Shown: positions 1-64,000 of the stretch, piece after piece
Position numbering within the stretch: the first letter of the stretch is position 1
Layout of the letters: every line of letters starts with the position of its first letter
NCBI GenBank assembly: GCA_944323995.1
Contig: CALUUN010000005.1
Location: 1-64,000 of the forward strand
Length of the DNA: 64,000 nucleotides
Direction: 5' to 3'
Source of the DNA: Candidatus Gastranaerophilales bacterium
GTDB lineage: Bacteria > Cyanobacteriota > Vampirovibrionia > Gastranaerophilales > Gastranaerophilaceae
Translations under genes and position numbers: made by a program
Notes under the pieces: generated by a model
What the model was told of the DNA's origin: nothing
Database searches by the model: none
What the model saw: only the letters and a program-made list of their open reading frames with translations

Positions 1-217
1 TACAACTTATTAACTTATTCCTTTATTCCATTATTACCTTATTAACTAAAAAGCCCCGCAGACGACTTATTCAGACAGATTCAGGATACAACTTATTAAC
101 TTATTCCTTTATTCCATTATTACCTTATTAACTAAAAAGCCCCGCAGACGACTTATTCAGACAAATCCTGGATACAACTTATTCCCTTATTTACTTATTC
201 ACTTATTCACTTTATCC
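1..217. repeat. Nested tandem repeat: 86-bp units built from degenerate octamers
   Basis: Two near-identical 86-bp units (1-86 and 87-172) are followed by a partial third (173-217). The units differ only at a few bases near 77-83 versus 163-169. The first half of each unit is a run of about five degenerate 8-bp repeats (consensus near aCTTATTc). The second half is richer in G+C, with an aaaaagccccgcagacgac core. The partial third unit keeps only the octamer part, again in 8-bp phase. The array lies directly upstream of the PEP carboxykinase gene. No gene is seen in 1-310. Function is unknown: it could be a slippage-prone promoter region, a protein-binding array or simply expanded sequence. 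Confidence 0.9.
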
Positions 218-310
218 TCCCCCTTGTTCCAAATTTTTGTTTATGGTATGCTCGGTGTGTGTGGCAAAATTTCAAGACCGCGCAAGAAAAGATTTATAAG
301 GAGAAATATT

Positions 311-1972
311 ATGGCAACAAAAGAATTTTTTACAAATTCTGACGAGATGAAAAAGATTATGTCAGCAGCGCGTGCGACTATCACCGCGCCTTTTTTCGGA
401 AATAATGTAGAAGAAATAAAATCAGTTTCGGAAGCCTATAAACTGGCAAAATCAAGCCCCGGCACAATTGAACTTACAGGCATGCCCGTTTATAAACCGG
501 AAAAAATCGGTCTGCCTCAAGGTGCTAATCAGTTGTTATTCAACGACGGTACTGTTGTCGGCCGCTGCGCTGCAGCAAGAAAAATTGTCGGAGAACCGAA
601 TTGCGATTTGAAATATTTATTACCGATTATCCGTGAAGCTATATATCAGACCCGCGACAGATTAATGTATAAAACTGAAGTTGTTGTCGGTTTGGAAGAA
701 GATTTTATGGTAAAAGCTCACCTGATGATTCCGGAAGGCTTTGAAAATATTATGTATTCCTGGATGCTTAACTTCCAGTACATAAACGAAGCCTACGCAA
801 ATATGTATGCAGATTCAAGAGAACTTCCGGACGGAGATATCTATGTGTTTTCAGATCCCGATTGGTCACATCCTGACTTCCCGTACGGCTTGACCTTCTT
901 TGATCCTGAACACAATTGCGCGGCAATTTTAGGTATGAGATACTTCGGTGAACATAAAAAAGGCACGTTAACTCTTGCATGGGGTTGTGCCGCACGTAAC
1001 GGTTATGCTTCATGCCACGGCGGTATGAAACGTTACAACCTCGATAACGGAAAATCTTTCCAGGTTGCAGTGTTCGGACTTTCAGGTTCAGGTAAATCAA
1101 CTATTACTCACGCAAAACACAATAATAAATACAACATAACAGTTCTTCACGATGATGCGTTTGTAATTAATGTTCACGATAAATACACAATCGCTCTGGA
1201 ACCCGCTTATTTTGATAAAACAGCGGACTATCCTATCGGATGTGACGACAACAAATATATTTTAACCCAGCAAAACGCAGGTGCAATCCAGCTTGCAGAC
1301 GGTAAAGTGGTTTCTGTTACCGAAGATATCAGAAACGGTAACGGCCGTGCTGTTAAGTCAAAACTCTGGTCTCCAAACAGAGTAGACAGAATTGACCAGC
1401 CGATTAACGCTATTTTCTGGCTTATGAAAGACCCGACAATTCCTCCGGTATTGAAATTGTCAGGTGCTTCACTCGGTTCTGCCATGGGTGCAACCCTTGC
1501 AACAAAACGTTCTTCTGCTGAAAGACTTGCGGCAGGAGTTGACCCGAACGCGCTGGTTGTTGAACCTTATGCTAACCCGTTCAGAGTTTATCCGCTTGAA
1601 GTTGACTATACAAGATTCAAACAGTTAATCGCTGACGGCGTTGACTGCTACATCTTGAATACCGGCGAATTCATGGGTACTAAAGTTCAACCTAAACACA
1701 CTCTCGGTATTATTGAAGCCATTGTTGAAGGCACTGCTAAATTCCACAAATGGGAAAACTTCTCCGATATCGAAATTATGGATATTGAAGGCTTTGACGC
1801 TTCTTTCTCCAACAAGGAATACGCAGCTCAGTTTGTTGCCCGTATGAACGACAGAATTGAGTTCGTTAAATCAAGAGAAACTGAAAAAGCAGGCATGGAT
1901 AAACTTCCGTCTGATGCTCTGGAAGCTCTTGAATCTGTTGTTAAAGAAGCAACTGCACTTGCCAGAGTGTAA
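311..1972 (+). CDS. pckA: Phosphoenolpyruvate carboxykinase (ATP-type)
   Basis: This gene likely interconverts oxaloacetate plus ATP and phosphoenolpyruvate plus CO2 in the cytoplasm, for gluconeogenesis or anaplerosis. The 553-residue product has the family P-loop FGLSGSGKST in mid-protein, preceded by a GEHKKG lysine pair and a CHGG histidine segment. Acidic residues in LHDDAF follow (kinase-2 equivalent), and an EPYANPFRVYPLEVDY segment lies near the C-terminus. It is divergent from the enterobacterial enzyme, so substrate preference is inferred. I chose the ATG at 311 because AAGGAG precedes it. A longer in-frame start at 224 would run upstream over that site without its own ribosome binding site. 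The gene is flanked by the 86-bp repeats and a hairpin terminator. Confidence 0.85.
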   Translation: MATKEFFTNSDEMKKIMSAARATITAPFFGNNVEEIKSVSEAYKLAKSSPGTIELTGMPVYKPEKIGLPQGANQLLFNDGTVVGRCAAARKIVGEPNCDLKYLLPIIREAIYQTRDRLMYKTEVVVGLEEDFMVKAHLMIPEGFENIMYSWMLNFQYINEAYANMYADSRELPDGDIYVFSDPDWSHPDFPYGLTFFDPEHNCAAILGMRYFGEHKKGTLTLAWGCAARNGYASCHGGMKRYNLDNGKSFQVAVFGLSGSGKSTITHAKHNNKYNITVLHDDAFVINVHDKYTIALEPAYFDKTADYPIGCDDNKYILTQQNAGAIQLADGKVVSVTEDIRNGNGRAVKSKLWSPNRVDRIDQPINAIFWLMKDPTIPPVLKLSGASLGSAMGATLATKRSSAERLAAGVDPNALVVEPYANPFRVYPLEVDYTRFKQLIADGVDCYILNTGEFMGTKVQPKHTLGIIEAIVEGTAKFHKWENFSDIEIMDIEGFDASFSNKEYAAQFVARMNDRIEFVKSRETEKAGMDKLPSDALEALESVVKEATALARV

Positions 1973-1984
1973 GTTTTATACAGT

Positions 1985-2014
1985 AAAAAGGACGCTTATG
2001 CGTCCTTTTTTTTA
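1985..2014 (+). terminator. Rho-independent terminator of pckA
   Basis: The stem aaaggacgc / gcgtccttt has a 4-base loop and is followed by a run of eight T, 13 bases after the pckA stop. Confidence 0.9.
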
Positions 2015-2025
2015 TGATTTTTGTA

Positions 2026-2058
2026 CTAAAAAAGCCCCCCTTTTAGGGAGGCTTTTTT
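2026..2058 (-). terminator. Hairpin terminator downstream of ferredoxin gene
   Basis: An AAAAAGCC-rich arm and a GGCTTTTT-rich arm with one internal mismatch flank a TTTTA loop. There are T-runs on both strands, so it may act in both directions. It sits seven bases past the ferredoxin stop codon on the minus strand. Confidence 0.85.
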
Positions 2059-2064
2059 TAAAAA

Positions 2065-2241
2065 CTATTCGATTTCAATAACGCCAACCGGGCAAGAATC
2101 AGCAGCTTCTTTAACTGCATCAATGTTATCTGCTACTGCTGCTTCGTTTACTACAGCTGTTCCGTCTACTGAAAATACTGCATCGCAAATTGATTCGCAA
2201 GCGCCGCATCCGATGCAACCGTCATTAATTTTTACTGTCAT
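2065..2241 (-). CDS. Ferredoxin, single [4Fe-4S] cluster
   Basis: This 58-residue electron carrier is shorter than common ORF-calling cutoffs. It has an N-terminal C-x2-C-x2-C set (Cys9, Cys12, Cys15) and a distant Cys49 followed by Pro, the pattern of monocluster ferredoxins such as the Thermotoga type. An additional Cys19 is present, the position that in some relatives forms a disulfide rather than binding the cluster. The protein is strongly acidic. GGAGAAAACAAAATG gives a clear start, and a hairpin terminator follows the stop. It stands alone between pckA and deoB, so its redox partner cannot be told from context. Confidence 0.9.
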   Translation of the reverse strand: MTVKINDGCIGCGACESICDAVFSVDGTAVVNEAAVADNIDAVKEAADSCPVGVIEIE

Positions 2242-2308
2242 TTTGTTTTCTCCTTATTTATTTTTTACACGCGGAAACTTTCCGCAGAAATATTATAAAA
2301 CAAAAAAA

Positions 2309-3478
2309 TTAAAATATCCAGTCTTTTATAAATTTTGCAACATGGTCAAATCCGTCTAATTTACCGAGATTTTTTCCTTCAATTTTTTTGTTGTAAACAA
2401 GTACGGGAACCTGTTCTCTTGTGTGGTCGGTGCCGGGCACTGTCGGGTCGCAGCCGTGGTCTGCCGTGATTATTAACAAATCTTCATCGCTTAATTCTTT
2501 CAGAATTAACTCAAGATACCTGTCGATTTCTTCAATCGCCCTTCCGTAACCCTCGGCGTCGTTTCTGTGACCGAAAAGCATATCGGTATCAACAAGATTT
2601 GTAAAAATAAGTGTAGGTTCGCCGTAAGTTTTGTTTTCGTATGCAATTTTATCAAGGTCAAGTTGGTTTTTAACGGCCTGAAGGGTTAATTCAAGGCCTT
2701 CTTTGTTTGAACCGGTATGAATTGCGTGTGTGATTCCTTTTTTTGCAAAAATATCCTCAATTTTGCCGATACCTATAACTTTTCCGCCTTTTTCCTTAAT
2801 TTCGTCAAGCAGTGTGTGTTTCGGCGCCATTGAATAATCTCTGCGGTCTTTTGAAATTCTTGTCGGTTTGCCGTCAATAACTTTATACGGGCGTGCAATT
2901 ACTCTTGATACGTTGTAGCCGCCTTCGTCAAGAATTTTTCTTGCGATTTCGCACCATTTGTAAAGTGTTTCAAGCGGGATTAAATCGGTATCAACAGCGA
3001 TTTGAAAGACGCTGTCTGCCGATGTGTAAACTATCGGGAATTTTGTTCTGTTGTGTTCTTCGTTAAGCTGTTCAATAATCACTGTTCCGCTTGCGGGAAT
3101 GTTTGCTAAGACGCCTCCGCAGTTTGTTTCCTGTATAAATTTTTCAATCAGTTCGTCAGGAAAACCTTCCGGAAAAGTTGCGAACGGTTTTTCGGACACA
3201 AGACCCGCAATTTCCCAGTGGCCGGTTGTTGTGTCTTTGCCTTTTGATTTTTCAACCATAATTCCGTATGCGGCGGCAGGTTCAAGAGTCTTTTCAACTC
3301 CTTCAAGCTCATCAAGATTACCCAGACCCATTTTTGCCAGATTCGGAATTTTTAAACCGTTGTTAAAACGGCAGACATTTTTCAGTGTGTTGCATTCCGG
3401 AATGTCGTTAAATTCACGGCAGTCAGGCATCGCACCGATTCCCATTGAATCTATTACAATAATAATCGCTCTTTTCAT
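2309..3478 (-). CDS. deoB: Phosphopentomutase
   Basis: This enzyme interconverts (deoxy)ribose-1-phosphate and (deoxy)ribose-5-phosphate, linking nucleoside salvage to the pentose phosphate pathway. The 389-residue length is typical of bacterial DeoB. The N-terminus (RAIIIVIDSMGIGAMPD) holds the metal-binding Asp of the alkaline-phosphatase superfamily. Further metal ligands appear in the DTTTGHWE segment and near the C-terminus in TADHGCDPTVPGTDHTREQVP. AAAGGGGAAAACATG supplies the ribosome binding site. An extended -10 box, TGCTATAAT, lies about 20 bases upstream of the start (3499-3507, minus strand). The gene appears monocistronic, with no other deo genes nearby. Confidence 0.93.
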   Translation of the reverse strand: MKRAIIIVIDSMGIGAMPDCREFNDIPECNTLKNVCRFNNGLKIPNLAKMGLGNLDELEGVEKTLEPAAAYGIMVEKSKGKDTTTGHWEIAGLVSEKPFATFPEGFPDELIEKFIQETNCGGVLANIPASGTVIIEQLNEEHNRTKFPIVYTSADSVFQIAVDTDLIPLETLYKWCEIARKILDEGGYNVSRVIARPYKVIDGKPTRISKDRRDYSMAPKHTLLDEIKEKGGKVIGIGKIEDIFAKKGITHAIHTGSNKEGLELTLQAVKNQLDLDKIAYENKTYGEPTLIFTNLVDTDMLFGHRNDAEGYGRAIEEIDRYLELILKELSDEDLLIITADHGCDPTVPGTDHTREQVPVLVYNKKIEGKNLGKLDGFDHVAKFIKDWIF

Positions 3479-3513
3479 GTTTTCCCCTTTTTTTCTTTAT
3501 TATAGCATAAAGG

Positions 3514-4050
3514 TTATTCCGCAATATTAACTATTGTGTATGCATTAAAATCCAGCGAGCCGAAAATTATTTTTACCTGTTTTTCGCCGTTATCAAGAAT
3601 TTTGACAAAATGTACGGTTTCCTGATTAAAATCGTCCTGAGTTTCAACGGCCGGAACTTCTGCGATTAAAAAATGCGCCTGATAAAATTTCAAAACAGGC
3701 TTTCCGTTTTTCTTTTCGCCAATAACCTGATAATGTCCGACCGGCAGAATTTTATTCCCTTCGGCGGCAAGGTTTGCGGGAACGCACAAAACGGGGAGTT
3801 CTTTTTCCGCTTCTTTTATAAATTGAGTTTCGTTACTTTGATGAAATTCTTCGCCTTTCGGAATATTTTTGTCGCGTTTTTTGCGTTTTTTCATCTTGCT
3901 TTCAAGTGCTTTGTCAAACTCTTCGTCAGAAACAGGTGTCTGTCCGTATACGTTCTGGTCGCCGAAATGATCCCACATGTCGCCTTCGGCAAAACTCATG
4001 TTTGTGCTGAAAAATATCAGAGTAAAAATTATTGCAATTAATTTTTTCAT
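3514..4050 (-). CDS. Secreted protein of unknown function with N-terminal signal peptide
   Basis: The product has about 178 residues. It starts with a basic n-region, a hydrophobic core (LIAIIFTLIFF) and an SFAEG cleavage-like site, so export to the periplasm is likely. A lysine- and arginine-rich, highly charged stretch follows (residues about 50-65). The remainder looks like a small beta-rich domain. I recognise no family. I place the start at the ATG at 4050 because it fits the signal peptide, although the frame stays open 14 codons further upstream. TATTAT lies exactly six bases before this ATG and there is no Shine-Dalgarno site, so the mRNA may be leaderless. Confidence 0.7.
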   Translation of the reverse strand: MKKLIAIIFTLIFFSTNMSFAEGDMWDHFGDQNVYGQTPVSDEEFDKALESKMKKRKKRDKNIPKGEEFHQSNETQFIKEAEKELPVLCVPANLAAEGNKILPVGHYQVIGEKKNGKPVLKFYQAHFLIAEVPAVETQDDFNQETVHFVKILDNGEKQVKIIFGSLDFNAYTIVNIAE

Positions 4051-4099
4051 ATTATTATAATAATGTTTTTTTGCGATAAGTAAACCACTCATTTGAAGT

Positions 4100-4130
4100 A
4101 AAATAAAAAATCGCCCGAGAGGCGATTTTC
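4100..4130 (-). terminator. Terminator of the sigma factor gene
   Basis: The perfect 9-bp stem AAAATCGCC / GGCGATTTT has a 5-base loop. On the minus strand it is followed by a T-rich run, 12 bases past the sigma factor stop. Confidence 0.88.
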
Positions 4131-4142
4131 AATACAAGGAAA

Positions 4143-5051
4143 TTACGAAATGTAACCCGACAGGATTTCTTGTCCTGTCAGCTTCATCTTTTTCAAAGCT
4201 CTCAATTCTGTCTGCCTGATACACTCTTTTGTCACGCCGTAAATGTTTCCGATTTCTTCAAGCGTGCGGCGTGTTGTGTCGCCAAGTCCGTAACGCATTC
4301 TGACAACATCGCGCTCACGGTCTTTTAATGTTGAAACAACCGTTTCTATGTCGGTTTTTAAACTTTCAAATTCTGCGTTTTCGCTCACCGAACTGTTTTC
4401 ATCTGCAAGAATGTCCGCAACATTAAGTTCTTTGCCGTCAGCTTTTTCAAGTCCGCTTTCTATTGAAATTGTTTTTGTGTATGCGGACAGGAATGTGTCG
4501 ATTTTGTCTGCGGAAATATTCATTTTTTTCGCAACGTCTTCGGTTTTAACCTGTTCATTTGTTGTTTTTTCCATTTCGGATTTGATTTTTGAAAATTTTG
4601 ATAAAGTTTCTTGAATATAAACCGGAATTTTCATGCAGTGAGATTGTTCGGAAATCGCTTTGAACATTGACTGCTTAATCCACCAGCTTGCGTAAGTTGC
4701 AAATTTGTAACCGAGTTTGTAGTTGAATTTGTCTGCCGCAATCATTAAACCGAGGTTGCCCTCCTGAATCAAATCAACAAGCGGAAGATTTGAGGTGTGG
4801 ATTGCTTTTCTTGCAATTGTGATTACAAGTTTTAAATTTGCCTGAATAAGTTCTCTTTTCGCGTCAGTGTCGCCTTCTTTTGCACGTTTTGCAACCGCTT
4901 TTTCTTCTTTTGCGCTCAGTGACGGATAAGCTGAAATCTCTCTTAAATAATTTGATAACACACTGTCATTTTCGGCCTGTAAAACTTCATTTTTTGCCGG
5001 ATTTGAAAATTTTGTTGTTTTTTTCATAGTAATCGGCGAATTTTTTTTCAT
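4143..5051 (-). CDS. RNA polymerase sigma factor, sigma-70 family, group 2-like
   Basis: This sigma factor would direct RNA polymerase to promoters. The 302-residue protein lacks the long N-terminal region 1.1 of primary sigma factors. Region 1.2 (NYLREISAYPSLS) is present, then region 2 with LIQEGNLGLMIAADKF and the -10-reading YKFATYASWWIKQSM. Region 3 follows, and region 4 with RERDVVRMRYGLGD and the -35 helix TKECIRQTELRALKKMK. The recognition helix differs from the usual primary-sigma sequence. GAGGAG precedes the ATG. The gene diverges from a thioredoxin-like gene across a region with a palindrome and has its own terminator, so it appears to be a single-gene unit. Confidence 0.88.
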   Translation of the reverse strand: MKKNSPITMKKTTKFSNPAKNEVLQAENDSVLSNYLREISAYPSLSAKEEKAVAKRAKEGDTDAKRELIQANLKLVITIARKAIHTSNLPLVDLIQEGNLGLMIAADKFNYKLGYKFATYASWWIKQSMFKAISEQSHCMKIPVYIQETLSKFSKIKSEMEKTTNEQVKTEDVAKKMNISADKIDTFLSAYTKTISIESGLEKADGKELNVADILADENSSVSENAEFESLKTDIETVVSTLKDRERDVVRMRYGLGDTTRRTLEEIGNIYGVTKECIRQTELRALKKMKLTGQEILSGYIS

Positions 5052-5137
5052 GTTAAACTCCTCTTCTTTACACGCATTGATAGTTTTCTGCCATTTGGGC
5101 AGAGTTTGACATAAGACTCACGAGATATTAGTATATA

Positions 5138-5165
5138 AAAAGTATATACCACGATATATACTTTT
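5138..5165. promoter_or_regulatory. Perfect 11-bp inverted repeat between divergent genes (possible operator)
   Basis: Arms aaaagtatata (5138-5148) and tatatactttt (5155-5165) flank a 6-base spacer. Related agtatat words recur at about 5130 and 5191, and tatgtaaagt is repeated at about 5175-5192. There is no T-run, so it is unlikely to be a terminator. Its position between the divergent sigma factor and thioredoxin-like genes fits a regulator binding site. Confidence 0.5.
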
Positions 5166-5274
5166 ATTAACATGTATGTAAAGTTATGTAAAGTATATTT
5201 TTTTGAAAAAGTTGAAAAAATCGTTGATATCAGTATTTTTGTTGTATTATTTAATTAAAGGGGGAAGGAAAAAG

Positions 5275-5745
5275 ATGAGAAAAAAGATTTGGATAATACT
5301 GGGAATTGTGTTTGCGGTAGTATTGACATCTGCGGTTACTTATGCGCTTACAAATCCGTCAACCGCACAGAAACACAAGCCGTCTGATTATAAGATAGGG
5401 ATAAAATACGAAGAAGCGATTAAATCAAGAAAACCCATGCTTGCGCTGTTTTATGTTGACTGGTGCGGGTATTGCTTAAAATTTATGCCTAAATATAAAA
5501 CAATCAGTAAAATATATAAAGATAAATACAATGTTGTCATGCTTAATGCGGAAGATCCGGCAAATCAGGCTCTGGTGGAAGATGTGGCATTGTCAGGTTT
5601 TCCGACTATGTATATTATAGACCCGAAATATGACAACAGAATCCTTTTGAATAACGCTATATATCAGGATTTGAAAAAACTCAGAGTCGAGCTTGACAGA
5701 TATTTGAGAATAAGGGGCATGCTTGATTTAGTTCCCGTAAATTAA
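5275..5745 (+). CDS. Membrane-anchored thioredoxin-like protein
   Basis: The 156-residue product begins with a single hydrophobic anchor or signal (residues about 4-24, IWIILGIVFAVVLTSAVTYA). A thioredoxin fold follows, with the redox motif WCGYC in DWCGYCLKFMPKY and the cis-proline segment GFPTMYIID. This predicts disulfide exchange or thiol chemistry on the outer face of the inner membrane. The start at 5275 is chosen for its strong purine-rich site (GGGGGAAGG). A longer frame back to 5203 has no such site. It diverges from the sigma factor gene. The partner protein is unknown. Confidence 0.82.
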   Translation: MRKKIWIILGIVFAVVLTSAVTYALTNPSTAQKHKPSDYKIGIKYEEAIKSRKPMLALFYVDWCGYCLKFMPKYKTISKIYKDKYNVVMLNAEDPANQALVEDVALSGFPTMYIIDPKYDNRILLNNAIYQDLKKLRVELDRYLRIRGMLDLVPVN

Positions 5746-5842
5746 TTGTTAAAATATGTAAAATTTAAGGGAAAATGTTAGCAATTTTTGTAAGAAGTGG
5801 GACTTTATAATAGTATAAAGCTCTCTCTTCTTATTTAAACGG

Positions 5843-5875
5843 ATAGGCCTTGGATATCACAAGGTCTTTTTTTTT
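5843..5875 (+). terminator. Rho-independent terminator of the thioredoxin-like gene
   Basis: GGCCTTG / CAAGGTC (one G-T pair) with a short loop is followed by a long T-run. It lies about 100 bases past the thioredoxin-like stop. Between the two is AT-rich DNA in which I see no convincing gene. Confidence 0.85.
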
Positions 5876-5884
5876 GCGTATGTC

Positions 5885-5913
5885 TTGCCAAAAAACAAAA
5901 AATCTGATATATT
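5885..5913 (+). promoter_or_regulatory. Promoter of the prepilin gene
   Basis: TTGCCA, a 17-base spacer and TATATT lie upstream of the ATG at 5950. TGA immediately precedes the -10 box, giving an extended -10. The good match suggests that the interrupted gene downstream is still transcribed. Confidence 0.7.
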
Positions 5914-5949
5914 AAACATGTAGCACATTAACAAGAAGGAGAAGAAGCA

Positions 5950-6818
5950 ATGTTTAAAAATGTTAAGAAATGTAAAGTCGGGGGGGGGTAAATAATAAGC
6001 CTCTCTATGACAGGGTTTCGGGGGTTTTTGAGAATAAGTCATGTTTTTCGGTAAGTGTCAGGCTGAACGACGCTTTTGATTATTATAAATCCGCAAACTA
6101 TGCATTTACTCTTGCGGAAGTTTTAATAACAATAGGTGTAATCGGTATTGTAGCCGCAATTGCAATTCCGTCATTAATTAATCATTATAACGACAAGGTG
6201 CTTGAAACAAAATACAAAAAGACAAAGAGTATTTTAATCAACGGCTACAAATTAATGATGGCAAAAGATCAGGTATTTGATATATCACAACTGCCATTCA
6301 CAAACGATTTTGATGAATATGTGGCGCAGGCACACAAAGACGTATTCAAAATTTTATCTGATACAAATAGCGGTCTTGATGCGGAAACATTGCCGAAAGA
6401 TTATACGATAGAAGATAACGACAGTCCTTCACAGTTCAATTGGGAAGATGTTCCATATATATTCCAAACTGCAGACGGCACGTTATTTGGTGTAGAGCAA
6501 GATACTGAAAATTCAAATATTTTTTATGTATTCGCAGATCTAAACGCTAATGCCGGGCCGAACGAAGTAAAAAAAGATTTATATAAGTTCAGATTGAGCA
6601 GTAATGCTGCTATTGTCGATGTATCAGATGAATTGGCTGAAATTGCGACTTGTTCTGTTGATAATTTAGATGCTTGTAAAACGCGTGAAGAATGTTATGC
6701 ATTAGGTTCATATAAGAATGAATCAGGAGCATGTCCATATATGAATTGGACTGATGCTGCTGGATGTCGAATACATAACGATCACGGCTTAGAGTGGTAT
6801 GTGGGTTATTGCAGATAG
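5950..6818 (+). CDS. Type IV prepilin-like protein, frame interrupted at a G9 tract
   Basis: The ATG at 5950 has an AAGGAG site and reads MFKNVKKCKVGGG, then stops at 5989 right after nine Gs (5980-5988). In another frame, open from about 5976, a leader runs into a classic prepilin N-terminus, YAFTLAEVLITIGVIGIV, at about 6098, and continues to 6818. One extra G would join the two parts into a 289-residue protein. The mature part has the hydrophobic N-terminal helix of pseudopilins and a Cys-rich C-terminus. The predicted cleavage site has Ala rather than Gly before Phe. The gene could be phase-variable, read through by slippage, a true pseudogene or a sequencing error. The promoter and terminator are intact. 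Confidence 0.75.
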
Positions 6819-6828
6819 AAAGTTTTAG

Positions 6829-6853
6829 GTGCGCCGTCAGGCGCATTTTTTTA
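6829..6853 (+). terminator. Rho-independent terminator of the prepilin gene
   Basis: The perfect stem TGCGCC / GGCGCA has a 4-base GTCA loop and is followed by seven Ts, 11 bases after the prepilin stop. Confidence 0.88.
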
Positions 6854-6868
6854 TGTTAAAATTGTCTT

Positions 6869-7642
6869 ATGAAAGACATTCAGAATCTGGAAGATACAAG
6901 AGAGGTTGACATACAAAAGGTTGGAATCAAGCATCTAGAGATGCCTTTGATTATTCAAAGAAAAAATAATTTCAATCAGGTTGTGAGTGCAAAAGCGCGC
7001 GTGAGTGTTTCACTGCCCAAAAAATATAAAGGCACGCACATGTCGCGGTTTGTGGAAGTTTTAAACGAATGGCAGACAAAAAATCTTCTGGGAGTTGATA
7101 TTAAAGGATGCCTTGAAAAAATTATAAAAAAACTTCATGCGGGAAGCGGCGAACTGGAATTTAAGTTTAAATATTTTATTGATAAAACCGCGCCTGTCAC
7201 GGGGCTTGTGGCTCCTATGAGTTATGAATGCAGTTTTGAAGGCAGAATTGATGAAGGTGAATACAAATTTATTCTCGGTGTTGTTGTTCCGGTAACTACG
7301 CTTTGTCCGTGTTCAAAAGAGATTTCCGATAACGGTGCGCATAACCAACGGGCGTATATTTCGGTCAAAATTTCGTATGATGAAAACGAGCACATCTGGC
7401 TTGAGGATTTGATAGACCTTATTGAAAGCTGTGCATCATGCCCTGTTTATCCTTTATTAAAGCGTAAGGATGAAAAGTTTGTGACCGAAAAAGCCTGGGA
7501 CAACCCGAAATTCGTCGAAGATGTTCTGCGCGATGTCGTTGTAAAACTCAGAAAGCATCCGGTTGTAAAATCGTTTGAAGTTGAATGCGAAGCGTTTGAA
7601 AGTATCCATAACCACTCCGCATGGGCTTATCAGAAAGAATAA
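6869..7642 (+). CDS. folE2: GTP cyclohydrolase I type 2 (FolE2)
   Basis: FolE2 converts GTP to 7,8-dihydroneopterin triphosphate, the entry step to folate or queuosine-type compounds. The 257-residue length fits the family. Family features include the N-terminal KVGIKHLEMPLII, the central PVTTLCPCSKEISDNGAHNQ segment with the catalytic and metal-site Cys, and a C-terminal FESIHNHSAWAYQ. TAAAAT preceded by TGT (extended -10) stands exactly six bases before the ATG with no Shine-Dalgarno site, so a leaderless transcript is likely. No other folate or queuosine genes are adjacent. Confidence 0.93.
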   Translation: MKDIQNLEDTREVDIQKVGIKHLEMPLIIQRKNNFNQVVSAKARVSVSLPKKYKGTHMSRFVEVLNEWQTKNLLGVDIKGCLEKIIKKLHAGSGELEFKFKYFIDKTAPVTGLVAPMSYECSFEGRIDEGEYKFILGVVVPVTTLCPCSKEISDNGAHNQRAYISVKISYDENEHIWLEDLIDLIESCASCPVYPLLKRKDEKFVTEKAWDNPKFVEDVLRDVVVKLRKHPVVKSFEVECEAFESIHNHSAWAYQKE

Positions 7643-7651
7643 CGGATATTT

Positions 7652-9382
7652 TTAATCCCGTATTTTTGCCAGTTTGTCGGCAAGTTTTGTCTCAAGTTTG
7701 CCGTTGAGGGCTTTGTTTACTTTTTGAAGTTTCTTTGCAATAAGCTCCATATTATCCGTCCAGACAAAATTTTCTTTTACGTATTTGTCCGCTTTGTCAA
7801 ACTTTTCGTCGATTTGTATACGAATAATTTCCGCAAGCATTTCTTTTGCCGCCGGAACAACTTTATCTATATTAACATGGATTTTGCCGTCAACAATTTC
7901 ATACGCGCCTCTTTTAGCCATATAATTATTCTGCATTACGGTTCTGACGCGGTGAGCCTGACTGAGTGTCGGTTTTGACTTCAAAAAATTGTCGGCTGTT
8001 ACGGTTACAATAATCTGCTTGCGTTGTTCTTCCGTATACATTCCCAGTTCGGTCAGCAAATCCACAAACGCTAAAGATGCCATATCAGCTTTGTTTTCTT
8101 CTATAATATTTCTGTATTTGCCGAGTTTTTCGCAGCCTTTTTTAGGGCCGAGCGAATGTGCATTTTCGTGTCCTATTGTAAACCAGTGATCCGCTTCATC
8201 CAGATAATATTGATGCTGGTCTTTGTCTAAAATCGCATCAAGTCTTTTTTGCAGTTTTTTCTTGTCGCTTATAAACCTTATTTGTCTGTGATAAACATTA
8301 CGTCTGCCTCCGCCGATTTGTAAAGACGGTTTGTCGTCGTTGGGAAGGTTTTCGGCAAGAGTAATCCCGCCCCTGTAGGCTCCGACATCTCCCGCTGCCT
8401 GAACCATATCAACATCAACCATTGTTTGTTTTGTGTCTTGGTCGGGCGAAATATTCTGTTCGTATTCATCACAGTACGGCATATTTTTCGCAAGTTCAGG
8501 GAGATATTTTTTTATTGCCATCAGAGCTTCGGTGCCTTTTTTGTTTACAATTCCGACCCTGCCGCCGAGAAAATCTTTCGGTGTCGGAGTGATGTTATGT
8601 TTTTCAAGCAGAGATTTTAACTCGGGATTTTCCATAATCGTTCCGGTCATTTCGTCCTCGTAGTTTTCGCGGGTTATTGTAAACTCAAGCGGCGTGTCCT
8701 GAAGTGATGCCCATTTTTTGTCCGCAAAAGCGTCAAATGTCGGGTCTGCGGTTCTTAGGGCTTTAGCCTGTAAAATTAAATATTCGTTAAAATCTTCGTT
8801 AGTGGAAGTTTCTGCGGCTTTTTCAAGTTCGTCCGCTATTATACCGCATTCTTTGCTGAATTTGTCTACGTAATCTATTCCGACAAGATGCTTGCCGCTT
8901 CGTTCCACAACCGAACGCTGGCTGAGAATTTTTTTGACTTCGTCAATTTTATTGCTGTTAATCATTTGTATAAGAATTTTGTGGAATTCTTCTTTTGTTA
9001 AGTCTTTCGGAAAAACGCCTTTGCCCGGAAGTTCTTCTATGCCTTTGGCAAGGTTAATTTTGTTCGACATTGTATCGACTGCGTTCATGCCTTTTTGTGC
9101 GTCAAAAAGAATTTTTGTTAATTTTGCGTTTTCGTTTCCTTTTTTAATTTCTCTTTCCAAAAATGCTTTAAATTCCAAATTGTCATGGCAATCCAGCTGC
9201 ATGTTTATTTGTTCAATTATGTTTGCGGCTTTTACAAGATGAACGAGCGCTTTTTTGTCGCCTTCATCAAGTTCAAGGTATTCCGGAGCGTCCGGTGTTA
9301 AAAACTTTTTCGTTACAAGATAATCCTTGCCTGTGCGCTTTTTCAATTCTTCCGCCGATAAATTTAATTCAAACTCTCTCAT
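7652..9382 (-). CDS. Dipeptidyl-peptidase III-like zinc hydrolase (M49 family)
   Basis: This 576-residue cytoplasmic-looking protein carries a metalloprotease signature at about residue 404 (GHENAHSLGPKKG). About 20 residues later comes EENKADMASL, matching the second zinc-ligand motif (EEC/N-R/K-A-D/E) of M49 peptidases. The motif is the pentapeptide HExxH, not the hexapeptide HExxGH of classical dipeptidyl-peptidase III. I recall pentapeptide variants in a few bacterial members. The N-terminus (LDEGDKKALVHLVKAANII) also resembles the family. The likely role is removing dipeptides from short peptides. AAAGGAG precedes the ATG. It converges with folE2 with a 9-base gap. Confident on the fold, less on substrate. 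Confidence 0.68.
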   Translation of the reverse strand: MREFELNLSAEELKKRTGKDYLVTKKFLTPDAPEYLELDEGDKKALVHLVKAANIIEQINMQLDCHDNLEFKAFLEREIKKGNENAKLTKILFDAQKGMNAVDTMSNKINLAKGIEELPGKGVFPKDLTKEEFHKILIQMINSNKIDEVKKILSQRSVVERSGKHLVGIDYVDKFSKECGIIADELEKAAETSTNEDFNEYLILQAKALRTADPTFDAFADKKWASLQDTPLEFTITRENYEDEMTGTIMENPELKSLLEKHNITPTPKDFLGGRVGIVNKKGTEALMAIKKYLPELAKNMPYCDEYEQNISPDQDTKQTMVDVDMVQAAGDVGAYRGGITLAENLPNDDKPSLQIGGGRRNVYHRQIRFISDKKKLQKRLDAILDKDQHQYYLDEADHWFTIGHENAHSLGPKKGCEKLGKYRNIIEENKADMASLAFVDLLTELGMYTEEQRKQIIVTVTADNFLKSKPTLSQAHRVRTVMQNNYMAKRGAYEIVDGKIHVNIDKVVPAAKEMLAEIIRIQIDEKFDKADKYVKENFVWTDNMELIAKKLQKVNKALNGKLETKLADKLAKIRD

Positions 9383-9435
9383 ATAAATCTCCTTTTGCCG
9401 GAAATTATATCATGAATTTATTAAATTGCGCTCAT

Positions 9436-9906
9436 CTACTTGTGGTAAGTTTCGCCTTTGATTATTTTAAATGCCCTGTAAATTTGTTCAACCAAAATCA
9501 GACGTGCAAACTGATGAAGAAAAGTCATTTTTGACATGCTTAGTTTGAAATCAGCCCTTTGAGAAACGGTTTTTGCAATCCCGCAGGAAGAGCCGATTAC
9601 AAAAACAATTTCCTGCGTGCCTTCATTTGTAAGGGTTTCTATTTTTTGCGCAAACTCCTGTGAGGAAAGCAGTTTCCCTTGAATTTCAAGCGTTATTACA
9701 TAAGATAACGGCTTTATATGTGAAAGAATCTTTTCGCCTTCCGCTTCAAGAATTTTTTCCGTTAAATTTTCATCCTTTATCTCTATCGCCGAAAGTTCAA
9801 CCATTTCAACAGAAGCGTACGGAACAAGACGCTTTAAAAATTCCTCAATACCGTCTTTCAAAAATTTTTCTTTAATTTTGCCCAGAGCAATAATCTTTAT
9901 CTTCAT
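9436..9906 (-). CDS. rlmH: 23S rRNA (pseudouridine(1915)-N(3))-methyltransferase RlmH
   Basis: RlmH methylates pseudouridine 1915 in helix 69 of 23S rRNA using S-adenosylmethionine. The 156-residue length is standard. The sequence shows the SPOUT-fold hallmarks: MKIKIIALGKIKEKF at the N-terminus, FVIGSSCGI for the trefoil knot and cofactor site, and the conserved C-terminal LSMSKMTFLHQFARLILVEQ ending in an aromatic/His tail. Its ATG overlaps the mscS stop by four bases, so the two are translationally coupled, with mscS first. Confidence 0.95.
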   Translation of the reverse strand: MKIKIIALGKIKEKFLKDGIEEFLKRLVPYASVEMVELSAIEIKDENLTEKILEAEGEKILSHIKPLSYVITLEIQGKLLSSQEFAQKIETLTNEGTQEIVFVIGSSCGIAKTVSQRADFKLSMSKMTFLHQFARLILVEQIYRAFKIIKGETYHK

Positions 9907-10754
9907 TGTTTCTCAATATAAACAGATTGTGACGGGAATGCAAAGTTGATATCTTCCTGCCTGAAACGTTTTACTGTCTCAAGGATTACATCCGAGCGAA
10001 CCTGAATAAGTTCATTAAAACTGCTTGTTTTGACATAAGCATAAAGTCTTATGTCTATTGAACTTGCGGACAGTGTTTCTGTTACTACAACGGGATTTTT
10101 ATGGAGCCGGTTATCTTGGCTGCATACATCTTTTATAATTTCAATAGCCTGACGGAGTTTTTCGTCAGAAGTGTCATAAGTTACCCCGAAAACCTCGTTA
10201 ATTCTTCGTTTGTTTGCTTTTGAAATGTTTGTTATCACGGTTGCCGATATGTTATTGTTCGGTATTGAAACGATAAAATCGTCAAGTGTGCGGATTTTTG
10301 TCGAAAGCAGATTTATATCTTCGACAGTACCTTCGACATCGCCGATTTTAACGTAATCGCCGAGTTTGTATATTTTGTCCGCAATAATCGCAAGGGTTCC
10401 GAAAAAGTCCGCTATTGTCTGCTGGGCTGCAAAACCTACTGCCAAACCTGTGATTCCGAAACCTGCTATCAGGGAAGTTATTGAATAACCGTTACTCTGC
10501 AAAAAAGATGCAAGAATAAAAAACAGTATTAAAAATTTTATTATCTTGTCAAGTATCGGAATTAAATGCCCCGAAAGCATTGCAGAATCCGATTTTTGCG
10601 AGTGATCTTTGAGCTTTTTAATAAATATATCGGTTACCTTAAATAAAACAACCGCAATTATAATATTCACGACAATGCTTATAATAAGCCCGAACTTGAG
10701 AGTTCTGAATGCCGTTTCAATTTTTTCCGCTATATTAACAATTTCCGTAATCAT
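9903..10754 (-). CDS. Small-conductance mechanosensitive channel (MscS family)
   Basis: This inner-membrane channel would release solutes on hypo-osmotic shock. The 283 residues contain three hydrophobic segments: about 22-42, about 70-85 and the pore-lining helix with GFGITGLAVGFAAQQTIADFFG. The beta domain follows with the family motif LGDYVKIGDVEGTVEDINLLSTKIRT, and a cytoplasmic alpha/beta domain completes it, close to E. coli MscS in length. A good AAGGAG precedes the ATG. It shares a four-base overlap with rlmH downstream. tRNA-Gly(CCC) lies upstream on the same strand. Confidence 0.92.
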   Translation of the reverse strand: MITEIVNIAEKIETAFRTLKFGLIISIVVNIIIAVVLFKVTDIFIKKLKDHSQKSDSAMLSGHLIPILDKIIKFLILFFILASFLQSNGYSITSLIAGFGITGLAVGFAAQQTIADFFGTLAIIADKIYKLGDYVKIGDVEGTVEDINLLSTKIRTLDDFIVSIPNNNISATVITNISKANKRRINEVFGVTYDTSDEKLRQAIEIIKDVCSQDNRLHKNPVVVTETLSASSIDIRLYAYVKTSSFNELIQVRSDVILETVKRFRQEDINFAFPSQSVYIEKQ

Positions 10755-10838
10755 AAATACTCCTTATAAGATTGTCTTGGATTTGCTCCGCGCTCACGGA
10801 TTTTATGCTTATCAAAAAGACAGATAAAGCCTTTTAGA

Positions 10839-10913
10839 TGGAGCGGAAGACGGGACTCGAACCCGCGACGTCAACCTTGGGAAGATTGCATTCTACCGCT
10901 GAATTACTTCCGC
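10839..10913 (-). tRNA. tRNA-Gly (anticodon CCC)
   Basis: The acceptor GCGGAAG / CTTCCGC, D arm, TTC T-loop and anticodon stem CAATC / GGTTG enclose the loop TTCCCAA, giving anticodon CCC. The 3' CCA is encoded after discriminator T. An extended -10 (TGCTACAAT) lies about ten bases upstream on the minus strand. Confidence 0.95.
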
Positions 10914-10962
10914 ATATCTGTATTGTAGCACAAAAAGAGCTGCGCGTGCAGAAATAATTTTA

Positions 10963-11050
10963 CCTAATAAAAGAAAGCTCCTCCGCCCTCAGCTCGCAGC
11001 CCGCTCGAACTCGGGAAAAGGAGTTCTCATCTCTGTCATTCCTAATAAAA
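10963..11050. other. GC-rich segment bracketed by 10-bp direct repeats
   Basis: CCTAATAAAA occurs at 10963-10972 and again at 11041-11050. The 68 bases between are clearly richer in G+C than the surrounding DNA. GAAAGCTCC and GGAGTTCTC near its ends can pair imperfectly. It lies between the two tRNA-Gly genes and has no credible reading frame. It may be part of the tRNA transcript, a small insertion or a structured RNA. I cannot assign it. Confidence 0.4.
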
Positions 11051-11076
11051 AAGCCCCGTAGAGGGGCTTTTTTATT
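11045..11076 (-). terminator. Terminator of tRNA-Gly(UCC)
   Basis: The perfect stem AAAAGCCCC / GGGGCTTTT has a 5-base loop and T-runs on both strands. It lies directly downstream of tRNA-Gly(UCC). Confidence 0.9.
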
Positions 11077-11148
11077 AGCGGAAGACGAGATTCGAACTCG
11101 CAACAACCTGCTTGGAAGGCAGGGACTCTACCATTGAGTTACTTCCGC
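11077..11148 (-). tRNA. tRNA-Gly (anticodon UCC)
   Basis: The acceptor arm GCGGAAG / CTTCCGC is identical to the neighbouring tRNA. Anticodon stem CCTGC / GCAGG encloses loop CTTCCAA (anticodon TCC), and the T-loop carries GTTCGAA. Unlike the CCC species, the 3' CCA is not encoded, so it must be added enzymatically. Confidence 0.95.
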
Positions 11149-11157
11149 ACTACGTCT

Positions 11158-11186
11158 ATCCTATGATAAAAGCAAAAAAAATGCAA
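11158..11186 (-). promoter_or_regulatory. Promoter of tRNA-Gly(UCC)
   Basis: TTGCAT (11181-11186) and TAGGAT (11158-11163) on the minus strand are 17 bases apart. The -10 box ends about ten bases before the mature tRNA 5' end. Confidence 0.7.
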
Positions 11187-11293
11187 TAGCTTTTATTAAC
11201 TCTTTAGAATTAATTACTATTCATTATTATTGACCTTAAAAAAGTAATTCCGCGGGAGGGTGAAAAATTAGAGAAAAAACGTTATCATGTATA

Positions 11294-11384
11294 CGTAAGC
11301 TCATTATATCCAGGCACTTTTTCGGGGTTGCGACAAGATTTTTCTTAAGCGGGTTTGGTTTATTCTGGGCTTACGCTTTTTTAT
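11294..11384 (+). ncRNA. Candidate small hairpin RNA of about 90 nt
   Basis: CGTAAGC (11294-11300) pairs with GCTTACG (11369-11375). After a 9-base bulge, CCAG (11310-11313) pairs with CTGG (11365-11368), and a T-run follows at once, as in an intrinsic terminator. TATCAT at 11283-11288, with GTGAAA 17 bases further upstream, would start transcription at about the first stem base. There is no open frame of note. It does not contain the conserved SRP RNA loop or tmRNA ends. Identity unknown. Confidence 0.45.
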
Positions 11385-11397
11385 TGCTTTTTTCCGG

Positions 11398-11426
11398 TTG
11401 CAACCGCAGACCTTTTGAGGTATAAT
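11398..11426 (+). promoter_or_regulatory. Promoter of the parvulin-aminopeptidase-trmH operon
   Basis: TTGCAA (11398-11403), 17 bases, and TATAAT (11421-11426) form a strong sigma-70 type promoter, with AAAAAGGAG and an ATG 23 bases later. Confidence 0.85.
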
Positions 11427-11448
11427 CCTCTTAAAAAGGAGTTTTGTT

Positions 11449-11730
11449 ATGACAACTGAAGTAAAAGCGAGCCATATTCTGGTTAAAACAGAAGAAGAAG
11501 CTAAAAAATTGTATGATGAAATCAAAAACGGAAAATCTTTTGCGGACGCTGCAAGAGAATATTCATTGTGCCCTTCGGGTTATGCAGGCGGAGATCTGGG
11601 ATATTTCGGCCGCGGCATGATGGTCAAACCCTTTGAAGAGGCAGCTTTTGATATGGAAATAGGTGAAATTTCTAAGCCGGTTCAAACACAGTTCGGCTGG
11701 CATTTGATTCAGCTTACCGATAAAAAATAA
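11449..11730 (+). CDS. Parvulin-type peptidyl-prolyl cis-trans isomerase
   Basis: The 93-residue single-domain rotamase catalyses proline isomerisation in folding proteins. The family pattern is complete: N-terminal VKASHILVKTEEEA, then FADAAREYSLCPSGYAGGDLGYFGRGMMVKPFEEAAF and the closing VQTQFGWHLIQLTD. No signal peptide or anchor is present, so it is probably cytoplasmic, like E. coli PpiC. AAAGGAG precedes the ATG and a strong promoter lies upstream. The stop overlaps the next gene's ATG by one base (TAATG), so it is coupled to the aminopeptidase. Confidence 0.93.
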   Translation: MTTEVKASHILVKTEEEAKKLYDEIKNGKSFADAAREYSLCPSGYAGGDLGYFGRGMMVKPFEEAAFDMEIGEISKPVQTQFGWHLIQLTDKK

Positions 11731-13289
11731 TGTGCGAAGTTCTTTCTATACTCCGAAAATTTATGGCAGATGAAAAAATTGATTATCTGCTCGTTAATTC
11801 CACTAACAAATTTCTGGTGGAATATAATACGCTTGCTGAAAATTCGCGCTATCATCTGACCGGTTTTACCGGCTCAACAGGCGATGCACTGATTTCTGCC
11901 GAAGATGTTTTTTTGTTCGTTGACGGAAGATACCACATTCAGGCGGATATTGAAGTCGATCATAATTTTGTTACTGTAGTAAAACTGCAAACAGGTCAAA
12001 GTTTTATTGATGAAATGCTTAAAAAAATTCCAAAAGATGCTGTGCTCGGCTTGTTTTCGCAAAAAAATTCACAGTCGGCGGTCGAATTAATTCAAAAACA
12101 GGTGAAAATAAAACTTTTGCCATTTGACCCGCTTGATGCCGTTAAATCTTTCGCTCCGGCGCATACCGTTGCTCTTGACAGAAATTTTACCGGACTTTCA
12201 AGTGAAGAAAAAATCGCAAATATTAGTCTTAAAGAAGATGAAGCTATTTTGCTCACCAACCTTGAGGAAGTTTCTTACCTGTTCAATCTAAGAGATTTTT
12301 CAATGCCTTTTTCGGCAAAAATTAAAGCAAAAGCCGTTATTATGCAGGACAAAGCAATTTTGTTTGAAGAAGACAGGCTTGACAGATTTGAAGAATTTAT
12401 CAAAAATCTCGATAAAAAGATTTTTGTCGATAAATCTTCCGTCAACGCCTATGACTACGCACTTTTAGGTAATCGTGCGGCAGAAATGCATTCAAATCCC
12501 GTTAAGTTAATGAAATCAATTAAAACGGATGCCGAAATTGAACACTACAAAGACGCTTTCAAAAGAACTGACAATGCCCTCAAAGCGGTCAGAGAATATA
12601 TTGAAAATACCCGCAATATTTCGGAATTTGATATTGCACGCAAACTTGAAGAAGAATTTATAAAAAACGGTGCAAAGAATTTGAGTTTTAATTCTATCGT
12701 CGCTAAAGACAAAAATTCCGCTCTGGCACATTATTCAAAATCTTCACCCGATGAGATTTTAAAAGACGGAAGCCTTGTTCTGATTGATTGCGGTGCGTAT
12801 TTTGAAGGCGGGCTTGCGACTGATATTACGAGGGTTTTTGTAAAAGGAACGCCAACAGATCTGCAAAAACGGGTTTATACAACTGTTTTGAGAGCATTTT
12901 TGCATGCTTATAATACGAAAATCACGCCTGAAACTACAGGATATCAAATAGATTCCGCAGCACGCGCCTTTTTTGACGAAAACATAATTGAAGGATTTGT
13001 CTTTAATCACGGGCTCGGTCACGGTATAGGTATAAATGTTCATGAAGCACCGCCTAATCTTGGCAAAGGTGAAATCGCAAAAACAGTTTTGAAAGATAAT
13101 ATGTGCTTCACGATTGAACCGGGTTTATACAATGCGGAACATTTCGGCGTAAGGCTTGAAAATTCCTGTTATTTGAAAAACGGCAGAATAAATTCATTTG
13201 TCCGTATGCCTTATGAAGAAAAATTGATTGATTATTCTTTGTTGACAGACGTTGAAAAAGAGCAGCTTAAAGAATTCGGAGTGATTTAG
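11730..13289 (+). CDS. Xaa-Pro aminopeptidase-like M24 metallopeptidase
   Basis: This enzyme is expected to remove the N-terminal residue before proline from peptides. The 519 residues include an N-terminal creatinase-like domain and a C-terminal pita-bread domain. The latter carries the five metal ligands in LIDCGAYFEGGLATDITRVF (two Asp), FNHGLGHGIGINVHE (His), CFTIEPGLY (Glu) and GVRLENS (Glu). This length is close to eukaryote-like and long bacterial members. Its start overlaps the parvulin stop and its stop (TAG) abuts the trmH ATG, so the three form one transcription unit, possibly linked by proline handling. Confidence 0.9.
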   Translation: MCEVLSILRKFMADEKIDYLLVNSTNKFLVEYNTLAENSRYHLTGFTGSTGDALISAEDVFLFVDGRYHIQADIEVDHNFVTVVKLQTGQSFIDEMLKKIPKDAVLGLFSQKNSQSAVELIQKQVKIKLLPFDPLDAVKSFAPAHTVALDRNFTGLSSEEKIANISLKEDEAILLTNLEEVSYLFNLRDFSMPFSAKIKAKAVIMQDKAILFEEDRLDRFEEFIKNLDKKIFVDKSSVNAYDYALLGNRAAEMHSNPVKLMKSIKTDAEIEHYKDAFKRTDNALKAVREYIENTRNISEFDIARKLEEEFIKNGAKNLSFNSIVAKDKNSALAHYSKSSPDEILKDGSLVLIDCGAYFEGGLATDITRVFVKGTPTDLQKRVYTTVLRAFLHAYNTKITPETTGYQIDSAARAFFDENIIEGFVFNHGLGHGIGINVHEAPPNLGKGEIAKTVLKDNMCFTIEPGLYNAEHFGVRLENSCYLKNGRINSFVRMPYEEKLIDYSLLTDVEKEQLKEFGVI

Positions 13290-14030
13290 ATGGAAATATC
13301 AAGCGTTAATAATAATCTTGTAAAAGAAACGGTCAAACTTCAACAGAAAAAATATCGCACGGAAAAGTTTCTTCTTGAAGGCTACAAATCTATAAATGAG
13401 GCGTTTTTGTCCGGAATTGAAATTGATTATGCGTTTGTTCTTGCTAAAAAAGCGGATGAGTATAATTTTTTGGGCGATAAACTTATTTTGACTACAGAGC
13501 AGGTATTAAAGAAAATTTCAACCACCGACAGTGCACCCGATGCGGTTGCGGTCGGGTTTAAAAAAGAATTTGACAAAAATATTTTGAAATCGGCAAAAAA
13601 AGTTGTTCTTCTTGAAAATATCAAAGATACCGGTAATCTCGGAACAATTTTAAGAACTTCAGTTGCATTTGGTGCGGATGCCGTTGTTTTGTATGGCGAC
13701 AGCGTTGATTTGTATAACCCGAAAACCGTCCGTTCTTCTGTCGGGAATTTGTGGAAAATTCCGGTTTTTGAAATAAAAGATTTTAATGAATTAAAAACTG
13801 TTTTTAAAGATTATAAAAGAATTGCGACTTTACCGCGGTCTGAAAATTATTTAAAAAATTATAAGCCGGAATTTCCCTGCCTTGTCATGTTCGGTTCCGA
13901 AGCTGACGGGTTGAGTGATGAATTGATAAATTTCAGCACCGGCAGTATAAAAATTGAGATGAAAGAAACCGTAGAATCTTTGAATTTGAGTGTTTCTTGC
14001 GCTGTTGTTTTGTATAAACTGTTTTTATAG
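13290..14030 (+). CDS. TrmH/SpoU family RNA methyltransferase
   Basis: This is an S-adenosylmethionine-dependent 2'-O-ribose methyltransferase acting on tRNA or rRNA. The 246 residues hold an N-terminal substrate-binding domain and the SPOUT knot with family motifs 1-3: ENIKDTGNLGTILRTSVAFGADAVVL, LVMFGSEADGLSDE and VESLNLSVSCAVVLYKL. It resembles the RlmB/TrmH-like group, but the exact modified position cannot be read from sequence. The ATG directly follows the upstream stop. The dnaA -10 box overlaps the last bases of this gene's 3' region. Confidence 0.9.
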   Translation: MEISSVNNNLVKETVKLQQKKYRTEKFLLEGYKSINEAFLSGIEIDYAFVLAKKADEYNFLGDKLILTTEQVLKKISTTDSAPDAVAVGFKKEFDKNILKSAKKVVLLENIKDTGNLGTILRTSVAFGADAVVLYGDSVDLYNPKTVRSSVGNLWKIPVFEIKDFNELKTVFKDYKRIATLPRSENYLKNYKPEFPCLVMFGSEADGLSDELINFSTGSIKIEMKETVESLNLSVSCAVVLYKLFL

Positions 14031-14042
14031 TAAAATATTTGT

Positions 14043-15431
14043 ATGGAAGTTGCAGAAGTAAAAAAAGTCTGGGAAGATGTAAAAGTTGAGTTGAAAAACA
14101 CACTGCCGTCGCATGTTTTTGACACGTGGATTGTATCTTTGGAAGCAACAGGGTATGATAACAATATTTTTTCGCTTTTAACCGTTCATCAAATGGCAGT
14201 GGAAATCATCCGAAAAAGTCACTACGCTCAAATTAAAGAGGCGCTTGAAAAAGTTCTCGGGCATGAAACGGAATTTTCCATAAGATATGATGCGGATCTG
14301 GCTGAAAAGTACAAAAAAGAGAAACAAAAAGAAAAATCAAAACTGAGAAAAGACGATGACAGTTCAGTATCAAAAACAATGGAAAATCTTGCGCAGATGC
14401 AGTCTTTTTCCAATTTGAACTTAAAATACAGATTTGATAATTTTGTTGTAGGCGAAAACAGCAGATTTGCTCATGCAGCTGCGTTTGCAGTTGCCCAAAA
14501 TCCAGCAAAAAAATATAATCCGCTTTTTATATACGGTGCATCCGGTCTTGGTAAAACACACCTTATGCAGGCAATCGGCCATTATATAATTTTTAACAAA
14601 CCAAAATTAAAAGTTCGTTATATTAAAACCGAAGAATATGTAAATGAGCTCATAAAAAATCTTCAACATGGCGGCGAACGTAACAACCGTATGGAAAAAT
14701 TCAGGCAAAAATACAGGAATATTGACGTTTTATTGATTGACGATATTCAATTTCTGGAATCAAAAACTTATACAATGGAAGAGATTTTCCATACCTTTGA
14801 TTCGCTCCACAATAATAACAAACAGATAGTTATAACCTCAGACAGGCTGCCCAAAGATATTCCGACGCTTCCCGACAGGTTGAGAACCCGTTTTGAAATG
14901 GGGCTTGTTGTTGATATTACACCGCCGGACTTTGAAACAAGAGTTGCGATTTTGAAAAATCTTGCGGATGAAATTTCAATGAAAATTGATTTTGAAGTTT
15001 TTGAATATATTGCAAATAACTTTGTCAGCAACGTGAGAGAACTTGAGGGCGCTTTTAATAAAGTAAGCGCATACGCCGATATCGAAAAGGTCGACCTGAC
15101 GCTTGATTACGCTAAAAAAGTTCTGAATTGCGAAGCCTTGCAAAAAGCAATAACAATTGATAAAGTTGCAAAAATTACAGCAGAATATTTTAACGTAACC
15201 CTTGCTGATTTTAAAAGTTCATCACGAAATCAAAAAGTTTCAAGTGCAAGACACGTTGCGGTTTACCTTGCGCGTGAAATAACCGGCAAAAGTTTTGAAA
15301 GTATTGCGGATTATTTTAATAAAAAACATACAACAATGCTTTATTCTTATGAAAAAATAAAAGATGAACTTAAAATGAACAAAGAGCTTGACCGCTCAAT
15401 ATCCGAAATCAGAGGCAAATTAAAGGATTAA
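14043..15431 (+). CDS. dnaA: Chromosomal replication initiator protein DnaA
   Basis: DnaA binds origin DnaA boxes and melts the origin in its ATP form. The 462 residues show domain I, a short charged domain II with many lysines (about 80-105), and an AAA+ domain III. Domain III has Walker A GASGLGKTHL at about 165 and Walker B DVLLIDDIQFLE at about 230. Domain IV has the DNA-binding signature SSARHVAVYLAREIT ending in KKHTTMLYSYEKI. TAAAAT lies exactly six bases before the ATG, so a leaderless transcript is possible. The gene is only 12 bases from trmH. dnaN and an obvious origin are not adjacent, an arrangement also seen in cyanobacteria. Confidence 0.97.
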   Translation: MEVAEVKKVWEDVKVELKNTLPSHVFDTWIVSLEATGYDNNIFSLLTVHQMAVEIIRKSHYAQIKEALEKVLGHETEFSIRYDADLAEKYKKEKQKEKSKLRKDDDSSVSKTMENLAQMQSFSNLNLKYRFDNFVVGENSRFAHAAAFAVAQNPAKKYNPLFIYGASGLGKTHLMQAIGHYIIFNKPKLKVRYIKTEEYVNELIKNLQHGGERNNRMEKFRQKYRNIDVLLIDDIQFLESKTYTMEEIFHTFDSLHNNNKQIVITSDRLPKDIPTLPDRLRTRFEMGLVVDITPPDFETRVAILKNLADEISMKIDFEVFEYIANNFVSNVRELEGAFNKVSAYADIEKVDLTLDYAKKVLNCEALQKAITIDKVAKITAEYFNVTLADFKSSSRNQKVSSARHVAVYLAREITGKSFESIADYFNKKHTTMLYSYEKIKDELKMNKELDRSISEIRGKLKD

Positions 15432-15434
15432 AAC

Positions 15435-16055
15435 ATGTACGATTATATAAAAGGAATTTTGTCCAATAAAACAAAAAACGGAAAAGGATTTTCAGCAACC
15501 GTTGAAACAGGCGGCGGTGTCGGGTATTTGACGGAAATTACCGCGCGCGATTATTCCGAACTCGGTGCCGTTGATGAGAAAATAAAACTCTATACGGTTT
15601 TAATCCACAGAGAAGATAAAATGAGTTTGTGCGGATTTATAAGACGCGAAGATAGAGATATTTTCAATATTCTCACATCCGTTTCAGGTGTCGGAAGCAA
15701 AATGGCTCTGACGCTTCTGGATGAATTTCCGTCGTCCGAGCTGATAGGTTTTGTTATAGACGGCAACTATAAAGAACTCACAAGAGCAAAAGGTGTCGGG
15801 CCTAAACTTGCGCAAAAAATTATTCTTGAATTGAAAGATAAATTGATGAGTTATAAAGAAACCGAACCCATTCAAATTCAGACGGCAAAAGTTCAGGATT
15901 CACAGGCAATTGAAGACGCACAGACTGTTCTTATATCACTGGGTTATGAAAAAGCGGAAATAAAATCCGCAATGTCAAAGGCTTCTTCACTAATCAGCGA
16001 AAATGCTTCAGCCGAAGAAATTTTAAAAGAAACTTTGAAAATTTTGTCTTTATAA
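15435..16055 (+). CDS. ruvA: Holliday junction DNA helicase subunit RuvA
   Basis: RuvA binds four-way junctions and recruits RuvB for branch migration. The 206-residue protein has the N-terminal OB domain (MYDYIKGILSNKT... LIHREDKMSLCGF). Two helix-hairpin-helix motifs follow (TSVSGVGSKMALTLL and TRAKGVGPKLAQKIILEL), then a flexible linker and domain III, which contacts RuvB. The start lies three bases after dnaA, so the two are probably cotranscribed. Its 3' end overlaps the convergent prepilin peptidase gene by six bases. ruvB and ruvC are not in the window. Confidence 0.95.
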   Translation: MYDYIKGILSNKTKNGKGFSATVETGGGVGYLTEITARDYSELGAVDEKIKLYTVLIHREDKMSLCGFIRREDRDIFNILTSVSGVGSKMALTLLDEFPSSELIGFVIDGNYKELTRAKGVGPKLAQKIILELKDKLMSYKETEPIQIQTAKVQDSQAIEDAQTVLISLGYEKAEIKSAMSKASSLISENASAEEILKETLKILSL

Positions 16056-17042
16056 TAAAAGTATTACAAATCCGGCAAGAATCATTGCCGGCCCGAACGG
16101 CAGATAAGTCCTGTTTTCGGGATTTTTAATCCCGATTAAAATCTCTCTGCATGTAAAAATACCGAGTCCGGCAAGCACAAGTGCACTTGCAATATAGGCT
16201 GTTGAATTTGCAAGCCACCCGAATTGCTGCGCCATAAAAAATGCCGCCGTATAAATTATGAAAGCCGCAAGAGAAAGAACGGTCATCCGGTTTCTGTTGT
16301 CGATTTCTTTTTTTATAAATACCGGCAAAGTTATGATAAATTGAATAATTACACTTAAAATAAGTATACCGATAAGCGCTTTCCATCCGAATACGGAACC
16401 GAGTCCGGCCGCGATGAAGGAATCCCCTTCTCCGAAAGCCCTTGTACCTGCGGCAAGATAACCGAGCCTTGCAACAGCTTCAAGCAGGACGAACCCGATT
16501 ATTATCCCGAGTAAGGAACCCGTCACCGGATTGTTCACAAGCCATTCGGTCGAAAATTGGAACCCGCCGAGGATTGCATAATTTTGATATATATTGTATC
16601 CGGTTGCAATAATTGAATAAACAAGTCCCGCACCCATAAGAAGATATGTATGCATATCAAAAACAACTTTTTCTCTCCAGTCGGTACCGGCTATAACTAT
16701 AAGCAAACTGCCGACAATCCAGCCGAATAATGTATCCCAGCTGTTTCCGTATTCCAAAAACAGGATTGCAAACATTAAACCGGTCAAAAGTTCAACAACA
16801 GGATACTGAATGCTTATTTTTTCACCGCAAAACCCGCATTTGCCTCTCAATAAAATATATGACAACACCGGAATATTATGCCACCATAAAAGTGTCTGTC
16901 CGCATTTTGGACATTTTGATGCAGGATAAACAATTGACTCATTGCTCAAGGCTCTTAAAATTACAACGTTTAAAAAACTTCCGATGCAAAGCCCTATAAT
17001 GAATACAAATAATAATATCGTAAAGAAAAGAACTATAATCAT
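16050..17042 (-). CDS. pilD: Prepilin peptidase / N-methyltransferase (A24)
   Basis: This inner-membrane aspartic protease cleaves prepilin leaders and N-methylates the new N-terminus. The 330 residues start with GLCIGSFLNVVILR. A zinc-type tetracysteine cytoplasmic loop follows (CPKCGQ and CGFCGE), as in methylating PilD. The two catalytic aspartates are in AGTDWREKVVFD and FGEGDSFIAAGLG, across about eight transmembrane helices. The insert between the catalytic regions is longer than usual. It follows the SigF-like gene by seven bases in one operon. Likely substrates in this window are the prepilins at 5950 and 59741. Confidence 0.93.
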   Translation of the reverse strand: MIIVLFFTILLFVFIIGLCIGSFLNVVILRALSNESIVYPASKCPKCGQTLLWWHNIPVLSYILLRGKCGFCGEKISIQYPVVELLTGLMFAILFLEYGNSWDTLFGWIVGSLLIVIAGTDWREKVVFDMHTYLLMGAGLVYSIIATGYNIYQNYAILGGFQFSTEWLVNNPVTGSLLGIIIGFVLLEAVARLGYLAAGTRAFGEGDSFIAAGLGSVFGWKALIGILILSVIIQFIITLPVFIKKEIDNRNRMTVLSLAAFIIYTAAFFMAQQFGWLANSTAYIASALVLAGLGIFTCREILIGIKNPENRTYLPFGPAMILAGFVILLL

Positions 17043-17049
17043 AACACTC

Positions 17050-17817
17050 CTATTCGTTGTTTTTAATTAATTCGTACATTTTATTCAAAGCCTTTTTAAG
17101 TCTTCTGGAAACCTGCATTTGCGAAATATGGATTTTTTCCGCAATTTCGCGCTGGTTTAAATCCTCATAATAGCTTAATTCTATTATCTGCCTCAATTCC
17201 GGCGGCAGTTTTTTTATTGTGCCGGAAATCATTATTTTGTCCTCGTAAGAATTCATAAATTCTTTATAATCACCTGCCGGAATTTTGTCCAGCAATGAAA
17301 AATCTTCGTCATCACCCATTAAATACTGGTCGAGCGAAAGAGCGTTTTTGTATTTGTCAATATTCATAACTTCTTCCACTTTTGCTGCAGAAAGTCCGAG
17401 AACGTCCGCAATATCTTCTGCTGTCGGATCTTCAACCCCTTCTTCGTTGAGTTTTTTTATTGTAGTGGATATTTTAAACACAAGTTCCTGTAATTCACGC
17501 GGAGCTTTTATCATTGCTGCTTTATCGCGCAGGTAATGTTTGATTTCTCCTTTTATAAAATAAGTGGCATAGGTTCTGAATTTTGTGTTCATATCGGGTT
17601 TATAGGCATCTATTGCTTTAATCAGCCCGAGAGAACCCACCTGAATAAGGTCTTCATTATTTACACCGGATTGCATGGCAATTGTATTTGCGATTTTTTT
17701 TACAAGAATCATCGCGTCTTCAACTATCTTAAGATGAAGCATTCTCTTTTTCTTTTCGTCGGTGCATTTTTTATAAGATGCTATCAAACTGTCGAGTTTT
17801 TCGTAAGTCTTTGTCAT
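17050..17817 (-). CDS. Alternative sigma factor, SigF/SigB-like (group 3)
   Basis: The 255-residue sigma-70 family protein lacks region 1. Region 2 reads NNEDLIQVGSLGLIKAIDAYKPDMNTKFRTYATYFIKGEIKHYLRD. Region 3 is present, and region 4 has LPPELRQIIELSYYEDLNQREIAEKIHISQMQVSRRLKKAL. This is the SigF/SigB/SigG type. In cyanobacteria SigF controls type IV pilus genes, and here it precedes the prepilin peptidase gene in the same operon, so a role in pilus expression is inferred. An extended -10 (TGGTATAAT) lies upstream, and GAGAG precedes the ATG. No anti-sigma gene is adjacent. Confidence 0.88.
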   Translation of the reverse strand: MTKTYEKLDSLIASYKKCTDEKKKRMLHLKIVEDAMILVKKIANTIAMQSGVNNEDLIQVGSLGLIKAIDAYKPDMNTKFRTYATYFIKGEIKHYLRDKAAMIKAPRELQELVFKISTTIKKLNEEGVEDPTAEDIADVLGLSAAKVEEVMNIDKYKNALSLDQYLMGDDEDFSLLDKIPAGDYKEFMNSYEDKIMISGTIKKLPPELRQIIELSYYEDLNQREIAEKIHISQMQVSRRLKKALNKMYELIKNNE

Positions 17818-17939
17818 CGTTTACTCTCTCATGATTTTTATTATACCATATTTTTGATTTATATCTAAATTTTAACTTTATTTAATAATTTTACGGGCAT
17901 GACAATTTTTATGCTACAATTAATGCATAGGAGCAAAAA

Positions 17940-18221
17940 ATGATTACGATAAAAGATGTTGAACATGTTGCAAAACTTGCAAGATTGGAATTAACCGAAG
18001 AAGAAAAAGAACTTTATACAAAACAATTAGGGGATGTTCTTAAATACGTTGATCAAATGAACGAAGTTGATACGTCGAATGTCAAACCGATGTCGCATGC
18101 TATAGATTTTGTAAATGTAATGAGAGAAGACAAAGTTGTATACGACCATACAAAAGAAGAGTTAATGGCAAATGCTCCTGATGAAGAAAACGGATTTTTT
18201 AAAGTTCCGAAGATTAATTAA
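17940..18221 (+). CDS. gatC: Asp/Glu-tRNA(Asn/Gln) amidotransferase subunit C
   Basis: GatC is the small scaffold subunit of the GatCAB complex, which converts Glu-tRNA(Gln) or Asp-tRNA(Asn) to the amidated form. The 93-residue protein has the standard pattern: DVEHVAKLARLELTEEE at the N-terminus, and YVDQMNEVDTSNVKPMSHA with a run to the C-terminal FFKVPKI. gatA and gatB are not nearby. An extended -10 (TGCTACAAT) and an AGGAG site precede the ATG. The gene is followed 33 bases later by pyrG on the same strand. Confidence 0.95.
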   Translation: MITIKDVEHVAKLARLELTEEEKELYTKQLGDVLKYVDQMNEVDTSNVKPMSHAIDFVNVMREDKVVYDHTKEELMANAPDEENGFFKVPKIN

Positions 18222-18254
18222 TGCCGGCAATCGGGGTAGTGAAGGGATAAAAGA

Positions 18255-19856
18255 ATGACAAAGTATATTTTTATTACAGGCGGGGTAGTAAGCTCATTAG
18301 GCAAAGGGATTATCGCGGCATCGTTGGGAAGATTATTGAGAGCACGCGGATTTTCGGTTATTAACCAGAAATTTGACCCGTATATTAACGTTGATCCGGG
18401 TACTATGAGCCCGTTTCAGCACGGCGAAGTCTTTGTAACAGATGACGGTGCGGAAACCGATCTGGATCTCGGCCACTATGAACGATTTACCGATACCAAC
18501 CTCGGCAAGTTTAACAACGTTACCTCCGGCAGCGTTTATCAAAGAGTTATTGAAAAAGAAAGAAAAGGCGATTATCTCGGCGCAACAGTTCAGGTAATTC
18601 CGCATATTACAAACGAGATTAAATCAAGAATTGCAGGCGCCACAAAACAGTTTAAACCTGATTTCCAATTAATAGAAATCGGCGGAACAATCGGTGATAT
18701 TGAGAGTTTGCCGTTTATTGAATCAATAAGACAATTCAAATCGGAAGTCGGTATCGGTAATGCGATTTCGGTTCACTGCACATTATTGCCGTTTTTGCCT
18801 ACATCAGGCGAGTTGAAAACAAAACCTTCTCAGCACAGTGTAAGTGTTTTGAGAAGTTACGGTATTCAGCCTGAAATTCTTGTCTGCCGTACAACAAGAG
18901 CAATTCCGAAAACTGAAAAAGAAAAACTGGCCCTTTTCTGTTCGGTTCCGAAAGAAGCCGTTATTGAATGCCGTGATATGAAAAGTATTTACGAAGTTCC
19001 TCTTGCTCTTGAAGAACAAAAAATGGCTGACGTTATTCTTGATATGCTCAGAGTCACGGCGAAAAAACCTGATTTAAAAGGCTGGGAAAGACTTGTCGAA
19101 AAAATTAAAAACCCGAAAAAAACAATCAAAGTAGCCATTGCCGGAAAATATACAAAACTTTCGGATGCGTATATTTCGGTTGTGGAATCATTAAAACATG
19201 CCGGCTATGCCAATGATGCGGCAATTGATATTAAATGGATAAATTCCGAAGAATGTCTTGAAGAAAAACGCTGCAAAGAGTTATTGAAAGATGTTCAGGC
19301 GGTTGTTGTGCCTGGAGGTTTCGGGGTCAGAGGCATTGAGGGCAAACTCAATGTTATAAAATACGCAAGAGAAAATAATCTGCCGTTTTTGGGTTTATGC
19401 CTTGGAATGCAGTGTGCCGTAATTGAATATGCGCGAAATGTTGCCGGATTAAAAGGTGCAAACTCCGCAGAGTTTGATGAAAACGCACCGTATCCCGTTA
19501 TTGACTTGATGATGGAGCAGAAAAACGTAAAAGGTTACGGCGGAACAATGAGATTGGGTGCTTATGACTGCATTCTTAAAAAAGGTTCGGTTGCGGCAAA
19601 AGCGTACGGAAAAGAAAAAATTTCCGAACGCCACAGACACAGATATGAAGTCAACAACGAATATTTAAAACAGATTGCGGACGCAGGACTTGTATTTTCC
19701 GGCATGTCGCCAGACGGTATGCTTGCGGAAGTTATTGAACTTCCTAAACTTGACTGGTTTGTGGCATCACAGTTCCATCCCGAATTTAAATCGCGTCCGG
19801 ATAAGCCGCATCCTTTGTTCAAGGGTCTGATTGACGCGGCTGCAAAAAGAGTATAA
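18255..19856 (+). CDS. pyrG: CTP synthase
   Basis: PyrG aminates UTP to CTP using glutamine and ATP. The 533 residues comprise the amidoligase domain starting [17 protein letters not shown], with the [28 protein letters not shown] nucleotide and metal segment. A glutamine amidotransferase domain follows, with the catalytic Cys in [15 protein letters not shown] and the His/Glu in [11 protein letters not shown]. Length and motifs are entirely typical. AAGGGAT precedes the ATG. It probably shares a transcript with gatC upstream and perhaps the transporter downstream (18-base gap). Confidence 0.97.
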
Positions 19857-19874
19857 CATATTTTGGAGAGTATA

Positions 19875-21248
19875 ATGACAGATTTAAAAAAGTTTAATAC
19901 TGTACAGTTTTTGAACTTTGCATTAGGATTTTTCGGCCTTCAATTTGCCTGGCAGATGAGGATAATTTTGTCCGGGCCGGTTACGGAAAATCTGGGTGCT
20001 TCTCCTTTTTTGTACGGCTTAATCTGGCTTGCGGGGCCGTTTACCGGCATGGTTGTTCAGCCGCTTGTTGGTGCTTTGAGCGATAAAACAGTTTCAAGAT
20101 TTGGCAGACGGCGTCCGTATTTGCTTGGCGGAGCTTTGATTGCGAGTTTGGCGTTGTGGATTTTCCCGAACTCTCAAAATGTTGCTATTGCGCTTGAAAG
20201 TGCTGCGGGCATTGAATTCCCCATCTGGACGGCTTTATTAATCGCGGCGATTATGATATGGGTTATTGATGCGTGTATAAATGTTGCCCAGGGGCCTTAC
20301 AGGGCATTAATTCCCGACGTTGTTCCGCAAGAACAGCATGCGCTTGCAAATTCATACATAAGCCTTGCAATCGGCTTGGGATCGGTTGTAGCTGCCGGTA
20401 CCGCACCGTTTTTAAAGTATATTTTTAATTATCAGATGTCAATTCCGGCGCAGTTTATTATGGCGGCTCTTGCATTTTCTCTCGGAATGCTCTGGACTTG
20501 CTTTACGATTAACGAGCATCAGACTAAAAAAGAAATTATAAAAGATGTTGCGGTCGCAGATAAAGTTGAAGATGATTTTTGGGATTCTTTGAAAAACTTC
20601 TTTCTGCTTTCGCCTGAGGTTGTAAAAATTTGTGTAATGCAGTTTTTTACATGGATCGGTACTATGTGTATGCTGATTTTCTTTACGCAGTATTCGGTTC
20701 ATACTGTTTTCGGGGTGCCGGATTTGACAACCGCTTCCGAAACAGCACGGCACATGTTTGAGGATGCTGTTATAAACGGCACAAATTTTTCTTCAATTTG
20801 TTTTGCAATATTTAATCTTGTTTGTTTTCTTGTTGCTATTCCGATAGGTATTCTGGCAGAAAAATACGGTAATAAAAAAGTTCATATTGTATCGCTTGTA
20901 TCCATGGTGCTTGCATATCTTGGGATGGCGTTTACGGCTAATACTATTTACGTGGCCGTTTTAATGGGACTTGCCGGTATCGGCTGGGCAAGCATTTGCG
21001 CGCTGCCGTTTGCAATGCTTTCAAAATATATTAAAAAAGGCACCGAGGGGTCTGTTATGGGAATATTTAACATATTTATTGCCGGGCCTCAGGTATTTGT
21101 GTGTACGCTTGTTGCGTGGTTTATTTCAAAATGCGTGTTCACAGCCGGCGATGATTTGGTTAATTATCACTGGGAATATGCTTTTCTTGTCGGAGCGCTA
21201 TGCCTTTTGACAGCGGCTTTAATTACCAGAACAATTAAACAGGATTAG
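19875..21248 (+). CDS. MFS transporter, SLC45 / sucrose-type (GPH-like)
   Basis: The 457-residue protein has about 12 transmembrane segments. The N-terminal half shows GFFGLQFAWQMRIILSGPVTENLGA, WLAGPFTGMVVQPLVGALSD and GRRRPYLLGG, the signature of the SLC45/SUT group of proton-coupled sugar transporters (sucrose, maltose or related glycosides). The substrate cannot be read from sequence. I used the ATG at 19875, which has GGAGAG eight bases upstream, in preference to an in-frame TTG at 19863. It lies 18 bases after pyrG, and no sugar catabolic gene is next to it. Confidence 0.85.
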   Translation: MTDLKKFNTVQFLNFALGFFGLQFAWQMRIILSGPVTENLGASPFLYGLIWLAGPFTGMVVQPLVGALSDKTVSRFGRRRPYLLGGALIASLALWIFPNSQNVAIALESAAGIEFPIWTALLIAAIMIWVIDACINVAQGPYRALIPDVVPQEQHALANSYISLAIGLGSVVAAGTAPFLKYIFNYQMSIPAQFIMAALAFSLGMLWTCFTINEHQTKKEIIKDVAVADKVEDDFWDSLKNFFLLSPEVVKICVMQFFTWIGTMCMLIFFTQYSVHTVFGVPDLTTASETARHMFEDAVINGTNFSSICFAIFNLVCFLVAIPIGILAEKYGNKKVHIVSLVSMVLAYLGMAFTANTIYVAVLMGLAGIGWASICALPFAMLSKYIKKGTEGSVMGIFNIFIAGPQVFVCTLVAWFISKCVFTAGDDLVNYHWEYAFLVGALCLLTAALITRTIKQD

Positions 21249-21297
21249 CGCAAAAAAATATTTTACCGGGTTTAAAGTTTTTAAAGGAGAAATACAG

Positions 21298-21831
21298 ATG
21301 CGTATAACACCGGTCAATAATCAGACATTCACGGCATTTCGTCTTAAAGGTGACGGCGCTGAGAAGCTGGCAAAAGATTTTATTAAAAATCCTGATTATG
21401 AAAAAAATTTTATGCGTCTTATCGTGAAACCACTGAGCGATTCAAGCTCAAACGTTGTGTATGACGGAGAAAAAGTTTCTGTTAAAAATAATATATTCGG
21501 CAAAAGAATTGTCACGGGGCACACCGAAAAAGAGCACAAATGGGGCAGTATAAACAGTATTTTTGAAGTTTTTGCCCGTTATCCGCATCGAAAAACTCCT
21601 GTTGCCGAAGAATACTGCATATCAGACGGCGGCAAAAGTTTCCGCAGAGTTTTGACAAATCATGAAAAATACCTGATACCTCCGGAATTTCTTGCCGCAA
21701 AAGAAATTGCATTGTACGAGGACAAATTGATTGCGGATATATTAAAACAAAGTATCTCCCAATCAGGAAAATATTCTGAAGCTGTTAAAAACAAGACTAA
21801 AATTTTAAAATCCGTGTTCGGAACAAAATAA
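21298..21831 (+). CDS. Hypothetical protein with N-terminal NNQTFTAF motif
   Basis: The 177-residue protein belongs to no family I recognise. It begins MRITPVNNQTFTAFRLKG, resembling the short N-terminal F-x-G/A signature seen in other unknown proteins in this window (52774 and 58839). The rest is charged and basic, without a signal peptide or membrane segment. AAAGGAG precedes the ATG. It follows the MFS transporter by 49 bases and ends at a strong hairpin terminator. Possibly lineage-specific. Confidence 0.75.
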   Translation: MRITPVNNQTFTAFRLKGDGAEKLAKDFIKNPDYEKNFMRLIVKPLSDSSSNVVYDGEKVSVKNNIFGKRIVTGHTEKEHKWGSINSIFEVFARYPHRKTPVAEEYCISDGGKSFRRVLTNHEKYLIPPEFLAAKEIALYEDKLIADILKQSISQSGKYSEAVKNKTKILKSVFGTK

Positions 21832-21860
21832 AAAACTCCCGAAAGGGAGTTTTTTTATAA
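21830..21860. terminator. Bidirectional terminator
   Basis: The stem AAAACTCCC / GGGAGTTTT has a GAAA loop and T-runs in both directions. It separates the hypothetical gene (plus) from the convergent winged-helix gene (minus). Confidence 0.9.
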
Positions 21861-21888
21861 TTCGGTTTTACTTTAGTTTTATATTGCT

Positions 21889-22467
21889 TTATATTGATAA
21901 TACAAATCCGCCTTTATCCGCATTTCTCAAATTATCGCCGTCGATTTTGGCGCGCAGATTTTTAATGTATTTGTAAACATAATCTCTCGGCAAATCCAAA
22001 AGTGCAGCTAAATCTTTAGCATAAACAATTTTGTTGCTGTTTTGTGCAAAATAGTCAAATACTTTTTGTTCTCTGTCAGTAAGAGCTTTTTTAAATACGA
22101 TTCTGACTTCTTCACGCAAAGTATCCGCACTTTTTTCAGCTTTAACCGCAGGAGCCGGAGCTTTTTTAGGTGCTGCTTTTTTGGTTTCGTGTTTAATATT
22201 ATGTGCAGAGAACGGAGAAGGTGAAATTTCTCTTTCACGTTCATAAGCTCTGTCAGCAATTGTGCTTAAACGTTCTCCTCTTGATTGTAACCAGTCATCC
22301 TCGTTTGAGATTACCGGCTGGCCTTTAAGAACCAGATCTACAATGTCATTTGTCGGTTTGGATTCTTCTAATTTTTTTCCGAGTCTGGCAGCAAATTCTT
22401 CTAATGTAATCTTTTCTAATGAGCTTCTCCATTGCTTAATCTCTTCCTTGCTCAAATATTCAGACAT
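21889..22467 (-). CDS. Protein with C-terminal winged-helix DNA-binding domain
   Basis: The 192-residue protein has three parts. An acidic helical N-terminal region spans about 1-85. A Lys/Ala/Pro-rich linker spans about 90-110. A C-terminal domain (LTDREQKVFDYFAQNSNKIVYAKDLAAL... NLRAKIDG... KGGFVLSI) matches the OmpR/PhoB-type winged helix, including the recognition-helix and wing layout. There is no receiver domain, so how it is controlled is unknown. AAGGAG precedes the ATG. It is downstream of two kinase genes but separated by 135 bases with no gene, so it probably has its own promoter. Confidence 0.72.
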   Translation of the reverse strand: MSEYLSKEEIKQWRSSLEKITLEEFAARLGKKLEESKPTNDIVDLVLKGQPVISNEDDWLQSRGERLSTIADRAYEREREISPSPFSAHNIKHETKKAAPKKAPAPAVKAEKSADTLREEVRIVFKKALTDREQKVFDYFAQNSNKIVYAKDLAALLDLPRDYVYKYIKNLRAKIDGDNLRNADKGGFVLSI

Positions 22468-22602
22468 TCATTAATCTCCTTAAACCTAATAATCTCTTTC
22501 ACATTATCTAACTTAGCACAAACCATGACCGAAAAGTGCAAAATGTTTCATAAAGTAAATTTTTATGTTCAATTATTTACAATTGTCACATTTGTTAATG
22601 AG

Positions 22603-23274
22603 CTAATCAAGAATTCCGCTGTCCAGAATTTTTTGGACTTCGCTATTCATGATTTTATGAATTTCGGGAATTGATTTGGTGCCGTCAATGCTTATAAAAC
22701 CGTACGCTTTTTTCATTTTTTCGTACTGCTCAAGGCACTTGTTCTGATATATTTCAAAACTCTTATAAAAGTCGGTTGAAAATCCGACATCTCTGCCGCT
22801 TTCATAAAAATCAAGCCCTGTAGTGCCGATAATTCTTTTTAATAAAACATCCACCGGCATATCCAGATAAAACACAAGATCCGGCTCAGGAGCGTATTCA
22901 TAGAGGTTTTTAACCCATTCAATATTCTGGCCTCTGACAACGTCACGCGCAAGTGCTGTGTAGTAATATCTGTCCAGAAGAACAATGAAACCCGATTTCA
23001 AAGCCGGTATAATCTGGTTTTCCAATCTGTCCGCAAAATCTGCGGCATACAAAAGGCTGTATGTCGTGGCATTTAAAAGGTTACGTTCTTTTGCGTCGTC
23101 AATTACGTCTGCAATAAGTCTGGAGGTTTTCCATTCGGATACCATAACCCCGTATGATTGATCCTGAAGAGAACGTTTTAAAAGTTCCAGCTGGGTTGAT
23201 TTGCCCGAGCCGTCCGTCCCTTCTATTACAACTAACAATCCTTCATATCCGTGTTTTGTCTTAAATTTTACCAC
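22603..23274 (-). CDS. Thymidylate kinase-like protein (second of tandem pair)
   Basis: The 223-residue protein has a P-loop (EGTDGSGKSTQLELL) and the dTMP-kinase fold layout: FADRLENQIIPALKSGFIVLLDRYYYTALARDVVRG, then PDLVFYLDMP. The usual A-Y-Q element after DRY is replaced by A-R-D, as in its neighbour, so the substrate may not be dTMP. It is a clear paralogue of the gene just upstream, with which it overlaps by one base. Both follow a YhaM-like gene, forming one operon. Both P-loops are intact, so neither copy looks like an obvious pseudogene. Confidence 0.78.
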   Translation of the reverse strand: MVKFKTKHGYEGLLVVIEGTDGSGKSTQLELLKRSLQDQSYGVMVSEWKTSRLIADVIDDAKERNLLNATTYSLLYAADFADRLENQIIPALKSGFIVLLDRYYYTALARDVVRGQNIEWVKNLYEYAPEPDLVFYLDMPVDVLLKRIIGTTGLDFYESGRDVGFSTDFYKSFEIYQNKCLEQYEKMKKAYGFISIDGTKSIPEIHKIMNSEVQKILDSGILD

Positions 23275-23948
23275 TAGATTGTTACTCCTTTTGCTTCTAA
23301 GATTTTTTTCAGCATTTTCCTGATTTCAGTTTGCTTTTTATGGATTGAATCATTTGCGTCAAGTTTTACTATTTCAAACTCTTTGAGCATTTTTTTATAT
23401 TCACTTATTACTCTTGTTTGGAAAAGAATATAGCTTTCAAACGGGTCATTGCTGAGTTTCAAATCCATACCCGCTTCGTAAAATTTCGGAGTTCTGTTAA
23501 AGCAGATACGTTCCATTGATGTTTGCGGGTCAATATCAAAATATATTGTCAAATCAGGTCGTATTGCAAAATCATAAACCTGCCGCACCCATTTGGGGTC
23601 AACACCTCTTGCAACATCTCTTGCAAAAGCCGTATAGGCATATCTGTCGGCAAGTACGATAAAACCTGCCTTGAGTGCAGGGGCAATAACCTGTTTCAAC
23701 CTGTCTGCAAAGTCAACCGCATGAAGCAGGCTGAAAGTTCTCGGTGAAAGCATATTCTTTTTCTTGGCAAGTTTTGTTGTTTGTGAAATAAGCGGCGAAG
23801 AGTTCCATTCGGTAAATATTACATCCTTACCCTGAGCTTTGAGCCAATCTCTTAAAAGAGTAAGCTGGGTTGATTTACCTGAACCGTCGATACCTTCGAC
23901 GCAGACAAGCGTGCCGTCATAATTATGTTTTTCGGTTAATTTTGCCAA
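23274..23948 (-). CDS. Thymidylate kinase-like protein (first of tandem pair)
   Basis: The 224-residue P-loop kinase (EGIDGSGKSTQLTLL) has the same layout as its downstream paralogue: VDFADRLKQVIAPALKAGFIVLADRYAYTAFARDVARG and PDLTIYFDI. The nucleoside-monophosphate-binding A-Y-Q of ordinary Tmk is A-R-D here too. The start overlaps the end of the YhaM-like gene by 13 bases, and the stop overlaps the next start by one base. Function is probably nucleotide phosphorylation. Whether this or the second copy makes dTDP is not decidable from sequence. Confidence 0.78.
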   Translation of the reverse strand: MAKLTEKHNYDGTLVCVEGIDGSGKSTQLTLLRDWLKAQGKDVIFTEWNSSPLISQTTKLAKKKNMLSPRTFSLLHAVDFADRLKQVIAPALKAGFIVLADRYAYTAFARDVARGVDPKWVRQVYDFAIRPDLTIYFDIDPQTSMERICFNRTPKFYEAGMDLKLSNDPFESYILFQTRVISEYKKMLKEFEIVKLDANDSIHKKQTEIRKMLKKILEAKGVTI

Positions 23949-24787
23949 TGTAATCCTCTTTCTATCATTGCAACGTTTATTCTTCCGAATTTAGCGGATA
24001 AATTATCCATAAAATGCAGGAAGTACAATTCAGGTTCAAGATCTTTTCCGTCAAGATCAATAATTGCCCCCCATTCTTCACGGCCGTGATGTGCCGCAAT
24101 CATTTTGGCAATACGTTTAAAACCGTGCATCATACAAACGGAAAATCCGTATTGTGAATGGCTTATCCATTCATTGCGGAAATTTTCATCATAGTCAATT
24201 AATCCTGTTTCCATATTAACCGTATACTCAAAAATTTTGCCGATATCATGAAGAATGCACGCGGCAAGAACGATATCACGGCTTAATTTTAAAGTGAAAA
24301 GTTCCAGATTCTTTTCGGCAAAGTCAACGCACTCAATCGTATGAACCATCAAGCCGCCTATATAGTTGTGATGCATAACTTTTGCGGCAGGTGAAATTTT
24401 GATTTTTTCTTTGTGCTCTTCAAAAAATTTGTTCAAAAAATCTTTTATTTTTTCGTCTTTAATTTTGTCAAAGTAGCTTACAAGTTTTTTATAGGTTTCT
24501 TCACGTTCATTTTCATCAAGTCCTGTTTTGGCTTCTTTTATGAGTTCAAGTGATGAAACAAGACAATTATTAAATTTTTCGTTAAAACTTGCCGTAACTA
24601 TTCTGACAAGATTTCCCGGCCTGAATAATTTATTATCAAGCCTGTTAAGAGTTTCTTCCCATAAAATGCAGTTTAATATCGCATCATTTTTAGTGTCTTT
24701 AAGCTGTAGTTTACCCATTTTGGTTCCGGCTTTTGTATCGCCTATTGAAAACACAACAACTTCATAAACAGTTTCAGTATCAAACAT
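23936..24787 (-). CDS. YhaM-like OB-fold / HD-domain 3'-5' exoribonuclease
   Basis: The 283 residues combine an N-terminal nucleic-acid-binding OB-like region (TKAGTKMGKLQLKDTKNDAI) with an HD hydrolase domain. The HD ligands are in MHHNYIGGLMVHTIE, ACILHDIGK and AAHHGREEWGA. This is the architecture of YhaM/CBF1 nucleases, which trim RNA or DNA 3' ends. It heads the operon with the two thymidylate-kinase-like genes, suggesting a nucleotide salvage link (inferred). AGGCGG lies six bases before the ATG. Confidence 0.85.
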   Translation of the reverse strand: MFDTETVYEVVVFSIGDTKAGTKMGKLQLKDTKNDAILNCILWEETLNRLDNKLFRPGNLVRIVTASFNEKFNNCLVSSLELIKEAKTGLDENEREETYKKLVSYFDKIKDEKIKDFLNKFFEEHKEKIKISPAAKVMHHNYIGGLMVHTIECVDFAEKNLELFTLKLSRDIVLAACILHDIGKIFEYTVNMETGLIDYDENFRNEWISHSQYGFSVCMMHGFKRIAKMIAAHHGREEWGAIIDLDGKDLEPELYFLHFMDNLSAKFGRINVAMIERGLHWQN

Positions 24788-24842
24788 ATTTTACCGCCTT
24801 CTTAAGCCTTTATTCTAACATAAAGAATATTTTTTTCAAAGT

Positions 24843-25823
24843 TTAATTTGTCAAAACGTTATTTTCTCCGAACAAAAATATCTTAAGCACACTTTCGGCT
24901 TCTTTTACCGGCCGGTAAAAATCTTTTACAAAGACACATTGCGTTTGAATACAGTTCAAATTTCTGCTGTGCAGGTATTGTTCAAGTATATCCGCGTTTT
25001 TTGCGTATTGTCTGTGTTTTAAAAATGCGGTGAATCTTGACTTGCGCCGTGAAATTTCAGACAGGGCAAAATTAATTATCCTATCGTAATCAAATTGATA
25101 TCCGTTACAGGTGGAAATATCTATGATGAAATTCATGTTATCAACTGTTGTAATTGAGAGATAGGCAATAATGTTGTTGTTATCTTCAAGCACGTATCTG
25201 TTTTTATAACAGCTAGTAAATCCCCCGAAAACGGGCTCAACATATTCTTGCGGTATTCGTTCCATTGAGGGTTTGTAGAGGTTATTTAATTCGCTGTTGT
25301 ACAATTTTGCAACCGCTTTTGCGTCGCTGTTTTGGCAGGGCCTGAAATTTGCGCATGATTTGTTTTCGGGAATAAAGTTGTCCAGCTTCCACAAATTCTC
25401 GTAAGAACATTGCCTGAATCCGCATCCGTCAATAAAAAGCGTGCATAATTCGTCGTGACACTCATCAACATATACCGTAAAAGAGTGTGCTCCTTTTGCT
25501 CCGTATTTTGCAATTATAAATTCAATTAATTGTTTGCCGACGTTATAAAAATCCTGTTTGAAAACAAGTCGTGTTATATTAATTTTGTAAGGATTACCCT
25601 CTGTCGGAGCAACTGTTACAAGCCCGAGAATTTCCTCACCTTCCAGCAGAATGTAAGATTCGGGTTTGAATTTGTATTGAAGCGGCAGAAGGTTATTCAA
25701 AATTCCGGCAGGTTCTTCCATAATCGCTTTTAAAAACCTGTCGTTTTCTTTAGAGCCCAAATAAGAAATCATCTTCTTTATTTTAGGATAATCAAAGCAG
25801 AATAATTTCCTGATCCTTGTCAT
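24843..25823 (-). CDS. GNAT-family acetyltransferase-like protein (two-domain)
   Basis: The 326 residues seem to hold two GNAT-like halves. In the first, YILLEGEEILGLVTVAPTE and RLVFKQDFYNVGKQLIEFIIAKYG match the beta4-beta5 and pantetheine-binding helix pattern. The second (RPCQNSDAKAVAKLYNSELNN... NNIIAYLSITT) is more degenerate. Substrate unknown. The promoter TTGCGT-N17-TAAAAT ends six bases before the ATG, with no Shine-Dalgarno site, so the mRNA is probably leaderless. It diverges from the two dehydrogenase genes. Confidence 0.7.
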   Translation of the reverse strand: MTRIRKLFCFDYPKIKKMISYLGSKENDRFLKAIMEEPAGILNNLLPLQYKFKPESYILLEGEEILGLVTVAPTEGNPYKINITRLVFKQDFYNVGKQLIEFIIAKYGAKGAHSFTVYVDECHDELCTLFIDGCGFRQCSYENLWKLDNFIPENKSCANFRPCQNSDAKAVAKLYNSELNNLYKPSMERIPQEYVEPVFGGFTSCYKNRYVLEDNNNIIAYLSITTVDNMNFIIDISTCNGYQFDYDRIINFALSEISRRKSRFTAFLKHRQYAKNADILEQYLHSRNLNCIQTQCVFVKDFYRPVKEAESVLKIFLFGENNVLTN

Positions 25824-25891
25824 ATGTATATTTTAATACATATTTTTTATTTACGCAAGTTTGTGCTAAAATATTTTATGCGAGGCGAGAT

Positions 25892-26875
25892 ATGAAAATA
25901 GCTGTAATTAATAAAGGAAAAATTGTTGTAAAAGAAACCGCAGATATAGCCCTCAACGGGCGCGAAGGCGCAGTTGTAAGAGTTCTCGGCTGCGGATTGT
26001 GCGGTTCGGATATTGTTAAATTTATTCATAAAATTTCAAAAGACGGAACTGTTCTCGGTCACGAAATTGTTGCGGAAGTTGTCGAGATAAATTCCAAAAC
26101 TAATTTCAAACCCGGTGATGTGATTATGACATCCCATCATATTCCCTGCGGTGAGTGCGTTTATTGCAAAAACGGAAATGTTTCCATGTGCGAGCATTTC
26201 AAGGCTACAAATATTGCCCCCGGCGGATTTAGTGAATATGTTTATCTGACCGAAGAGCATTTGAAAAATGTTGCACATCAAAAACCGGAAAATCTTACGG
26301 ATATCGAGGCTTCTTTTTATGAACCTCTCGGATGCTGCGTCAGAGCTATTAAGCGCGCCGGACTCAGAGGAAATTCTACGGCGCTTGTTGTGGGGCTGGG
26401 TTCTATAGGTATTATGATGGCGCAGGCTCTTAAGGCTTTCGGTATGGATGTTATGGGTTGTGATTTAATTCCGGCAAGAGTTAAAATTTTAAGAGATCTC
26501 GGAATTGCGGCGTTTAACGTAAAAGAAATGGATCCGAATTTTAAAGCGGACGGCGTGTTTATGACATCAGGTTCTGATAAGGCAATAAATACCGCACTGA
26601 AATATGTCAGAAACGGCGGCAAAATTCTTGTGTTTTCAAGTACGCCGAATAACTGGGGCTATGCAAATAATGAAATTTACTACAGAGAATTAACCGTTCT
26701 CGGAAGTTATTCGCCGGCGCCGGTTGATTTGCAGGATGCCAAAAACCTGCTTTCATCAAAACAGGTTAAAGTAGCAGGTTTGTCTGTCGTTTATTCGCTT
26801 GACGATATACAGAAGGCTTTTGATGATACAATAAACAACCGGATTATGAAGGCTTATATAAAAATTAAGGAATAG
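25892..26875 (+). CDS. Zinc-dependent medium-chain dehydrogenase (first of pair)
   Basis: The 327-residue MDR-superfamily enzyme has the catalytic-zinc motif GCGLCGSDIVKF with GHEIV. A structural-zinc loop has four Cys (PCGECVYCKNGNVSMC), and the Rossmann fold has GLGSIGIMMAQ. This predicts NAD(P)-linked oxidation of an alcohol or polyol. I chose the ATG at 25892. The frame extends upstream to 25817, but that part has no homologous features. It is two bases from a second MDR gene, so the pair is coupled and may act on successive or related substrates, such as sugar alcohols. Confidence 0.85.
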   Translation: MKIAVINKGKIVVKETADIALNGREGAVVRVLGCGLCGSDIVKFIHKISKDGTVLGHEIVAEVVEINSKTNFKPGDVIMTSHHIPCGECVYCKNGNVSMCEHFKATNIAPGGFSEYVYLTEEHLKNVAHQKPENLTDIEASFYEPLGCCVRAIKRAGLRGNSTALVVGLGSIGIMMAQALKAFGMDVMGCDLIPARVKILRDLGIAAFNVKEMDPNFKADGVFMTSGSDKAINTALKYVRNGGKILVFSSTPNNWGYANNEIYYRELTVLGSYSPAPVDLQDAKNLLSSKQVKVAGLSVVYSLDDIQKAFDDTINNRIMKAYIKIKE

Positions 26876-26877
26876 AT

Positions 26878-27909
26878 ATGAAAGCTATACAGTATTACGG
26901 GCCGCAAAATATAAAGCTGGAAGATGTGATGGTGAAACCTCCCGAAGAAGGTGAAGTTGTCGTAAAGGTTATGGCGGCGCTGACCTGCGGTACTGATGTT
27001 AAAACCTACAGACGCGGTCATCCTGTTTTAATCAAAAGTATTCCCTCGGGTTTCGGGCATGAATTTTCGGGAATTGTTGAAAAAGTCGGCCGCGGTGTTG
27101 AAAAATTTAAACCCGGCGACAGAGTTGTTGCGGCAAATTCGGCTCCTTGCGGTCACTGTTTTTATTGCAGACGCAAAGAGTATAATTTGTGCGAAAATCT
27201 TGACCTGTTAAACGGCGCCTATGCGGAATATATTACGGTTCCCGCAAGAATTGTTGAAAAAAACATGCTTATTTTACCGGAGGATTTAAGTTTTGAGCGC
27301 GCAGCATTCTGCGAACCGCTGGCTAATGTTGTCCATGGAGTTGAACGTACGGGAATAAAAGAAGGCGATACGGTCGGAATTATCGGTATAGGGCCTATAG
27401 GTCTTATGTTTGCCCGTCTTGCAAAACTCAAAGGCGCAAAAGTTATTGCGGCAGGACGCAACCCTTTGAAACTTAAAATGGCCGATGAATTTGCTCATGC
27501 TGATGAAATAGTCGATTTGAAAAAATATCCTAATCCGGAAAAAATTTTTAAAGCATTTACGGAAGAAGAAAAAGGCCTTGATATTGCGGTTGAATGTGTA
27601 GGGCTGCCGGAAATCTGGGAAAGAATTTTTTCATGCGTAAGACCGGGCGGTACTGTTCACTTTTTCGGCGGCTGCAAATCAGGTTCAACCGTGACTTTTG
27701 ATACTACAAGAATGCATTACGGCGATATAAAAATGATGAGTGTTTTCCACCATACTCCCGAATATTTCCGTATGGCGCTGGATTATATTGCATCCGGAGA
27801 GGTAGAAGTCGAAAAACTTATTACCGATACTTTGCCTCTGGATAAAGTTGAATATGCAATGCAGCAGCATATTGAGGGGAAAGCGATTAAATTCTTGATT
27901 AAACCGTAA
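26878..27909 (+). CDS. Zinc-dependent medium-chain dehydrogenase (second of pair)
   Basis: The 343-residue MDR enzyme has catalytic zinc ligands in LTCGTDVKTYRRGH and GFGHEFSG, and a structural zinc loop PCGHCFYCRRKEYNLC. The nucleotide-binding GIGPIGLMFARLAKLKG is followed by GRNPLKLKMA. It resembles sorbitol/threonine dehydrogenase relatives, but the substrate is unknown. It follows the first dehydrogenase with a two-base gap. The two proteins are clearly different members of the superfamily rather than a recent duplication. Confidence 0.87.
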   Translation: MKAIQYYGPQNIKLEDVMVKPPEEGEVVVKVMAALTCGTDVKTYRRGHPVLIKSIPSGFGHEFSGIVEKVGRGVEKFKPGDRVVAANSAPCGHCFYCRRKEYNLCENLDLLNGAYAEYITVPARIVEKNMLILPEDLSFERAAFCEPLANVVHGVERTGIKEGDTVGIIGIGPIGLMFARLAKLKGAKVIAAGRNPLKLKMADEFAHADEIVDLKKYPNPEKIFKAFTEEEKGLDIAVECVGLPEIWERIFSCVRPGGTVHFFGGCKSGSTVTFDTTRMHYGDIKMMSVFHHTPEYFRMALDYIASGEVEVEKLITDTLPLDKVEYAMQQHIEGKAIKFLIKP

Positions 27910-27920
27910 AATGTTTAATA

Positions 27921-27955
27921 AAAATTAAAAAGACCGGTATTTATGCCGGTCTTAA
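27921..27955. terminator. Hairpin terminator (stronger on the minus strand)
   Basis: AAGACCGG / CCGGTCTT with a 7-base loop lies between the convergent dehydrogenase and microprotein genes. The T-rich tail is clear on the minus strand (microprotein side) and weak on the plus strand. Confidence 0.8.
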
Positions 27956-27977
27956 AACTCTCTTCTTATTCAAGCTG

Positions 27978-28133
27978 TTAATTTACAGCTTTTAATTTGG
28001 CCTGAATACCTGCGTCCGCGTTTATCGCATTCGCATTCATTAACGCCATTGAACGGCGTTTTCTCGCTCCTCTTAATATAAATTCAACGCTGTCGCTTAT
28101 GTTGCACGAAGGTTGAGAAATCTTTTTTATCAT
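27978..28133 (-). CDS. Small hypothetical protein, 51 residues
   Basis: A short frame with AAGGAG eight bases before its ATG is closed by a hairpin terminator 26 bases after its TAA. The product starts MIKKISQPSCNISDSVEF, has a basic centre (RGARKRR) and an Ala/Asn-rich C-terminal half (ALMNANAINADAG). There is no signal peptide or membrane segment. The combination of ribosome binding site and terminator supports a real gene. I recognise no family. It could be a small regulator, antitoxin-like protein or peptide precursor. None of these is demonstrated. Confidence 0.6.
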   Translation of the reverse strand: MIKKISQPSCNISDSVEFILRGARKRRSMALMNANAINADAGIQAKLKAVN

Positions 28134-28227
28134 TAAAATACTCCTTAGATGACTAACTACATTTTTGTTATCGGAGTAATTTTTTTAAATCTTTAACAAA
28201 ATCAGTTTTATGTAAACAAATTTTTAC

Positions 28228-28267
28228 ATAAAAAAAGAGGACTGATTGTCAGTCCTCTTTTCTCTGT
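28228..28267 (-). terminator. Terminator of the rplU-rpmA operon
   Basis: The perfect stem AAAGAGGACTGA / TCAGTCCTCTTT has a 3-base loop and is followed on the minus strand by a T-run. It lies 12 bases past the rpmA stop. The 95 bases between it and the microprotein gene contain that gene's upstream region only. Confidence 0.93.
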
Positions 28268-28278
28268 TTTTTTTTAAC

Positions 28279-28533
28279 TTACACCGCGTAAACGCTGACC
28301 TGTTTTCTGTCGCGTCTGTGAGGTTCAAATTTAACCTGACCGTCAATTAACGCGAATAAAGTATCATCTGAACCGATACCTACGTTATTTCCGGGGTGGA
28401 TTTTAGTACCTCTCTGGCGTACAAGAATATTACCGGCTTTAACAGTTTCACCGCCGAATTTTTTAACGCCTAAACGCTTCGCTTCCGAGTCGCGTCCGTT
28501 ACGGGTGGATCCCATACCTTTCTTATGTGCCAT
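28279..28533 (-). CDS. rpmA: 50S ribosomal protein L27
   Basis: L27 lies near the peptidyl-transferase centre and aids tRNA placement. The 84-residue protein starts [29 protein letters not shown], has [18 protein letters not shown], and lacks the cleavable N-terminal extension found in Firmicutes, since Ala2-His-Lys follow the first Met directly. AAGGAG precedes the ATG. It follows rplU by 25 bases, the near-universal rplU-rpmA pairing. Confidence 0.97.
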
Positions 28534-28558
28534 TTTTTATTCTCCTTATACTTGTAAA

Positions 28559-28915
28559 TTATTCAGCAGCTGTTTCTTCTGCTGCAGCGGCTTTTTTCTG
28601 AGCAGATGTTCTGATTTTGTTAATCATTACTCTGGTAAAGCCTTGTCTGTGACCTTGTTTTCTTCTGTAGCCTTTTTTGGGTCTTTGTTTGAATACAATG
28701 ATTTTTTTAGCTTTGTCATGAGCCATAACGGTACCTTCCGCACAAGCGCCTGTCACATAGGGCTGGCCTACTTTTGATTTTTTGCCGTTTACGATCATAA
28801 CAACTTTATCGAAAACAATTTTGCTGTCTTTTTCCGCATCAAGCAACTCAACGTCGATATAACGTCCTTCTTCGACCGGATATTGCTTTCCGCCTGTTTC
28901 TACGATTGCGTACAT
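28559..28915 (-). CDS. rplU: 50S ribosomal protein L21
   Basis: L21 binds 23S rRNA in the large subunit. The 118-residue protein starts [17 protein letters not shown] and has the RNA-binding [23 protein letters not shown] segment. The C-terminal tail is rich in Ala and Glu and extends beyond the core. It is the first gene of rplU-rpmA, with GAAAGGAAAAAG upstream of the ATG and a leader of about 115 bases. Confidence 0.96.
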
Positions 28916-29031
28916 TTCTTTTTCCTTTCATTTTGGGTTTCGTAACCGCCGCTGCCGTAAACACAGACCGGAGGGGTTGCTATTCTCGGCTTGCGGGGTT
29001 TTACATAACGAGTTACCGCATAGTATTACGT
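28916..29031 (-). promoter_or_regulatory. 5' leader of rplU-rpmA, possibly autoregulatory
   Basis: About 115 transcribed but non-coding bases separate the promoter from the rplU ATG. The minus-strand RNA is GC-rich in its centre, with alternating CCCC, GCCG, CCGG and GGCGG blocks capable of stems. Ribosomal protein operons are often controlled by such leaders. Whether it matches a known L21 leader class needs a covariance search. Confidence 0.4.
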
Positions 29032-29037
29032 AAATTT

Positions 29038-29066
29038 ATTATCCGATACTGAAAAGCGGTTGTCAA
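29038..29066 (-). promoter_or_regulatory. Promoter of rplU-rpmA
   Basis: TTGACA (29061-29066) and GATAAT (29038-29043) on the minus strand are separated by 17 bases, one of the best consensus promoters in the window. Confidence 0.88.
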
Positions 29067-29126
29067 GTAGTTTTAATATTTGTTAACTTTGTGATTTTTG
29101 GCATTTGTTTGCAGTATTATAAGAAT

Positions 29127-30458
29127 ATGAGAGAAGATGAGATAGTCAAGGCTTCGGGGGCGGAAGTATTAAAATCACGCGCAAAAGATATTGATTATTG
29201 TATTTCCACCGACACAAGAACAATAAAAAAAGGGGATTTATATCTGCCGTTAAAGGGTGCAAATTTTGACGGCGAAAAGTTTATAGCTGATGCTTTGCAA
29301 AAAGGAGCGGCGGGATATTTTACGACGCAAAATATTATACTTGACACAGCGGATGTCATTTTCAAGGTTAATGATACATTGAAAACGTATCTTGAACTTG
29401 CAGGGTTTTACCGCAATAAAATTAATCCGACGGTAATAGGTATTACCGGAAGCTCCGGCAAGACAACCACAAAAGAAATGCTTTATTCTGTTCTCGCTCA
29501 AAAGTTTAAAACGGTAAAAACTTTTTTAAATCATAATAACGAGATAGGGTTTTGTCAGACTGTATTTGAAATGAAACCGGATACGGAAATTTTGATAGTT
29601 GAGATGGGTATGCGCGGATTAGGCGAAATAGAACTCATTTCGCGTTATGCAAAACCCGATTTTGCAATTATTACAAACGTCGGTTCGTCGCATATCGGAC
29701 GGCTTAAAACTCTTGAAAATATTGCAAAAGCAAAATGCGAAATCGCAAAATATCTAAACCCTGACGGCGCTTTTATCGCGCTTAATCAAGACAGAATTAA
29801 AAACACGGCAGAATATTCAGGAGAAAAGATTTATTACTCAATTAATGACGTTAAGGTTATAGAGAAAAAGCCTGCATATTCAAAATTTGTATACAAAAAT
29901 CAAGAATATGAATTGAGTGTTGAGGGTGAATACAATATTGAAAATGCGCTTTCAGTAATTGAAACGGCATACAAACTTAATATTGATTACAGAACGGTAA
30001 AAACCGGACTTTTTGCATACAAACCTATAGAAAAACGCTGGGAGCTTACGGATATAGCAGGGTTCAAAGTTATTAACGACAGCTACAACGCAAATCCGGA
30101 TTCAATGAAAGCATCAGTTAAGACTTTTGTCGAACTTTATAAAAATCCTGTTGTCGTGCTGGGTGATATGGCGGAACTCGGTGAGAATGCCGTGCAATTC
30201 CACAGAGAAGCCGGAAGATATTTTGCAAAGCTGAATTGTAAAGATGTTAAATTTCTGACTGTCGGCGGGCTTGCACGTGAAATCGGTGCAGAGCTTGAAA
30301 AAGCCGGATTCTTTGTTAAATCTTTTGACGACAATCAAGAGGTTTCCCGTTACATTCTTGCGAATTTAAATATCGGTAATACAATATTTTTGAAGGCATC
30401 AAGAGCAATGAAATTTGAAGAAATTTTAGAAATATTGAAACGAGGTAATAAGCTATGA
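29127..30458 (+). CDS. murF: UDP-MurNAc-tripeptide--D-Ala-D-Ala ligase MurF
   Basis: MurF adds D-Ala-D-Ala to UDP-MurNAc-tripeptide in the cytoplasm. The 443-residue protein has the Mur ligase layout: N-terminal substrate domain (STDTRTIKKGDLYLPLKG), ATP site ITGSSGKTTTKEM, central EMGMRGLGEI, and VINDSYNANPDSM then VLGDMAELG in the C-terminal domain. The start at 29127 is chosen because TATTAT lies six bases before it and homology begins there. A start at 29091 would extend into the divergent promoter area. It opens the murF-mraY-murD-ftsW-murG operon and overlaps mraY by four bases. Confidence 0.95.
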   Translation: MREDEIVKASGAEVLKSRAKDIDYCISTDTRTIKKGDLYLPLKGANFDGEKFIADALQKGAAGYFTTQNIILDTADVIFKVNDTLKTYLELAGFYRNKINPTVIGITGSSGKTTTKEMLYSVLAQKFKTVKTFLNHNNEIGFCQTVFEMKPDTEILIVEMGMRGLGEIELISRYAKPDFAIITNVGSSHIGRLKTLENIAKAKCEIAKYLNPDGAFIALNQDRIKNTAEYSGEKIYYSINDVKVIEKKPAYSKFVYKNQEYELSVEGEYNIENALSVIETAYKLNIDYRTVKTGLFAYKPIEKRWELTDIAGFKVINDSYNANPDSMKASVKTFVELYKNPVVVLGDMAELGENAVQFHREAGRYFAKLNCKDVKFLTVGGLAREIGAELEKAGFFVKSFDDNQEVSRYILANLNIGNTIFLKASRAMKFEEILEILKRGNKL

Positions 30459-31435
30459 TAATGATTACGGTGGCATTTCTTCTGGGAATGATTTTATGTC
30501 TGCTGTCGGGTGTTCCGTATATTGATTTTTTAAAGAAAAAAATGATAGGGCAGTACGTCAAAGATCTGGCGCCCGAAACTCATGCAAAAAAGCAGGGTAC
30601 GCCGACAACAGGCGGAGTTTTCATCATAATAGCGATAATTGCCGCATCAATAATTGTCCTTATGCTTGCGCAAAGGCTTACGACAGATGCGTTTATAATT
30701 TTGATAACACTTCTGTTCTACACTTTTGCGGGATTTCAGGATGATTATATAAAGCTCAAAGGCAAAGGCAATGACGGTCTTACCCCGCGCGGAAAACTTT
30801 TAAGACAAATCGCAATTGCTCTTTTACCGACACTGTATATAATGATGACAAATCCGTTCGGGGCGTATTTTTCGGTCGGCCACTGGGTAATTAATCTCGG
30901 GTGGCTTTATCCTTTGTTATCAATATTTATAATTACCGGTTCTTCAAACGCATACAATTTGACAGACGGACTTGACGGACTTGCGGCATCAACAGGCATA
31001 CCTGCATTTATTGCGTGTGCTTTAATAGCGTCAATGAGCGGATATATTGAAGTCGGAATAATTGCTGCGGCAGTTGCCGGCGCTTTAGTCGGATTTTTGA
31101 AATACAACAAGCCGAAGGCTGAAGTTTTTATGGGTGATACAGGCTCTCTTGCAATAGGCGGTTTGTTGGGAACTTTAGCGGTTATGGGTAAATTTGAATT
31201 TTTGTTGATTTTCCTTGCGGCGGTTTTTGTTATGGAAACTCTTTCGGTAATTATTCAGGTAGCAAGTTTTAAAACAACCGGCAAAAGAGTTTTCAAAATG
31301 GCACCTGTGCACCATCACTTTGAACTTTGCGGATGGAGCGAGAAGAAAATCGTCGTTGTGTTTGCGGTTGTTTCATTGATTTGTTCCGTAATTGCGTTTG
31401 GGTTGTTTGAGTTATTTATAAAAGGAATTATATAA
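30455..31435 (+). CDS. mraY: Phospho-N-acetylmuramoyl-pentapeptide transferase MraY
   Basis: MraY transfers phospho-MurNAc-pentapeptide to undecaprenyl phosphate, forming lipid I at the inner membrane. The 326-residue protein has about ten membrane helices and family motifs: HAKKQGTPTTGGVF, the Asp-rich FAGFQDDYIKL, NAYNLTDGLDGLAAS, FMGDTGSLAIGG and the C-terminal MAPVHHHFELCGWSE. It starts within the murF stop (ATGA) and ends one base before murD. Confidence 0.97.
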   Translation: MIMITVAFLLGMILCLLSGVPYIDFLKKKMIGQYVKDLAPETHAKKQGTPTTGGVFIIIAIIAASIIVLMLAQRLTTDAFIILITLLFYTFAGFQDDYIKLKGKGNDGLTPRGKLLRQIAIALLPTLYIMMTNPFGAYFSVGHWVINLGWLYPLLSIFIITGSSNAYNLTDGLDGLAASTGIPAFIACALIASMSGYIEVGIIAAAVAGALVGFLKYNKPKAEVFMGDTGSLAIGGLLGTLAVMGKFEFLLIFLAAVFVMETLSVIIQVASFKTTGKRVFKMAPVHHHFELCGWSEKKIVVVFAVVSLICSVIAFGLFELFIKGII

Positions 31436-31436
31436 G

Positions 31437-32747
31437 ATGAGTAAAGTTCTTGTACTGGGATTATCAAAAAGCGGAATAGCGGCGGCAAAGTTTTTGAAAA
31501 AACACGGTTATGATGTTTATCTGACCGAAAGCAAGTCAATAGAACCCGATGCTGAACTTGAGAAAATGGGAATACATATAGAAACAGGCGGGCATTCTTT
31601 GAAGTTTGTGGACGGTTCGGAGTTTGCTGTTACAAGTCCCGGAATTCCGCCTTACAGTATTATTATTGAGCTTTTAAGGTTAAAAAACATACCTGTAATT
31701 TCGGAGCTTGAACTTGCTTACAGAATGAGCGATACTCCTTTTGTCGCGATAACCGGTACCAACGGCAAAACGACAACTACTGCGCTTACGGCACATATTT
31801 TTGAGCGCAGATTTAGAGCAAAAGCATGCGGGAACATAGGCCAGCCGCCGTGTGACATGGCAGATGACAAACTTGATTATTATGTTTGTGAAATGAGTTC
31901 ATATCAAATTGCAATGAGTCCGACCCTGACACCTTTTATATCGGTTTGGACAAACTTTACACCCGATCATATTGACTGGCATCAGGGAATTGAAAATTAT
32001 TTCGCGGCAAAAGCAAAAATTTTTAAAGCACCTCAGGCGCCAAAATTTGCGGTTTTGAATGCGTGTGATGAAAGATTGAAAAACTTTGAGGCTGACGGAA
32101 CAGTTTTCTGGTTCGGCGAAAGAAAAACCGGCAACTGCTGCTACAGAAAAGACGGTGAATTTATCTATGAGAACAACGGGGTTGTTGAATTTGTAATGCC
32201 GGTGGCGGATTGTCCGCTTGTCGGCGAACATAATTATCAAAATACGGAATGCGCAATAATTTGCGCCAAGCTCGCCGGAATTGATAACGAAACCATAATT
32301 GAAGCCATAAAAGATTTTAAATCTCCTGCGCACAGATTGGAATTTGTTGCGGAAAAAGACGGAATTTCGTTTTATAACGATTCAAAAGCAACCAACCCCG
32401 AAGCTGCCATTGTTGCAATAAAATCATTTAATAATAAAAATGTAGTTCTGCTTGCGGGCGGACGGGATAAAAATACAAGCCTTAAAGAATTTTGTGATGA
32501 GGTAAAAGCTCACATAAAAACAGTTATTTTAATCGGCGAAGCTGCTGACAGATTTGAGAAAAACCTTAAAAACAGCGGGTTCGAAAATATTTTAAGAGAA
32601 AATTCAATGCAATCGGCAATCAACAGAGCGATTGATTTAAAACCTGATGTTGTATTGTTGTCGCCGGCATGTGCAAGTTTTGATATGTTCAAGAGTTACG
32701 AGGAAAGGGGGGACGTTTTTAAAGATTATGTCTTATCAAAGATCTGA
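31437..32747 (+). CDS. murD: UDP-MurNAc-L-alanine--D-glutamate ligase MurD
   Basis: MurD adds D-glutamate to UDP-MurNAc-L-Ala. The 436-residue protein has an N-terminal Rossmann-like domain (KVLVLGLSKSGIAAAKFL), the ATP-binding loop AITGTNGKTTTTAL, the Asn-Phe-Asp segment WTNFTPDHIDWH, and FYNDSKATNPEA then LLAGGRDKNTS in the C-terminal domain. Its 3' end overlaps ftsW by 20 bases, indicating tight coupling. Confidence 0.96.
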   Translation: MSKVLVLGLSKSGIAAAKFLKKHGYDVYLTESKSIEPDAELEKMGIHIETGGHSLKFVDGSEFAVTSPGIPPYSIIIELLRLKNIPVISELELAYRMSDTPFVAITGTNGKTTTTALTAHIFERRFRAKACGNIGQPPCDMADDKLDYYVCEMSSYQIAMSPTLTPFISVWTNFTPDHIDWHQGIENYFAAKAKIFKAPQAPKFAVLNACDERLKNFEADGTVFWFGERKTGNCCYRKDGEFIYENNGVVEFVMPVADCPLVGEHNYQNTECAIICAKLAGIDNETIIEAIKDFKSPAHRLEFVAEKDGISFYNDSKATNPEAAIVAIKSFNNKNVVLLAGGRDKNTSLKEFCDEVKAHIKTVILIGEAADRFEKNLKNSGFENILRENSMQSAINRAIDLKPDVVLLSPACASFDMFKSYEERGDVFKDYVLSKI

Positions 32748-33909
32748 AAACAGAGCTCCGAAACGTAAACACCCTTTTCAAAGCATTATCGTGTCATCAC
32801 CCGATAAAACTCTGCTTGTTGCGGTTGCTTTTCTTGTAATAATCGGGTTTATGGCAATATTTTCGGCTACCGCGCCCAAATGTCTGGATGAAGGCGGCAA
32901 TCCGGCGCAATTTTTGATAAAACAAATTCTCGCTTTTATTGTCGGATTTATCGGGCTTAAATTCTTTTCAAATTATGATTATAAAAAACTTCCGCAATGG
33001 AATACAATATTTATGATTGTAATTGTGGTAGCGCTTATTCTGGTTGACTTTACGCCGCTTGGGGTTACCGTCAACGGTGCAAAGCGCTGGATTAATATTG
33101 CAGGATTTCAATTGCAGCCGTCTGAGTTTGCAAAGCCTGCAGTTGTAATGCTTCTGGCATCGGCTTTTAAAAATGATGCAAACCTTTTTGATCAGGGAAA
33201 ATGGATGTTTGCTTTTTTCCCGATTCTTGCAATGATAGGATTTATATTTGCCCAGCCGAACTTGAGTATGGTAATTTTGCTTCTGGCAACATCAGTTGTA
33301 ATGTTTTTGTGCGCGGGCGGTTCGCTCAAACTTTTTATAAGTGCCGTAACTGCAGGAATTACGGCTGTTGTAATTGCGGCAACAACTATTATAAAACCCT
33401 ATCAATTGCAGCGTTTGCGGATATGGCGGCATCCCGAAACCGATCCGCAGGGTGCGGGATATAACATAATTCAATCGTTAATAGCCTTTGCTTCAGGCGG
33501 TTTCAGCGGTGTCGGATACGGCGGTTCAATTCAAAAACTTTATTATCTGCCGGAATGTCATACTGATTTTATTTTTGCAATCATTGCCGAAGAAATGGGC
33601 TTTATCGGTTGTATTCTTGTAATCGGGTTATTCTTCACATTTGTTCAGCGCGGTTTTTTAATTGCCGGAAGATGCCCTGATATGTACGGGAAACTTCTGG
33701 CGGTCGGTTTAACTTTCTCTATCGGATTTCAGGCATTTTTGAATATGAGTGTTGCAAGTTCGTTTTTGCCCACAACAGGTGTACCGCTTCCTTTCATAAG
33801 TTACGGCGGTTCATCGCTTATTGTTTCTTTGTGGATGGTAGGTATTCTTTTGAATATTTCTAAAAAAAGAATTAAAAAAATAAGGAATGCGGAAGATGAA
33901 GTCGGATAA
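32728..33909 (+). CDS. ftsW: Peptidoglycan glycosyltransferase FtsW (SEDS family)
   Basis: FtsW polymerises lipid II at the division site. The 393-residue protein has a basic cytoplasmic N-terminus and about ten membrane helices. SEDS motifs are seen: VNGAKRWINIAGFQLQPSEFAKPA, WRHPETDPQGAGYNIIQSL, FIFAIIAEEMGF and VPLPFISYGGSSL. I chose the ATG at 32728 inside the murD end. A longer frame from 32647 lies wholly in murD. RodA cannot be excluded, but placement in the mur cluster favours FtsW. Confidence 0.93.
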   Translation: MSYQRSENRAPKRKHPFQSIIVSSPDKTLLVAVAFLVIIGFMAIFSATAPKCLDEGGNPAQFLIKQILAFIVGFIGLKFFSNYDYKKLPQWNTIFMIVIVVALILVDFTPLGVTVNGAKRWINIAGFQLQPSEFAKPAVVMLLASAFKNDANLFDQGKWMFAFFPILAMIGFIFAQPNLSMVILLLATSVVMFLCAGGSLKLFISAVTAGITAVVIAATTIIKPYQLQRLRIWRHPETDPQGAGYNIIQSLIAFASGGFSGVGYGGSIQKLYYLPECHTDFIFAIIAEEMGFIGCILVIGLFFTFVQRGFLIAGRCPDMYGKLLAVGLTFSIGFQAFLNMSVASSFLPTTGVPLPFISYGGSSLIVSLWMVGILLNISKKRIKKIRNAEDEVG

Positions 33910-35008
33910 ATCAGTTTATTTTATTACCGGCGGAGGCACCGGCGGTCATATTTATCCGGCGGTTGCGGTTGCGGATTATCTCGCGGATGAGGGCGGGAAT
34001 GTTATCTATTATGTGGGAAATCCCGGAAATCTTGAATTTGATATTGTAGCAAATAAAAGTTATGAATTTTTGCCGGTCAATGTCAGCGGTATGCCGCGAA
34101 AAGCGTGTGTTGATATTTTAAAATGGGGAATAAAACTTCTTTTTGCAGTTTTTAAGTGTATGTTTTATATCCTTAAATATAAGCCGGACGTTGTTTTTGG
34201 TACCGGCGGGTATGTGTCTGCGCCGGCATTGTTTGCTGCAAAAATTTTAAAAGTTCCGTATGTTTTGCATGACTGCGATTCAAAACCCGGACTTGTTACA
34301 AGATCTCTGGCTTCAGGGGCGGCAAGTGTTTCTCTGGCTTTTGACTGCGCGCAGATTTACATAAATAATGAAAACTGTTTTATAAACGGAAACCCTTTAA
34401 GAGCCGGTTTTAAACTGCTTTCCAAAGAAAAAGCAAGAGAAAATCTCGGACTTGAAAACAGACTTACTCTCTGTATTATGGGAGGTTCACAGGGTGCAAA
34501 ATCAATCAACACGGCATCTGTTGATATCTTAAAAACTTTATCGCAAAAATATAACGTGCAGATAATTTTCCAGACCGGCAAGAAAAAATTCCAAACGGTT
34601 ATTGATAACCTGTCTGCTGTCTACCCTGATTATGAGTCCGATAAAAATTTGATTGTAAAACCTTATTTTGATGATATGGTAAGTGTTTTAAAAGCCTCGG
34701 ACATCGCGGTTTCAAGGGCAGGTTCTTTGAGTATTTCGGAATTGTGCGCCTCGGGTATTGCAACAATTTTTGTTCCGTATCCTCATGCAGCGGCAGACCA
34801 TCAGCGTAAAAATGCAAAATATATGGAAGAATGCGGAGCGGGAATTTATATTGAAGATGAGGAATTAACTCCGGAAAAATTACTTGAACTCATTTCCGAT
34901 TTGATTGAAAATCCGCTTAAACTCCAAAATCTCCAAAATGCCGCGCACTCGCTTGCAAAATACGACGGAATAAATTCCATTATCAAGCAGATAAGAGAAG
35001 CCGGCTGA
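33896..35008 (+). CDS. murG: UDP-GlcNAc transferase MurG
   Basis: MurG adds GlcNAc to lipid I to make lipid II on the inner face of the membrane. The 370-residue GT-B fold protein has the N-terminal loop ITGGGTGGHIYPA, GTGGYVSAPALFAAK and LHDCDSKPG. The nucleotide-sugar domain has CIMGGSQGAKSIN, ISRAGSL-like VSRAGSLSISEL and PHAAADHQRKNA. It overlaps the ftsW end by 14 bases. I prefer the ATG at 33896 over 33887 because of the better spacing from AAGGA. It is the last gene of the cluster. murC, murB, ddl and ftsQAZ are not here. Confidence 0.95.
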   Translation: MKSDKSVYFITGGGTGGHIYPAVAVADYLADEGGNVIYYVGNPGNLEFDIVANKSYEFLPVNVSGMPRKACVDILKWGIKLLFAVFKCMFYILKYKPDVVFGTGGYVSAPALFAAKILKVPYVLHDCDSKPGLVTRSLASGAASVSLAFDCAQIYINNENCFINGNPLRAGFKLLSKEKARENLGLENRLTLCIMGGSQGAKSINTASVDILKTLSQKYNVQIIFQTGKKKFQTVIDNLSAVYPDYESDKNLIVKPYFDDMVSVLKASDIAVSRAGSLSISELCASGIATIFVPYPHAAADHQRKNAKYMEECGAGIYIEDEELTPEKLLELISDLIENPLKLQNLQNAAHSLAKYDGINSIIKQIREAG

Positions 35009-35070
35009 TGTTTACATCTTTTTTTGTTTTGGTTATAATTGACGCATAGACTAATTTTAAAGGATGAAAA

Positions 35071-37062
35071 ATGAGCAAATATTTATTGGAAATCGGAACG
35101 GAAGAATTACCTTATAAATTTATCCCGTCTGCAATTGAGCAGTTGAAAAACGGATTTGAAAACTTTTTAAACACAAACAAAGTAGGTTTTGAAAAAGTTG
35201 ACGTATATGCAACCCCGCGCCGTCTTGCCGTTATTGTAAGCGGTCTTGATTCAAAAAGCCCCGATGAAGAAAAAATTGTTAAAGGCCCGATTAAGAAAGT
35301 TGCTTATGATGAAAACGGAAATCTTTCAAAAGCCGGCGAAGGGTTTTTGAATAAAAATAATTTAAAGCCGGAAGATATTTATATTGAAAACGATTACATC
35401 CACGCAAAAATAGTTATAAAAGGCAAATCCATTGTAGAACTTTTAAAAGAAAATGTTCCGGCAATCGTTATGAAACTTCAGGGTGCTCATTTTATGCGCT
35501 GGGGATATAATGATGAAAAATTTTCACGTCCGATTCGCTGGATTGTTTCTGTTCTTGACAGAGAAGAAGTTAAAATAAAAATTATCGACAAAGAATCTTC
35601 AATATATTCGCGCGGCCACAGATTTGCGCAGCAAAAAGTTATGATAGGACATCCGGACGATTATATTGAAACAATGCGTAATGCCTGCGTTATTGTCGAT
35701 CAAAACGAAAGAAAGCAAATCATAATTGACAAAGCAAAAGCCGAAGCCGACAAACTCGGTGCGGTTGTAAGATATTCGGACGATCTTCTTGATGAAGTTA
35801 CCTTTATCACGGAATATCCGGTGGCTGTGGTTTGTGAATTTGATTCTAAATATCTTCAAATTCCAGAAGAAGTTACCGTAACGGTTATGGCTGTTCATCA
35901 AAGGTATTTTGCTTTATATAAAGACGGAAAACTTATCAATAAGTTTATTACCATGACTAATTACATCGGCGATGACTTTGAAAACATAAAAGCGGGTAAT
36001 GTTCGTGTAATTAAGGCAAGACTTGATGATGCGGTATTTTTCTTTACCGAAGATACCAAAAAACCGCTTGTCGATTATGTTGAAGATTTAAAAGGCGTTA
36101 CATTCCAAAAAGGCATGGGATCTGTTTATGATAAGACACAAAGGATTATAAAACTGTCAAAAAATATCGCAGCTGATTGCGGTGCAGCTTCACCGTCAAT
36201 TGAGCGTACTGCACTTTTGTGCAAAGCTGATTTGACAACCCAGCTTGTGTTTGAATTTACCGAACTTCAAGGCTTTATCGGCGCTGATTACGCAAGAGTT
36301 TCAAAAGAAGATGAAAAAGTTGCGCTTGGTATAAAAGAACACTACTTCCCGCTCAATGCCGAAAGTGAAACAGCCGGAAGTATTGAGGGTCAAATAGTCG
36401 GTATTGCCGACAAAATTGATACAATATGTGCTGTGTTTGCAGCCGGCAAAAAGCCGACGGGTTCATCTGACCCGCTCGGTGTCAGACGTGCGGCGCTCGG
36501 TGTTATGAGAACTGTTCTTGACGCGGGATTAAAAATTAATATTGCAAAATATATTGATGAAGCTGTTAAATTGCTTCCTGTTCAAAATGACTGCGGCGCG
36601 GAAGTTAATGAATTTTTCATACAGCGTTTGATTATAATGCTGAATGACGAGTACAAAAAGAATGTTCTTGAAGCATGCGCTGCTGTTAAAAATCCGCTTT
36701 TTGACCTGAATGATTATTTAGAAAGGGTTAAATTACTTTCTAATCTCAATGCTCCGCAGATGCTTGAAAGCGCAAACAGAGTGTTGAGAATTTTGAAAGA
36801 AGAAAGTACGGCGCCCGTTGATACAAAATTGTTTAAAGAGCAGGCAGAGAGCATGCTTTATGAAGCTGTTTTGTCTGTTAATGAAAACTTCCGATACGGA
36901 GCTTATCTTGACGCTCTTGAGGCCATAAATCCCGTAGTGGAGAAGTTTTTCGATGATGTGCTTGTTATGGACAAGGATGAAAATGTTAAGAAAAACAGAC
37001 AATCTCTGTTGACTCTTTTGAAAAGAAAATACGAAAGACTTGCCGATTTCAGCAAGCTGTAA
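35071..37062 (+). CDS. glyS: Glycyl-tRNA synthetase beta subunit
   Basis: GlyS is the beta chain of the bacterial heterotetrameric GlyRS, which charges tRNA-Gly. The 663 residues begin KYLLEIGTEELPYKFIPSA and include TPRRLAVIVSGL, FSRPIRWIVSV, an HD-like central segment (ADLTTQLVFEFTELQGFIGADYA), DPLGVRRAALGVMR and a C-terminal anticodon-binding helical domain. The alpha subunit gene glyQ is not adjacent, though the two often neighbour each other. AAAGGAT precedes the ATG, with TATAAT about 35 bases upstream. Confidence 0.96.
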   Translation: MSKYLLEIGTEELPYKFIPSAIEQLKNGFENFLNTNKVGFEKVDVYATPRRLAVIVSGLDSKSPDEEKIVKGPIKKVAYDENGNLSKAGEGFLNKNNLKPEDIYIENDYIHAKIVIKGKSIVELLKENVPAIVMKLQGAHFMRWGYNDEKFSRPIRWIVSVLDREEVKIKIIDKESSIYSRGHRFAQQKVMIGHPDDYIETMRNACVIVDQNERKQIIIDKAKAEADKLGAVVRYSDDLLDEVTFITEYPVAVVCEFDSKYLQIPEEVTVTVMAVHQRYFALYKDGKLINKFITMTNYIGDDFENIKAGNVRVIKARLDDAVFFFTEDTKKPLVDYVEDLKGVTFQKGMGSVYDKTQRIIKLSKNIAADCGAASPSIERTALLCKADLTTQLVFEFTELQGFIGADYARVSKEDEKVALGIKEHYFPLNAESETAGSIEGQIVGIADKIDTICAVFAAGKKPTGSSDPLGVRRAALGVMRTVLDAGLKINIAKYIDEAVKLLPVQNDCGAEVNEFFIQRLIIMLNDEYKKNVLEACAAVKNPLFDLNDYLERVKLLSNLNAPQMLESANRVLRILKEESTAPVDTKLFKEQAESMLYEAVLSVNENFRYGAYLDALEAINPVVEKFFDDVLVMDKDENVKKNRQSLLTLLKRKYERLADFSKL

Positions 37063-37173
37063 GCCGGTTTTCAAGGAAATTATAAAGAATTGTAAACAAT
37101 TGGCTCAAAAGAGTAAATATTTTTCTTGAGGATACTTTACAATAATACCGGAAGGTAACTGATAGAGGTAGTA

Positions 37174-37479
37174 ATGTTTAACCGATTCAAGAATTTAAAA
37201 ATCGTTAAAAAGTTAAAAGAAGAAGTCAGTCCCAAATTGAGATGGCTGATGTTTTCAAATAAAAACGCAGACAAAACCTCGACCGATTATATTCAAATGG
37301 TGAGTGGGGTTGAACTGCAATCAATGTCTGACGCAGCAGAGCTTGAAGCAATGGTCAGAAAACAGCTCAAAGAAGAGTTCCCGAATATTGAGAGCATGAA
37401 ATCTTATGAGCTTCTTGTTGATGCCGTAGTGCACAATATTATGAAAAAACAGCTTCAGGCCGAAGATGATCAACAATAA
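37174..37479 (+). CDS. Hypothetical protein, 101 residues
   Basis: This small, mostly helical, charged protein (MFNRFKNLKIVKKLKEEVSPKL at the start, acidic C-terminus) has no signal peptide, membrane segment or known motif. An AGAGG site precedes the ATG, and a strong terminator follows 20 bases after the stop, so it is a real single-gene unit. The 110 bases upstream hold a TACAAT-type -10 region. No family recognised. Confidence 0.65.
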   Translation: MFNRFKNLKIVKKLKEEVSPKLRWLMFSNKNADKTSTDYIQMVSGVELQSMSDAAELEAMVRKQLKEEFPNIESMKSYELLVDAVVHNIMKKQLQAEDDQQ

Positions 37480-37498
37480 GATCACACAGTATAAAAAG

Positions 37499-37528
37499 AT
37501 AACACCCGATTGCGGGTGTTATTTTTTT
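37499..37528 (+). terminator. Rho-independent terminator
   Basis: The perfect stem TAACACCCG / CGGGTGTTA has a 4-base loop and seven Ts, ending the 101-residue gene's transcript. Confidence 0.92.
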
Positions 37529-37566
37529 GCGTAATATGCTTTATTAAAAAAAAACGGAGGAAATGC

Positions 37567-37800
37567 ATGAAAACAATTATCGGTGTCAGATTAGAAAACA
37601 GAAAGGATGATGCAGTTGAATTTCAAGATATTATAACGGAATTCGGCTGCGGAATTAAAACAAGAATCGGTTTACACGATACGTTTGAGGACAAGTGCGT
37701 AAATTCCGGTATTGTGCTTTTGGAAGTCGTCGACAATTCAACGGAAATTCTCTTTGAAAAACTTTCCCGCAAATGGTTGTGTAAAAAAATGGAATTTTAA
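37567..37800 (+). CDS. Small ACT-like protein, possibly TM1266-type hydrogenase regulator family
   Basis: The 77-residue protein reads MKTIIGVRLENRKDDAVEFQ at the start, then a conserved-looking ITEFGCGIKTRIGLHD and GIVLLEVVDNSTEILFEKL. This beta-alpha-beta layout, with I-x-x-R-x-G, resembles the ACT-like 'iron-only hydrogenase system regulator' family (TM1266). The assignment is from pattern memory only. CGGAGG precedes the ATG. No hydrogenase gene is in the window, and its convergent neighbour is an unrelated membrane protein. Confidence 0.6.
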   Translation: MKTIIGVRLENRKDDAVEFQDIITEFGCGIKTRIGLHDTFEDKCVNSGIVLLEVVDNSTEILFEKLSRKWLCKKMEF

Positions 37801-37828
37801 AAGGCGGATTTTAAAACCCGCCTTTATA
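37796..37828. terminator. Hairpin between convergent genes
   Basis: AAAGGCGG / CCGCCTTT with an AT-rich loop lies between converging genes at 37800 and 37831. T-tails are short on both sides, so it is a weaker bidirectional terminator. Confidence 0.65.
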
Positions 37829-37830
37829 AA

Positions 37831-38589
37831 TTAATCTTGGTAATTTGCAAGTTTTTCTTTGTATATTTGTACATAACAAAAATGCATAATATACTGCGAT
37901 ATGGCCGCCACATAGGCTCCGATGCCCGCCATAATGTATCCGAGAACACTCGGATCTTTGCCGAACATGCTTATAATAAGGTATAACAAAAACAGCGGCA
38001 ATAATTTTACGCAAAGCCATATTACACTATCCATTGCTTTTTTCATATCTCTAAACGGGATTCTGATATCATACAATCCGTCACGTTTGTATTCTTTTGC
38101 AAATCGCACTGTGATAAACGGAATCATAATACAGAAGAAAAACATAAATATTATAAAAATTCCGAATGTTATAATTGCAGCTGCTGCAGGAGAAATTACC
38201 ATGCGGCAAAGTGTATAAGCAAGAAGCCAGATTAATACAAATCCGATTAGATATAAGCCCCAGACAAGCTGTAAGGGAAAACCTTTCCAGAACAGTGTAA
38301 ACTTATCTTTATCAAATTCCGGCAAAATCTCTTCTCTTGTTTCATCAAATGAATTTTTTACCAGTTCATAAAGGTATCCGCATAAATAAATTGATATAAC
38401 AAGCATTAAAACCAGAGCAAGAAGTGACATTCCGACCGTGCCCGTATCTATATCTTTAACCTTGCTGATATTGTTCAGCGGCAGGGAAAGCATTGCCGGA
38501 ACAGCTGTTAAAACAAACAGTATCATGTGTTTTGTTAAAGTGTTCTCTCCCGAATAAATCTTTCTGATTGCATCTTTAATTCCTAACAT
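37831..38589 (-). CDS. Multi-pass membrane protein, DUF4013-like
   Basis: The 252-residue protein has about six hydrophobic helices, including MILFVLTAVPAMLSL, LLALVLMLVISIYLCGYLY, IITFGIFIIFMFFFCIMIPF and LLPLFLLYLIISMFG. The arrangement, with GYLYELVKNSFD and FWKGFPLQLVWGLYLIG, resembles the DUF4013 family. Function unknown; the protein is at the inner membrane. GAAAGGAAAATATATG gives the start. It is divergent from prfB. Confidence 0.7.
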   Translation of the reverse strand: MLGIKDAIRKIYSGENTLTKHMILFVLTAVPAMLSLPLNNISKVKDIDTGTVGMSLLALVLMLVISIYLCGYLYELVKNSFDETREEILPEFDKDKFTLFWKGFPLQLVWGLYLIGFVLIWLLAYTLCRMVISPAAAAIITFGIFIIFMFFFCIMIPFITVRFAKEYKRDGLYDIRIPFRDMKKAMDSVIWLCVKLLPLFLLYLIISMFGKDPSVLGYIMAGIGAYVAAISQYIMHFCYVQIYKEKLANYQD

Positions 38590-38635
38590 ATATTTTCCTT
38601 TCTTTTACGTTCAGGATAACATTTTTTTTAAATAA

Positions 38636-38664
38636 TTGCAATAGAAAAAAGTTTATTATAAAAT
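38636..38664 (+). promoter_or_regulatory. Promoter of prfB placing +1 at the start codon
   Basis: TTGCAA (38636-38641), exactly 17 bases, then TAAAAT (38659-38664), then six bases and the ATG at 38671. Transcription is therefore predicted to begin at or next to the A of the ATG. Confidence 0.8.
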
Positions 38665-38670
38665 TCAGTT

Positions 38671-39763
38671 ATGGAACTTGATTTAAAACAACGGATAAAC
38701 GCTTTAAGACCCCGTATTGAAAAAATAAAGGAGTGTCTTTGACCCGCAGGGGCTTGAATTAAAATTATCTTCTCTTGAACAGCAAATGCAGGCGCCGGAT
38801 GTCTGGTCGGACAAGGCAAAGGTTTCCGCGCTCGGGTCTGATATAAAAGAGATAAAAGAAAATTTGGAAATGTTAAAACGCTGGCAGACTGCAATTGATG
38901 ATGCGGAAGTTGCTCTGGAAATGCAGGATAACGAGCTTGAAGCGGAAAGTTCGGTTTCGCTTCAAAACGTTCAAAAAGAGGCGGAAAGTTTTGAACTCAG
39001 GCAGATGTTGAGCGGTGAGTATGATGAAGCCGATGCAATTTTAACCGTGAATGCCGGTGCCGGCGGTACAGATGCGCAGGACTGGGCAAGTATGCTTTTG
39101 CGTATGTATATGCGCTGGGCTGAAAAGCACGGGTGGAAAGTTGAGCTTCTGGATAAACTTGACGGGGAAGAAGCCGGAATTAAATCAGCTGCGATAAAAA
39201 TTACCGGCAAATATGCATTTGGTTATGCAAAGGCCGAAAAGGGCGTCCACAGGCTTGTGAGAATATCTCCTTTCAACGCAAACGGCAAAAGACAGACAAG
39301 TTTTGCATCGCTTGAGGTTTCGCCGATTATTGAAGATTATGAAAAAACAATTGTGATTCCGCCCGAAGATTTGGAAATTGATACAATGCGTTCAGGCGGT
39401 GCCGGCGGGCAAAATGTTAACAAAGTGGAAACTGCCGTCAGAATTTTGCATAAGCCGACCGGAATAGTGGTTAAATGCCAGCAGGAAAGATCTCAATTAC
39501 AAAATAAAGAAAATGCAATGCAGATGCTTGCCTCAAAACTTCTTGCAATAAGACAGGCTGAACATGAGAAAAAACTCGCAGAGCTTAAGGGCGAAAATGT
39601 TGACATAAATTTCGGTTCACAAATCCGCTCCTATGTTTTTCATCCGTATAAAATGGTAAAAGACCACAGAACAAATTATGAAGCCGGAAACGTTGATGCC
39701 GTAATGGACGGTGATATTGACGGGTTTATAGAAGAATATTTAAGAAGCCGTTCTAAGGAATAA
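38671..39763 (+). CDS. prfB: Peptide chain release factor 2, programmed +1 frameshift
   Basis: RF2 ends translation at UGA and UAA. A 23-codon zero frame (38671-38739) stops at an in-frame UGA (38740-38742). Reading resumes one base on at 38741 to give a 363-residue protein. The slip site is the classic CTT TGA C, with AAGGAG placed just upstream as in other RF2 genes, so RF2 levels are self-regulated. The protein has the stop-codon-reading SPF tripeptide ([10 protein letters not shown]) and the catalytic GGQ ([17 protein letters not shown]). It would be easy to mis-annotate as starting at 38786. The promoter geometry indicates a leaderless mRNA. It converges with a PHP gene, overlapping by 11 bases. 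Confidence 0.96.
38731..38743 (+). other. RF2 recoding site (internal SD, CTT TGA C)
   Basis: AAGGAG is followed by TGT CTT TGA C. The internal Shine-Dalgarno and slippery CTT before UGA match the known RF2 autoregulatory frameshift element, and the downstream +1 frame continues directly into RF2. Confidence 0.95.
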
Positions 39764-40382
39764 GGTTTTCTCCGTGCAGATCGGTTCCGCCGGTCATTAT
39801 AAGTCCGTGTTTTTGTGCTGCTTTTTCAACTGCTGACAGGGTGTGAAATTTGATTATTCCTCTGTGTCTTTCATAAGGATAATACACCTCCGCGCCGTCA
39901 AGTCCGAGGGATTTGAGTTTTTTGAAAAATTTATCAAGACTTATTGCCCAGCAGCATGCAGGATGTGCGATTACCGCGATGCCGCCAGATTTGTGGATTG
40001 CTTCCATAAGTTTTTTTATGTCGCGTTTTGCAAATATTCTGACTATATCCATTTCGGTTTCGCGTTTGGATTTTGCAAGAAAAGGTTTCAGATATTCTGA
40101 ATTAACATCAATCCCGTATGCAAGCAGGTGCATAAATACATATCCGCACCAAACATCAAACTCAACGGCGGGAATTACATAATCCGGAACTTCGTTTTCC
40201 AGATATCCCTGAATTGTGTTGTGATCGGAAATCGCGATGCATTTGAATTTCGCACCTTGTTTTACAATATTTTTAAATTCGCCCCTGCCGTCAGAGTAAC
40301 TTGTATGAATATGCAGATTCACTCTGTGGTTCAGGTAATCTTCCCGCGTAAAACTTCTTATTAATTCTTTGTAATTTATCAT
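39753..40382 (-). CDS. PHP-domain metal-dependent phosphoesterase
   Basis: The 209-residue single-domain PHP protein has metal motifs [16 protein letters not shown] (near residue 22), [23 protein letters not shown] and the C-terminal GGTDLHGE. Such small PHP proteins hydrolyse phosphomonoesters or nucleoside 3',5'-bisphosphates. The substrate here is unknown. There is no signal peptide, so it is cytoplasmic. Its stop region overlaps the 3' end of prfB by 11 bases, and it diverges from a membrane protein gene. Confidence 0.87.
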
Positions 40383-40429
40383 AATTGTCTATCTTTGTAA
40401 TAAAATTATTATACATCAAAGGAGAGAAT

Positions 40430-41353
40430 ATGGCGAAATTCAAAATAAAAGACGGTATTTGGCAGGTTTTGTCCGAAGGTTTGAAACTTTATTTTACAAA
40501 TTTTTTAAAATTTACACAATACATGCTGTTTCCGGTATTCGGTCAGGTTATAGGAATTCTGTTGATTTTCGGATTGACCGGATGGTTTGTGGAGTCGCTG
40601 CCTGTTTTAGCGGAAGAACACGCGATTTTTAACAATTTTACAACAATATCAGTTGTTTTGATTTTTGCGGCGCTTCCGGGATTTGCAATATTTTTAAAAG
40701 CATTCTGGGATTTTCTGGTTGCATACGGTGCGCTCAATTCAATGACCGAGGCTGTAATAACAACCGGAAGATTGTATGATTTTAAGGCTCATAATGAGGT
40801 TGTCACAAGGCATTGTGCAAAATATCTCGGTCTGCTTCTTGTTATAAGTGTGCTGTCAATAATCGCGATTAATCCTTTATTCTGGGTTCTGGGATTGATA
40901 TTTTTTATATATTTTATCCTTGTGTTTCAGGTGTTTACGTTTGAACCTGATTGTTCAATATTCGGGTGTTTTAAACGCAGTTTTTACCTGATTAAAGGGA
41001 ATTTCGGCAGAACGTTTTTGATTATGTTTGTTCTCGTCATAATTTCGCATTACGTTTTAAATGCAGGTTTAAGCGCGTTATTTGATATTACAAAACTGAG
41101 CGAATTTTTCAAAGGGATTCTGGAAAATTGGGCATCAACGCTTCCGCTTGCCGATATAAACAGTTCTCTTGCGTACTTTAAGCTCCCGTCAATTACAGCG
41201 CTTGATATCGCAAAAGAAGTGCTGTCATCTTCAATTCTTTTTGTAATTGCGGGATTGACACTTCCTATGCGCAGTATTTGCTGGAGTTTGTGGTATAAAA
41301 ATCTGGCATGCGTAAAAGATGAAAATAATTCAAAGAAAAAATCAGGTAAATAA
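40430..41353 (+). CDS. Multi-pass membrane protein of unknown function
   Basis: The 307-residue protein has about six hydrophobic segments, for example YMLFPVFGQVIGILLIFGLTGWF, VVLIFAALPGFAIFL and LFWVLGLIFFIYFILVFQVF. The C-terminal tail is Lys/Asn/Ser-rich and cytoplasmic-looking. The start at 40430 has AAAGGAGAG upstream. An earlier in-frame codon at 40385 is not supported. It is related in style to the DUF4013-like protein at 37831. It is followed two bases later by a small zinc-ribbon gene and then RNase PH, an apparent operon. Confidence 0.7.
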   Translation: MAKFKIKDGIWQVLSEGLKLYFTNFLKFTQYMLFPVFGQVIGILLIFGLTGWFVESLPVLAEEHAIFNNFTTISVVLIFAALPGFAIFLKAFWDFLVAYGALNSMTEAVITTGRLYDFKAHNEVVTRHCAKYLGLLLVISVLSIIAINPLFWVLGLIFFIYFILVFQVFTFEPDCSIFGCFKRSFYLIKGNFGRTFLIMFVLVIISHYVLNAGLSALFDITKLSEFFKGILENWASTLPLADINSSLAYFKLPSITALDIAKEVLSSSILFVIAGLTLPMRSICWSLWYKNLACVKDENNSKKKSGK

Positions 41354-41355
41354 AT

Positions 41356-41580
41356 ATGTTTATTTGCAAAAACTGTAAATCAGTCGACAAATTTGAATTA
41401 ATGTTTTCTCCCGATTACAAAGGCGAAAAGCATTTTGAACAGCGTTATAATGACCGAAAAGAAATTGAAATCACGGTTGACGGTTATACGTTTATTCCTG
41501 ATTTAAGGTTTATGAATGAACATGCGGTGTGCAGATACTGCGGACAAATTTATATGTGGGATTACGATTACAGAGGATAA
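41356..41580 (+). CDS. Small zinc-ribbon-like protein, 74 residues
   Basis: A CxxC pair near the N-terminus (FICKNCKS) and another near the C-terminus (AVCRYCGQ) suggest a zinc ribbon. The part between is polar, with a YNDRKEIEITVDGYTF strand pattern. No family recognised. It is sandwiched in an operon between the membrane protein at 40430 and rph, with a two-base gap upstream and four bases downstream. That placement supports it being a real gene. Confidence 0.68.
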   Translation: MFICKNCKSVDKFELMFSPDYKGEKHFEQRYNDRKEIEITVDGYTFIPDLRFMNEHAVCRYCGQIYMWDYDYRG

Positions 41581-41584
41581 ATTT

Positions 41585-42277
41585 ATGAGAGAAAACAGAA
41601 AAAATGACGAGAAAAGAAAAATTAAATTTACGGGAAATTACACAAAACATGCGATGGGTTCCGTGCTTGCGGAATTCGGCGATACAAAAGTTATAGTGAC
41701 TGCGTCGGTTGAAAACGGCAAACCCAAATGGATGGATAAAGATGACGAGCGCGGATGGATTACGGCTGAATATTCGCTTCTGCCTTCTGCAACAAATACC
41801 AGATGCCAGAGAGAAAGAACAAAAATTTCAGGCCGTACTCAGGAAATCCAAAGACTTATAGGCAGAAGCCTCAGAGCATGTGTTGACTTGACCAAAATGC
41901 CGGATATTACAATAACAATTGATGCCGATGTTATACAGGCAGACGGCGGAACGAGAACGGCAAGCATCTGCGGCGGCTTTGCGGCTTTGTCCGATGCGGT
42001 TGAAAAATTAATTGCAAACGGTACATTAAAAGAAAATCCTATAATTGAGCCTGTAGGTGCGATTTCTGCAGGAATTATAAACGGTGAAGTCAGACTGGAT
42101 TTGGATTATGAAGAAGATTCTCATGCTCAGGTTGATTCAAATGTGGTTTTGACTAAAAGCGGAAAAATCGTTGAATTCCAGACTACAGCGGAAGGTAATC
42201 CTTACGATTATGAACAAATGTTAGAAATTTTTAAAATTGCAAAGAAAGGAATTGATGAAATTATTGCAATGTACTAA
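41585..42277 (+). CDS. rph: Ribonuclease PH
   Basis: RNase PH is a phosphorolytic 3'-5' exoribonuclease that trims tRNA 3' ends. The 230-residue protein shows GSVLAEFGDTKVIVTASVENG, then the phosphate and RNA-binding ERGWITAEYSLLPSATNTR, GRTQEIQRLIGRSLRACVDL, TITIDADVIQADGGTRTASI and DLDYEEDSHAQVDSNVV. It is slightly shorter than many homologues at the C-terminus. The start at 41585 has GAGGAT upstream. The frame back to 41516 only overlaps the previous gene. Confidence 0.95.
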   Translation: MRENRKNDEKRKIKFTGNYTKHAMGSVLAEFGDTKVIVTASVENGKPKWMDKDDERGWITAEYSLLPSATNTRCQRERTKISGRTQEIQRLIGRSLRACVDLTKMPDITITIDADVIQADGGTRTASICGGFAALSDAVEKLIANGTLKENPIIEPVGAISAGIINGEVRLDLDYEEDSHAQVDSNVVLTKSGKIVEFQTTAEGNPYDYEQMLEIFKIAKKGIDEIIAMY

Positions 42278-42314
42278 AAAGTTTGTTATAATTTTATTAC
42301 GTAAAGGTTAGTAC

Positions 42315-42614
42315 ATGAAAAAAAATATATTGACTGTATGTTTAATCGTTTCTCTCGGTGTTCCGGCTTTTGCCGGCGATAACGCTTTCAATTCTTTTTT
42401 TGAAAGCTGGTGGAGCTTCAATAAAAGTGTTGATACTAAAATAGCGCTTTTGCAAAAGAAAAATGAAAAACAGCAGCAAAAGTTTGAAGCCAAAAAGAAA
42501 GAACGCGAGCAGAAAATTCTTGAACAGCAGAAAAAACGTCAGGAAGTTTATGACGCTAATCAGAAACGATTGGAAGAAAAACGAGAACAGTTAAGAAAAC
42601 TGTTGGAAGAATAA
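42315..42614 (+). CDS. Small secreted coiled-coil protein (first of tandem pair)
   Basis: The 99-residue protein has a signal peptide (MKKNILTVCLIVSLGVPAFAG) with an AFA-G cleavage site. A short aromatic segment follows (FESWWSFNKSVD). The rest, from about residue 45, is an uninterrupted Lys/Gln/Glu/Arg-rich helix, almost certainly a coiled coil. Function unknown. It could be a periplasmic spacer or a small envelope-associated protein. TATAAT and AAAGG lie upstream. It is followed 11 bases later by a protein of the same design. Confidence 0.72.
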   Translation: MKKNILTVCLIVSLGVPAFAGDNAFNSFFESWWSFNKSVDTKIALLQKKNEKQQQKFEAKKKEREQKILEQQKKRQEVYDANQKRLEEKREQLRKLLEE

Positions 42615-42625
42615 GGAGAAAAAAC

Positions 42626-42898
42626 ATGAAAAAAACTTTAATTGCATCACTGGTAATTATGTTTGCCGCAACTGCAGGCTTTGCAGGCCCTTTAGGCGAC
42701 TGGGCTCAGCAGACAACCGACAAAATTAACAAAAAAGAAGCTGAAATGGAACAAAGACAGGACGCTTACAAAAAACAGCAAGAACAGGCTAGACTTGAAA
42801 GAGAAAGACAACAAGCCGAACAGCAGAAAAAACGTGAAGCTGTCCAGAAGAAAATTGAACACAAAAAGAAATTGTGGAATGAATTAATCAGTGAATAA
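42626..42898 (+). CDS. Small secreted coiled-coil protein (second of tandem pair)
   Basis: The 90-residue protein has a signal peptide (MKKTLIASLVIMFAATAGFAG), a short GPLGDWAQQTTDKI segment and then a Gln/Arg/Lys/Glu-rich helix to the end. Its layout matches the preceding gene and indicates duplication, though the sequences have diverged. AAGGAG precedes the ATG. It is cotranscribed with the first and ends at a strong bidirectional terminator. Confidence 0.72.
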   Translation: MKKTLIASLVIMFAATAGFAGPLGDWAQQTTDKINKKEAEMEQRQDAYKKQQEQARLERERQQAEQQKKREAVQKKIEHKKKLWNELISE

Positions 42899-42903
42899 TT
42901 TAA

Positions 42904-42940
42904 AAATGCCCGCTCTTAAGAGCAGGCATTCATTTTTTAT
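42904..42940. terminator. Bidirectional terminator
   Basis: AATGCC-GCTCTTA / AAGAGC-GGCATT, with one opposed mismatch, is followed by T-rich runs on both strands. It lies between the coiled-coil pair and the convergent glycosylase gene. Confidence 0.85.
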
Positions 42941-43527
42941 TCAAGCATGTCGTATGCTTTTTTGATTTCCTGAATATCCTGCCACATAAGCCATTTAGGC
43001 CCGCCTTTTTCTCTTGAGTCGTTTCTTAAAAGGTAAGAAGGGTGAAAAATCGGCATCATTTTTGAAAAATTTGGCCCTTCCAACCAGCGTCCGCGGATTT
43101 TTGTAATCCCCTGAGTTGTTCCGAGAATCGAATTAACCGCAACACGTCCGCAAAGAAGAATTATTCTCGGCTTTAATATTTCAATTTGTGCATCAAGGTA
43201 TTCTCTGCAGGCAAGTTTTTCTTCAGGCAGCGGATCACGGTTTTGGGGCGGACGGCATTTGATTGTGTTGCAGATATATACATCTTTTCCCCGTGATAAA
43301 CCGACTGATGCAAAGATTTTATCAAGCAGTTGTCCCGCTTTTCCTACAAAAGGTACGCCTTTTTGATCTTCATAGTATCCGGGAGCTTCTCCGATAAGCA
43401 TTAATTTATGATTCGGAACTCCGCCGGAAAACACGACATTGGTTCTTGTGTTGCACAGACTGCATTTTTGGCAGTTCAAACATTTTTGACGAATTTTTTC
43501 AAGTTGTTCTTCTGCGTTTTCGGACAT
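42937..43527 (-). CDS. Uracil-DNA glycosylase, family 4 (iron-sulfur)
   Basis: This DNA repair enzyme removes uracil from DNA. The 196-residue protein has an N-terminal cysteine set for a [4Fe-4S] cluster (CLNCQKCSLC, and Cys at about 85 and 101). The catalytic motif is LIGEAPGYYEDQKGVPFVGKAGQLL, and the C-terminal DNA-intercalating motif is FHPSYLLRND. This is the family-4 pattern of thermophiles and many anaerobes. It lies just after an M16 peptidase gene on the same strand (two-base gap), so the two are probably coupled. Confidence 0.9.
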   Translation of the reverse strand: MSENAEEQLEKIRQKCLNCQKCSLCNTRTNVVFSGGVPNHKLMLIGEAPGYYEDQKGVPFVGKAGQLLDKIFASVGLSRGKDVYICNTIKCRPPQNRDPLPEEKLACREYLDAQIEILKPRIILLCGRVAVNSILGTTQGITKIRGRWLEGPNFSKMMPIFHPSYLLRNDSREKGGPKWLMWQDIQEIKKAYDMLE

Positions 43528-43529
43528 AT

Positions 43530-44867
43530 TTACCCTTTTTCCGGTACAAGTACGGAAATTACCGCGTTGTTGATATTAAGATACTTTCTTATTGAATTTT
43601 CAAGATCTTCAATTGTAATACCTTCAAGGTCATTGAGATAATGCTCTATAATTTTCAAATCTCCGCATACGGTTGTAAAGTAACCTATATTTTCACCGAT
43701 TTCAGATACGGTTTCCGCAGAGTAGGCGAATTTTGATTTGGATTTTTTCTTTGCCTTTAAAAGTTCGTCGCCGGTTATTTTGACGGTTAAAAGATTTGAA
43801 AGTTCTTCTTTTATGAGGTTCAAGGCTTCTTCTTTCCTTTCCGGTTTAAAGTTTGCCTGTATAAAGAAATTATTGCCGTCTTTAAATTGGTAGTGTTCGG
43901 AATTTATCATGTTGAACACCGGATTTTCGGGTTTTTCAATAAGATTCCGGTAAAGTCTTGAACTTGTTCCGTCGCCGAAAATTATACTTATCAAATCAAG
44001 GCAGATTGTTTCTTTTAAATCACTCGCTTTCGGGCCGAGCCAGCCGAACATTGCATAGGAAGTATTTATGTGAGATGTTTCTTCTGTATATTTGGTTTCA
44101 CTGACCGGCATGTCAGGTTCATTTGTGATTTTTATGCTGTTTTGTCTGCCTTTAAAGTCAAATTCTTTTTCAATTTTGTTGAGAATTTCTTCATGGTTAA
44201 AATCACCTACAACGATGGTCGTCATGTTTTCCGGCGTGTAAAATGTTTTGTAATAATCCATTATATCTTCGCGGGTTAGCTGCGAAATGATTTCCGGAGT
44301 CCCGATTACGTCGCGTTTATAAGGGTGTTTTGTATACATGTTAAAGTTGCATGTATTATAAACCTTTGTCCAGGATTGATCCTTGCGCATTCTAATTTCT
44401 TCAATTACGACATGACGTTCGCGTTTGTCGGTTACGTTCGGATCGTTAACATCAAACGGCGCGCCGATTTCATCATAAGGAAGCACAGGGTCAAGCATCA
44501 TATCCGCATGAAGTTCTATCGCAAGGTTTAAATCGCAGCAGTTTTCGCCTTTCGGTAAGGTTACGTAATAGAAAGTATAATCTTTCCAGGTGGCTGCATT
44601 TACGATTGCACCTTTGGCTTCAAGTGTTCTGTCAAACTCGCCGGCTTTATGTTTGTGTGTGCCTTTGAACATCAAATGTTCAAGAAAGTGTGAAATCCCG
44701 TTGTTTTTGTCGGTTTCGTTTATTGAACCTGTTTTGACCCAGGTGCTCACGTTGGCAAGGATTCCTTCTTTATGTGCCAGAACTATGGTGTGGCCGTTTG
44801 CTCGTTTATATACTTCTACATCTTGTGTTAAAAACGGATATTTTATTTTTTGCATATTACCTCTCAT
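43530..44867 (-). CDS. M16-family zinc peptidase
   Basis: The 445-residue protein has the inverted zinc motif H-F-L-E-H in NGISHFLEHLMFKGT near residue 65, with a downstream Glu in LNLAIELHADMM. The R/Y-type C-terminal half (FGDGTSSRLYRNLIE) completes a processing-peptidase fold. Such proteins degrade peptides, often as partners of a second M16 subunit, which is absent here. TATAAT lies six bases before the ATG at 44867 (MRGNMQ), so I take it as a leaderless start. An internal ATG four codons on has AGAGG upstream and is an alternative. Divergent from nanE. Confidence 0.87.
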   Translation of the reverse strand: MRGNMQKIKYPFLTQDVEVYKRANGHTIVLAHKEGILANVSTWVKTGSINETDKNNGISHFLEHLMFKGTHKHKAGEFDRTLEAKGAIVNAATWKDYTFYYVTLPKGENCCDLNLAIELHADMMLDPVLPYDEIGAPFDVNDPNVTDKRERHVVIEEIRMRKDQSWTKVYNTCNFNMYTKHPYKRDVIGTPEIISQLTREDIMDYYKTFYTPENMTTIVVGDFNHEEILNKIEKEFDFKGRQNSIKITNEPDMPVSETKYTEETSHINTSYAMFGWLGPKASDLKETICLDLISIIFGDGTSSRLYRNLIEKPENPVFNMINSEHYQFKDGNNFFIQANFKPERKEEALNLIKEELSNLLTVKITGDELLKAKKKSKSKFAYSAETVSEIGENIGYFTTVCGDLKIIEHYLNDLEGITIEDLENSIRKYLNINNAVISVLVPEKG

Positions 44868-44913
44868 AAATTCATTATATCCCAAAAATCTTTTTTTAGG
44901 TTATAATAATTCT
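44868..44913. promoter_or_regulatory. Compact divergent promoter region, two leaderless starts
   Basis: Only 46 bases separate the ATGs of the M16 gene (minus) and nanE (plus). Each ATG has TATAAT exactly six bases away: 44874-44879 on minus and 44902-44907 on plus. No Shine-Dalgarno site is visible for nanE. The two -35 zones must overlap, so the promoters may exclude each other. Confidence 0.65.
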
Positions 44914-45600
44914 ATGGATGTTATTGAGCGTTTGAAAAATAAGGTTGTGGTTTCTGTACAGGCGATGCCGAGCGAGCCTTTGTATCTTGAAAAATGCATG
45001 GCCGCAATGATGAAATCAGTTGTAAAAGGCGGAGCGGGCGGACTTCGTGTCGCAGGGGTGCGCGATGTCAGAAACGCAAAAACTCTGTTTGATGTTCCGG
45101 TTATCGGAATTACAAAACCCGATGTTATTCCGGCGAATTACAAAGAAATTGTTTATATAACGCCGACACTTGAGGATGTGATTTCACTTGTGGATGCAGG
45201 AGCCGATGTGATAGCTTTTGACGGAACACAGCGTCCGCGCCCGAATAAGGCTTCTTTGCAGGAGATGATTAAATATATCCACATAAATAAAAAAATTGCG
45301 ATGGCTGATATTTCAACCTTTGAAGAAGGTGTTAAAGCCGCCGAACTCGGGGCTGATATTTTGTCGACAACGCTTGCCGGATATACTCTTGAGTCAAAAG
45401 ATTCTCCTCAGGGGCCTGATATTCCTCTTCTTGCAAGGCTTGCAAAAGCGGTTAACATACCGGTTGCGCTTGAGGGCAGAATTTGGGAGCCTGAAGAAGT
45501 TGACAAAGCCTTTGAAGCCGGTGCACACTGTGTTGTGATAGGTTCGGCAATTACACGTCCGCAGTTGATTACAAAGCGTTTTGTCCAGAGGGGGAAATAG
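44914..45600 (+). CDS. nanE: N-acetylmannosamine-6-phosphate 2-epimerase
   Basis: NanE converts ManNAc-6-phosphate to GlcNAc-6-phosphate in sialic acid and amino-sugar breakdown. The 228-residue TIM barrel has VVVSVQAMPSEPLY at the N-terminus, GVRDVRNAKTLFDVPVIGITKPD, VIAFDGTQRPRP, and ALEGRIWEPEEV followed by CVVIGSAITRPQLIT. The start at 44914 is fixed by TATAAT six bases earlier. A longer frame from 44590 runs antisense through the M16 gene and is not credible. The stop overlaps the GTG of the kinase gene. Confidence 0.93.
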   Translation: MDVIERLKNKVVVSVQAMPSEPLYLEKCMAAMMKSVVKGGAGGLRVAGVRDVRNAKTLFDVPVIGITKPDVIPANYKEIVYITPTLEDVISLVDAGADVIAFDGTQRPRPNKASLQEMIKYIHINKKIAMADISTFEEGVKAAELGADILSTTLAGYTLESKDSPQGPDIPLLARLAKAVNIPVALEGRIWEPEEVDKAFEAGAHCVVIGSAITRPQLITKRFVQRGK

Positions 45601-46475
45601 TGAAAAAGGCTCTTGCAATTGATGTAGGCGGAACAAAAATATACAATACAATTATTGATGAAAGCGGCAGTATAATCTCTGATATTGAAAAACATTCCAC
45701 GCCGAAAAATTATAACGAAATTTTGAATATATTCAGGTCAATAATAAAAAAATACGAAAACGAAGTTGATGTTGTTGCATTTTCAACATGCGGTGCCGTA
45801 AATAATGCCAATAACAAAATTCTCGGTTCAACCGGAAACATTGCAAAAGAGTATCCGTTGACCGATTTTTCTTCATTATCAACAAAACCTGTATTTCTTG
45901 AAAACGATGCAAACTGTGCTGCCTGGGCAGAATATCAAATCGGGGCATCAAAAGGTTGTGCAAATTCTGTCATGCTTACTCTCGGAACAGGCGTCGGCGG
46001 CGGAATTATAGTGGACGGCAAACTTCTTAAAGGCAAAAACGGTGCAGCCGGCGAAATGCATTTTAAAATGCGTACGGATAAACACAGAAAATGCACCTGC
46101 GGTTCGTGGGATTGTTTTGAAATTTACTGTTCGGGTACCGGATTGAAATTGACCGGCCAAGAGATTTCCAAAAAAACGGATATTACAACCTATGATATTA
46201 TTGAAGGAAAAGAATCCGGTGATGCGGTTATGACGGAAATTTTTAACAGATGGCAAAATGATATTCTGGAAGGGCTTATCGGACTTGCAAATATATTTGA
46301 TCCGGATGTCATTGTCCTGTCGGGTTCTATGGCTCAATTTGTTGATACGGAATTTTTAACATGTGCGGTTAACAAAGAAATAGTAACCACACCGACAAAA
46401 GTTGTTAAGGCTGCAGCCGGCAATTATTCAGGCATGATTGGTGCCGCGCTTCTGGCATTCGGAAAGGATTTTTAA
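45600..46475 (+). CDS. ROK-family sugar kinase, probable N-acetylmannosamine kinase
   Basis: The 291-residue kinase starts with GTG overlapping the nanE stop (TAGTG). It has the phosphate-binding AIDVGGTKIYNTI, ENDANCAAWAE, LTLGTGVGGGII and the ROK zinc-type motif C-x-C-G-x-x-x-C-x-E (CTCGSWDCFEIY). The position directly after nanE suggests it phosphorylates ManNAc (NanK), giving NanE's substrate. Glucose or fructose kinase activity cannot be excluded from sequence. No nanA lyase or sialic acid transporter lies in the window. Confidence 0.85.
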   Translation: MKKALAIDVGGTKIYNTIIDESGSIISDIEKHSTPKNYNEILNIFRSIIKKYENEVDVVAFSTCGAVNNANNKILGSTGNIAKEYPLTDFSSLSTKPVFLENDANCAAWAEYQIGASKGCANSVMLTLGTGVGGGIIVDGKLLKGKNGAAGEMHFKMRTDKHRKCTCGSWDCFEIYCSGTGLKLTGQEISKKTDITTYDIIEGKESGDAVMTEIFNRWQNDILEGLIGLANIFDPDVIVLSGSMAQFVDTEFLTCAVNKEIVTTPTKVVKAAAGNYSGMIGAALLAFGKDF

Positions 46476-46697
46476 GTGGGAAAAGCAAAGAAAAGAAGTT
46501 TACATCTGGGAATTAATGACAGATTTTCAAAGCTGTCAAGAGAAGAAGCAGTTGAAACTGTTGTTGAAATGCTGGATTCAGGCAGCAACGAGGATGTTTA
46601 CGGACTTGTAACCCTGTTCGGGCTTACTGCGGAAGAAATCCTTGAAGCCGGCGCAAGTTATGAGTCAGTTTTAGGTTTGGGTAGTATTTTGAAATGA
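46476..46697 (+). CDS. Small hypothetical protein, 73 residues
   Basis: The frame starts at a GTG immediately after the kinase stop and overlaps the next gene by four bases, a tight operon position that supports it. The product has a basic N-terminus (GKAKKRSLHLGIND) and an acidic helical remainder (REEAVETVVEMLDSGSNEDVYGLVTLFGLTAEEILEAGASY). Function unknown. No signal peptide or membrane segment. Confidence 0.65.
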   Translation: MGKAKKRSLHLGINDRFSKLSREEAVETVVEMLDSGSNEDVYGLVTLFGLTAEEILEAGASYESVLGLGSILK

Positions 46698-47656
46698 AAA
46701 GAGATTTTAAATTCTGGTGGAATTGTTCAAGAGCTTTTGCATTGCCGGTTACAGTTATGTCTTGGCTTGTTGTTTTTATTTTTGCAATTGACGGTAATAT
46801 TTTTAACGGTATTTTAGCGCTTTTCGGTGTGTGTTTTGCCCACCTTGCAACGAATATTTTTGATGATTACAACGATTATAAAATTCTTTCTAAGGATGAA
46901 AAATACCTTAAATCCGCGCAGATTTGCAAATGTAAATTAATTACCGACGGAGTTATTTCGCACAAAGGAATGCTTGCGGCAGGTATTGTATGCTGCCTTA
47001 TTGCGGCGGTTATAGGTGCGCTGCTTGCGTATCTTGCAGGTGCGGGCGTTATTTTGGTTGCGGGAATTGCGGCTGTATTTGTTCTTTTTTATTCAAAATT
47101 TACATTAATAGGACTTGGTGAATTTGCTGTGGGAATGACCTACGGGCCTTTGCTTTTTGAAGGTGTTTATTATGTTATGACCGGACATTTTTCAAAAGAG
47201 GTTTTGATACTTTCTTTTGCGGTTGTAATGTTTGTAATTGCGTTTTTATACGCTCATACGGTGCTCGATTACGACGGGGATTTGTGTTCGCATAAAAAAA
47301 CTCTTGCATGTTCTTTTAAAAATAAAAATGATGCATTAAAAGCTCTTATCGCTTTTTATATTGCAGGTTATTTGTTTATTGCGTTGTTTGCGTTTACTTC
47401 GCATAATTTTGTTGTTCTTGCATCTTACATTACAATTCCGCTTGTTTACCTTTTGTATAAATCAATGAAGGTTTACAATTCGGATAAAAAGTTTGTACCC
47501 GAGGTTTTCTGGTGGAACTATCCGCTCGGAAACTGGGAGCATATCACTGAAGAAGGTACGCAGAGCTTTTATCTGAGGCTTTATCTTGCAAGAAATATTA
47601 ACACTTATTTTACTTTAATTATTTGTTTGGCTCTGGTGCTTGAAAAAATATTTTAA
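46694..47656 (+). CDS. UbiA-family prenyltransferase
   Basis: The 320-residue protein has about nine membrane helices and the two Asp-rich motifs of aromatic prenyltransferases: NIFDDYNDYKI (first) and TVLDYDGDLCSHKKT (second). Members attach a polyprenyl chain to an acceptor ring (quinone, heme or other). The general pattern is like MenA, but the acceptor is not decidable. It overlaps the small upstream gene by four bases and is last in the nanE cluster. No quinone biosynthesis genes are nearby. Confidence 0.8.
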   Translation: MKRDFKFWWNCSRAFALPVTVMSWLVVFIFAIDGNIFNGILALFGVCFAHLATNIFDDYNDYKILSKDEKYLKSAQICKCKLITDGVISHKGMLAAGIVCCLIAAVIGALLAYLAGAGVILVAGIAAVFVLFYSKFTLIGLGEFAVGMTYGPLLFEGVYYVMTGHFSKEVLILSFAVVMFVIAFLYAHTVLDYDGDLCSHKKTLACSFKNKNDALKALIAFYIAGYLFIALFAFTSHNFVVLASYITIPLVYLLYKSMKVYNSDKKFVPEVFWWNYPLGNWEHITEEGTQSFYLRLYLARNINTYFTLIICLALVLEKIF

Positions 47657-47679
47657 TTTATGTTACTCTTAAATATGAA

Positions 47680-48999
47680 ATGAGTACAAATCAATCAATC
47701 AAACCTGTTACAACAAAAGTAAATTCATCAGGCCGTCTTGAAATCGGAGGGTGTGACCTTGTTACGCTTGCGGAAAAATACGGAACCCCGCTTTATGTTA
47801 TTGATGAAAAAACATTGAGAAGTATTTGTAACGATTATAAAAAATCTTTTTCCGCTTATTCAAAGATTAAAATGATGTACGCATCAAAGGCTCTGTGTAC
47901 GCTTGCGACTTCAAAAATCATAGCGGATGAGGGTTTTGGATTTGACGTTGTGTCCGGCGGAGAGATGTATACTGTTTACAAATCAGGTGTTGATATGTCG
48001 AAAGTTTTGTTTAACGGCAATAACAAGTCATACGACGAATTAGTTCTCGGTTTGGAATTGGGTGTCGGAAGAATTTCGGTTGATAATTTTTTTGAACTTT
48101 CGCTTTTAAATGAAATTGCAAAAGACAAAACCGTTGACATTCTTTTGCGAATTACTCCCGGAATTGAATGCCATACTCATGAATATATTCAAACCGGCCA
48201 CCTTGATTCAAAATTCGGGTTTGATTTAACTCAAATTGACGAGGCGGTTGAACTTATTTTAAATGAATATAACAATCTGAATCTGCGCGGTTTGCATGCA
48301 CATATCGGCTCCCAAATTTTTGAAACGTCAGTGTATGGAGATGAAATAGAAATTCTTGTAAAAGAAATTGCGCGGCTTAATGAAAAATTCGGACTCAATC
48401 TTGATGAAATAAATATAGGCGGCGGACTCGGGGTTAAATATACAGGAGCGGATAATCCGCCTTCTACTGATGAAATTGCAAAAATAATTATTGAAAGATT
48501 AAATTCCGCTATTGAAAAATATAAAATAAATCCGCCGGTTTTGTATATTGAGCCCGGAAGAAGTATAATTTCAACCTCGGGTGTGACTTTATATACAATC
48601 GGAAGTTCAAAACAGGTTCCAAAAGGCACAAAATATGTTGCAATTGACGGCGGAATGGCCGATAATCCGCGGCCTTCAATGTACGGAGCGGAATATTCAG
48701 CTCAAATTGCAAATAAGCCGGATGAAACTTCAACTTTACAAAAGGTAACAATTGCCGGAAGATTTTGTGAATCAGGTGATATTTTAATAAAAAATATTAA
48801 TCTCCCGAATCCTGAAGAAGGCGATATACTGTGCGTTTTCAACACAGGTGCATACAATTATTCCATGGCGTCAAATTATAATCGTGTGCAAAAATCAGCC
48901 ATGGTACTTGTAAATAATTCACAATCTGATATTATAGTAAATAGAGAGACATTGGAAGATTTGGTTTCTCATGATTTGATTCCAAACAGGTTAATATGA
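47680..48999 (+). CDS. lysA: Diaminopimelate decarboxylase
   Basis: LysA decarboxylates meso-diaminopimelate to lysine, the last step of lysine synthesis. The 439-residue PLP enzyme has the lysine-bearing MMYASKALCT, GFGFDVVSGGEMY, HAHIGSQIF, GGGLGVKY, the EPGRSI phosphate-binding motif, CESGDIL and the terminal FNTGAYNYSMAS. There is no clear Shine-Dalgarno site, and a short ATG-AAA-TGA overlaps the start, so initiation may be unusual. The stop overlaps the cdaA ATG (ATGA). The dapL-type aminotransferase at 61168 belongs to the same pathway. Confidence 0.95.
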   Translation: MSTNQSIKPVTTKVNSSGRLEIGGCDLVTLAEKYGTPLYVIDEKTLRSICNDYKKSFSAYSKIKMMYASKALCTLATSKIIADEGFGFDVVSGGEMYTVYKSGVDMSKVLFNGNNKSYDELVLGLELGVGRISVDNFFELSLLNEIAKDKTVDILLRITPGIECHTHEYIQTGHLDSKFGFDLTQIDEAVELILNEYNNLNLRGLHAHIGSQIFETSVYGDEIEILVKEIARLNEKFGLNLDEINIGGGLGVKYTGADNPPSTDEIAKIIIERLNSAIEKYKINPPVLYIEPGRSIISTSGVTLYTIGSSKQVPKGTKYVAIDGGMADNPRPSMYGAEYSAQIANKPDETSTLQKVTIAGRFCESGDILIKNINLPNPEEGDILCVFNTGAYNYSMASNYNRVQKSAMVLVNNSQSDIIVNRETLEDLVSHDLIPNRLI

Positions 49000-49877
49000 T
49001 TTCTGAAATTTCAACTTATGTTCAAAGTTTAATAGCATCAATGGAATTGTCGTTCAACTGGACAAATATGGTTGAAATTTTTGTCATATTCCTTATCCTG
49101 TGGTTTTTCTATAAAAAATTTATCAAAAATACACAGTCCGAAAAATTTGTAAAAGGTGCATTTTTCCTTATTTTTCTCTGGATATTCAGTGAAATTCTTA
49201 TCCGGTTTGATTTAAGAATTCTCGGCGTGTTTTTAAAAGCAATTGTAACAGTTGTATCTTTGAGTTTGATAGTCATATTCCAGCCTGAACTCAGGAGATT
49301 TCTGGGATTTTTGGGACAGGTTGACTTTATAAATAAACTTTTTGACAACTCCAACAAAAAAAATGACGATAAAAGAATTGACGTTATAAAAGAAATCATT
49401 GAATCGGTAAAATATTTTTCCAAATCTCATACGGGTGCGCTCATTGTGTTCCAAAGCGATTTAAGCAATACATACTATGATGTCGGAACGGTTTTGAACG
49501 CAGATGTTTCAACCGAGCTTCTGCTGACTATTTTCCACCCGAATACACCGCTTCATGACGGTGCTGTTGTTATTAACGGAGATAAAATAATTTCGGCGGG
49601 GGTTCTTTTGCCCTTGACCGAGGATCCGAAACTCAGCTGGAAATACGGCACCCGCCACCGTGCGGCAATCGGTATGACCGAGGTAAGTGATGCCGCTTGT
49701 CTTGTGGTTTCTGAAGAAACAGGCGATGTTTCAATTTCGCTTGACGGAACTTTGAAAAAGTATGATGATCTTGTAACCTTAAAAGCTGATTTGGAAAGTA
49801 TTCTGGGTGTCAAAACAACTGATGAAAAGACCAAAAGAACAGTATTTAATATAAATAATTTTATCAAGAAGAAGTAG
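48996..49877 (+). CDS. cdaA: Diadenylate cyclase CdaA (c-di-AMP synthase)
   Basis: CdaA joins two ATP into c-di-AMP at the membrane. The 293-residue protein has three N-terminal membrane helices (to about residue 90). The DAC domain follows, with TPLHDGAVVI (DGA near residue 187) and GTRHRAAIGMTEVSDA (RHR near 220), and the active-site pairs are intact. It overlaps lysA by four bases and precedes yitT by one base. Unlike many Firmicutes, no cdaR (YbbR) or glmM gene follows. A matching phosphodiesterase (PgpH) is 5 kb away. Confidence 0.95.
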   Translation: MISEISTYVQSLIASMELSFNWTNMVEIFVIFLILWFFYKKFIKNTQSEKFVKGAFFLIFLWIFSEILIRFDLRILGVFLKAIVTVVSLSLIVIFQPELRRFLGFLGQVDFINKLFDNSNKKNDDKRIDVIKEIIESVKYFSKSHTGALIVFQSDLSNTYYDVGTVLNADVSTELLLTIFHPNTPLHDGAVVINGDKIISAGVLLPLTEDPKLSWKYGTRHRAAIGMTEVSDAACLVVSEETGDVSISLDGTLKKYDDLVTLKADLESILGVKTTDEKTKRTVFNINNFIKKK

Positions 49878-49878
49878 T

Positions 49879-50748
49879 ATGCACAAAAAAAAATTACCGT
49901 TAAAAATCAAAATAGCTTTATTTTTCAGAAAAATTTTGTTTCTGACTGTCGGGGCATTTATTGCCGCGGCAGCAATTGAGGGATTCCTTTTGCCCAATAA
50001 TATTATTGACGGCGGTATTATCGGTATTTCTATGATAGCCAATTATCTGACAGAAGTTAATTTAGGCTTGCTGGTATTTTTGATTAATTTCCCGTTTATA
50101 TGTCTTGCTTTCACCAAAATGGGGAAATTTTTTGTGCTGCAGACTTTTTATGCGGTAAGTATATTTTCGCTCGCATTGAACCTTATCCACGGACATCAGG
50201 CTACGGATGACCTTCTGCTTGCAACTGTTTTCGGCGGAATAGTTCTCGGAACCGGTGTCGGTATAATTTTGAAAAATGAAGGTTCGCTTGACGGAACCGA
50301 AATCCTTTCGCTTGTTTTGTCAAAAAAATGGGGATTTTCGGTCGGTGAATTTATAATGGGAATGAATATTTTTATTTATTGCGGTGCAGGGCTTGTTTTC
50401 GGCTGGGGCAAGGCAATGTATTCAATGCTTACATATTTCATTGCGTTCAAGGTTATTGATATTGTGCTCGAAGGTCTTAACAGTTCAAAATCCGTTGCCA
50501 TTATAAGTGACAGATCTGAGGAAATAGGTCAGGCTTTGATTGAAAAACTTGATATCGGGATTACCTATCTTTACGGTCAGGGCGGTTATTCCGGAATTGA
50601 TAAAAAAATGATTTACTGCATTATTTCACGTCTTGAAATGTCGCAGATGAAAGAAACAATCAAAGAAATTGACCCGACTGCATTAATTGCGGTTGTTGAT
50701 GTGCATGAGGCATACGGCGCAAGATTAAAAAGAAGAATTAAGATATAA
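49879..50748 (+). CDS. YitT-family membrane protein (DUF161/DUF2179)
   Basis: The 289-residue protein has about six membrane helices, with the family pattern LTVGAFIAAAAIEGFLLPNNIIDGGIIGISMI and NEGSLDGTEILSLVL. A C-terminal cytoplasmic domain (DUF2179-like, SKSVAIISDRSEEIGQALIEKLDIGITYLYGQGGYSG) follows. Function is not known for most of the family. Some are proposed transporters. It follows cdaA by one base, so a link to c-di-AMP control is possible but only inferred. A basic N-terminus (MHKKKLPLKIK) is present. Confidence 0.88.
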   Translation: MHKKKLPLKIKIALFFRKILFLTVGAFIAAAAIEGFLLPNNIIDGGIIGISMIANYLTEVNLGLLVFLINFPFICLAFTKMGKFFVLQTFYAVSIFSLALNLIHGHQATDDLLLATVFGGIVLGTGVGIILKNEGSLDGTEILSLVLSKKWGFSVGEFIMGMNIFIYCGAGLVFGWGKAMYSMLTYFIAFKVIDIVLEGLNSSKSVAIISDRSEEIGQALIEKLDIGITYLYGQGGYSGIDKKMIYCIISRLEMSQMKETIKEIDPTALIAVVDVHEAYGARLKRRIKI

Positions 50749-50763
50749 CAATATCTTTACATA

Positions 50764-50792
50764 TGGACAATTTCGTGAAAATATAATATACT
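50764..50792 (+). promoter_or_regulatory. Promoter of the 50813 gene
   Basis: TGGACA (50764-50769), 17 bases, TATACT (50787-50792), then an AGAGG site before the ATG at 50813. Confidence 0.6.
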
Positions 50793-50812
50793 TTGTTTAT
50801 AGAGGTAAGTAA

Positions 50813-51160
50813 ATGGCTAAAAATATTGATACGGTTCCTATAGAAGTCAGCATTTTGACTGTTGATCATGACATCAAAGGTATTGTTCATGTTTCTAAAT
50901 ACACAAATACAAACAGAGAATTGACTGATTTGTTAAACGATAAAGAACGCAGATTTCTGGCAGTTACAAATGCCGAAATTTATCCGCGTAATGCCAATCA
51001 ATCTCCGCGGAGATATAATTTTCTTGAAATTCATATGGACTATGTTCTTATGGTGCATCCGTCGGCTCAGGCCGTATTTAAGGATTCAGGCAAAACTCAG
51101 GAGGATATTGCCCGTTTCCGTGATTTAAGAATTAAGTTAAACCAGACAAAACCTTTTTAA
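50813..51160 (+). CDS. Hypothetical protein, 115 residues
   Basis: This small soluble protein begins MAKNIDTVPIEVSILTVDHD and looks beta-rich in the first two thirds (IKGIVHVSKYTNTNRELTDLLND, RRYNFLEIHMDYVLMVHPS). No family recognised with confidence. AGAGG lies seven bases before the ATG. Its stop is directly followed by the ATG of a dehydrogenase gene, so the two are coupled. Confidence 0.68.
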   Translation: MAKNIDTVPIEVSILTVDHDIKGIVHVSKYTNTNRELTDLLNDKERRFLAVTNAEIYPRNANQSPRRYNFLEIHMDYVLMVHPSAQAVFKDSGKTQEDIARFRDLRIKLNQTKPF

Positions 51161-52063
51161 ATGAAAGCTCTCTTAGTTGATCATGTTAATAGTGCTGCGG
51201 TAGAAATACTTAAAAATGCAGGGATTGAAACAGTTGTTCTGCCTCCGTTAAATGAAAACGACCTGTGCGGAATAATCGGTGATTTTGATGCAATTCTTCT
51301 GCGTAATCTTACCTATATTACGGAAAAAGTTATAAAATGCGCCAAAAATCTGAAAATTATAGGCCGCGTCGGGGCAGGACTTGACAATATTGACTTGAGT
51401 GCGGTTGAAAAATCCGGAATTAAACTGATTAATTCACCTGACGGTAATACGATTGCAACGGCGGAACACACAATGGCTCTTATGCTTGCTCTGTCAAGAC
51501 ATATTCCGGCCGCCTGTAATTCGGTTTTTGAAGGCAAATGGGAGAGGTGCAGATTTACCGGAAATGATTTGTTCGGCAAAACATTGGGAATAATCGGTTT
51601 CGGCAGAATAGGTTCAAGAGTTGCCAATCTTGCAAGTGCTTTCGGAATGAATGTAATTGTTTATTCAAGAAGGCCGGCTGCCGGATTTCAAAGTTTTAAT
51701 TCTCTTGAAAAATTTTTGCCGCTTTGTGATTTTATATCTATTCATCTTCCTAAAACAGCGGAAACCTCCGGCATGATTAATTACGAAATGATAAAACACA
51801 TGAAAAAAGGTGTTAAAATTATAAATTGCTCCCGCGGCGGTATTGCCCCCGAAAAAGACCTTGCTAAAGGACTTGACAGCGGTATAATCTCAGGAGTTGC
51901 AACAGATGTATTTGAAAATGAACCTGATATAAGCAGCTCAGTGTTATTGAATTATCCCGAAAAAGTCATTGCCGTTCCGCATCTGGGCGCAAATACAATT
52001 GAAACACAGATAAAAGTGGCATCCGAAATAGCTTCTCAAATCGCGGATTACTTATTGATGTGA
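51161..52063 (+). CDS. D-3-phosphoglycerate dehydrogenase-like 2-hydroxyacid dehydrogenase
   Basis: The 300-residue enzyme has the NAD-binding GIIGFGRIGSRVANLAS. The catalytic Arg is in NCSRGGIAP, Glu in DVFENEPD and His in VPHLGANTIE. This is the short (two-domain) form of 3-phosphoglycerate dehydrogenase, without the C-terminal ACT or ASB regulatory domains, so feedback by serine is not expected. Activity on another 2-hydroxyacid is possible. It is coupled to the 50813 gene. Its 3' end overlaps the convergent gene at 52052 by 12 bases. Confidence 0.85.
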   Translation: MKALLVDHVNSAAVEILKNAGIETVVLPPLNENDLCGIIGDFDAILLRNLTYITEKVIKCAKNLKIIGRVGAGLDNIDLSAVEKSGIKLINSPDGNTIATAEHTMALMLALSRHIPAACNSVFEGKWERCRFTGNDLFGKTLGIIGFGRIGSRVANLASAFGMNVIVYSRRPAAGFQSFNSLEKFLPLCDFISIHLPKTAETSGMINYEMIKHMKKGVKIINCSRGGIAPEKDLAKGLDSGIISGVATDVFENEPDISSSVLLNYPEKVIAVPHLGANTIETQIKVASEIASQIADYLLM

Positions 52064-52777
52064 AGCGTGTTTGTAGCGTTCTATTAAATTCGTTTCGGTA
52101 TTTTCGGCATTTGAATTTTTCTGAGCGCCCTTCATTGAAGGATGTTCACTGTACGTATTTTTTGTTTCTGGATGGGTAACTGCGGGTTTGTCATTTTTGC
52201 TCATCCATGCTTTAGTTTTATCCGCAAGCGGTGTAGCAATGAACGGAACGATAACACGTTTTCCGACAATTGTAGCGGCAGCAAGGGATGTTACGTAACT
52301 GAATGCATCTTCCGCTACTTTTCTTGTTTTGCCGAAGGCTTCATGGAATTGCGGGCCGGTCATTCCTTTGCAGGAATCAATATTCTTAACCAGTGCCTGA
52401 TAGCCTTTTTGTGCGGATCTGCTGTTGAATACTTTGCCGAACAATGCGTTAAACATTTTCTTTTGAACATTTTTGTTTGAAACAGTAAAGAACATCAAAA
52501 GCTGCATTGCTATCATTAATCCGCCGTTTGCAAGGTCTAATGCCGCAACGAATTTACGTTTATCATCGGGGATTTTTTTGTTATTCAAACTCTGTTTAAC
52601 ATACAGATAACATCCGTAACCGTCCCTTAAGACAATTGATACAACGCCCAGTCCGTTTACGAAGTTTCTGTTATCTTTGTAATACTGGTTGCAAATGTTT
52701 TTTGAAACTTTTGTTTTTGCCAAACCGTTAACTGCCCAGTGCAGCGGTTTTTCTACGATTTTTCCTACGCTGCTCAT
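52052..52777 (-). CDS. Hypothetical protein, 241 residues (with 52774 partner)
   Basis: No family recognised. The protein has one or two hydrophobic stretches (LANGGLMIAMQLLMFFTV and VTSLAAATIVGKRVIVPFIATPLA) in a basic, helical body. The C-terminal tail (about 185-241) is Asn/His/Thr/Lys-rich and probably disordered. It overlaps the upstream 493-residue gene by four bases, so the two are coupled and likely work together, perhaps at the membrane. CCGAGGTG precedes the ATG. Confidence 0.68.
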   Translation of the reverse strand: MSSVGKIVEKPLHWAVNGLAKTKVSKNICNQYYKDNRNFVNGLGVVSIVLRDGYGCYLYVKQSLNNKKIPDDKRKFVAALDLANGGLMIAMQLLMFFTVSNKNVQKKMFNALFGKVFNSRSAQKGYQALVKNIDSCKGMTGPQFHEAFGKTRKVAEDAFSYVTSLAAATIVGKRVIVPFIATPLADKTKAWMSKNDKPAVTHPETKNTYSEHPSMKGAQKNSNAENTETNLIERYKHASHQ

Positions 52778-54255
52778 GATTTCACCTCGGCATTTTTATT
52801 AGCTTTTTCAACCATTTCTTTTGATACATTATTGTGTTTTTTGTTTGAAAGATTCGGGAAAGCCCAGTCCATGAATCTCGGATATATCCAGTTCAAAAGA
52901 CTGCAGGTAATCGGGAGCATACACAATGCAACGATTAAACCTGTTTGTGCTTTAAATCCTGAACGATTTCGTTTTACGCCTTCTTTATATGTGTCCGCAA
53001 CCTGTTTTGCAAAGTCTTTTACGTATTCTTCAAGTCTTGACTTCTGATTTGCGGATTTGATCATCTGAATTTTATCTTTGATATACTTATCAGCCTGCGC
53101 AACAGTCATCTCACCGCTGCTGGTTTTTGCTTTGATGTCGTTTAGTACGTCGAGCATGCGGCTTATGGCATTTTGTCTGGGGGCTATTCTTTCGTCAAAT
53201 ATGAATTTTGAAATTTCAGCGTCGCTGCCCAGTTTGCTGTATATATTCAAATCTTCAATCATGCCGGACAACTTGCCTTTAACAGGGCCTAATGATTTGC
53301 CGCTCAGACGGCCTTTAACTTCTTTTACAAGATTGATTAATTCCGGATTGGCATTGTTTCTGCGTAATTCTTTAATTTCGCGGTTCAGGAACTTTCTGTA
53401 TTGTCTTGCGGCGCTTGCGCTGCCCGGTTTTTCGCGGGTCAAAAGTTCATCCAGTTTTTTATTCAAGCCGGTTAAGAGTTTTTTTGATTCGGCAGGATGG
53501 GATTTGTAGAATCTTGCACGCTCAATTTTTTTAGGAGCTTTAACTTCCAGACATTTTTTGAATTCGTCATCCTGTTTTTTAATCAATTTGTCAAGCGTAT
53601 CTTGAGTTGCTTTTTTAAATATCGGGTCGTCTTCGGTAATTATAATCGGTTTTCCGTCTTTTGTCGGAATTTCGATTTTTCCGTTTTTAATCATTTCAAC
53701 TAATTTTGCCGACTGATCTTTTTGAGCTTGATCGACAGCTTTTTTAACCGCTTCTTTATCCCAGTCCGGATGTAATTTTTTAATCTGTTTGGTAAGATAT
53801 TTTGCATCCTGGAATAATGTTGTATTCAAATGTTGAGGCAGAGAGCCTTCATTCGACCATTTGGAAATCAATGTGTTAAACGGAACAACTGCAGCGGCCT
53901 GTGTGCCGATTGCAAGTACGGCCGAAACGGGCTGTCTCCAGGCTGAATATGTTCTCGTGTCTTTATCGGTTTTGGAAAGCGGGTTCCATTTTATAAATAT
54001 CGGGGCGACTAAACCTGTACCAACCGAGTTAAATATGGTATTGAAAACTTCACCTTCCTGCTTTTTGATGAAGTCCATAAACTTGAATCCGTTTCCCATC
54101 ATGCCTTTTAATGTTGAAACTATCACATCAGTGGATACTTTCTGTATCGGGGCGCCGATGGCTCCCTGAAAACTCGGTGCTGCGAAACTGCGGGTTTTCT
54201 TTGCCGCATCGCGGTAAACACCTGAATAATTGTTATTTATTTTTTCCACTTTCAT
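52774..54255 (-). CDS. Hypothetical protein, 493 residues, N-terminal SFQG motif
   Basis: The protein starts MKVEKINNNYSGVYRD, with AAPSFQGAI near residue 28, like the F-x-G/A tags of other unknown proteins in this window. Hydrophobic stretches lie at about 78-90 and about 110-125 (VSAVLAIGTQAAAVVPF). A long charged helical middle (about 150-430) is probably coiled coil. A C-terminal membrane-like segment follows (TGLIVALCMLPITCSLLNWIYP). No known domain. A strong promoter and a structured leader of about 180 bases lie upstream. It is coupled to the 52052 gene. Confidence 0.7.
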   Translation of the reverse strand: MKVEKINNNYSGVYRDAAKKTRSFAAPSFQGAIGAPIQKVSTDVIVSTLKGMMGNGFKFMDFIKKQEGEVFNTIFNSVGTGLVAPIFIKWNPLSKTDKDTRTYSAWRQPVSAVLAIGTQAAAVVPFNTLISKWSNEGSLPQHLNTTLFQDAKYLTKQIKKLHPDWDKEAVKKAVDQAQKDQSAKLVEMIKNGKIEIPTKDGKPIIITEDDPIFKKATQDTLDKLIKKQDDEFKKCLEVKAPKKIERARFYKSHPAESKKLLTGLNKKLDELLTREKPGSASAARQYRKFLNREIKELRRNNANPELINLVKEVKGRLSGKSLGPVKGKLSGMIEDLNIYSKLGSDAEISKFIFDERIAPRQNAISRMLDVLNDIKAKTSSGEMTVAQADKYIKDKIQMIKSANQKSRLEEYVKDFAKQVADTYKEGVKRNRSGFKAQTGLIVALCMLPITCSLLNWIYPRFMDWAFPNLSNKKHNNVSKEMVEKANKNAEVKS

Positions 54256-54472
54256 AATATCTACCTACAAACACCTTCTATATATATAGAGTCTTTAACA
54301 AAAATAAAATTGCTATCAGATCTCATCAATATGAAGTTTTGTTAACAAATTCGGACGATAAATAAACCATCCGTCGGAAACGGTTATTAACTTTACTGCA
54401 GAAAATATTAACTTCCATCCCTGTCCGATTAACGGATACACATCTATTATACATCATCAAGCCGTGTGTCAA
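54256..54472 (-). promoter_or_regulatory. Promoter and long structured 5' leader of the 54255 gene
   Basis: On the minus strand TTGACA (54467-54472) and TATAAT (54446-54451, 15-base spacing; TAATAG fits 17) predict a start near 54438, giving a leader of about 183 bases. In it, TCCG...CGGA and CCGT...ACGG small hairpins compete with a longer TCGGAC / GTCCGA pairing, a layout typical of switching RNAs. Also present is a ctatatatatag palindrome near 54280. I found no match to a riboswitch I know. The pgpH promoter lies beyond it, on the plus strand. Confidence 0.4.
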
Positions 54473-54534
54473 GTATCGTAACACTTGAAAAAAATTCAGG
54501 AAGTTATAAAATATATACAAAAAGGAAATTAATC

Positions 54535-56712
54535 ATGATTATAGATAACGTAAAAAGATTTGTAACTTCAGCCAATACGATTAAAATATCGGCACTTATC
54601 GGCTTTACTGTTTTAATGACTGCGGTAATTGCGTCACAGAATTATTTTTTCCAGAATATTATTGAAAACGGAATAAGCAAACGCGATATTATTGCGCAAA
54701 AGACTTTGACCGTGGTTGATGTTAAAAGAACCGAACAGCACAGAAAAGAAGTCGCATCAAAAGTTGAGCCGGTGTTAACGGCTGCCGAGGATGAATTTAT
54801 TAAGACAAATCTTGTGACAATGGAAAATTCAATTGTCCAGATACGTAAAAAAGATACAATGAATTCGGTAAAACTTGAGGAACTAGGAATCCTGCTTGAT
54901 TTGTCCGGAAACCCGAGAAAAGATTTTATAACGACCTTTTTGTTGAAATCGGATGATGCAAGCCTTCATGAAGTTTTTGACAAAGCTAACATGACTCTGG
55001 ACAAAATTCTTCGTGCCGGTATAAGTGAAAAAGATTATGAGAATAATGATATTCACCTGCTGGTTGCAAATAATATGGTTTCAAATGTTTCAAAGCGTCA
55101 GATATCGGTTATAAGTGCGCTTTTAGAACAGGTTATTGTACCGAACCTTGTGGTTGATGAATTTGCTACCGAAATTGCAAGAAAAAATGCGATGAATTCG
55201 GTTAAACCATACGAAATAACTTTCCAGAAAGGTGACAAAATTCTGTTTGACGGAGAGCCTGTCACACGTTTGAAACGCGATGCACTCAGACAGGCCGGAT
55301 ATAACGTCTATGAACTTAACTGGCAGGGACTTGCGGCAATATATATTCTGGTATTTCTGGCAACAATTATGTTTCTCGGGTATATGAAATTTTTTGAGAA
55401 AAAATTCTTAGAACCCAATTACCTTGCGATTTCCGCTGTTTTATCAATAATCGTTGCACTTATTGCAACGGTCATGCCTACGGGATTTTCGCCATATATA
55501 CTGCCTATTCCGGCGTATGTAATCATAATGTCGATATTTTTAAATCCGCGTGTTGCATGTATTGCGACGGTTATTCTGGCATGTGTACTTGCAACGGGCG
55601 CCCAGTATGATATTCAGTGGCTCATAACATTTATTTTGCTGGGTATGGTTTCTATGATTACGCTTTCACAAATCAGATTTTCAAGAAGATTTGACCTTAT
55701 AAAAACAGGATTTCACATTTCTCTTGCGGGTCTTGTGATTGTTTTGAGCATATATTTAATTGAAAAATGTCTTATTGATGTAAGCAATATAATGATTTTG
55801 CAAAACTGTGTTTTCATATTTTTAAACGGCATATTAAGTTCAATAATTGCTTTGGGGCTTTTCCCGATATTTGAAAGCTGGTTTAAAATTATCACTCCGT
55901 ACGGACTTGCAGAGCTTGCGGATCACAATCAGCCGTTATTGAAGCGTTTGCAGTTTGAGGCGCCAGGAACTTACCACCACAGCCTTATGGTGTCTAATCT
56001 TTGCGAGGCGGCTGCGGAAGCTATCGGAGCAAATCCTATTCTCGCACGTGTCGGTGCGTTTTATCATGATATCGGAAAACTCAAACGTCCGCTGTTTTTT
56101 GTTGAAAACCAGTCCTATTTCGGAATTGAAAACCCGCACCAGAAACTTAATCCCAGATTAAGCAAGATGGTTATCACAGCCCATCCGAAAGACGGTGTCG
56201 AGCTTGCAAAAGAATACGGGCTGCCGCCGGTAATTCATAATTTTATTCTCCAGCATCACGGAGAAGGGCTTGCAAGCTATTTTTACAATCAGGCGGTTCA
56301 GGAAGAAGGCTTGGAAAACGTAAAAGAAGAGCAGTTCAGGTACACAGGCCCAAAACCCAACACAAAAGAAACCGCAATATTGATGATTGCGGATGCCGTG
56401 GAATCTGCGGTACGTTCTTTGAAAAACCCGACGCCCGAAGAAATTGAAAAAATAATAGACAAAATTATAGTTGAAAGATTGAACGATACTCAGCTTGCGG
56501 ACAGTCCGCTGACCCTGCATGATTTGAAGGTTATAGCGGCGACTTTCAGCAGAATTTTACGCGGTATGCAGCACAACAGAATTAAGTATCAGGAAAATCT
56601 GGCGGAAGAATTCGGCAAAAACAAGATTATAATGCCGAACAAAACGCTTGATGCGGATTTGGAAAATAAGATTAAACAGCTGGAACAACGCAGTGACGAA
56701 AACAAAGATTAA
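54535..56712 (+). CDS. 7TM-HD phosphodiesterase, PgpH family (c-di-AMP hydrolase)
   Basis: The 725-residue membrane protein has an N-terminal helix and an extracytoplasmic 7TMR-HDED-type domain (about 40-270). About seven membrane helices follow (YILVFLATIMFLGYM onwards), then a cytoplasmic HD domain with GTYHHSLMVSNL, FYHDIGKLKRP near residue 510, TAHPKDGVEL and HHGEG. This is the layout of PgpH, which cleaves c-di-AMP to pApA. The start at 54535 has AAAGGAAA upstream. It is followed by ybeY and dgkA, the same order as in Firmicutes (yqfF-yqfG-dgkA). Confidence 0.92.
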   Translation: MIIDNVKRFVTSANTIKISALIGFTVLMTAVIASQNYFFQNIIENGISKRDIIAQKTLTVVDVKRTEQHRKEVASKVEPVLTAAEDEFIKTNLVTMENSIVQIRKKDTMNSVKLEELGILLDLSGNPRKDFITTFLLKSDDASLHEVFDKANMTLDKILRAGISEKDYENNDIHLLVANNMVSNVSKRQISVISALLEQVIVPNLVVDEFATEIARKNAMNSVKPYEITFQKGDKILFDGEPVTRLKRDALRQAGYNVYELNWQGLAAIYILVFLATIMFLGYMKFFEKKFLEPNYLAISAVLSIIVALIATVMPTGFSPYILPIPAYVIIMSIFLNPRVACIATVILACVLATGAQYDIQWLITFILLGMVSMITLSQIRFSRRFDLIKTGFHISLAGLVIVLSIYLIEKCLIDVSNIMILQNCVFIFLNGILSSIIALGLFPIFESWFKIITPYGLAELADHNQPLLKRLQFEAPGTYHHSLMVSNLCEAAAEAIGANPILARVGAFYHDIGKLKRPLFFVENQSYFGIENPHQKLNPRLSKMVITAHPKDGVELAKEYGLPPVIHNFILQHHGEGLASYFYNQAVQEEGLENVKEEQFRYTGPKPNTKETAILMIADAVESAVRSLKNPTPEEIEKIIDKIIVERLNDTQLADSPLTLHDLKVIAATFSRILRGMQHNRIKYQENLAEEFGKNKIIMPNKTLDADLENKIKQLEQRSDENKD

Positions 56713-57190
56713 TGTGTTTAGTGAAAATATTTTCAGCACCCGCGAGATTAATGAAAGAAAATTCATAAATATCGCCAAAAAGGTTCTGCGGTTTTATTTG
56801 TCTGAAATTTTTGAAAAATCATGTCTTGCCGGATACGATTTCAACACGATTTCTTTTGATTTTTTGTACTGTGACAGCAAAAAAACTCATGAGATTAACA
56901 AAGAATACAGAAACAAAGATTATCCGGCGGATATTATAACTTTTGCGATATTTGCGGACAGCGAAGAAAAATTTATTTTTGACGGTGAAATTAATCTGGG
57001 CGAAGTCATAATAGCAATTGATAAAGTCGAAGAAGAAGCACGGAAAAAAGGTACGGGATTTGATTATGAACTTGCGTTTTTAATCAGTCACGGCATAATG
57101 CATCTTTTAGGATTTGACCATCAAACGGAAGAAGACTATAATTTTGTTGTAGGAATGCAGAATACGGCTCTGGAAGGTATTTTATTATGA
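56693..57190 (+). CDS. ybeY: Endoribonuclease YbeY (rRNA maturation)
   Basis: YbeY is a zinc endoribonuclease for 16S rRNA 3' processing and ribosome quality control. The 165-residue form has the metal motif H-G-x-x-H-L-x-G-x-D-H (ISHGIMHLLGFDHQ) and the earlier YRNKDYPADIITFA. The start is uncertain. GTG at 56693 overlaps the pgpH end by 20 bases. Another GTG at 56714 follows the pgpH stop, and an upstream TTG at 56648 seems too long. It overlaps dgkA by four bases. Confidence 0.9.
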   Translation: MTKTKINVFSENIFSTREINERKFINIAKKVLRFYLSEIFEKSCLAGYDFNTISFDFLYCDSKKTHEINKEYRNKDYPADIITFAIFADSEEKFIFDGEINLGEVIIAIDKVEEEARKKGTGFDYELAFLISHGIMHLLGFDHQTEEDYNFVVGMQNTALEGILL

Positions 57191-57567
57191 GTAAATTCAA
57201 ATCGCAGGGATTTTTTAATACATTCAAAAACGCCCGCAAAGGACTCCGGCTTGTTTTAAAAAGCGAGGTTAATATACGAGTGCATTTTTGCGCCGCGTTA
57301 TTAATTCTTCTTGCAGCGATTTTACTTGAATTTTCCGCAACAAAAATCTGTGTGCTGCTTTTAACAATTTCTGCCGTAATTTGTGCGGAAATGGTTAATT
57401 CCGCAATTGAATTTTCACTTGATGCGGTTTTTCATAACAAATATTCAAAACTTGTAGGCATGGCAAAAGATATTGCGGCGGGCGCAGTTATGTTTACAAC
57501 GTTCATTGCGGTTGCAATAGGGCTTTTGCTTTTTCTGCCGCCGATTTTTGATTTACTTATAAAATAA
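57187..57567 (+). CDS. dgkA: Diacylglycerol kinase family (undecaprenol kinase-like)
   Basis: This small integral membrane kinase phosphorylates undecaprenol or diacylglycerol. The 126-residue protein has three membrane helices and family signatures: FKNARKGLRLVLKSEVNIRVH near the N-terminus, CAEMVNSAIEFSLDAV and AKDIAAGAVMF. In this gene context an undecaprenol role, feeding lipid carrier to cell-wall synthesis, is more likely than the E. coli DgkA role. It starts inside the ybeY stop (ATGA). Confidence 0.92.
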   Translation: MSKFKSQGFFNTFKNARKGLRLVLKSEVNIRVHFCAALLILLAAILLEFSATKICVLLLTISAVICAEMVNSAIEFSLDAVFHNKYSKLVGMAKDIAAGAVMFTTFIAVAIGLLLFLPPIFDLLIK

Positions 57568-57600
57568 AAAGTCTTAAGCATTGCTCAAGACTTTATAAAC
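57566..57600. terminator. Hairpin terminator between dgkA and the 57628 gene
   Basis: AAAGTCTT-AGC / GCT-AAGACTTT with one mismatch. The T-run is strong on the minus strand and weak on the plus strand. A TTTCTTTA octamer repeat follows at about 57602-57630. Confidence 0.8.
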
Positions 57601-57627
57601 CACATTTCTTTCTTTATTTCTTTATTT

Positions 57628-57831
57628 CTAGTTATTGCTTAATACTAATCTGAATGTCGCAAGATTTTTGATGGAAAGCATTTTGTGCTTGTTATGCTGT
57701 TCGTCAGCAATATTGAAGATGCGGATTATACGCTGAATTTCTTCAAGATCTTTTCTTGATTCGATTTTGTAGACGTTATTAATCGGATCTGATACTACTG
57801 ACATCATTGTGTTTAATTCTTGTTCTTTCAT
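57628..57831 (-). CDS. Small hypothetical protein, 67 residues
   Basis: The small charged, helical protein (MKEQELNTMMSVVSDPINNV... SRKDLEEIQRIIRIFNIADEQ) has no signal peptide or known motif. GAGGAT precedes the ATG. A promoter TTGAAC-N16-TATACA lies on the minus strand about 30-55 bases upstream, and a hairpin terminator follows the stop, so it is a plausible single-gene unit. It could be a small regulator. Nothing more can be said. Confidence 0.65.
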   Translation of the reverse strand: MKEQELNTMMSVVSDPINNVYKIESRKDLEEIQRIIRIFNIADEQHNKHKMLSIKNLATFRLVLSNN

Positions 57832-57940
57832 TGAGTTATCCTCTTTCCAACCTGTATATTTTAATAAAGGATTTGTTCAATGAAAAATTGCTTTTTTAAT
57901 CCGGTACGTTGTAACATTTGTTTACAATGAAAAATTTTGC

Positions 57941-58708
57941 TTAACAGCATTCTTTTTTAGCTTTTTTCCAGAGTTTGTCAAATTCTTCAAACGAATATTG
58001 TTCAAGTGGTTTTACGGCTAATTCTTCCATTTTGCGGAAACGTTTTTCAAATTTTTTGTTTGATTTTAAAAGCGCCTGTTCTGCATCGAGCTTATTCCAG
58101 CGAGCGAGATTTACGACGGCAAAGAGTATGTCGCCGAGTTCTTCTTCCATATGTAATTTATCATGTTCAAGGCATGCTTGTTTAAACTCGTCAAATTCGG
58201 AAAAGATGCATTCATACAGAGATTTTTCATCCGGCCATTCAAACCCGGTTTTGACCGCTCTTTTGCTGATTTTTTGCGCACTCATCAGAGCTGACTGTGA
58301 CTTTGAAATCCCGTCCATTGCGGATTTTCTGTGCGGTTTTTCTTCGGCTTTGAGTTTGTCCCAGTTGTCGAGAATCTCTGCGGTGGAGCTTACTTTTGTC
58401 GTCCCGAAAACGTGCGGGTGGCGGTGAATTAATTTATCTTTAATACCTTTTGCAACATCATCTATGTTAAATTCATTTTCTTCCGAGGCAATTTGTGCAT
58501 GCAAAACAACCTGCAAAAGCACATCGCCGAGTTCTTCTTTCAAATGAACCATGTCGTTGTCATCAATGGCGTCAACGGCCTCATAGGCTTCTTCAAGCAT
58601 GTTCGGCCTGAGAGAATAATGGGTTTGCTCTCTGTCCCACTTGCAGCCGTCAGGTGCGCGCAAACTCCGTATTACTTCAATTAATTCTTCTAAATTTTCA
58701 TATCCCAT
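57941..58708 (-). CDS. mazG: Nucleoside triphosphate pyrophosphohydrolase MazG
   Basis: MazG hydrolyses NTPs to NMPs plus pyrophosphate, cleaning damaged nucleotides or adjusting (p)ppGpp. The 255-residue protein has the tandem MazG domains. The first has LRAPDGCKWDREQTHYSLRPNMLEEAYEAVDAI and LKEELGDVLLQVVLHAQIA. The second is LHMEEELGDILFAVVNLARW. The linking HPHVFGTTKV is present. TAAAAT with an extended TGA stands exactly six bases before the ATG and no Shine-Dalgarno site is seen, so a leaderless mRNA is likely. Confidence 0.95.
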   Translation of the reverse strand: MGYENLEELIEVIRSLRAPDGCKWDREQTHYSLRPNMLEEAYEAVDAIDDNDMVHLKEELGDVLLQVVLHAQIASEENEFNIDDVAKGIKDKLIHRHPHVFGTTKVSSTAEILDNWDKLKAEEKPHRKSAMDGISKSQSALMSAQKISKRAVKTGFEWPDEKSLYECIFSEFDEFKQACLEHDKLHMEEELGDILFAVVNLARWNKLDAEQALLKSNKKFEKRFRKMEELAVKPLEQYSFEEFDKLWKKAKKECC

Positions 58709-58838
58709 ATTAAAATTTTATCACAAATTCCAACTAAAGTTTATATTAATATATTAAAGAATACACCAAAAGGTGGATTTCATATCCTGATACTATGTTA
58801 TTCTATATGTGTGAATAGTTAGAGAGAGGTATACATTA

Positions 58839-59303
58839 ATGGCAATAATTGCAAAGATCGGTCAGGTTCTCAACACACCTATCAGTGTAGGAAAGACAGT
58901 AAAGCATTCATCAAACCCCTTTGCCCCGTCAACTTTTAAGGGCAATGTGTTAACTGCTGACGTATTTGAAACAAAAGCAGCTAAACCGTCTTTAAAAGAC
59001 AAATTAAAATTAAGCGCATTTGTCGGATCTATCGGCGATGCATTCCCGACATTCCGCAAAGGTATTGAATCAGTTGCTGCATTCGGCAACAGAATGAAAC
59101 AGGGATTTTCATCAGCTATAAGCAAAATTAACGAAATCGGCAGCATGGAAGTTTCCATTGATTTTGCCACTCCGGCTAAGGCTATCAAATCAGGATTTGA
59201 ATCCATGGTAGATAATTACAGTGTACAAAAGCTCAGAAAACAGGATGTCAATTCGTTGGAATCAATGTGGAAAGAGTTGTCAGGATTAAACATTGCAGCA
59301 TAG
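58839..59303 (+). CDS. Hypothetical protein, 154 residues, TFKG motif
   Basis: The protein contains NPFAPSTFKGNVLTADVFE near residue 27, the F-x-G tag seen in other unknown genes here. It is followed by a Lys-rich helical body (LKDKLKLSAFVGSIGDAFPTF) and SFESMVDNY-like acidic and basic helices. No membrane helix or known domain. GAGAGAGG precedes the ATG. It is followed 12 bases later by a HEAT-like gene in the same operon. Possibly lineage-specific. Confidence 0.68.
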   Translation: MAIIAKIGQVLNTPISVGKTVKHSSNPFAPSTFKGNVLTADVFETKAAKPSLKDKLKLSAFVGSIGDAFPTFRKGIESVAAFGNRMKQGFSSAISKINEIGSMEVSIDFATPAKAIKSGFESMVDNYSVQKLRKQDVNSLESMWKELSGLNIAA

Positions 59304-59315
59304 GGAGGATAGAAA

Positions 59316-59678
59316 ATGAAAGATAACAGAAAAGTAAGAAATATTATAGAAGCATTATGTTTGCACGAAGATCCTGACTCAATCAGAGTTTTGGAACAAA
59401 TGGGAACAAATTCATCCGATGATGAAATCAGAGAATTGACAGCACGTGCACTTGTCAGAAAAAATATGCATGACTCGCTCGCTGTAGCTATCACAAACAA
59501 AGGCAAAGGCATTAACGATATGTCCACAGTAGTTGCAATGAGCACAATCAATGAGCTTTTGGCTCTTGATAATAAAGAAGAAGCAATCAGAGTTTTGACA
59601 GATACGGTTGAAATGCATTCTGATGAAGAAGTCAGAGAAAATGCACGTTCGGTAAAAGCTCTGATGGCTTTGAGCTAA
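59316..59678 (+). CDS. Small HEAT-repeat-like protein, 120 residues
   Basis: The protein consists of helical pairs resembling HEAT/ARM units, for example DPDSIRVLEQMGTNSSDDEIRELTARALVRK and EEAIRVLTDTVEMHSDEEVRENARSVKALM. This suggests a small protein-binding scaffold. AGGGAGGAT precedes the ATG. It is cotranscribed with the TFKG-tagged protein just upstream, so the two may interact (inferred). It ends at a strong palindromic terminator. Confidence 0.65.
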   Translation: MKDNRKVRNIIEALCLHEDPDSIRVLEQMGTNSSDDEIRELTARALVRKNMHDSLAVAITNKGKGINDMSTVVAMSTINELLALDNKEEAIRVLTDTVEMHSDEEVRENARSVKALMALS

Positions 59679-59701
59679 ATAAATCCTTAATCTATAGTTT
59701 G

Positions 59702-59745
59702 GTAACACAAGAGGTTCGTCAATTGACGAACCTCTTTGTGTTATT
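59702..59745. terminator. Strong bidirectional terminator
   Basis: A near-perfect palindrome of AGAGGTTCGTCA / TGACGAACCTCT extends with CACA/TGTG at its base. It lies between the HEAT-like gene and the convergent prepilin gene, whose last codons overlap the right arm. Confidence 0.88.
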
Positions 59746-60709
59746 CTTTACATATTGCTATTCCGTTAGCTGTGTTGTGGTTGCAAAAATAAGTTCCAGG
59801 GCCGCGATAAAATTTACCACAATTTCCATAATAATCATATCTGTGATTATCTCCCACCCACATTATTGGTGAGTTGCTAGGTGCTTCACTAAAAGCGGTC
59901 ATTAACTTATTAAAATGATTCGTCGAATTTTTCAAACTGTAGTATTCATTAAATGTCGGCATGTTTTTAGTGCCATCGCATGCTTTAACCGCGCCCGCCC
60001 AATAGTCTTCATCATATCTACAGCCTTTTTCAATACCATATCTGCCACTTTTGAACATTTCCTGACATTCAGCATAAGTTACAGGTTCAGGATAAAATGG
60101 TTTGCCGTAGCAGATGCCGTCTTTTTCAATGAAGCATTCGTGTTTTAATGAATTAACATTTATAGAGCCGATATCTTTATCTGATGTGTTTGGTTTTGCA
60201 AATCCTGTTACATCGTATAAAATTGCTATGCTTGAAGCTGTTGATGCAAATCTGTTATTATATGGCTCCTGTTTCGTTTGCGGATTGTATGCAATGAGTG
60301 CGTTTACGCCGTTTGCAAATTGTACAGCTACTGTTTCTGTGCCCCAATCTTTTTGACCCATGTCTTCTGCATTTTTTATTTTTTCAATTTCAATGGCTTC
60401 TGAATCTTCATTCCATACTACGGTGTCGGAAAAGCACTCTGTAATATTTTTATTGTTACATATTTTGGTTATTTTTATATATTTTTTTAATTCATTTATA
60501 AAATCTGTCGTAGATGCATATCCTGCAAGTTCTCCTGCTATATTCATCTGATCAGTCGCAACTTTTAGTCTTTTTTCAAAAATATCCTTGGCTGTATCCC
60601 ATGCCTTTTCCTGATAATTTTGTATTAAAGTCGGGATTGTTAATGCCGCCACTATACCTATGATTGCAAGAGTTATCAGTACCTCCGCAAGTGTAAATGC
60701 TTTTTTCAT
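59741..60709 (-). CDS. Type IV prepilin / pseudopilin-like protein
   Basis: The 322-residue protein starts MKKAFTLAEVLITLAIIGIV, the prepilin signature, with Ala before the methylated Phe and Glu at +5. A large Cys-rich C-terminal part (CFIEKDGICYGKPFYPEP, GCRYDEDYWAGAVKACDG) is likely the exposed globular domain. It would be cleaved by the PilD-type peptidase and assembled into a pilus or secretion pseudopilus. GAGGAT precedes the ATG. Its leader is much shorter than that of the prepilin at 5950. The AT-rich region at 60710-60859 upstream shows no other gene. Confidence 0.85.
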   Translation of the reverse strand: MKKAFTLAEVLITLAIIGIVAALTIPTLIQNYQEKAWDTAKDIFEKRLKVATDQMNIAGELAGYASTTDFINELKKYIKITKICNNKNITECFSDTVVWNEDSEAIEIEKIKNAEDMGQKDWGTETVAVQFANGVNALIAYNPQTKQEPYNNRFASTASSIAILYDVTGFAKPNTSDKDIGSINVNSLKHECFIEKDGICYGKPFYPEPVTYAECQEMFKSGRYGIEKGCRYDEDYWAGAVKACDGTKNMPTFNEYYSLKNSTNHFNKLMTAFSEAPSNSPIMWVGDNHRYDYYGNCGKFYRGPGTYFCNHNTANGIAICKE

Positions 60710-60859
60710 ATTTTATCCTCTTTACCATGTAATACATACATATTATACACTTAAACTTTGTAAATATTGCATGATATATAATAATATTTACGATATTTTA
60801 CAAAATATAGCTGAAATATTATTATTACTTTTTTATCTATATAACATTAATATTTATAT

Positions 60860-61171
60860 ATGAAGAAAAAATTAGGCAGTAAAATAAAAGAAATTCGCAA
60901 GCTGCGCAACCTGACACAGGAGCAGCTTTCCGAGCTTATCTTAATAGAGCCGGCATCTTTGTGCGCAATTGAAAACGGTCGTGCGTTTCCGTCACTGGTT
61001 ACGTTGGAAAGGCTTGCAAAGGCGCTTGAAGTGGAGCCGGTGCGATTTTTTGAATTTCGCGAAGAAAAAACAATTGATGAAAAAAGATCATCAATTGTTG
61101 AAAATATAAACAAACTTTCTGATAATCAGATAGAGAACTTGTACGATTATCTTAAAATTTTTATTTCTTAG
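60860..61171 (+). CDS. XRE-family helix-turn-helix regulator
   Basis: The 103-residue protein has an N-terminal Cro/C1-type HTH (LGSKIKEIRKLRNLTQEQLSELILIEPASLCAIENGRAFPSLVTLERLAKALEVEPVRFF) and a short acidic/basic helical tail. It would bind DNA as a dimer. The tail has no ligand-binding domain. TAATAT lies exactly six bases before the ATG, with TTACTT 17 bases further upstream and no Shine-Dalgarno site, so it is likely leaderless. The regulated gene is unknown. The divergent prepilin is one candidate. The 3' end overlaps the dapL-type gene by four bases. Confidence 0.88.
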   Translation: MKKKLGSKIKEIRKLRNLTQEQLSELILIEPASLCAIENGRAFPSLVTLERLAKALEVEPVRFFEFREEKTIDEKRSSIVENINKLSDNQIENLYDYLKIFIS

Positions 61172-62409
61172 TAATAGAAACCGTCAGCTTTCATTCTGTC
61201 GATGACTTCCTGCAATTGTTCGTCAGAGCATACATAAGACAGTCTGAAAAATCCTTCGCCGCAGTTGCCGAAAGCTGTTCCCGGAACAACAACGATACCG
61301 GATTTGCTTAACAAATCCTCGCAGAATTCAAACGATGTTTTGTATTTTCTCGGGATAGGCATCCACAGGTAGAAGGTTGTATGCGGAACTTTAGACATAT
61401 CCCAGCCGAGTTCGGTAAACCCTTTTACCATAATGGCTTGCTTATGTTTATAGCCGAGGTTGCCCTGTGCGATATAGTCATCACCTTCTTTAGAATTAAG
61501 GATTTCGGCGCAGGCCTTTTGCAGAGCTTTGAAAATACCGTTGTCTATGGTGGATTTGCCTTTGCCCAGACGCTGTACGACGAACTCGTTTCCGCAAACC
61601 CAGCCGAGTCTCCAGCCGGTTACGGCATAAGGTTTTGAAAAACTGTGAAATTCTACCGCAATATCTTTGGCGCCTTCGATTTCAAACACACTGAAAGGTT
61701 TTTCGTCCTCGCTGAAATAGAGATCAGAATATGCCAGATCAGATATTAAAAGTATTTTATGTTTTTTGCAAAAATCCACTGCAGATTTTACATATTCTCT
61801 TGTAGCGCTTACGCCCAGCGGATTGTTCGGGTAGTTTATTATTAATGCTTTCAGGTTTTCGGGGTTATAGCCTTGTTTTACAAAGTTTTCAAAAACCTCA
61901 TCCAAATCCGGCATATAATTGTTTTCCCGTGTCAAAGGAATATGGTAAGCCAGACCGCCTGCACATTGTATAAACTGCAAATACGAAGCATAACACGGAT
62001 CCGGAACCATTATGATATCTTTGTCGGTTTCTTTCTGGGTAATTAAAAACCTGATTAAGTTTGCAATACCTTCTTTTGAACCCACAAGCGAATAGATTTC
62101 TTTATCCGGGTCCAGCTCAACGCCGAAACGATTTTTCATTCTCAAAGCAACCGCTTTTCTGAAATAATCTTCGCCTTTTGGGGTTGAATAGGTATGAATA
62201 CCGTCTTCGTCAAGAATTTCTTTTAATCTTTCAACCAGAGCTTTGGGCGGGTTTGCTGTCGGCGCACCCATTGAAAGCGAAATCGGCGCTCTGTTTTTTG
62301 CAACCAGCTCGGGTTTTAATTTTGCGGTCTGTTCTTTTAGTTTAAACATTATGTAAGTATCTAAAGACATAACGTCTTTGTTGAATAAATTTTCTTTAAA
62401 GCTGCTCAT
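61168..62409 (-). CDS. LL-diaminopimelate aminotransferase-like class I/II aminotransferase
   Basis: The 413-residue PLP enzyme shows the DapL2/aspartate-aminotransferase pattern: SLMGAPTANPP-like LSMGAPTANPP, YSTPKGEDYFRKAV, LIINYPNNPLGVSA, LISDLAYSDLYF, the PLP-lysine segment EFHSFSKPYAVTGWRLGWVCG, and a C-terminal FFRLSYVCSDE. Diaminopimelate synthesis by the aminotransferase route, with lysA elsewhere in the window, is a reasonable assignment. Other amino-acid substrates are possible. I used the second of two consecutive ATGs (62409), which sits better after GGAGG. It overlaps the mlaF stop. Confidence 0.75.
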   Translation of the reverse strand: MSSFKENLFNKDVMSLDTYIMFKLKEQTAKLKPELVAKNRAPISLSMGAPTANPPKALVERLKEILDEDGIHTYSTPKGEDYFRKAVALRMKNRFGVELDPDKEIYSLVGSKEGIANLIRFLITQKETDKDIIMVPDPCYASYLQFIQCAGGLAYHIPLTRENNYMPDLDEVFENFVKQGYNPENLKALIINYPNNPLGVSATREYVKSAVDFCKKHKILLISDLAYSDLYFSEDEKPFSVFEIEGAKDIAVEFHSFSKPYAVTGWRLGWVCGNEFVVQRLGKGKSTIDNGIFKALQKACAEILNSKEGDDYIAQGNLGYKHKQAIMVKGFTELGWDMSKVPHTTFYLWMPIPRKYKTSFEFCEDLLSKSGIVVVPGTAFGNCGEGFFRLSYVCSDEQLQEVIDRMKADGFYY

Positions 62410-63131
62410 CATTCCTCCATCATTTTCATCGGGCCATCCAAAGATGCGGTAACAAACTGTTTTGTGTATTCGTTATCCTGTTTCAGCATATCATCCGGAG
62501 TACCCTCGAAAACTATTTTACCGTTGTACAACATAATAACTCTGTCTGCGGTTCTTGTAATTGTTGACATCTGGTGAGTTACAACAATTGACGCCGCATT
62601 TGTTTCTTCTTTTAATCTTACTATATAATCCTCAATCAAAGTTGACGAAATCGGATCAAGCCCTGCAGTGGGTTCATCGTAAAGAATAGATTTGGGTTCG
62701 GTTACAATGGCGCGTGCAAAACTTACGCGTTTTTGCATACCTCCGGAAAGCTCCGACGGATAAAGTTTCTCAATCCCTTTTAACCCGACCAGTTCAAGTT
62801 TTTGGGCAACAATTTCTTTAATTTGTTCTTCGGAGTATTTTTTTCTTAAGTCGCGTCTTTCGTGGAGCGCAAAAGCGATATTATCTTCAACATCCAGAGA
62901 ATCAAACAGTGCCGAATACTGAAAAACCATTGCGATATCGCCTTCGGAGGTAATAATTTCGCCGCTGTCTTTCGGGATAAGCCCGCAGATAAGTTTCAGC
63001 ACCGTACTTTTGCCCGAGCCGCTGAATCCCACAATCGCAAGCGTTTCTTTGTCGTTAACTTTAAAAGAAACGTTATCAATGACTGTTTTATTCCCGAATT
63101 TTTTTACTAAGTTTTTAACTTCAATACTCAT
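62409..63131 (-). CDS. ABC transporter ATP-binding protein, MlaF-type
   Basis: The 240-residue ATPase has Walker A VGFSGSGKSTVLKLI, Q-loop VFQYSALFDS, signature LSGGMQKRVSFARAI, Walker B SILYDEPTAGLDP and the switch His in VVTHQMSTI. FALHERRD and the ATPase type belong to the MlaF/Mkl group that works with an MlaE permease in phospholipid transport to or from the outer membrane. It follows mlaE by 20 bases. The MlaD substrate-binding protein is not seen here. Confidence 0.9.
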   Translation of the reverse strand: MSIEVKNLVKKFGNKTVIDNVSFKVNDKETLAIVGFSGSGKSTVLKLICGLIPKDSGEIITSEGDIAMVFQYSALFDSLDVEDNIAFALHERRDLRKKYSEEQIKEIVAQKLELVGLKGIEKLYPSELSGGMQKRVSFARAIVTEPKSILYDEPTAGLDPISSTLIEDYIVRLKEETNAASIVVTHQMSTITRTADRVIMLYNGKIVFEGTPDDMLKQDNEYTKQFVTASLDGPMKMMEE

Positions 63132-63151
63132 GCTTGTACTTTCTTATTTTA

Positions 63152-63961
63152 TTAAAAGAAAAACGCTATTGCAAATATCATATCCCATATAACAATAGCA
63201 ACAAAAGACCAGACAACGGCCTTTGTTGTGGCAAGTCCGACGCCTTTTGCGCCGCCTGACGCAAAATATCCGCACGAACAGCTTATTAAAGCGATTGTTC
63301 CGCCGAAAAATACCGCTTTCAAAAGGCTTACCCACAGGTCTTTCATATAAATTCCGAGCCATGCCGAATCAAAGTACGCCATATAGCTCAAACCTGCGAA
63401 TAAATCTGATGTAATTGCGCCGGCTATAACTCCGACCGCCGCAGCAATTATGGTCACAAAAGGCATCATTATAATCCCTGACAGCACCCTGGGAACAAAA
63501 AGATACCCCACCGGATCAACTTTCAAAACCTTGATGGCGTCAATCTGTTCTGTAACCCGCATTGTTGCAAGTTCTGAAGCAAGCGAAGAACCTATCATTG
63601 AAATTATTGCAAAACCGGACATGATAACCGCCACTTCGCGTACGATTAATATTGACATCATCATACCGATAAAGTTTCCGCCGCCTTGTTTTACCATCTC
63701 CAGTGCAACCTGCGAGGTTATAATTATTGATGTCATTCCGACTATTGTAAGCGTTATGGGCAATGAACTTACGCCGAATCTGGAACACTGATAGATAAGT
63801 TCTTTCTTATCAATTTGTCCTTTTAAAATACATTTGATAACCTGAATACCGTTTACGGTTATTTTGCCTAAAGTATCCAAAAAATCCGCAAAAAGTTCAA
63901 ACATACCTTTGAAAATTTTATACGTTGCAGATTGTTTGTAGTATTTTTGCAGTGTCCCCAT
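63152..63961 (-). CDS. MlaE-type ABC transporter permease
   Basis: The 269-residue permease has about five membrane helices and the MlaE/TGD1 pattern: GVSSLPITLTIVGMTSIIITSQVALEMVKQGGG, MSGFAIISMIGSSLASELATMRVTEQIDAIKVLKVDPVGYLFVPRV. It moves phospholipids with MlaF. The ATG at 63961 (MGTLQKYYK) is chosen because TTGACA, an 18-base spacer and TATAAT end six bases before it, so it is probably leaderless. A longer frame to 63997 is less likely. The transcription unit is mlaE-mlaF-dapL. Confidence 0.9.
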   Translation of the reverse strand: MGTLQKYYKQSATYKIFKGMFELFADFLDTLGKITVNGIQVIKCILKGQIDKKELIYQCSRFGVSSLPITLTIVGMTSIIITSQVALEMVKQGGGNFIGMMMSILIVREVAVIMSGFAIISMIGSSLASELATMRVTEQIDAIKVLKVDPVGYLFVPRVLSGIIMMPFVTIIAAAVGVIAGAITSDLFAGLSYMAYFDSAWLGIYMKDLWVSLLKAVFFGGTIALISCSCGYFASGGAKGVGLATTKAVVWSFVAIVIWDMIFAIAFFF

Positions 63962-63967
63962 AAAATG

Positions 63968-63997
63968 ATTATACAAAAAAATCCGTCCGGATGTCAA
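63968..63997 (-). promoter_or_regulatory. Promoter of the mlaE operon
   Basis: TTGACA (63992-63997) and TATAAT (63968-63973) on the minus strand are 18 bases apart and place the predicted start of transcription at the mlaE ATG. Confidence 0.82.
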
Positions 63998-64000
63998 TTT

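Follow-up and report, generated by a model that had tools for sequence, protein, structure and literature searches.

A family of prepilin genes with frame-setting poly-G tracts, probably phase-variable, in a Gastranaerophilales genome

In the gonococcal opa genes, CTCTT repeats lie in the part that encodes the signal peptide, while in the pilE system of Neisseria silent copies are moved by gene conversion into one expression site. Poly-G contingency loci are known in Campylobacter and Helicobacter and from hmbR, hpuAB and pilC of Neisseria. The Opa family of Neisseria gonorrhoeae comprises about 11 genes (PMC3745409), and putative pilin-like targets of diversity-generating retroelements have been mentioned, without a switch (PMC6642488). 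Searches of the open-access literature for Gastranaerophilales together with phase variation or with diversity-generating retroelements returned no paper, in line with the first-pass annotation of the DNA studied here, which knew of no poly-G phase variation in this lineage; an earlier description elsewhere is possible. A search for retroelements and Melainabacteria gave one match, which judging from title and abstract is a general study of genome scaling, and the main text of Roux et al. 2021 mentions neither pilins nor the Gastranaerophilales lineage.

Here, we characterize a prepilin locus in a 64,000-nucleotide stretch of a Candidatus Gastranaerophilales genome (the window; contig CALUUN010000005.1, assembly GCA_944323995.1), together with the remainder of that genome (G000) and other genomes of the order. 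In arrangement, the Opa family is the closest known system; in the kind of tract, the nearest are the poly-G loci of Campylobacter and Neisseria. As in the case of Opa, a large dispersed surface-protein family carries a slippage switch, here a proposed one, in each member inside a leader peptide, which here is presumably removed. Unlike the Opa genes, which use a pentamer and encode outer-membrane proteins, the loci described here combine poly-G or poly-C with type IV prepilins and number about 30 to more than 60 copies, with a retroelement overlay in the window's own genome. A homopolymer run sets the frame of surface genes, as in Campylobacter, Helicobacter and Neisseria; whereas the poly-G genomes of those bacteria carry mixed kinds of loci, nearly all loci of one genome here are of one gene kind. 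The system also resembles pilE in holding a silent library of pilin variants but differs from it in that every copy is equipped with a start and a putative switch of its own.

The window leader, a family C leader on the plus strand (MFKNVKKCKVGGG, followed by a stop; 5950 to 5991), starts at an ATG behind a GAAGGAG Shine-Dalgarno sequence (5935 to 5941), runs into nine consecutive Gs (5980 to 5988) and ends directly 3' of them at a TAA (5989 to 5991), exactly as the first-pass annotation had read the letters. Its claim that the prepilin lies intact in another frame lacking a good start of its own also held. That frame opens at 5976, directly behind a stop, and no ATG, GTG or TTG occurs in it before the 237-residue mature body that begins with FTLAEVLI (6105 to 6818, plus strand, with the stop codon TAG at 6816 to 6818). 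Since there is no start of its own, the body cannot be read without a change of frame, non-standard starts aside. The tract is one G short of fusing leader and prepilin: computed translation with G10 yields the joined protein of 289 residues that had been predicted. In other leaders we considered as alternative starts an ATG overlapping the tract in family A at G9 and a GTG in family B at G12, both judged by eye rather than scored and both without a well-placed Shine-Dalgarno sequence; neither type would rescue the window gene.

The signals around the locus are of unequal value. A promoter-like site on the plus strand (TTGCCA-17-TATATT with a TG before the -10 box, 10/12 match; 5885 to 5913), which had been called good, is at chance level when taken alone (5 sites found, 5.6 expected); its combination with a Shine-Dalgarno sequence and an ATG, however, is seen again ahead of paralogous leaders. 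A terminator-like hairpin with a T tail follows the gene on the same strand (6827 to 6848; 2 found, 0.7 expected). The prepilin motif (6093 to 6167, plus strand) reaches 25.7 bits against PF07963 in the genome scan (cut-off 21.2) and 19.4 bits, just below that cut-off, when the short stretch is scanned. The protein has an N-terminal methylation motif with glutamate at +5 followed by a hydrophobic helix, as in class III signals, while residue -1 is alanine where glycine is usual, and the putative leader would measure 52 residues. In the subfamily of the window gene the first 60 residues are conserved and the C-terminus is divergent and cysteine-rich; a fold prediction of the window protein gave a pLDDT of 49 and is not interpretable.

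A copy of the window locus is found on contig C28 (L056, 4067 to 5049), with a 5' part 89% identical, a divergent prepilin body and a 3' flank 95% identical that includes the first 32 codons of folE2; the contig stops within its G8 run. Across congeners, comparison was confined to genomes that have the upstream thioredoxin-like gene beside folE2. Those in which the two genes lie about 180-200 bases apart have no prepilin in between; in G014 a prepilin of 33% identity is located there. Tract length at the window site is thus not comparable across congeners.

Beyond what had been noted, the window gene is one of about 30 such genes. The 1.75-Mb genome contains 31 G runs of at least nine, more than chance would give: Markov models built from its own sequence lead one to expect 0.4-1.5. 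All 31 sit in leaders of the same type, consisting of a Shine-Dalgarno sequence, an ATG, about 9-17 codons and the tract (G9 to G13). Automatic scoring recognized 26 distinct complete tracts as leader-tract-prepilin, with two L031 copies of identical surroundings scored once; one further locus (L010) has a weaker prepilin motif, yet a joined frame of 430 residues, and in case of three tracts the contig ends before the body is visible. The leaders can be grouped into families A (MMNSGFQPKW), B (MAKNADYITSLS), C (MFKNVKKCKV, that of the window), D and E plus singles. Members of a given leader family are joined to different prepilin bodies, so that leader and body act as exchangeable modules.

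PF07963 has 87 matches in the genome, which also encodes a prepilin peptidase (A24_N_bact and Peptidase_A24; 16050 to 17042 of the window, minus strand; the sole Peptidase_A24 match) and four T2SSE-type assembly ATPases. A second prepilin in the window (59741 to 60709, minus strand) has no G tract and serves as an internal control, with an ordinary ATG four residues before its motif. In the fetched part of the genome, tract-less prepilins nearly always have a Shine-Dalgarno-ATG start 4-30 residues before the motif, some lying too near a contig end to be judged, while tract-bearing prepilins have none in the prepilin frame, apart from the in-frame members and two possible but weak starts at GTG or TTG. 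Translation would therefore be switched at the tract, which is no chance lesion in genes that are otherwise ordinary.

Two further observations concern the leaders. Many contigs, namely C3, C4, C9, C11, C14, C25, C26 and C28, end in a tract or no more than about 80-250 bases from one; the repeated leaders fragment the assembly. Between tract and motif, some genes encode peptides derived from repeats (CHCEERSDVAIA, NPLPLGEGG and NAITTQTASARND; L023:13787-14090, L028:6610-6907 and the leader region of L022), as if palindromic repeats had been inserted into a disposable leader.

The out-of-frame bodies are not degenerate, a possibility that the first-pass annotation had set against phase variation. 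Over the first 100 codons, the window gene and L026:4224-4928, which is also out of frame, differ with dN 0.013 and dS 0.284, and all paralog pairs tested, mostly out of frame, gave dN/dS of 0.04-0.4. The out-of-frame bodies are under purifying selection. This bears on the reading that the G tracts merely reflect ordinary frameshifts in decayed gene copies, which would account for most copies being out of frame as assembled. We consider this very improbable, and it is already contradicted by bodies of about 230-360 codons kept open in nearly all copies, by the dN/dS values, by a break that always falls at the G tract and by recurrence of the arrangement across genera. Further, both OFF frames stop early, at a median of 3-8 residues past the tract compared with 16 at random positions, which would fit selection for the OFF state, though shared descent of the leaders could contribute too.

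No more than 21 of the 160 tracts scored were in frame, where one third would be expected at random (binomial p = 4e-9, if tracts are independent). The in-frame members are L019 and the two L031 copies in the window's own genome, 13 in G024, four in G011 and one each in G018 and G062; ON and OFF states thus both occur. Tract lengths differ between copies with nearly the same surroundings: L014 has G12 and L009 G10 with one mismatch in 115 flanking bases, and in G024 a G12 copy is in frame while a G13 copy with three mismatches in 115 flanking bases is out of frame. A uniform G10, which the earlier annotation had regarded as a sign of assembly error, does not occur in related genomes or copies. 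These comparisons cover copies within a genome and species against species, with one genome per species, in draft assemblies that are probably mostly metagenomic and in which the assembler picks one length per tract; a search of viral contigs and phages for within-species copies gave nothing useful. A pure repeat inside or ahead of the open reading frame setting the frame by its length, with lengths that differ among near-identical copies and between orthologues of two species (L140 and L137, described below), is among the marks of contingency genes, and phase variation by slippage is in our view the best explanation of the sequence features, with a probability of about 0.7 that the window gene is one of some 30 such genes.

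The misfit is mostly one-sided within genomes, which simple symmetric slippage does not predict. Tracts are one base short in 18 of 26 cases in the window's own genome (opposite direction in 6), exactly one base short in 25 of 26 in G062, mostly one base short in G011 and one base too long in 46 of 63 in G024. Called length in G024 tracks the frame of the leader class and not a common absolute length (Fisher p = 2.6e-7, an optimistic value owing to related copies). Mostly-OFF populations combined with a biased indel spectrum, programmed slippage or length-calling error could all contribute. Poly-G and poly-C codon runs are both prone to frameshifting, and RNA polymerase or the ribosome might slip on a glycine (GGG) or proline (CCC) run held about one base off frame, giving a fixed low dose of prepilin with the in-frame members as strong variants. 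The one-sidedness, its tracking of frame over several tract lengths and the stop codons just past the tract all fit such programmed slippage. We nevertheless hold it to be unlikely since the direction of misfit differs between genomes, family B leaders of the window's own genome need either +1 or -1, and G000, G011 and G024 each combine in-frame, short and long tracts.

Somewhat less probable still is that most tracts are truly in frame and that sequencing or assembly shifted the called length by one. The near-uniform misfit of G062, seen for both poly-G and poly-C, and the many tracts at contig ends would be accounted for in this way. This, however, would require a shift of -1 in some genomes but of +1 in G024, the same assemblies hold in-frame members, tracts in the middle of other open reading frames in genus g37 are in frame in roughly half of cases, and the early stops suggest that OFF is real. 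As a separate candidate cause of the tracts, general loss of mismatch repair was ruled out: MutS1 (MutS_I) was detected in seven of the eight genomes examined, the window's own among them, a point to be set beside the poly-G loci of Campylobacter, Helicobacter and Neisseria. The first-pass interpretation is thus partly supported: recurrence across the family, in-frame members, length differences and purifying selection speak well for phase variation, with switching itself as the likely process behind these patterns, and the mostly one-directional misfit limits it.

Among 286 genomes of the order, the window's family carries 0-176 tracts per genome and other families 0-6. Tract-bearing prepilin leaders were read in G000, G011, G018, G019, G024 and G062. 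Some leaders of G011 and G062 have poly-C in place of poly-G (L081, L084, L094, L238:12772, L243:14826 and L246:1296 and 7429), and because of these versions the feature belongs to the DNA tract and not to one mRNA sequence. Nearly all tracts of G062 (L239-L256) share the flank tc-G10-c(a/g)...t(t/c)ta(a/g)gc although the leaders differ; the pattern is also found reversed in poly-C leaders and could be a repeated element.

Tracts are found outside prepilins as well. None of the six read in G030 and G035 lies at a prepilin, and in the genus of G124, G247 and G187 tracts lie inside other genes in mixed frames, including a glycosyltransferase and tandem AlgX-like genes; four tandem AlgX-like paralogs of G247 (L267:5738-10837) each have C9 or C10 in coding sense and differ in frame state. 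In the outgroup genus to which G030 and G035 belong, radical-SAM-like orthologues with nearly identical flanks have G11 and are out of frame in one species (L137:1500-1620) but have G10 and are in frame in the other (L140, minus strand, 1477-1596). Two related very large open reading frames of at least 1000 codons in two species (L265:10640 and L271, minus strand, 9712) both have G9 near the N-terminus, out of frame; the one in L265 has no Pfam match.

A further layer is provided by two diversity-generating retroelements in the window's own genome. The first, on contig C19 (L031), comprises a target prepilin that is in frame as assembled, Avd, a template repeat and a reverse transcriptase (RT); the second, on contig C8 (L176), comprises RT, Avd and a template repeat. 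About 25 prepilins have a 3' end that matches one of the two templates. Mismatches fall at template adenines in 248 of 595 and 163 of 349 positions for the two templates (42-47%) and at other template bases in 77 of 1150 and 49 of 975 (5-7%), so that these sister genes show the features of retroelement targets: RT, Avd, template repeat and adenine-directed mismatches. Most of them carry a G tract too, while several do not. The window gene matches neither template; it belongs to a different subfamily and is not a retroelement target.

The C-terminal 150 residues of the C19 target are predicted with high AlphaFold confidence. Foldseek E-values for this region are weak taken alone, and a second-look aligner matched it to Bdellovibrio Bd2740 (Z 9.3, 100 aligned, 3.2 A), invasin InvE (Z 8.3, 93 aligned, 2.3 A), Legionella Lcl (Z 8.0, 97 aligned, 2.7 A), intimin (Z 7.9) and Bordetella phage Mtd (Z 6.5). 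The model is thus placed with C-type-lectin folds, and the domain rewritten by the retroelement is predicted to be lectin-like. RT, Avd, template repeat, adenine-directed variation and a lectin-like variable domain are shared with the DUF1566/C-type-lectin retroelements of Bordetella phage BPP-1 (Mtd) and Treponema (TvpA), and Legionella Lcl is likened to the variable domain for its fold. Unlike in the BPP-1 and TvpA systems, two retroelements serve about 25 prepilin targets here, the majority of which also bear the putative G-tract switch. The retroelement is not universal: 11 of 40 genomes have a related RT, in some cases of only weak similarity, and in G024 a match to its RT region was seen at only two of the first 30 tract loci.

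Under phase variation by slippage, translation would start at the ATG with its Shine-Dalgarno sequence, pass about 9-17 codons and the pure G tract and reach either an early stop (OFF) or a class III prepilin (ON), with the state set by tract length modulo 3. Replication slippage adding or dropping one G would switch single genes. The tract lies in the part presumably cut off by the prepilin peptidase; leader sequence and glycine number should for that reason not matter to the mature pilin, which would also explain the repeat-like peptides that separate tract from motif and in some genes reach about 200 residues. Since retroelement mutagenesis acts on DNA without translation, silent copies could be diversified and displayed on the surface after a later slip. 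It is conceivable, at somewhat less than even odds, that the two layers work together, with the retroelement rewriting tips while misfit silences most copies and slips display a few, resulting in a combinatorial repertoire of pilus tips.

The cell thus seems to store a large repertoire of surface fibres, most of them silent. For annotation, this means that gene callers will miss or truncate tract genes and that assemblies break at them. Gastranaerophilales are nearly uncultured gut bacteria, non-photosynthetic relatives of cyanobacteria, whose encounters with host and phages are largely unknown, and a role of the switched fibres in escaping phages or host immunity may be proposed. As far as the literature found shows, this would be the first variable-surface system reported for Gastranaerophilales and, if tens of prepilins are indeed independently switched and many of them diversified by retroelements, it would rank, for a small genome, with the largest systems dedicated to surface variation.
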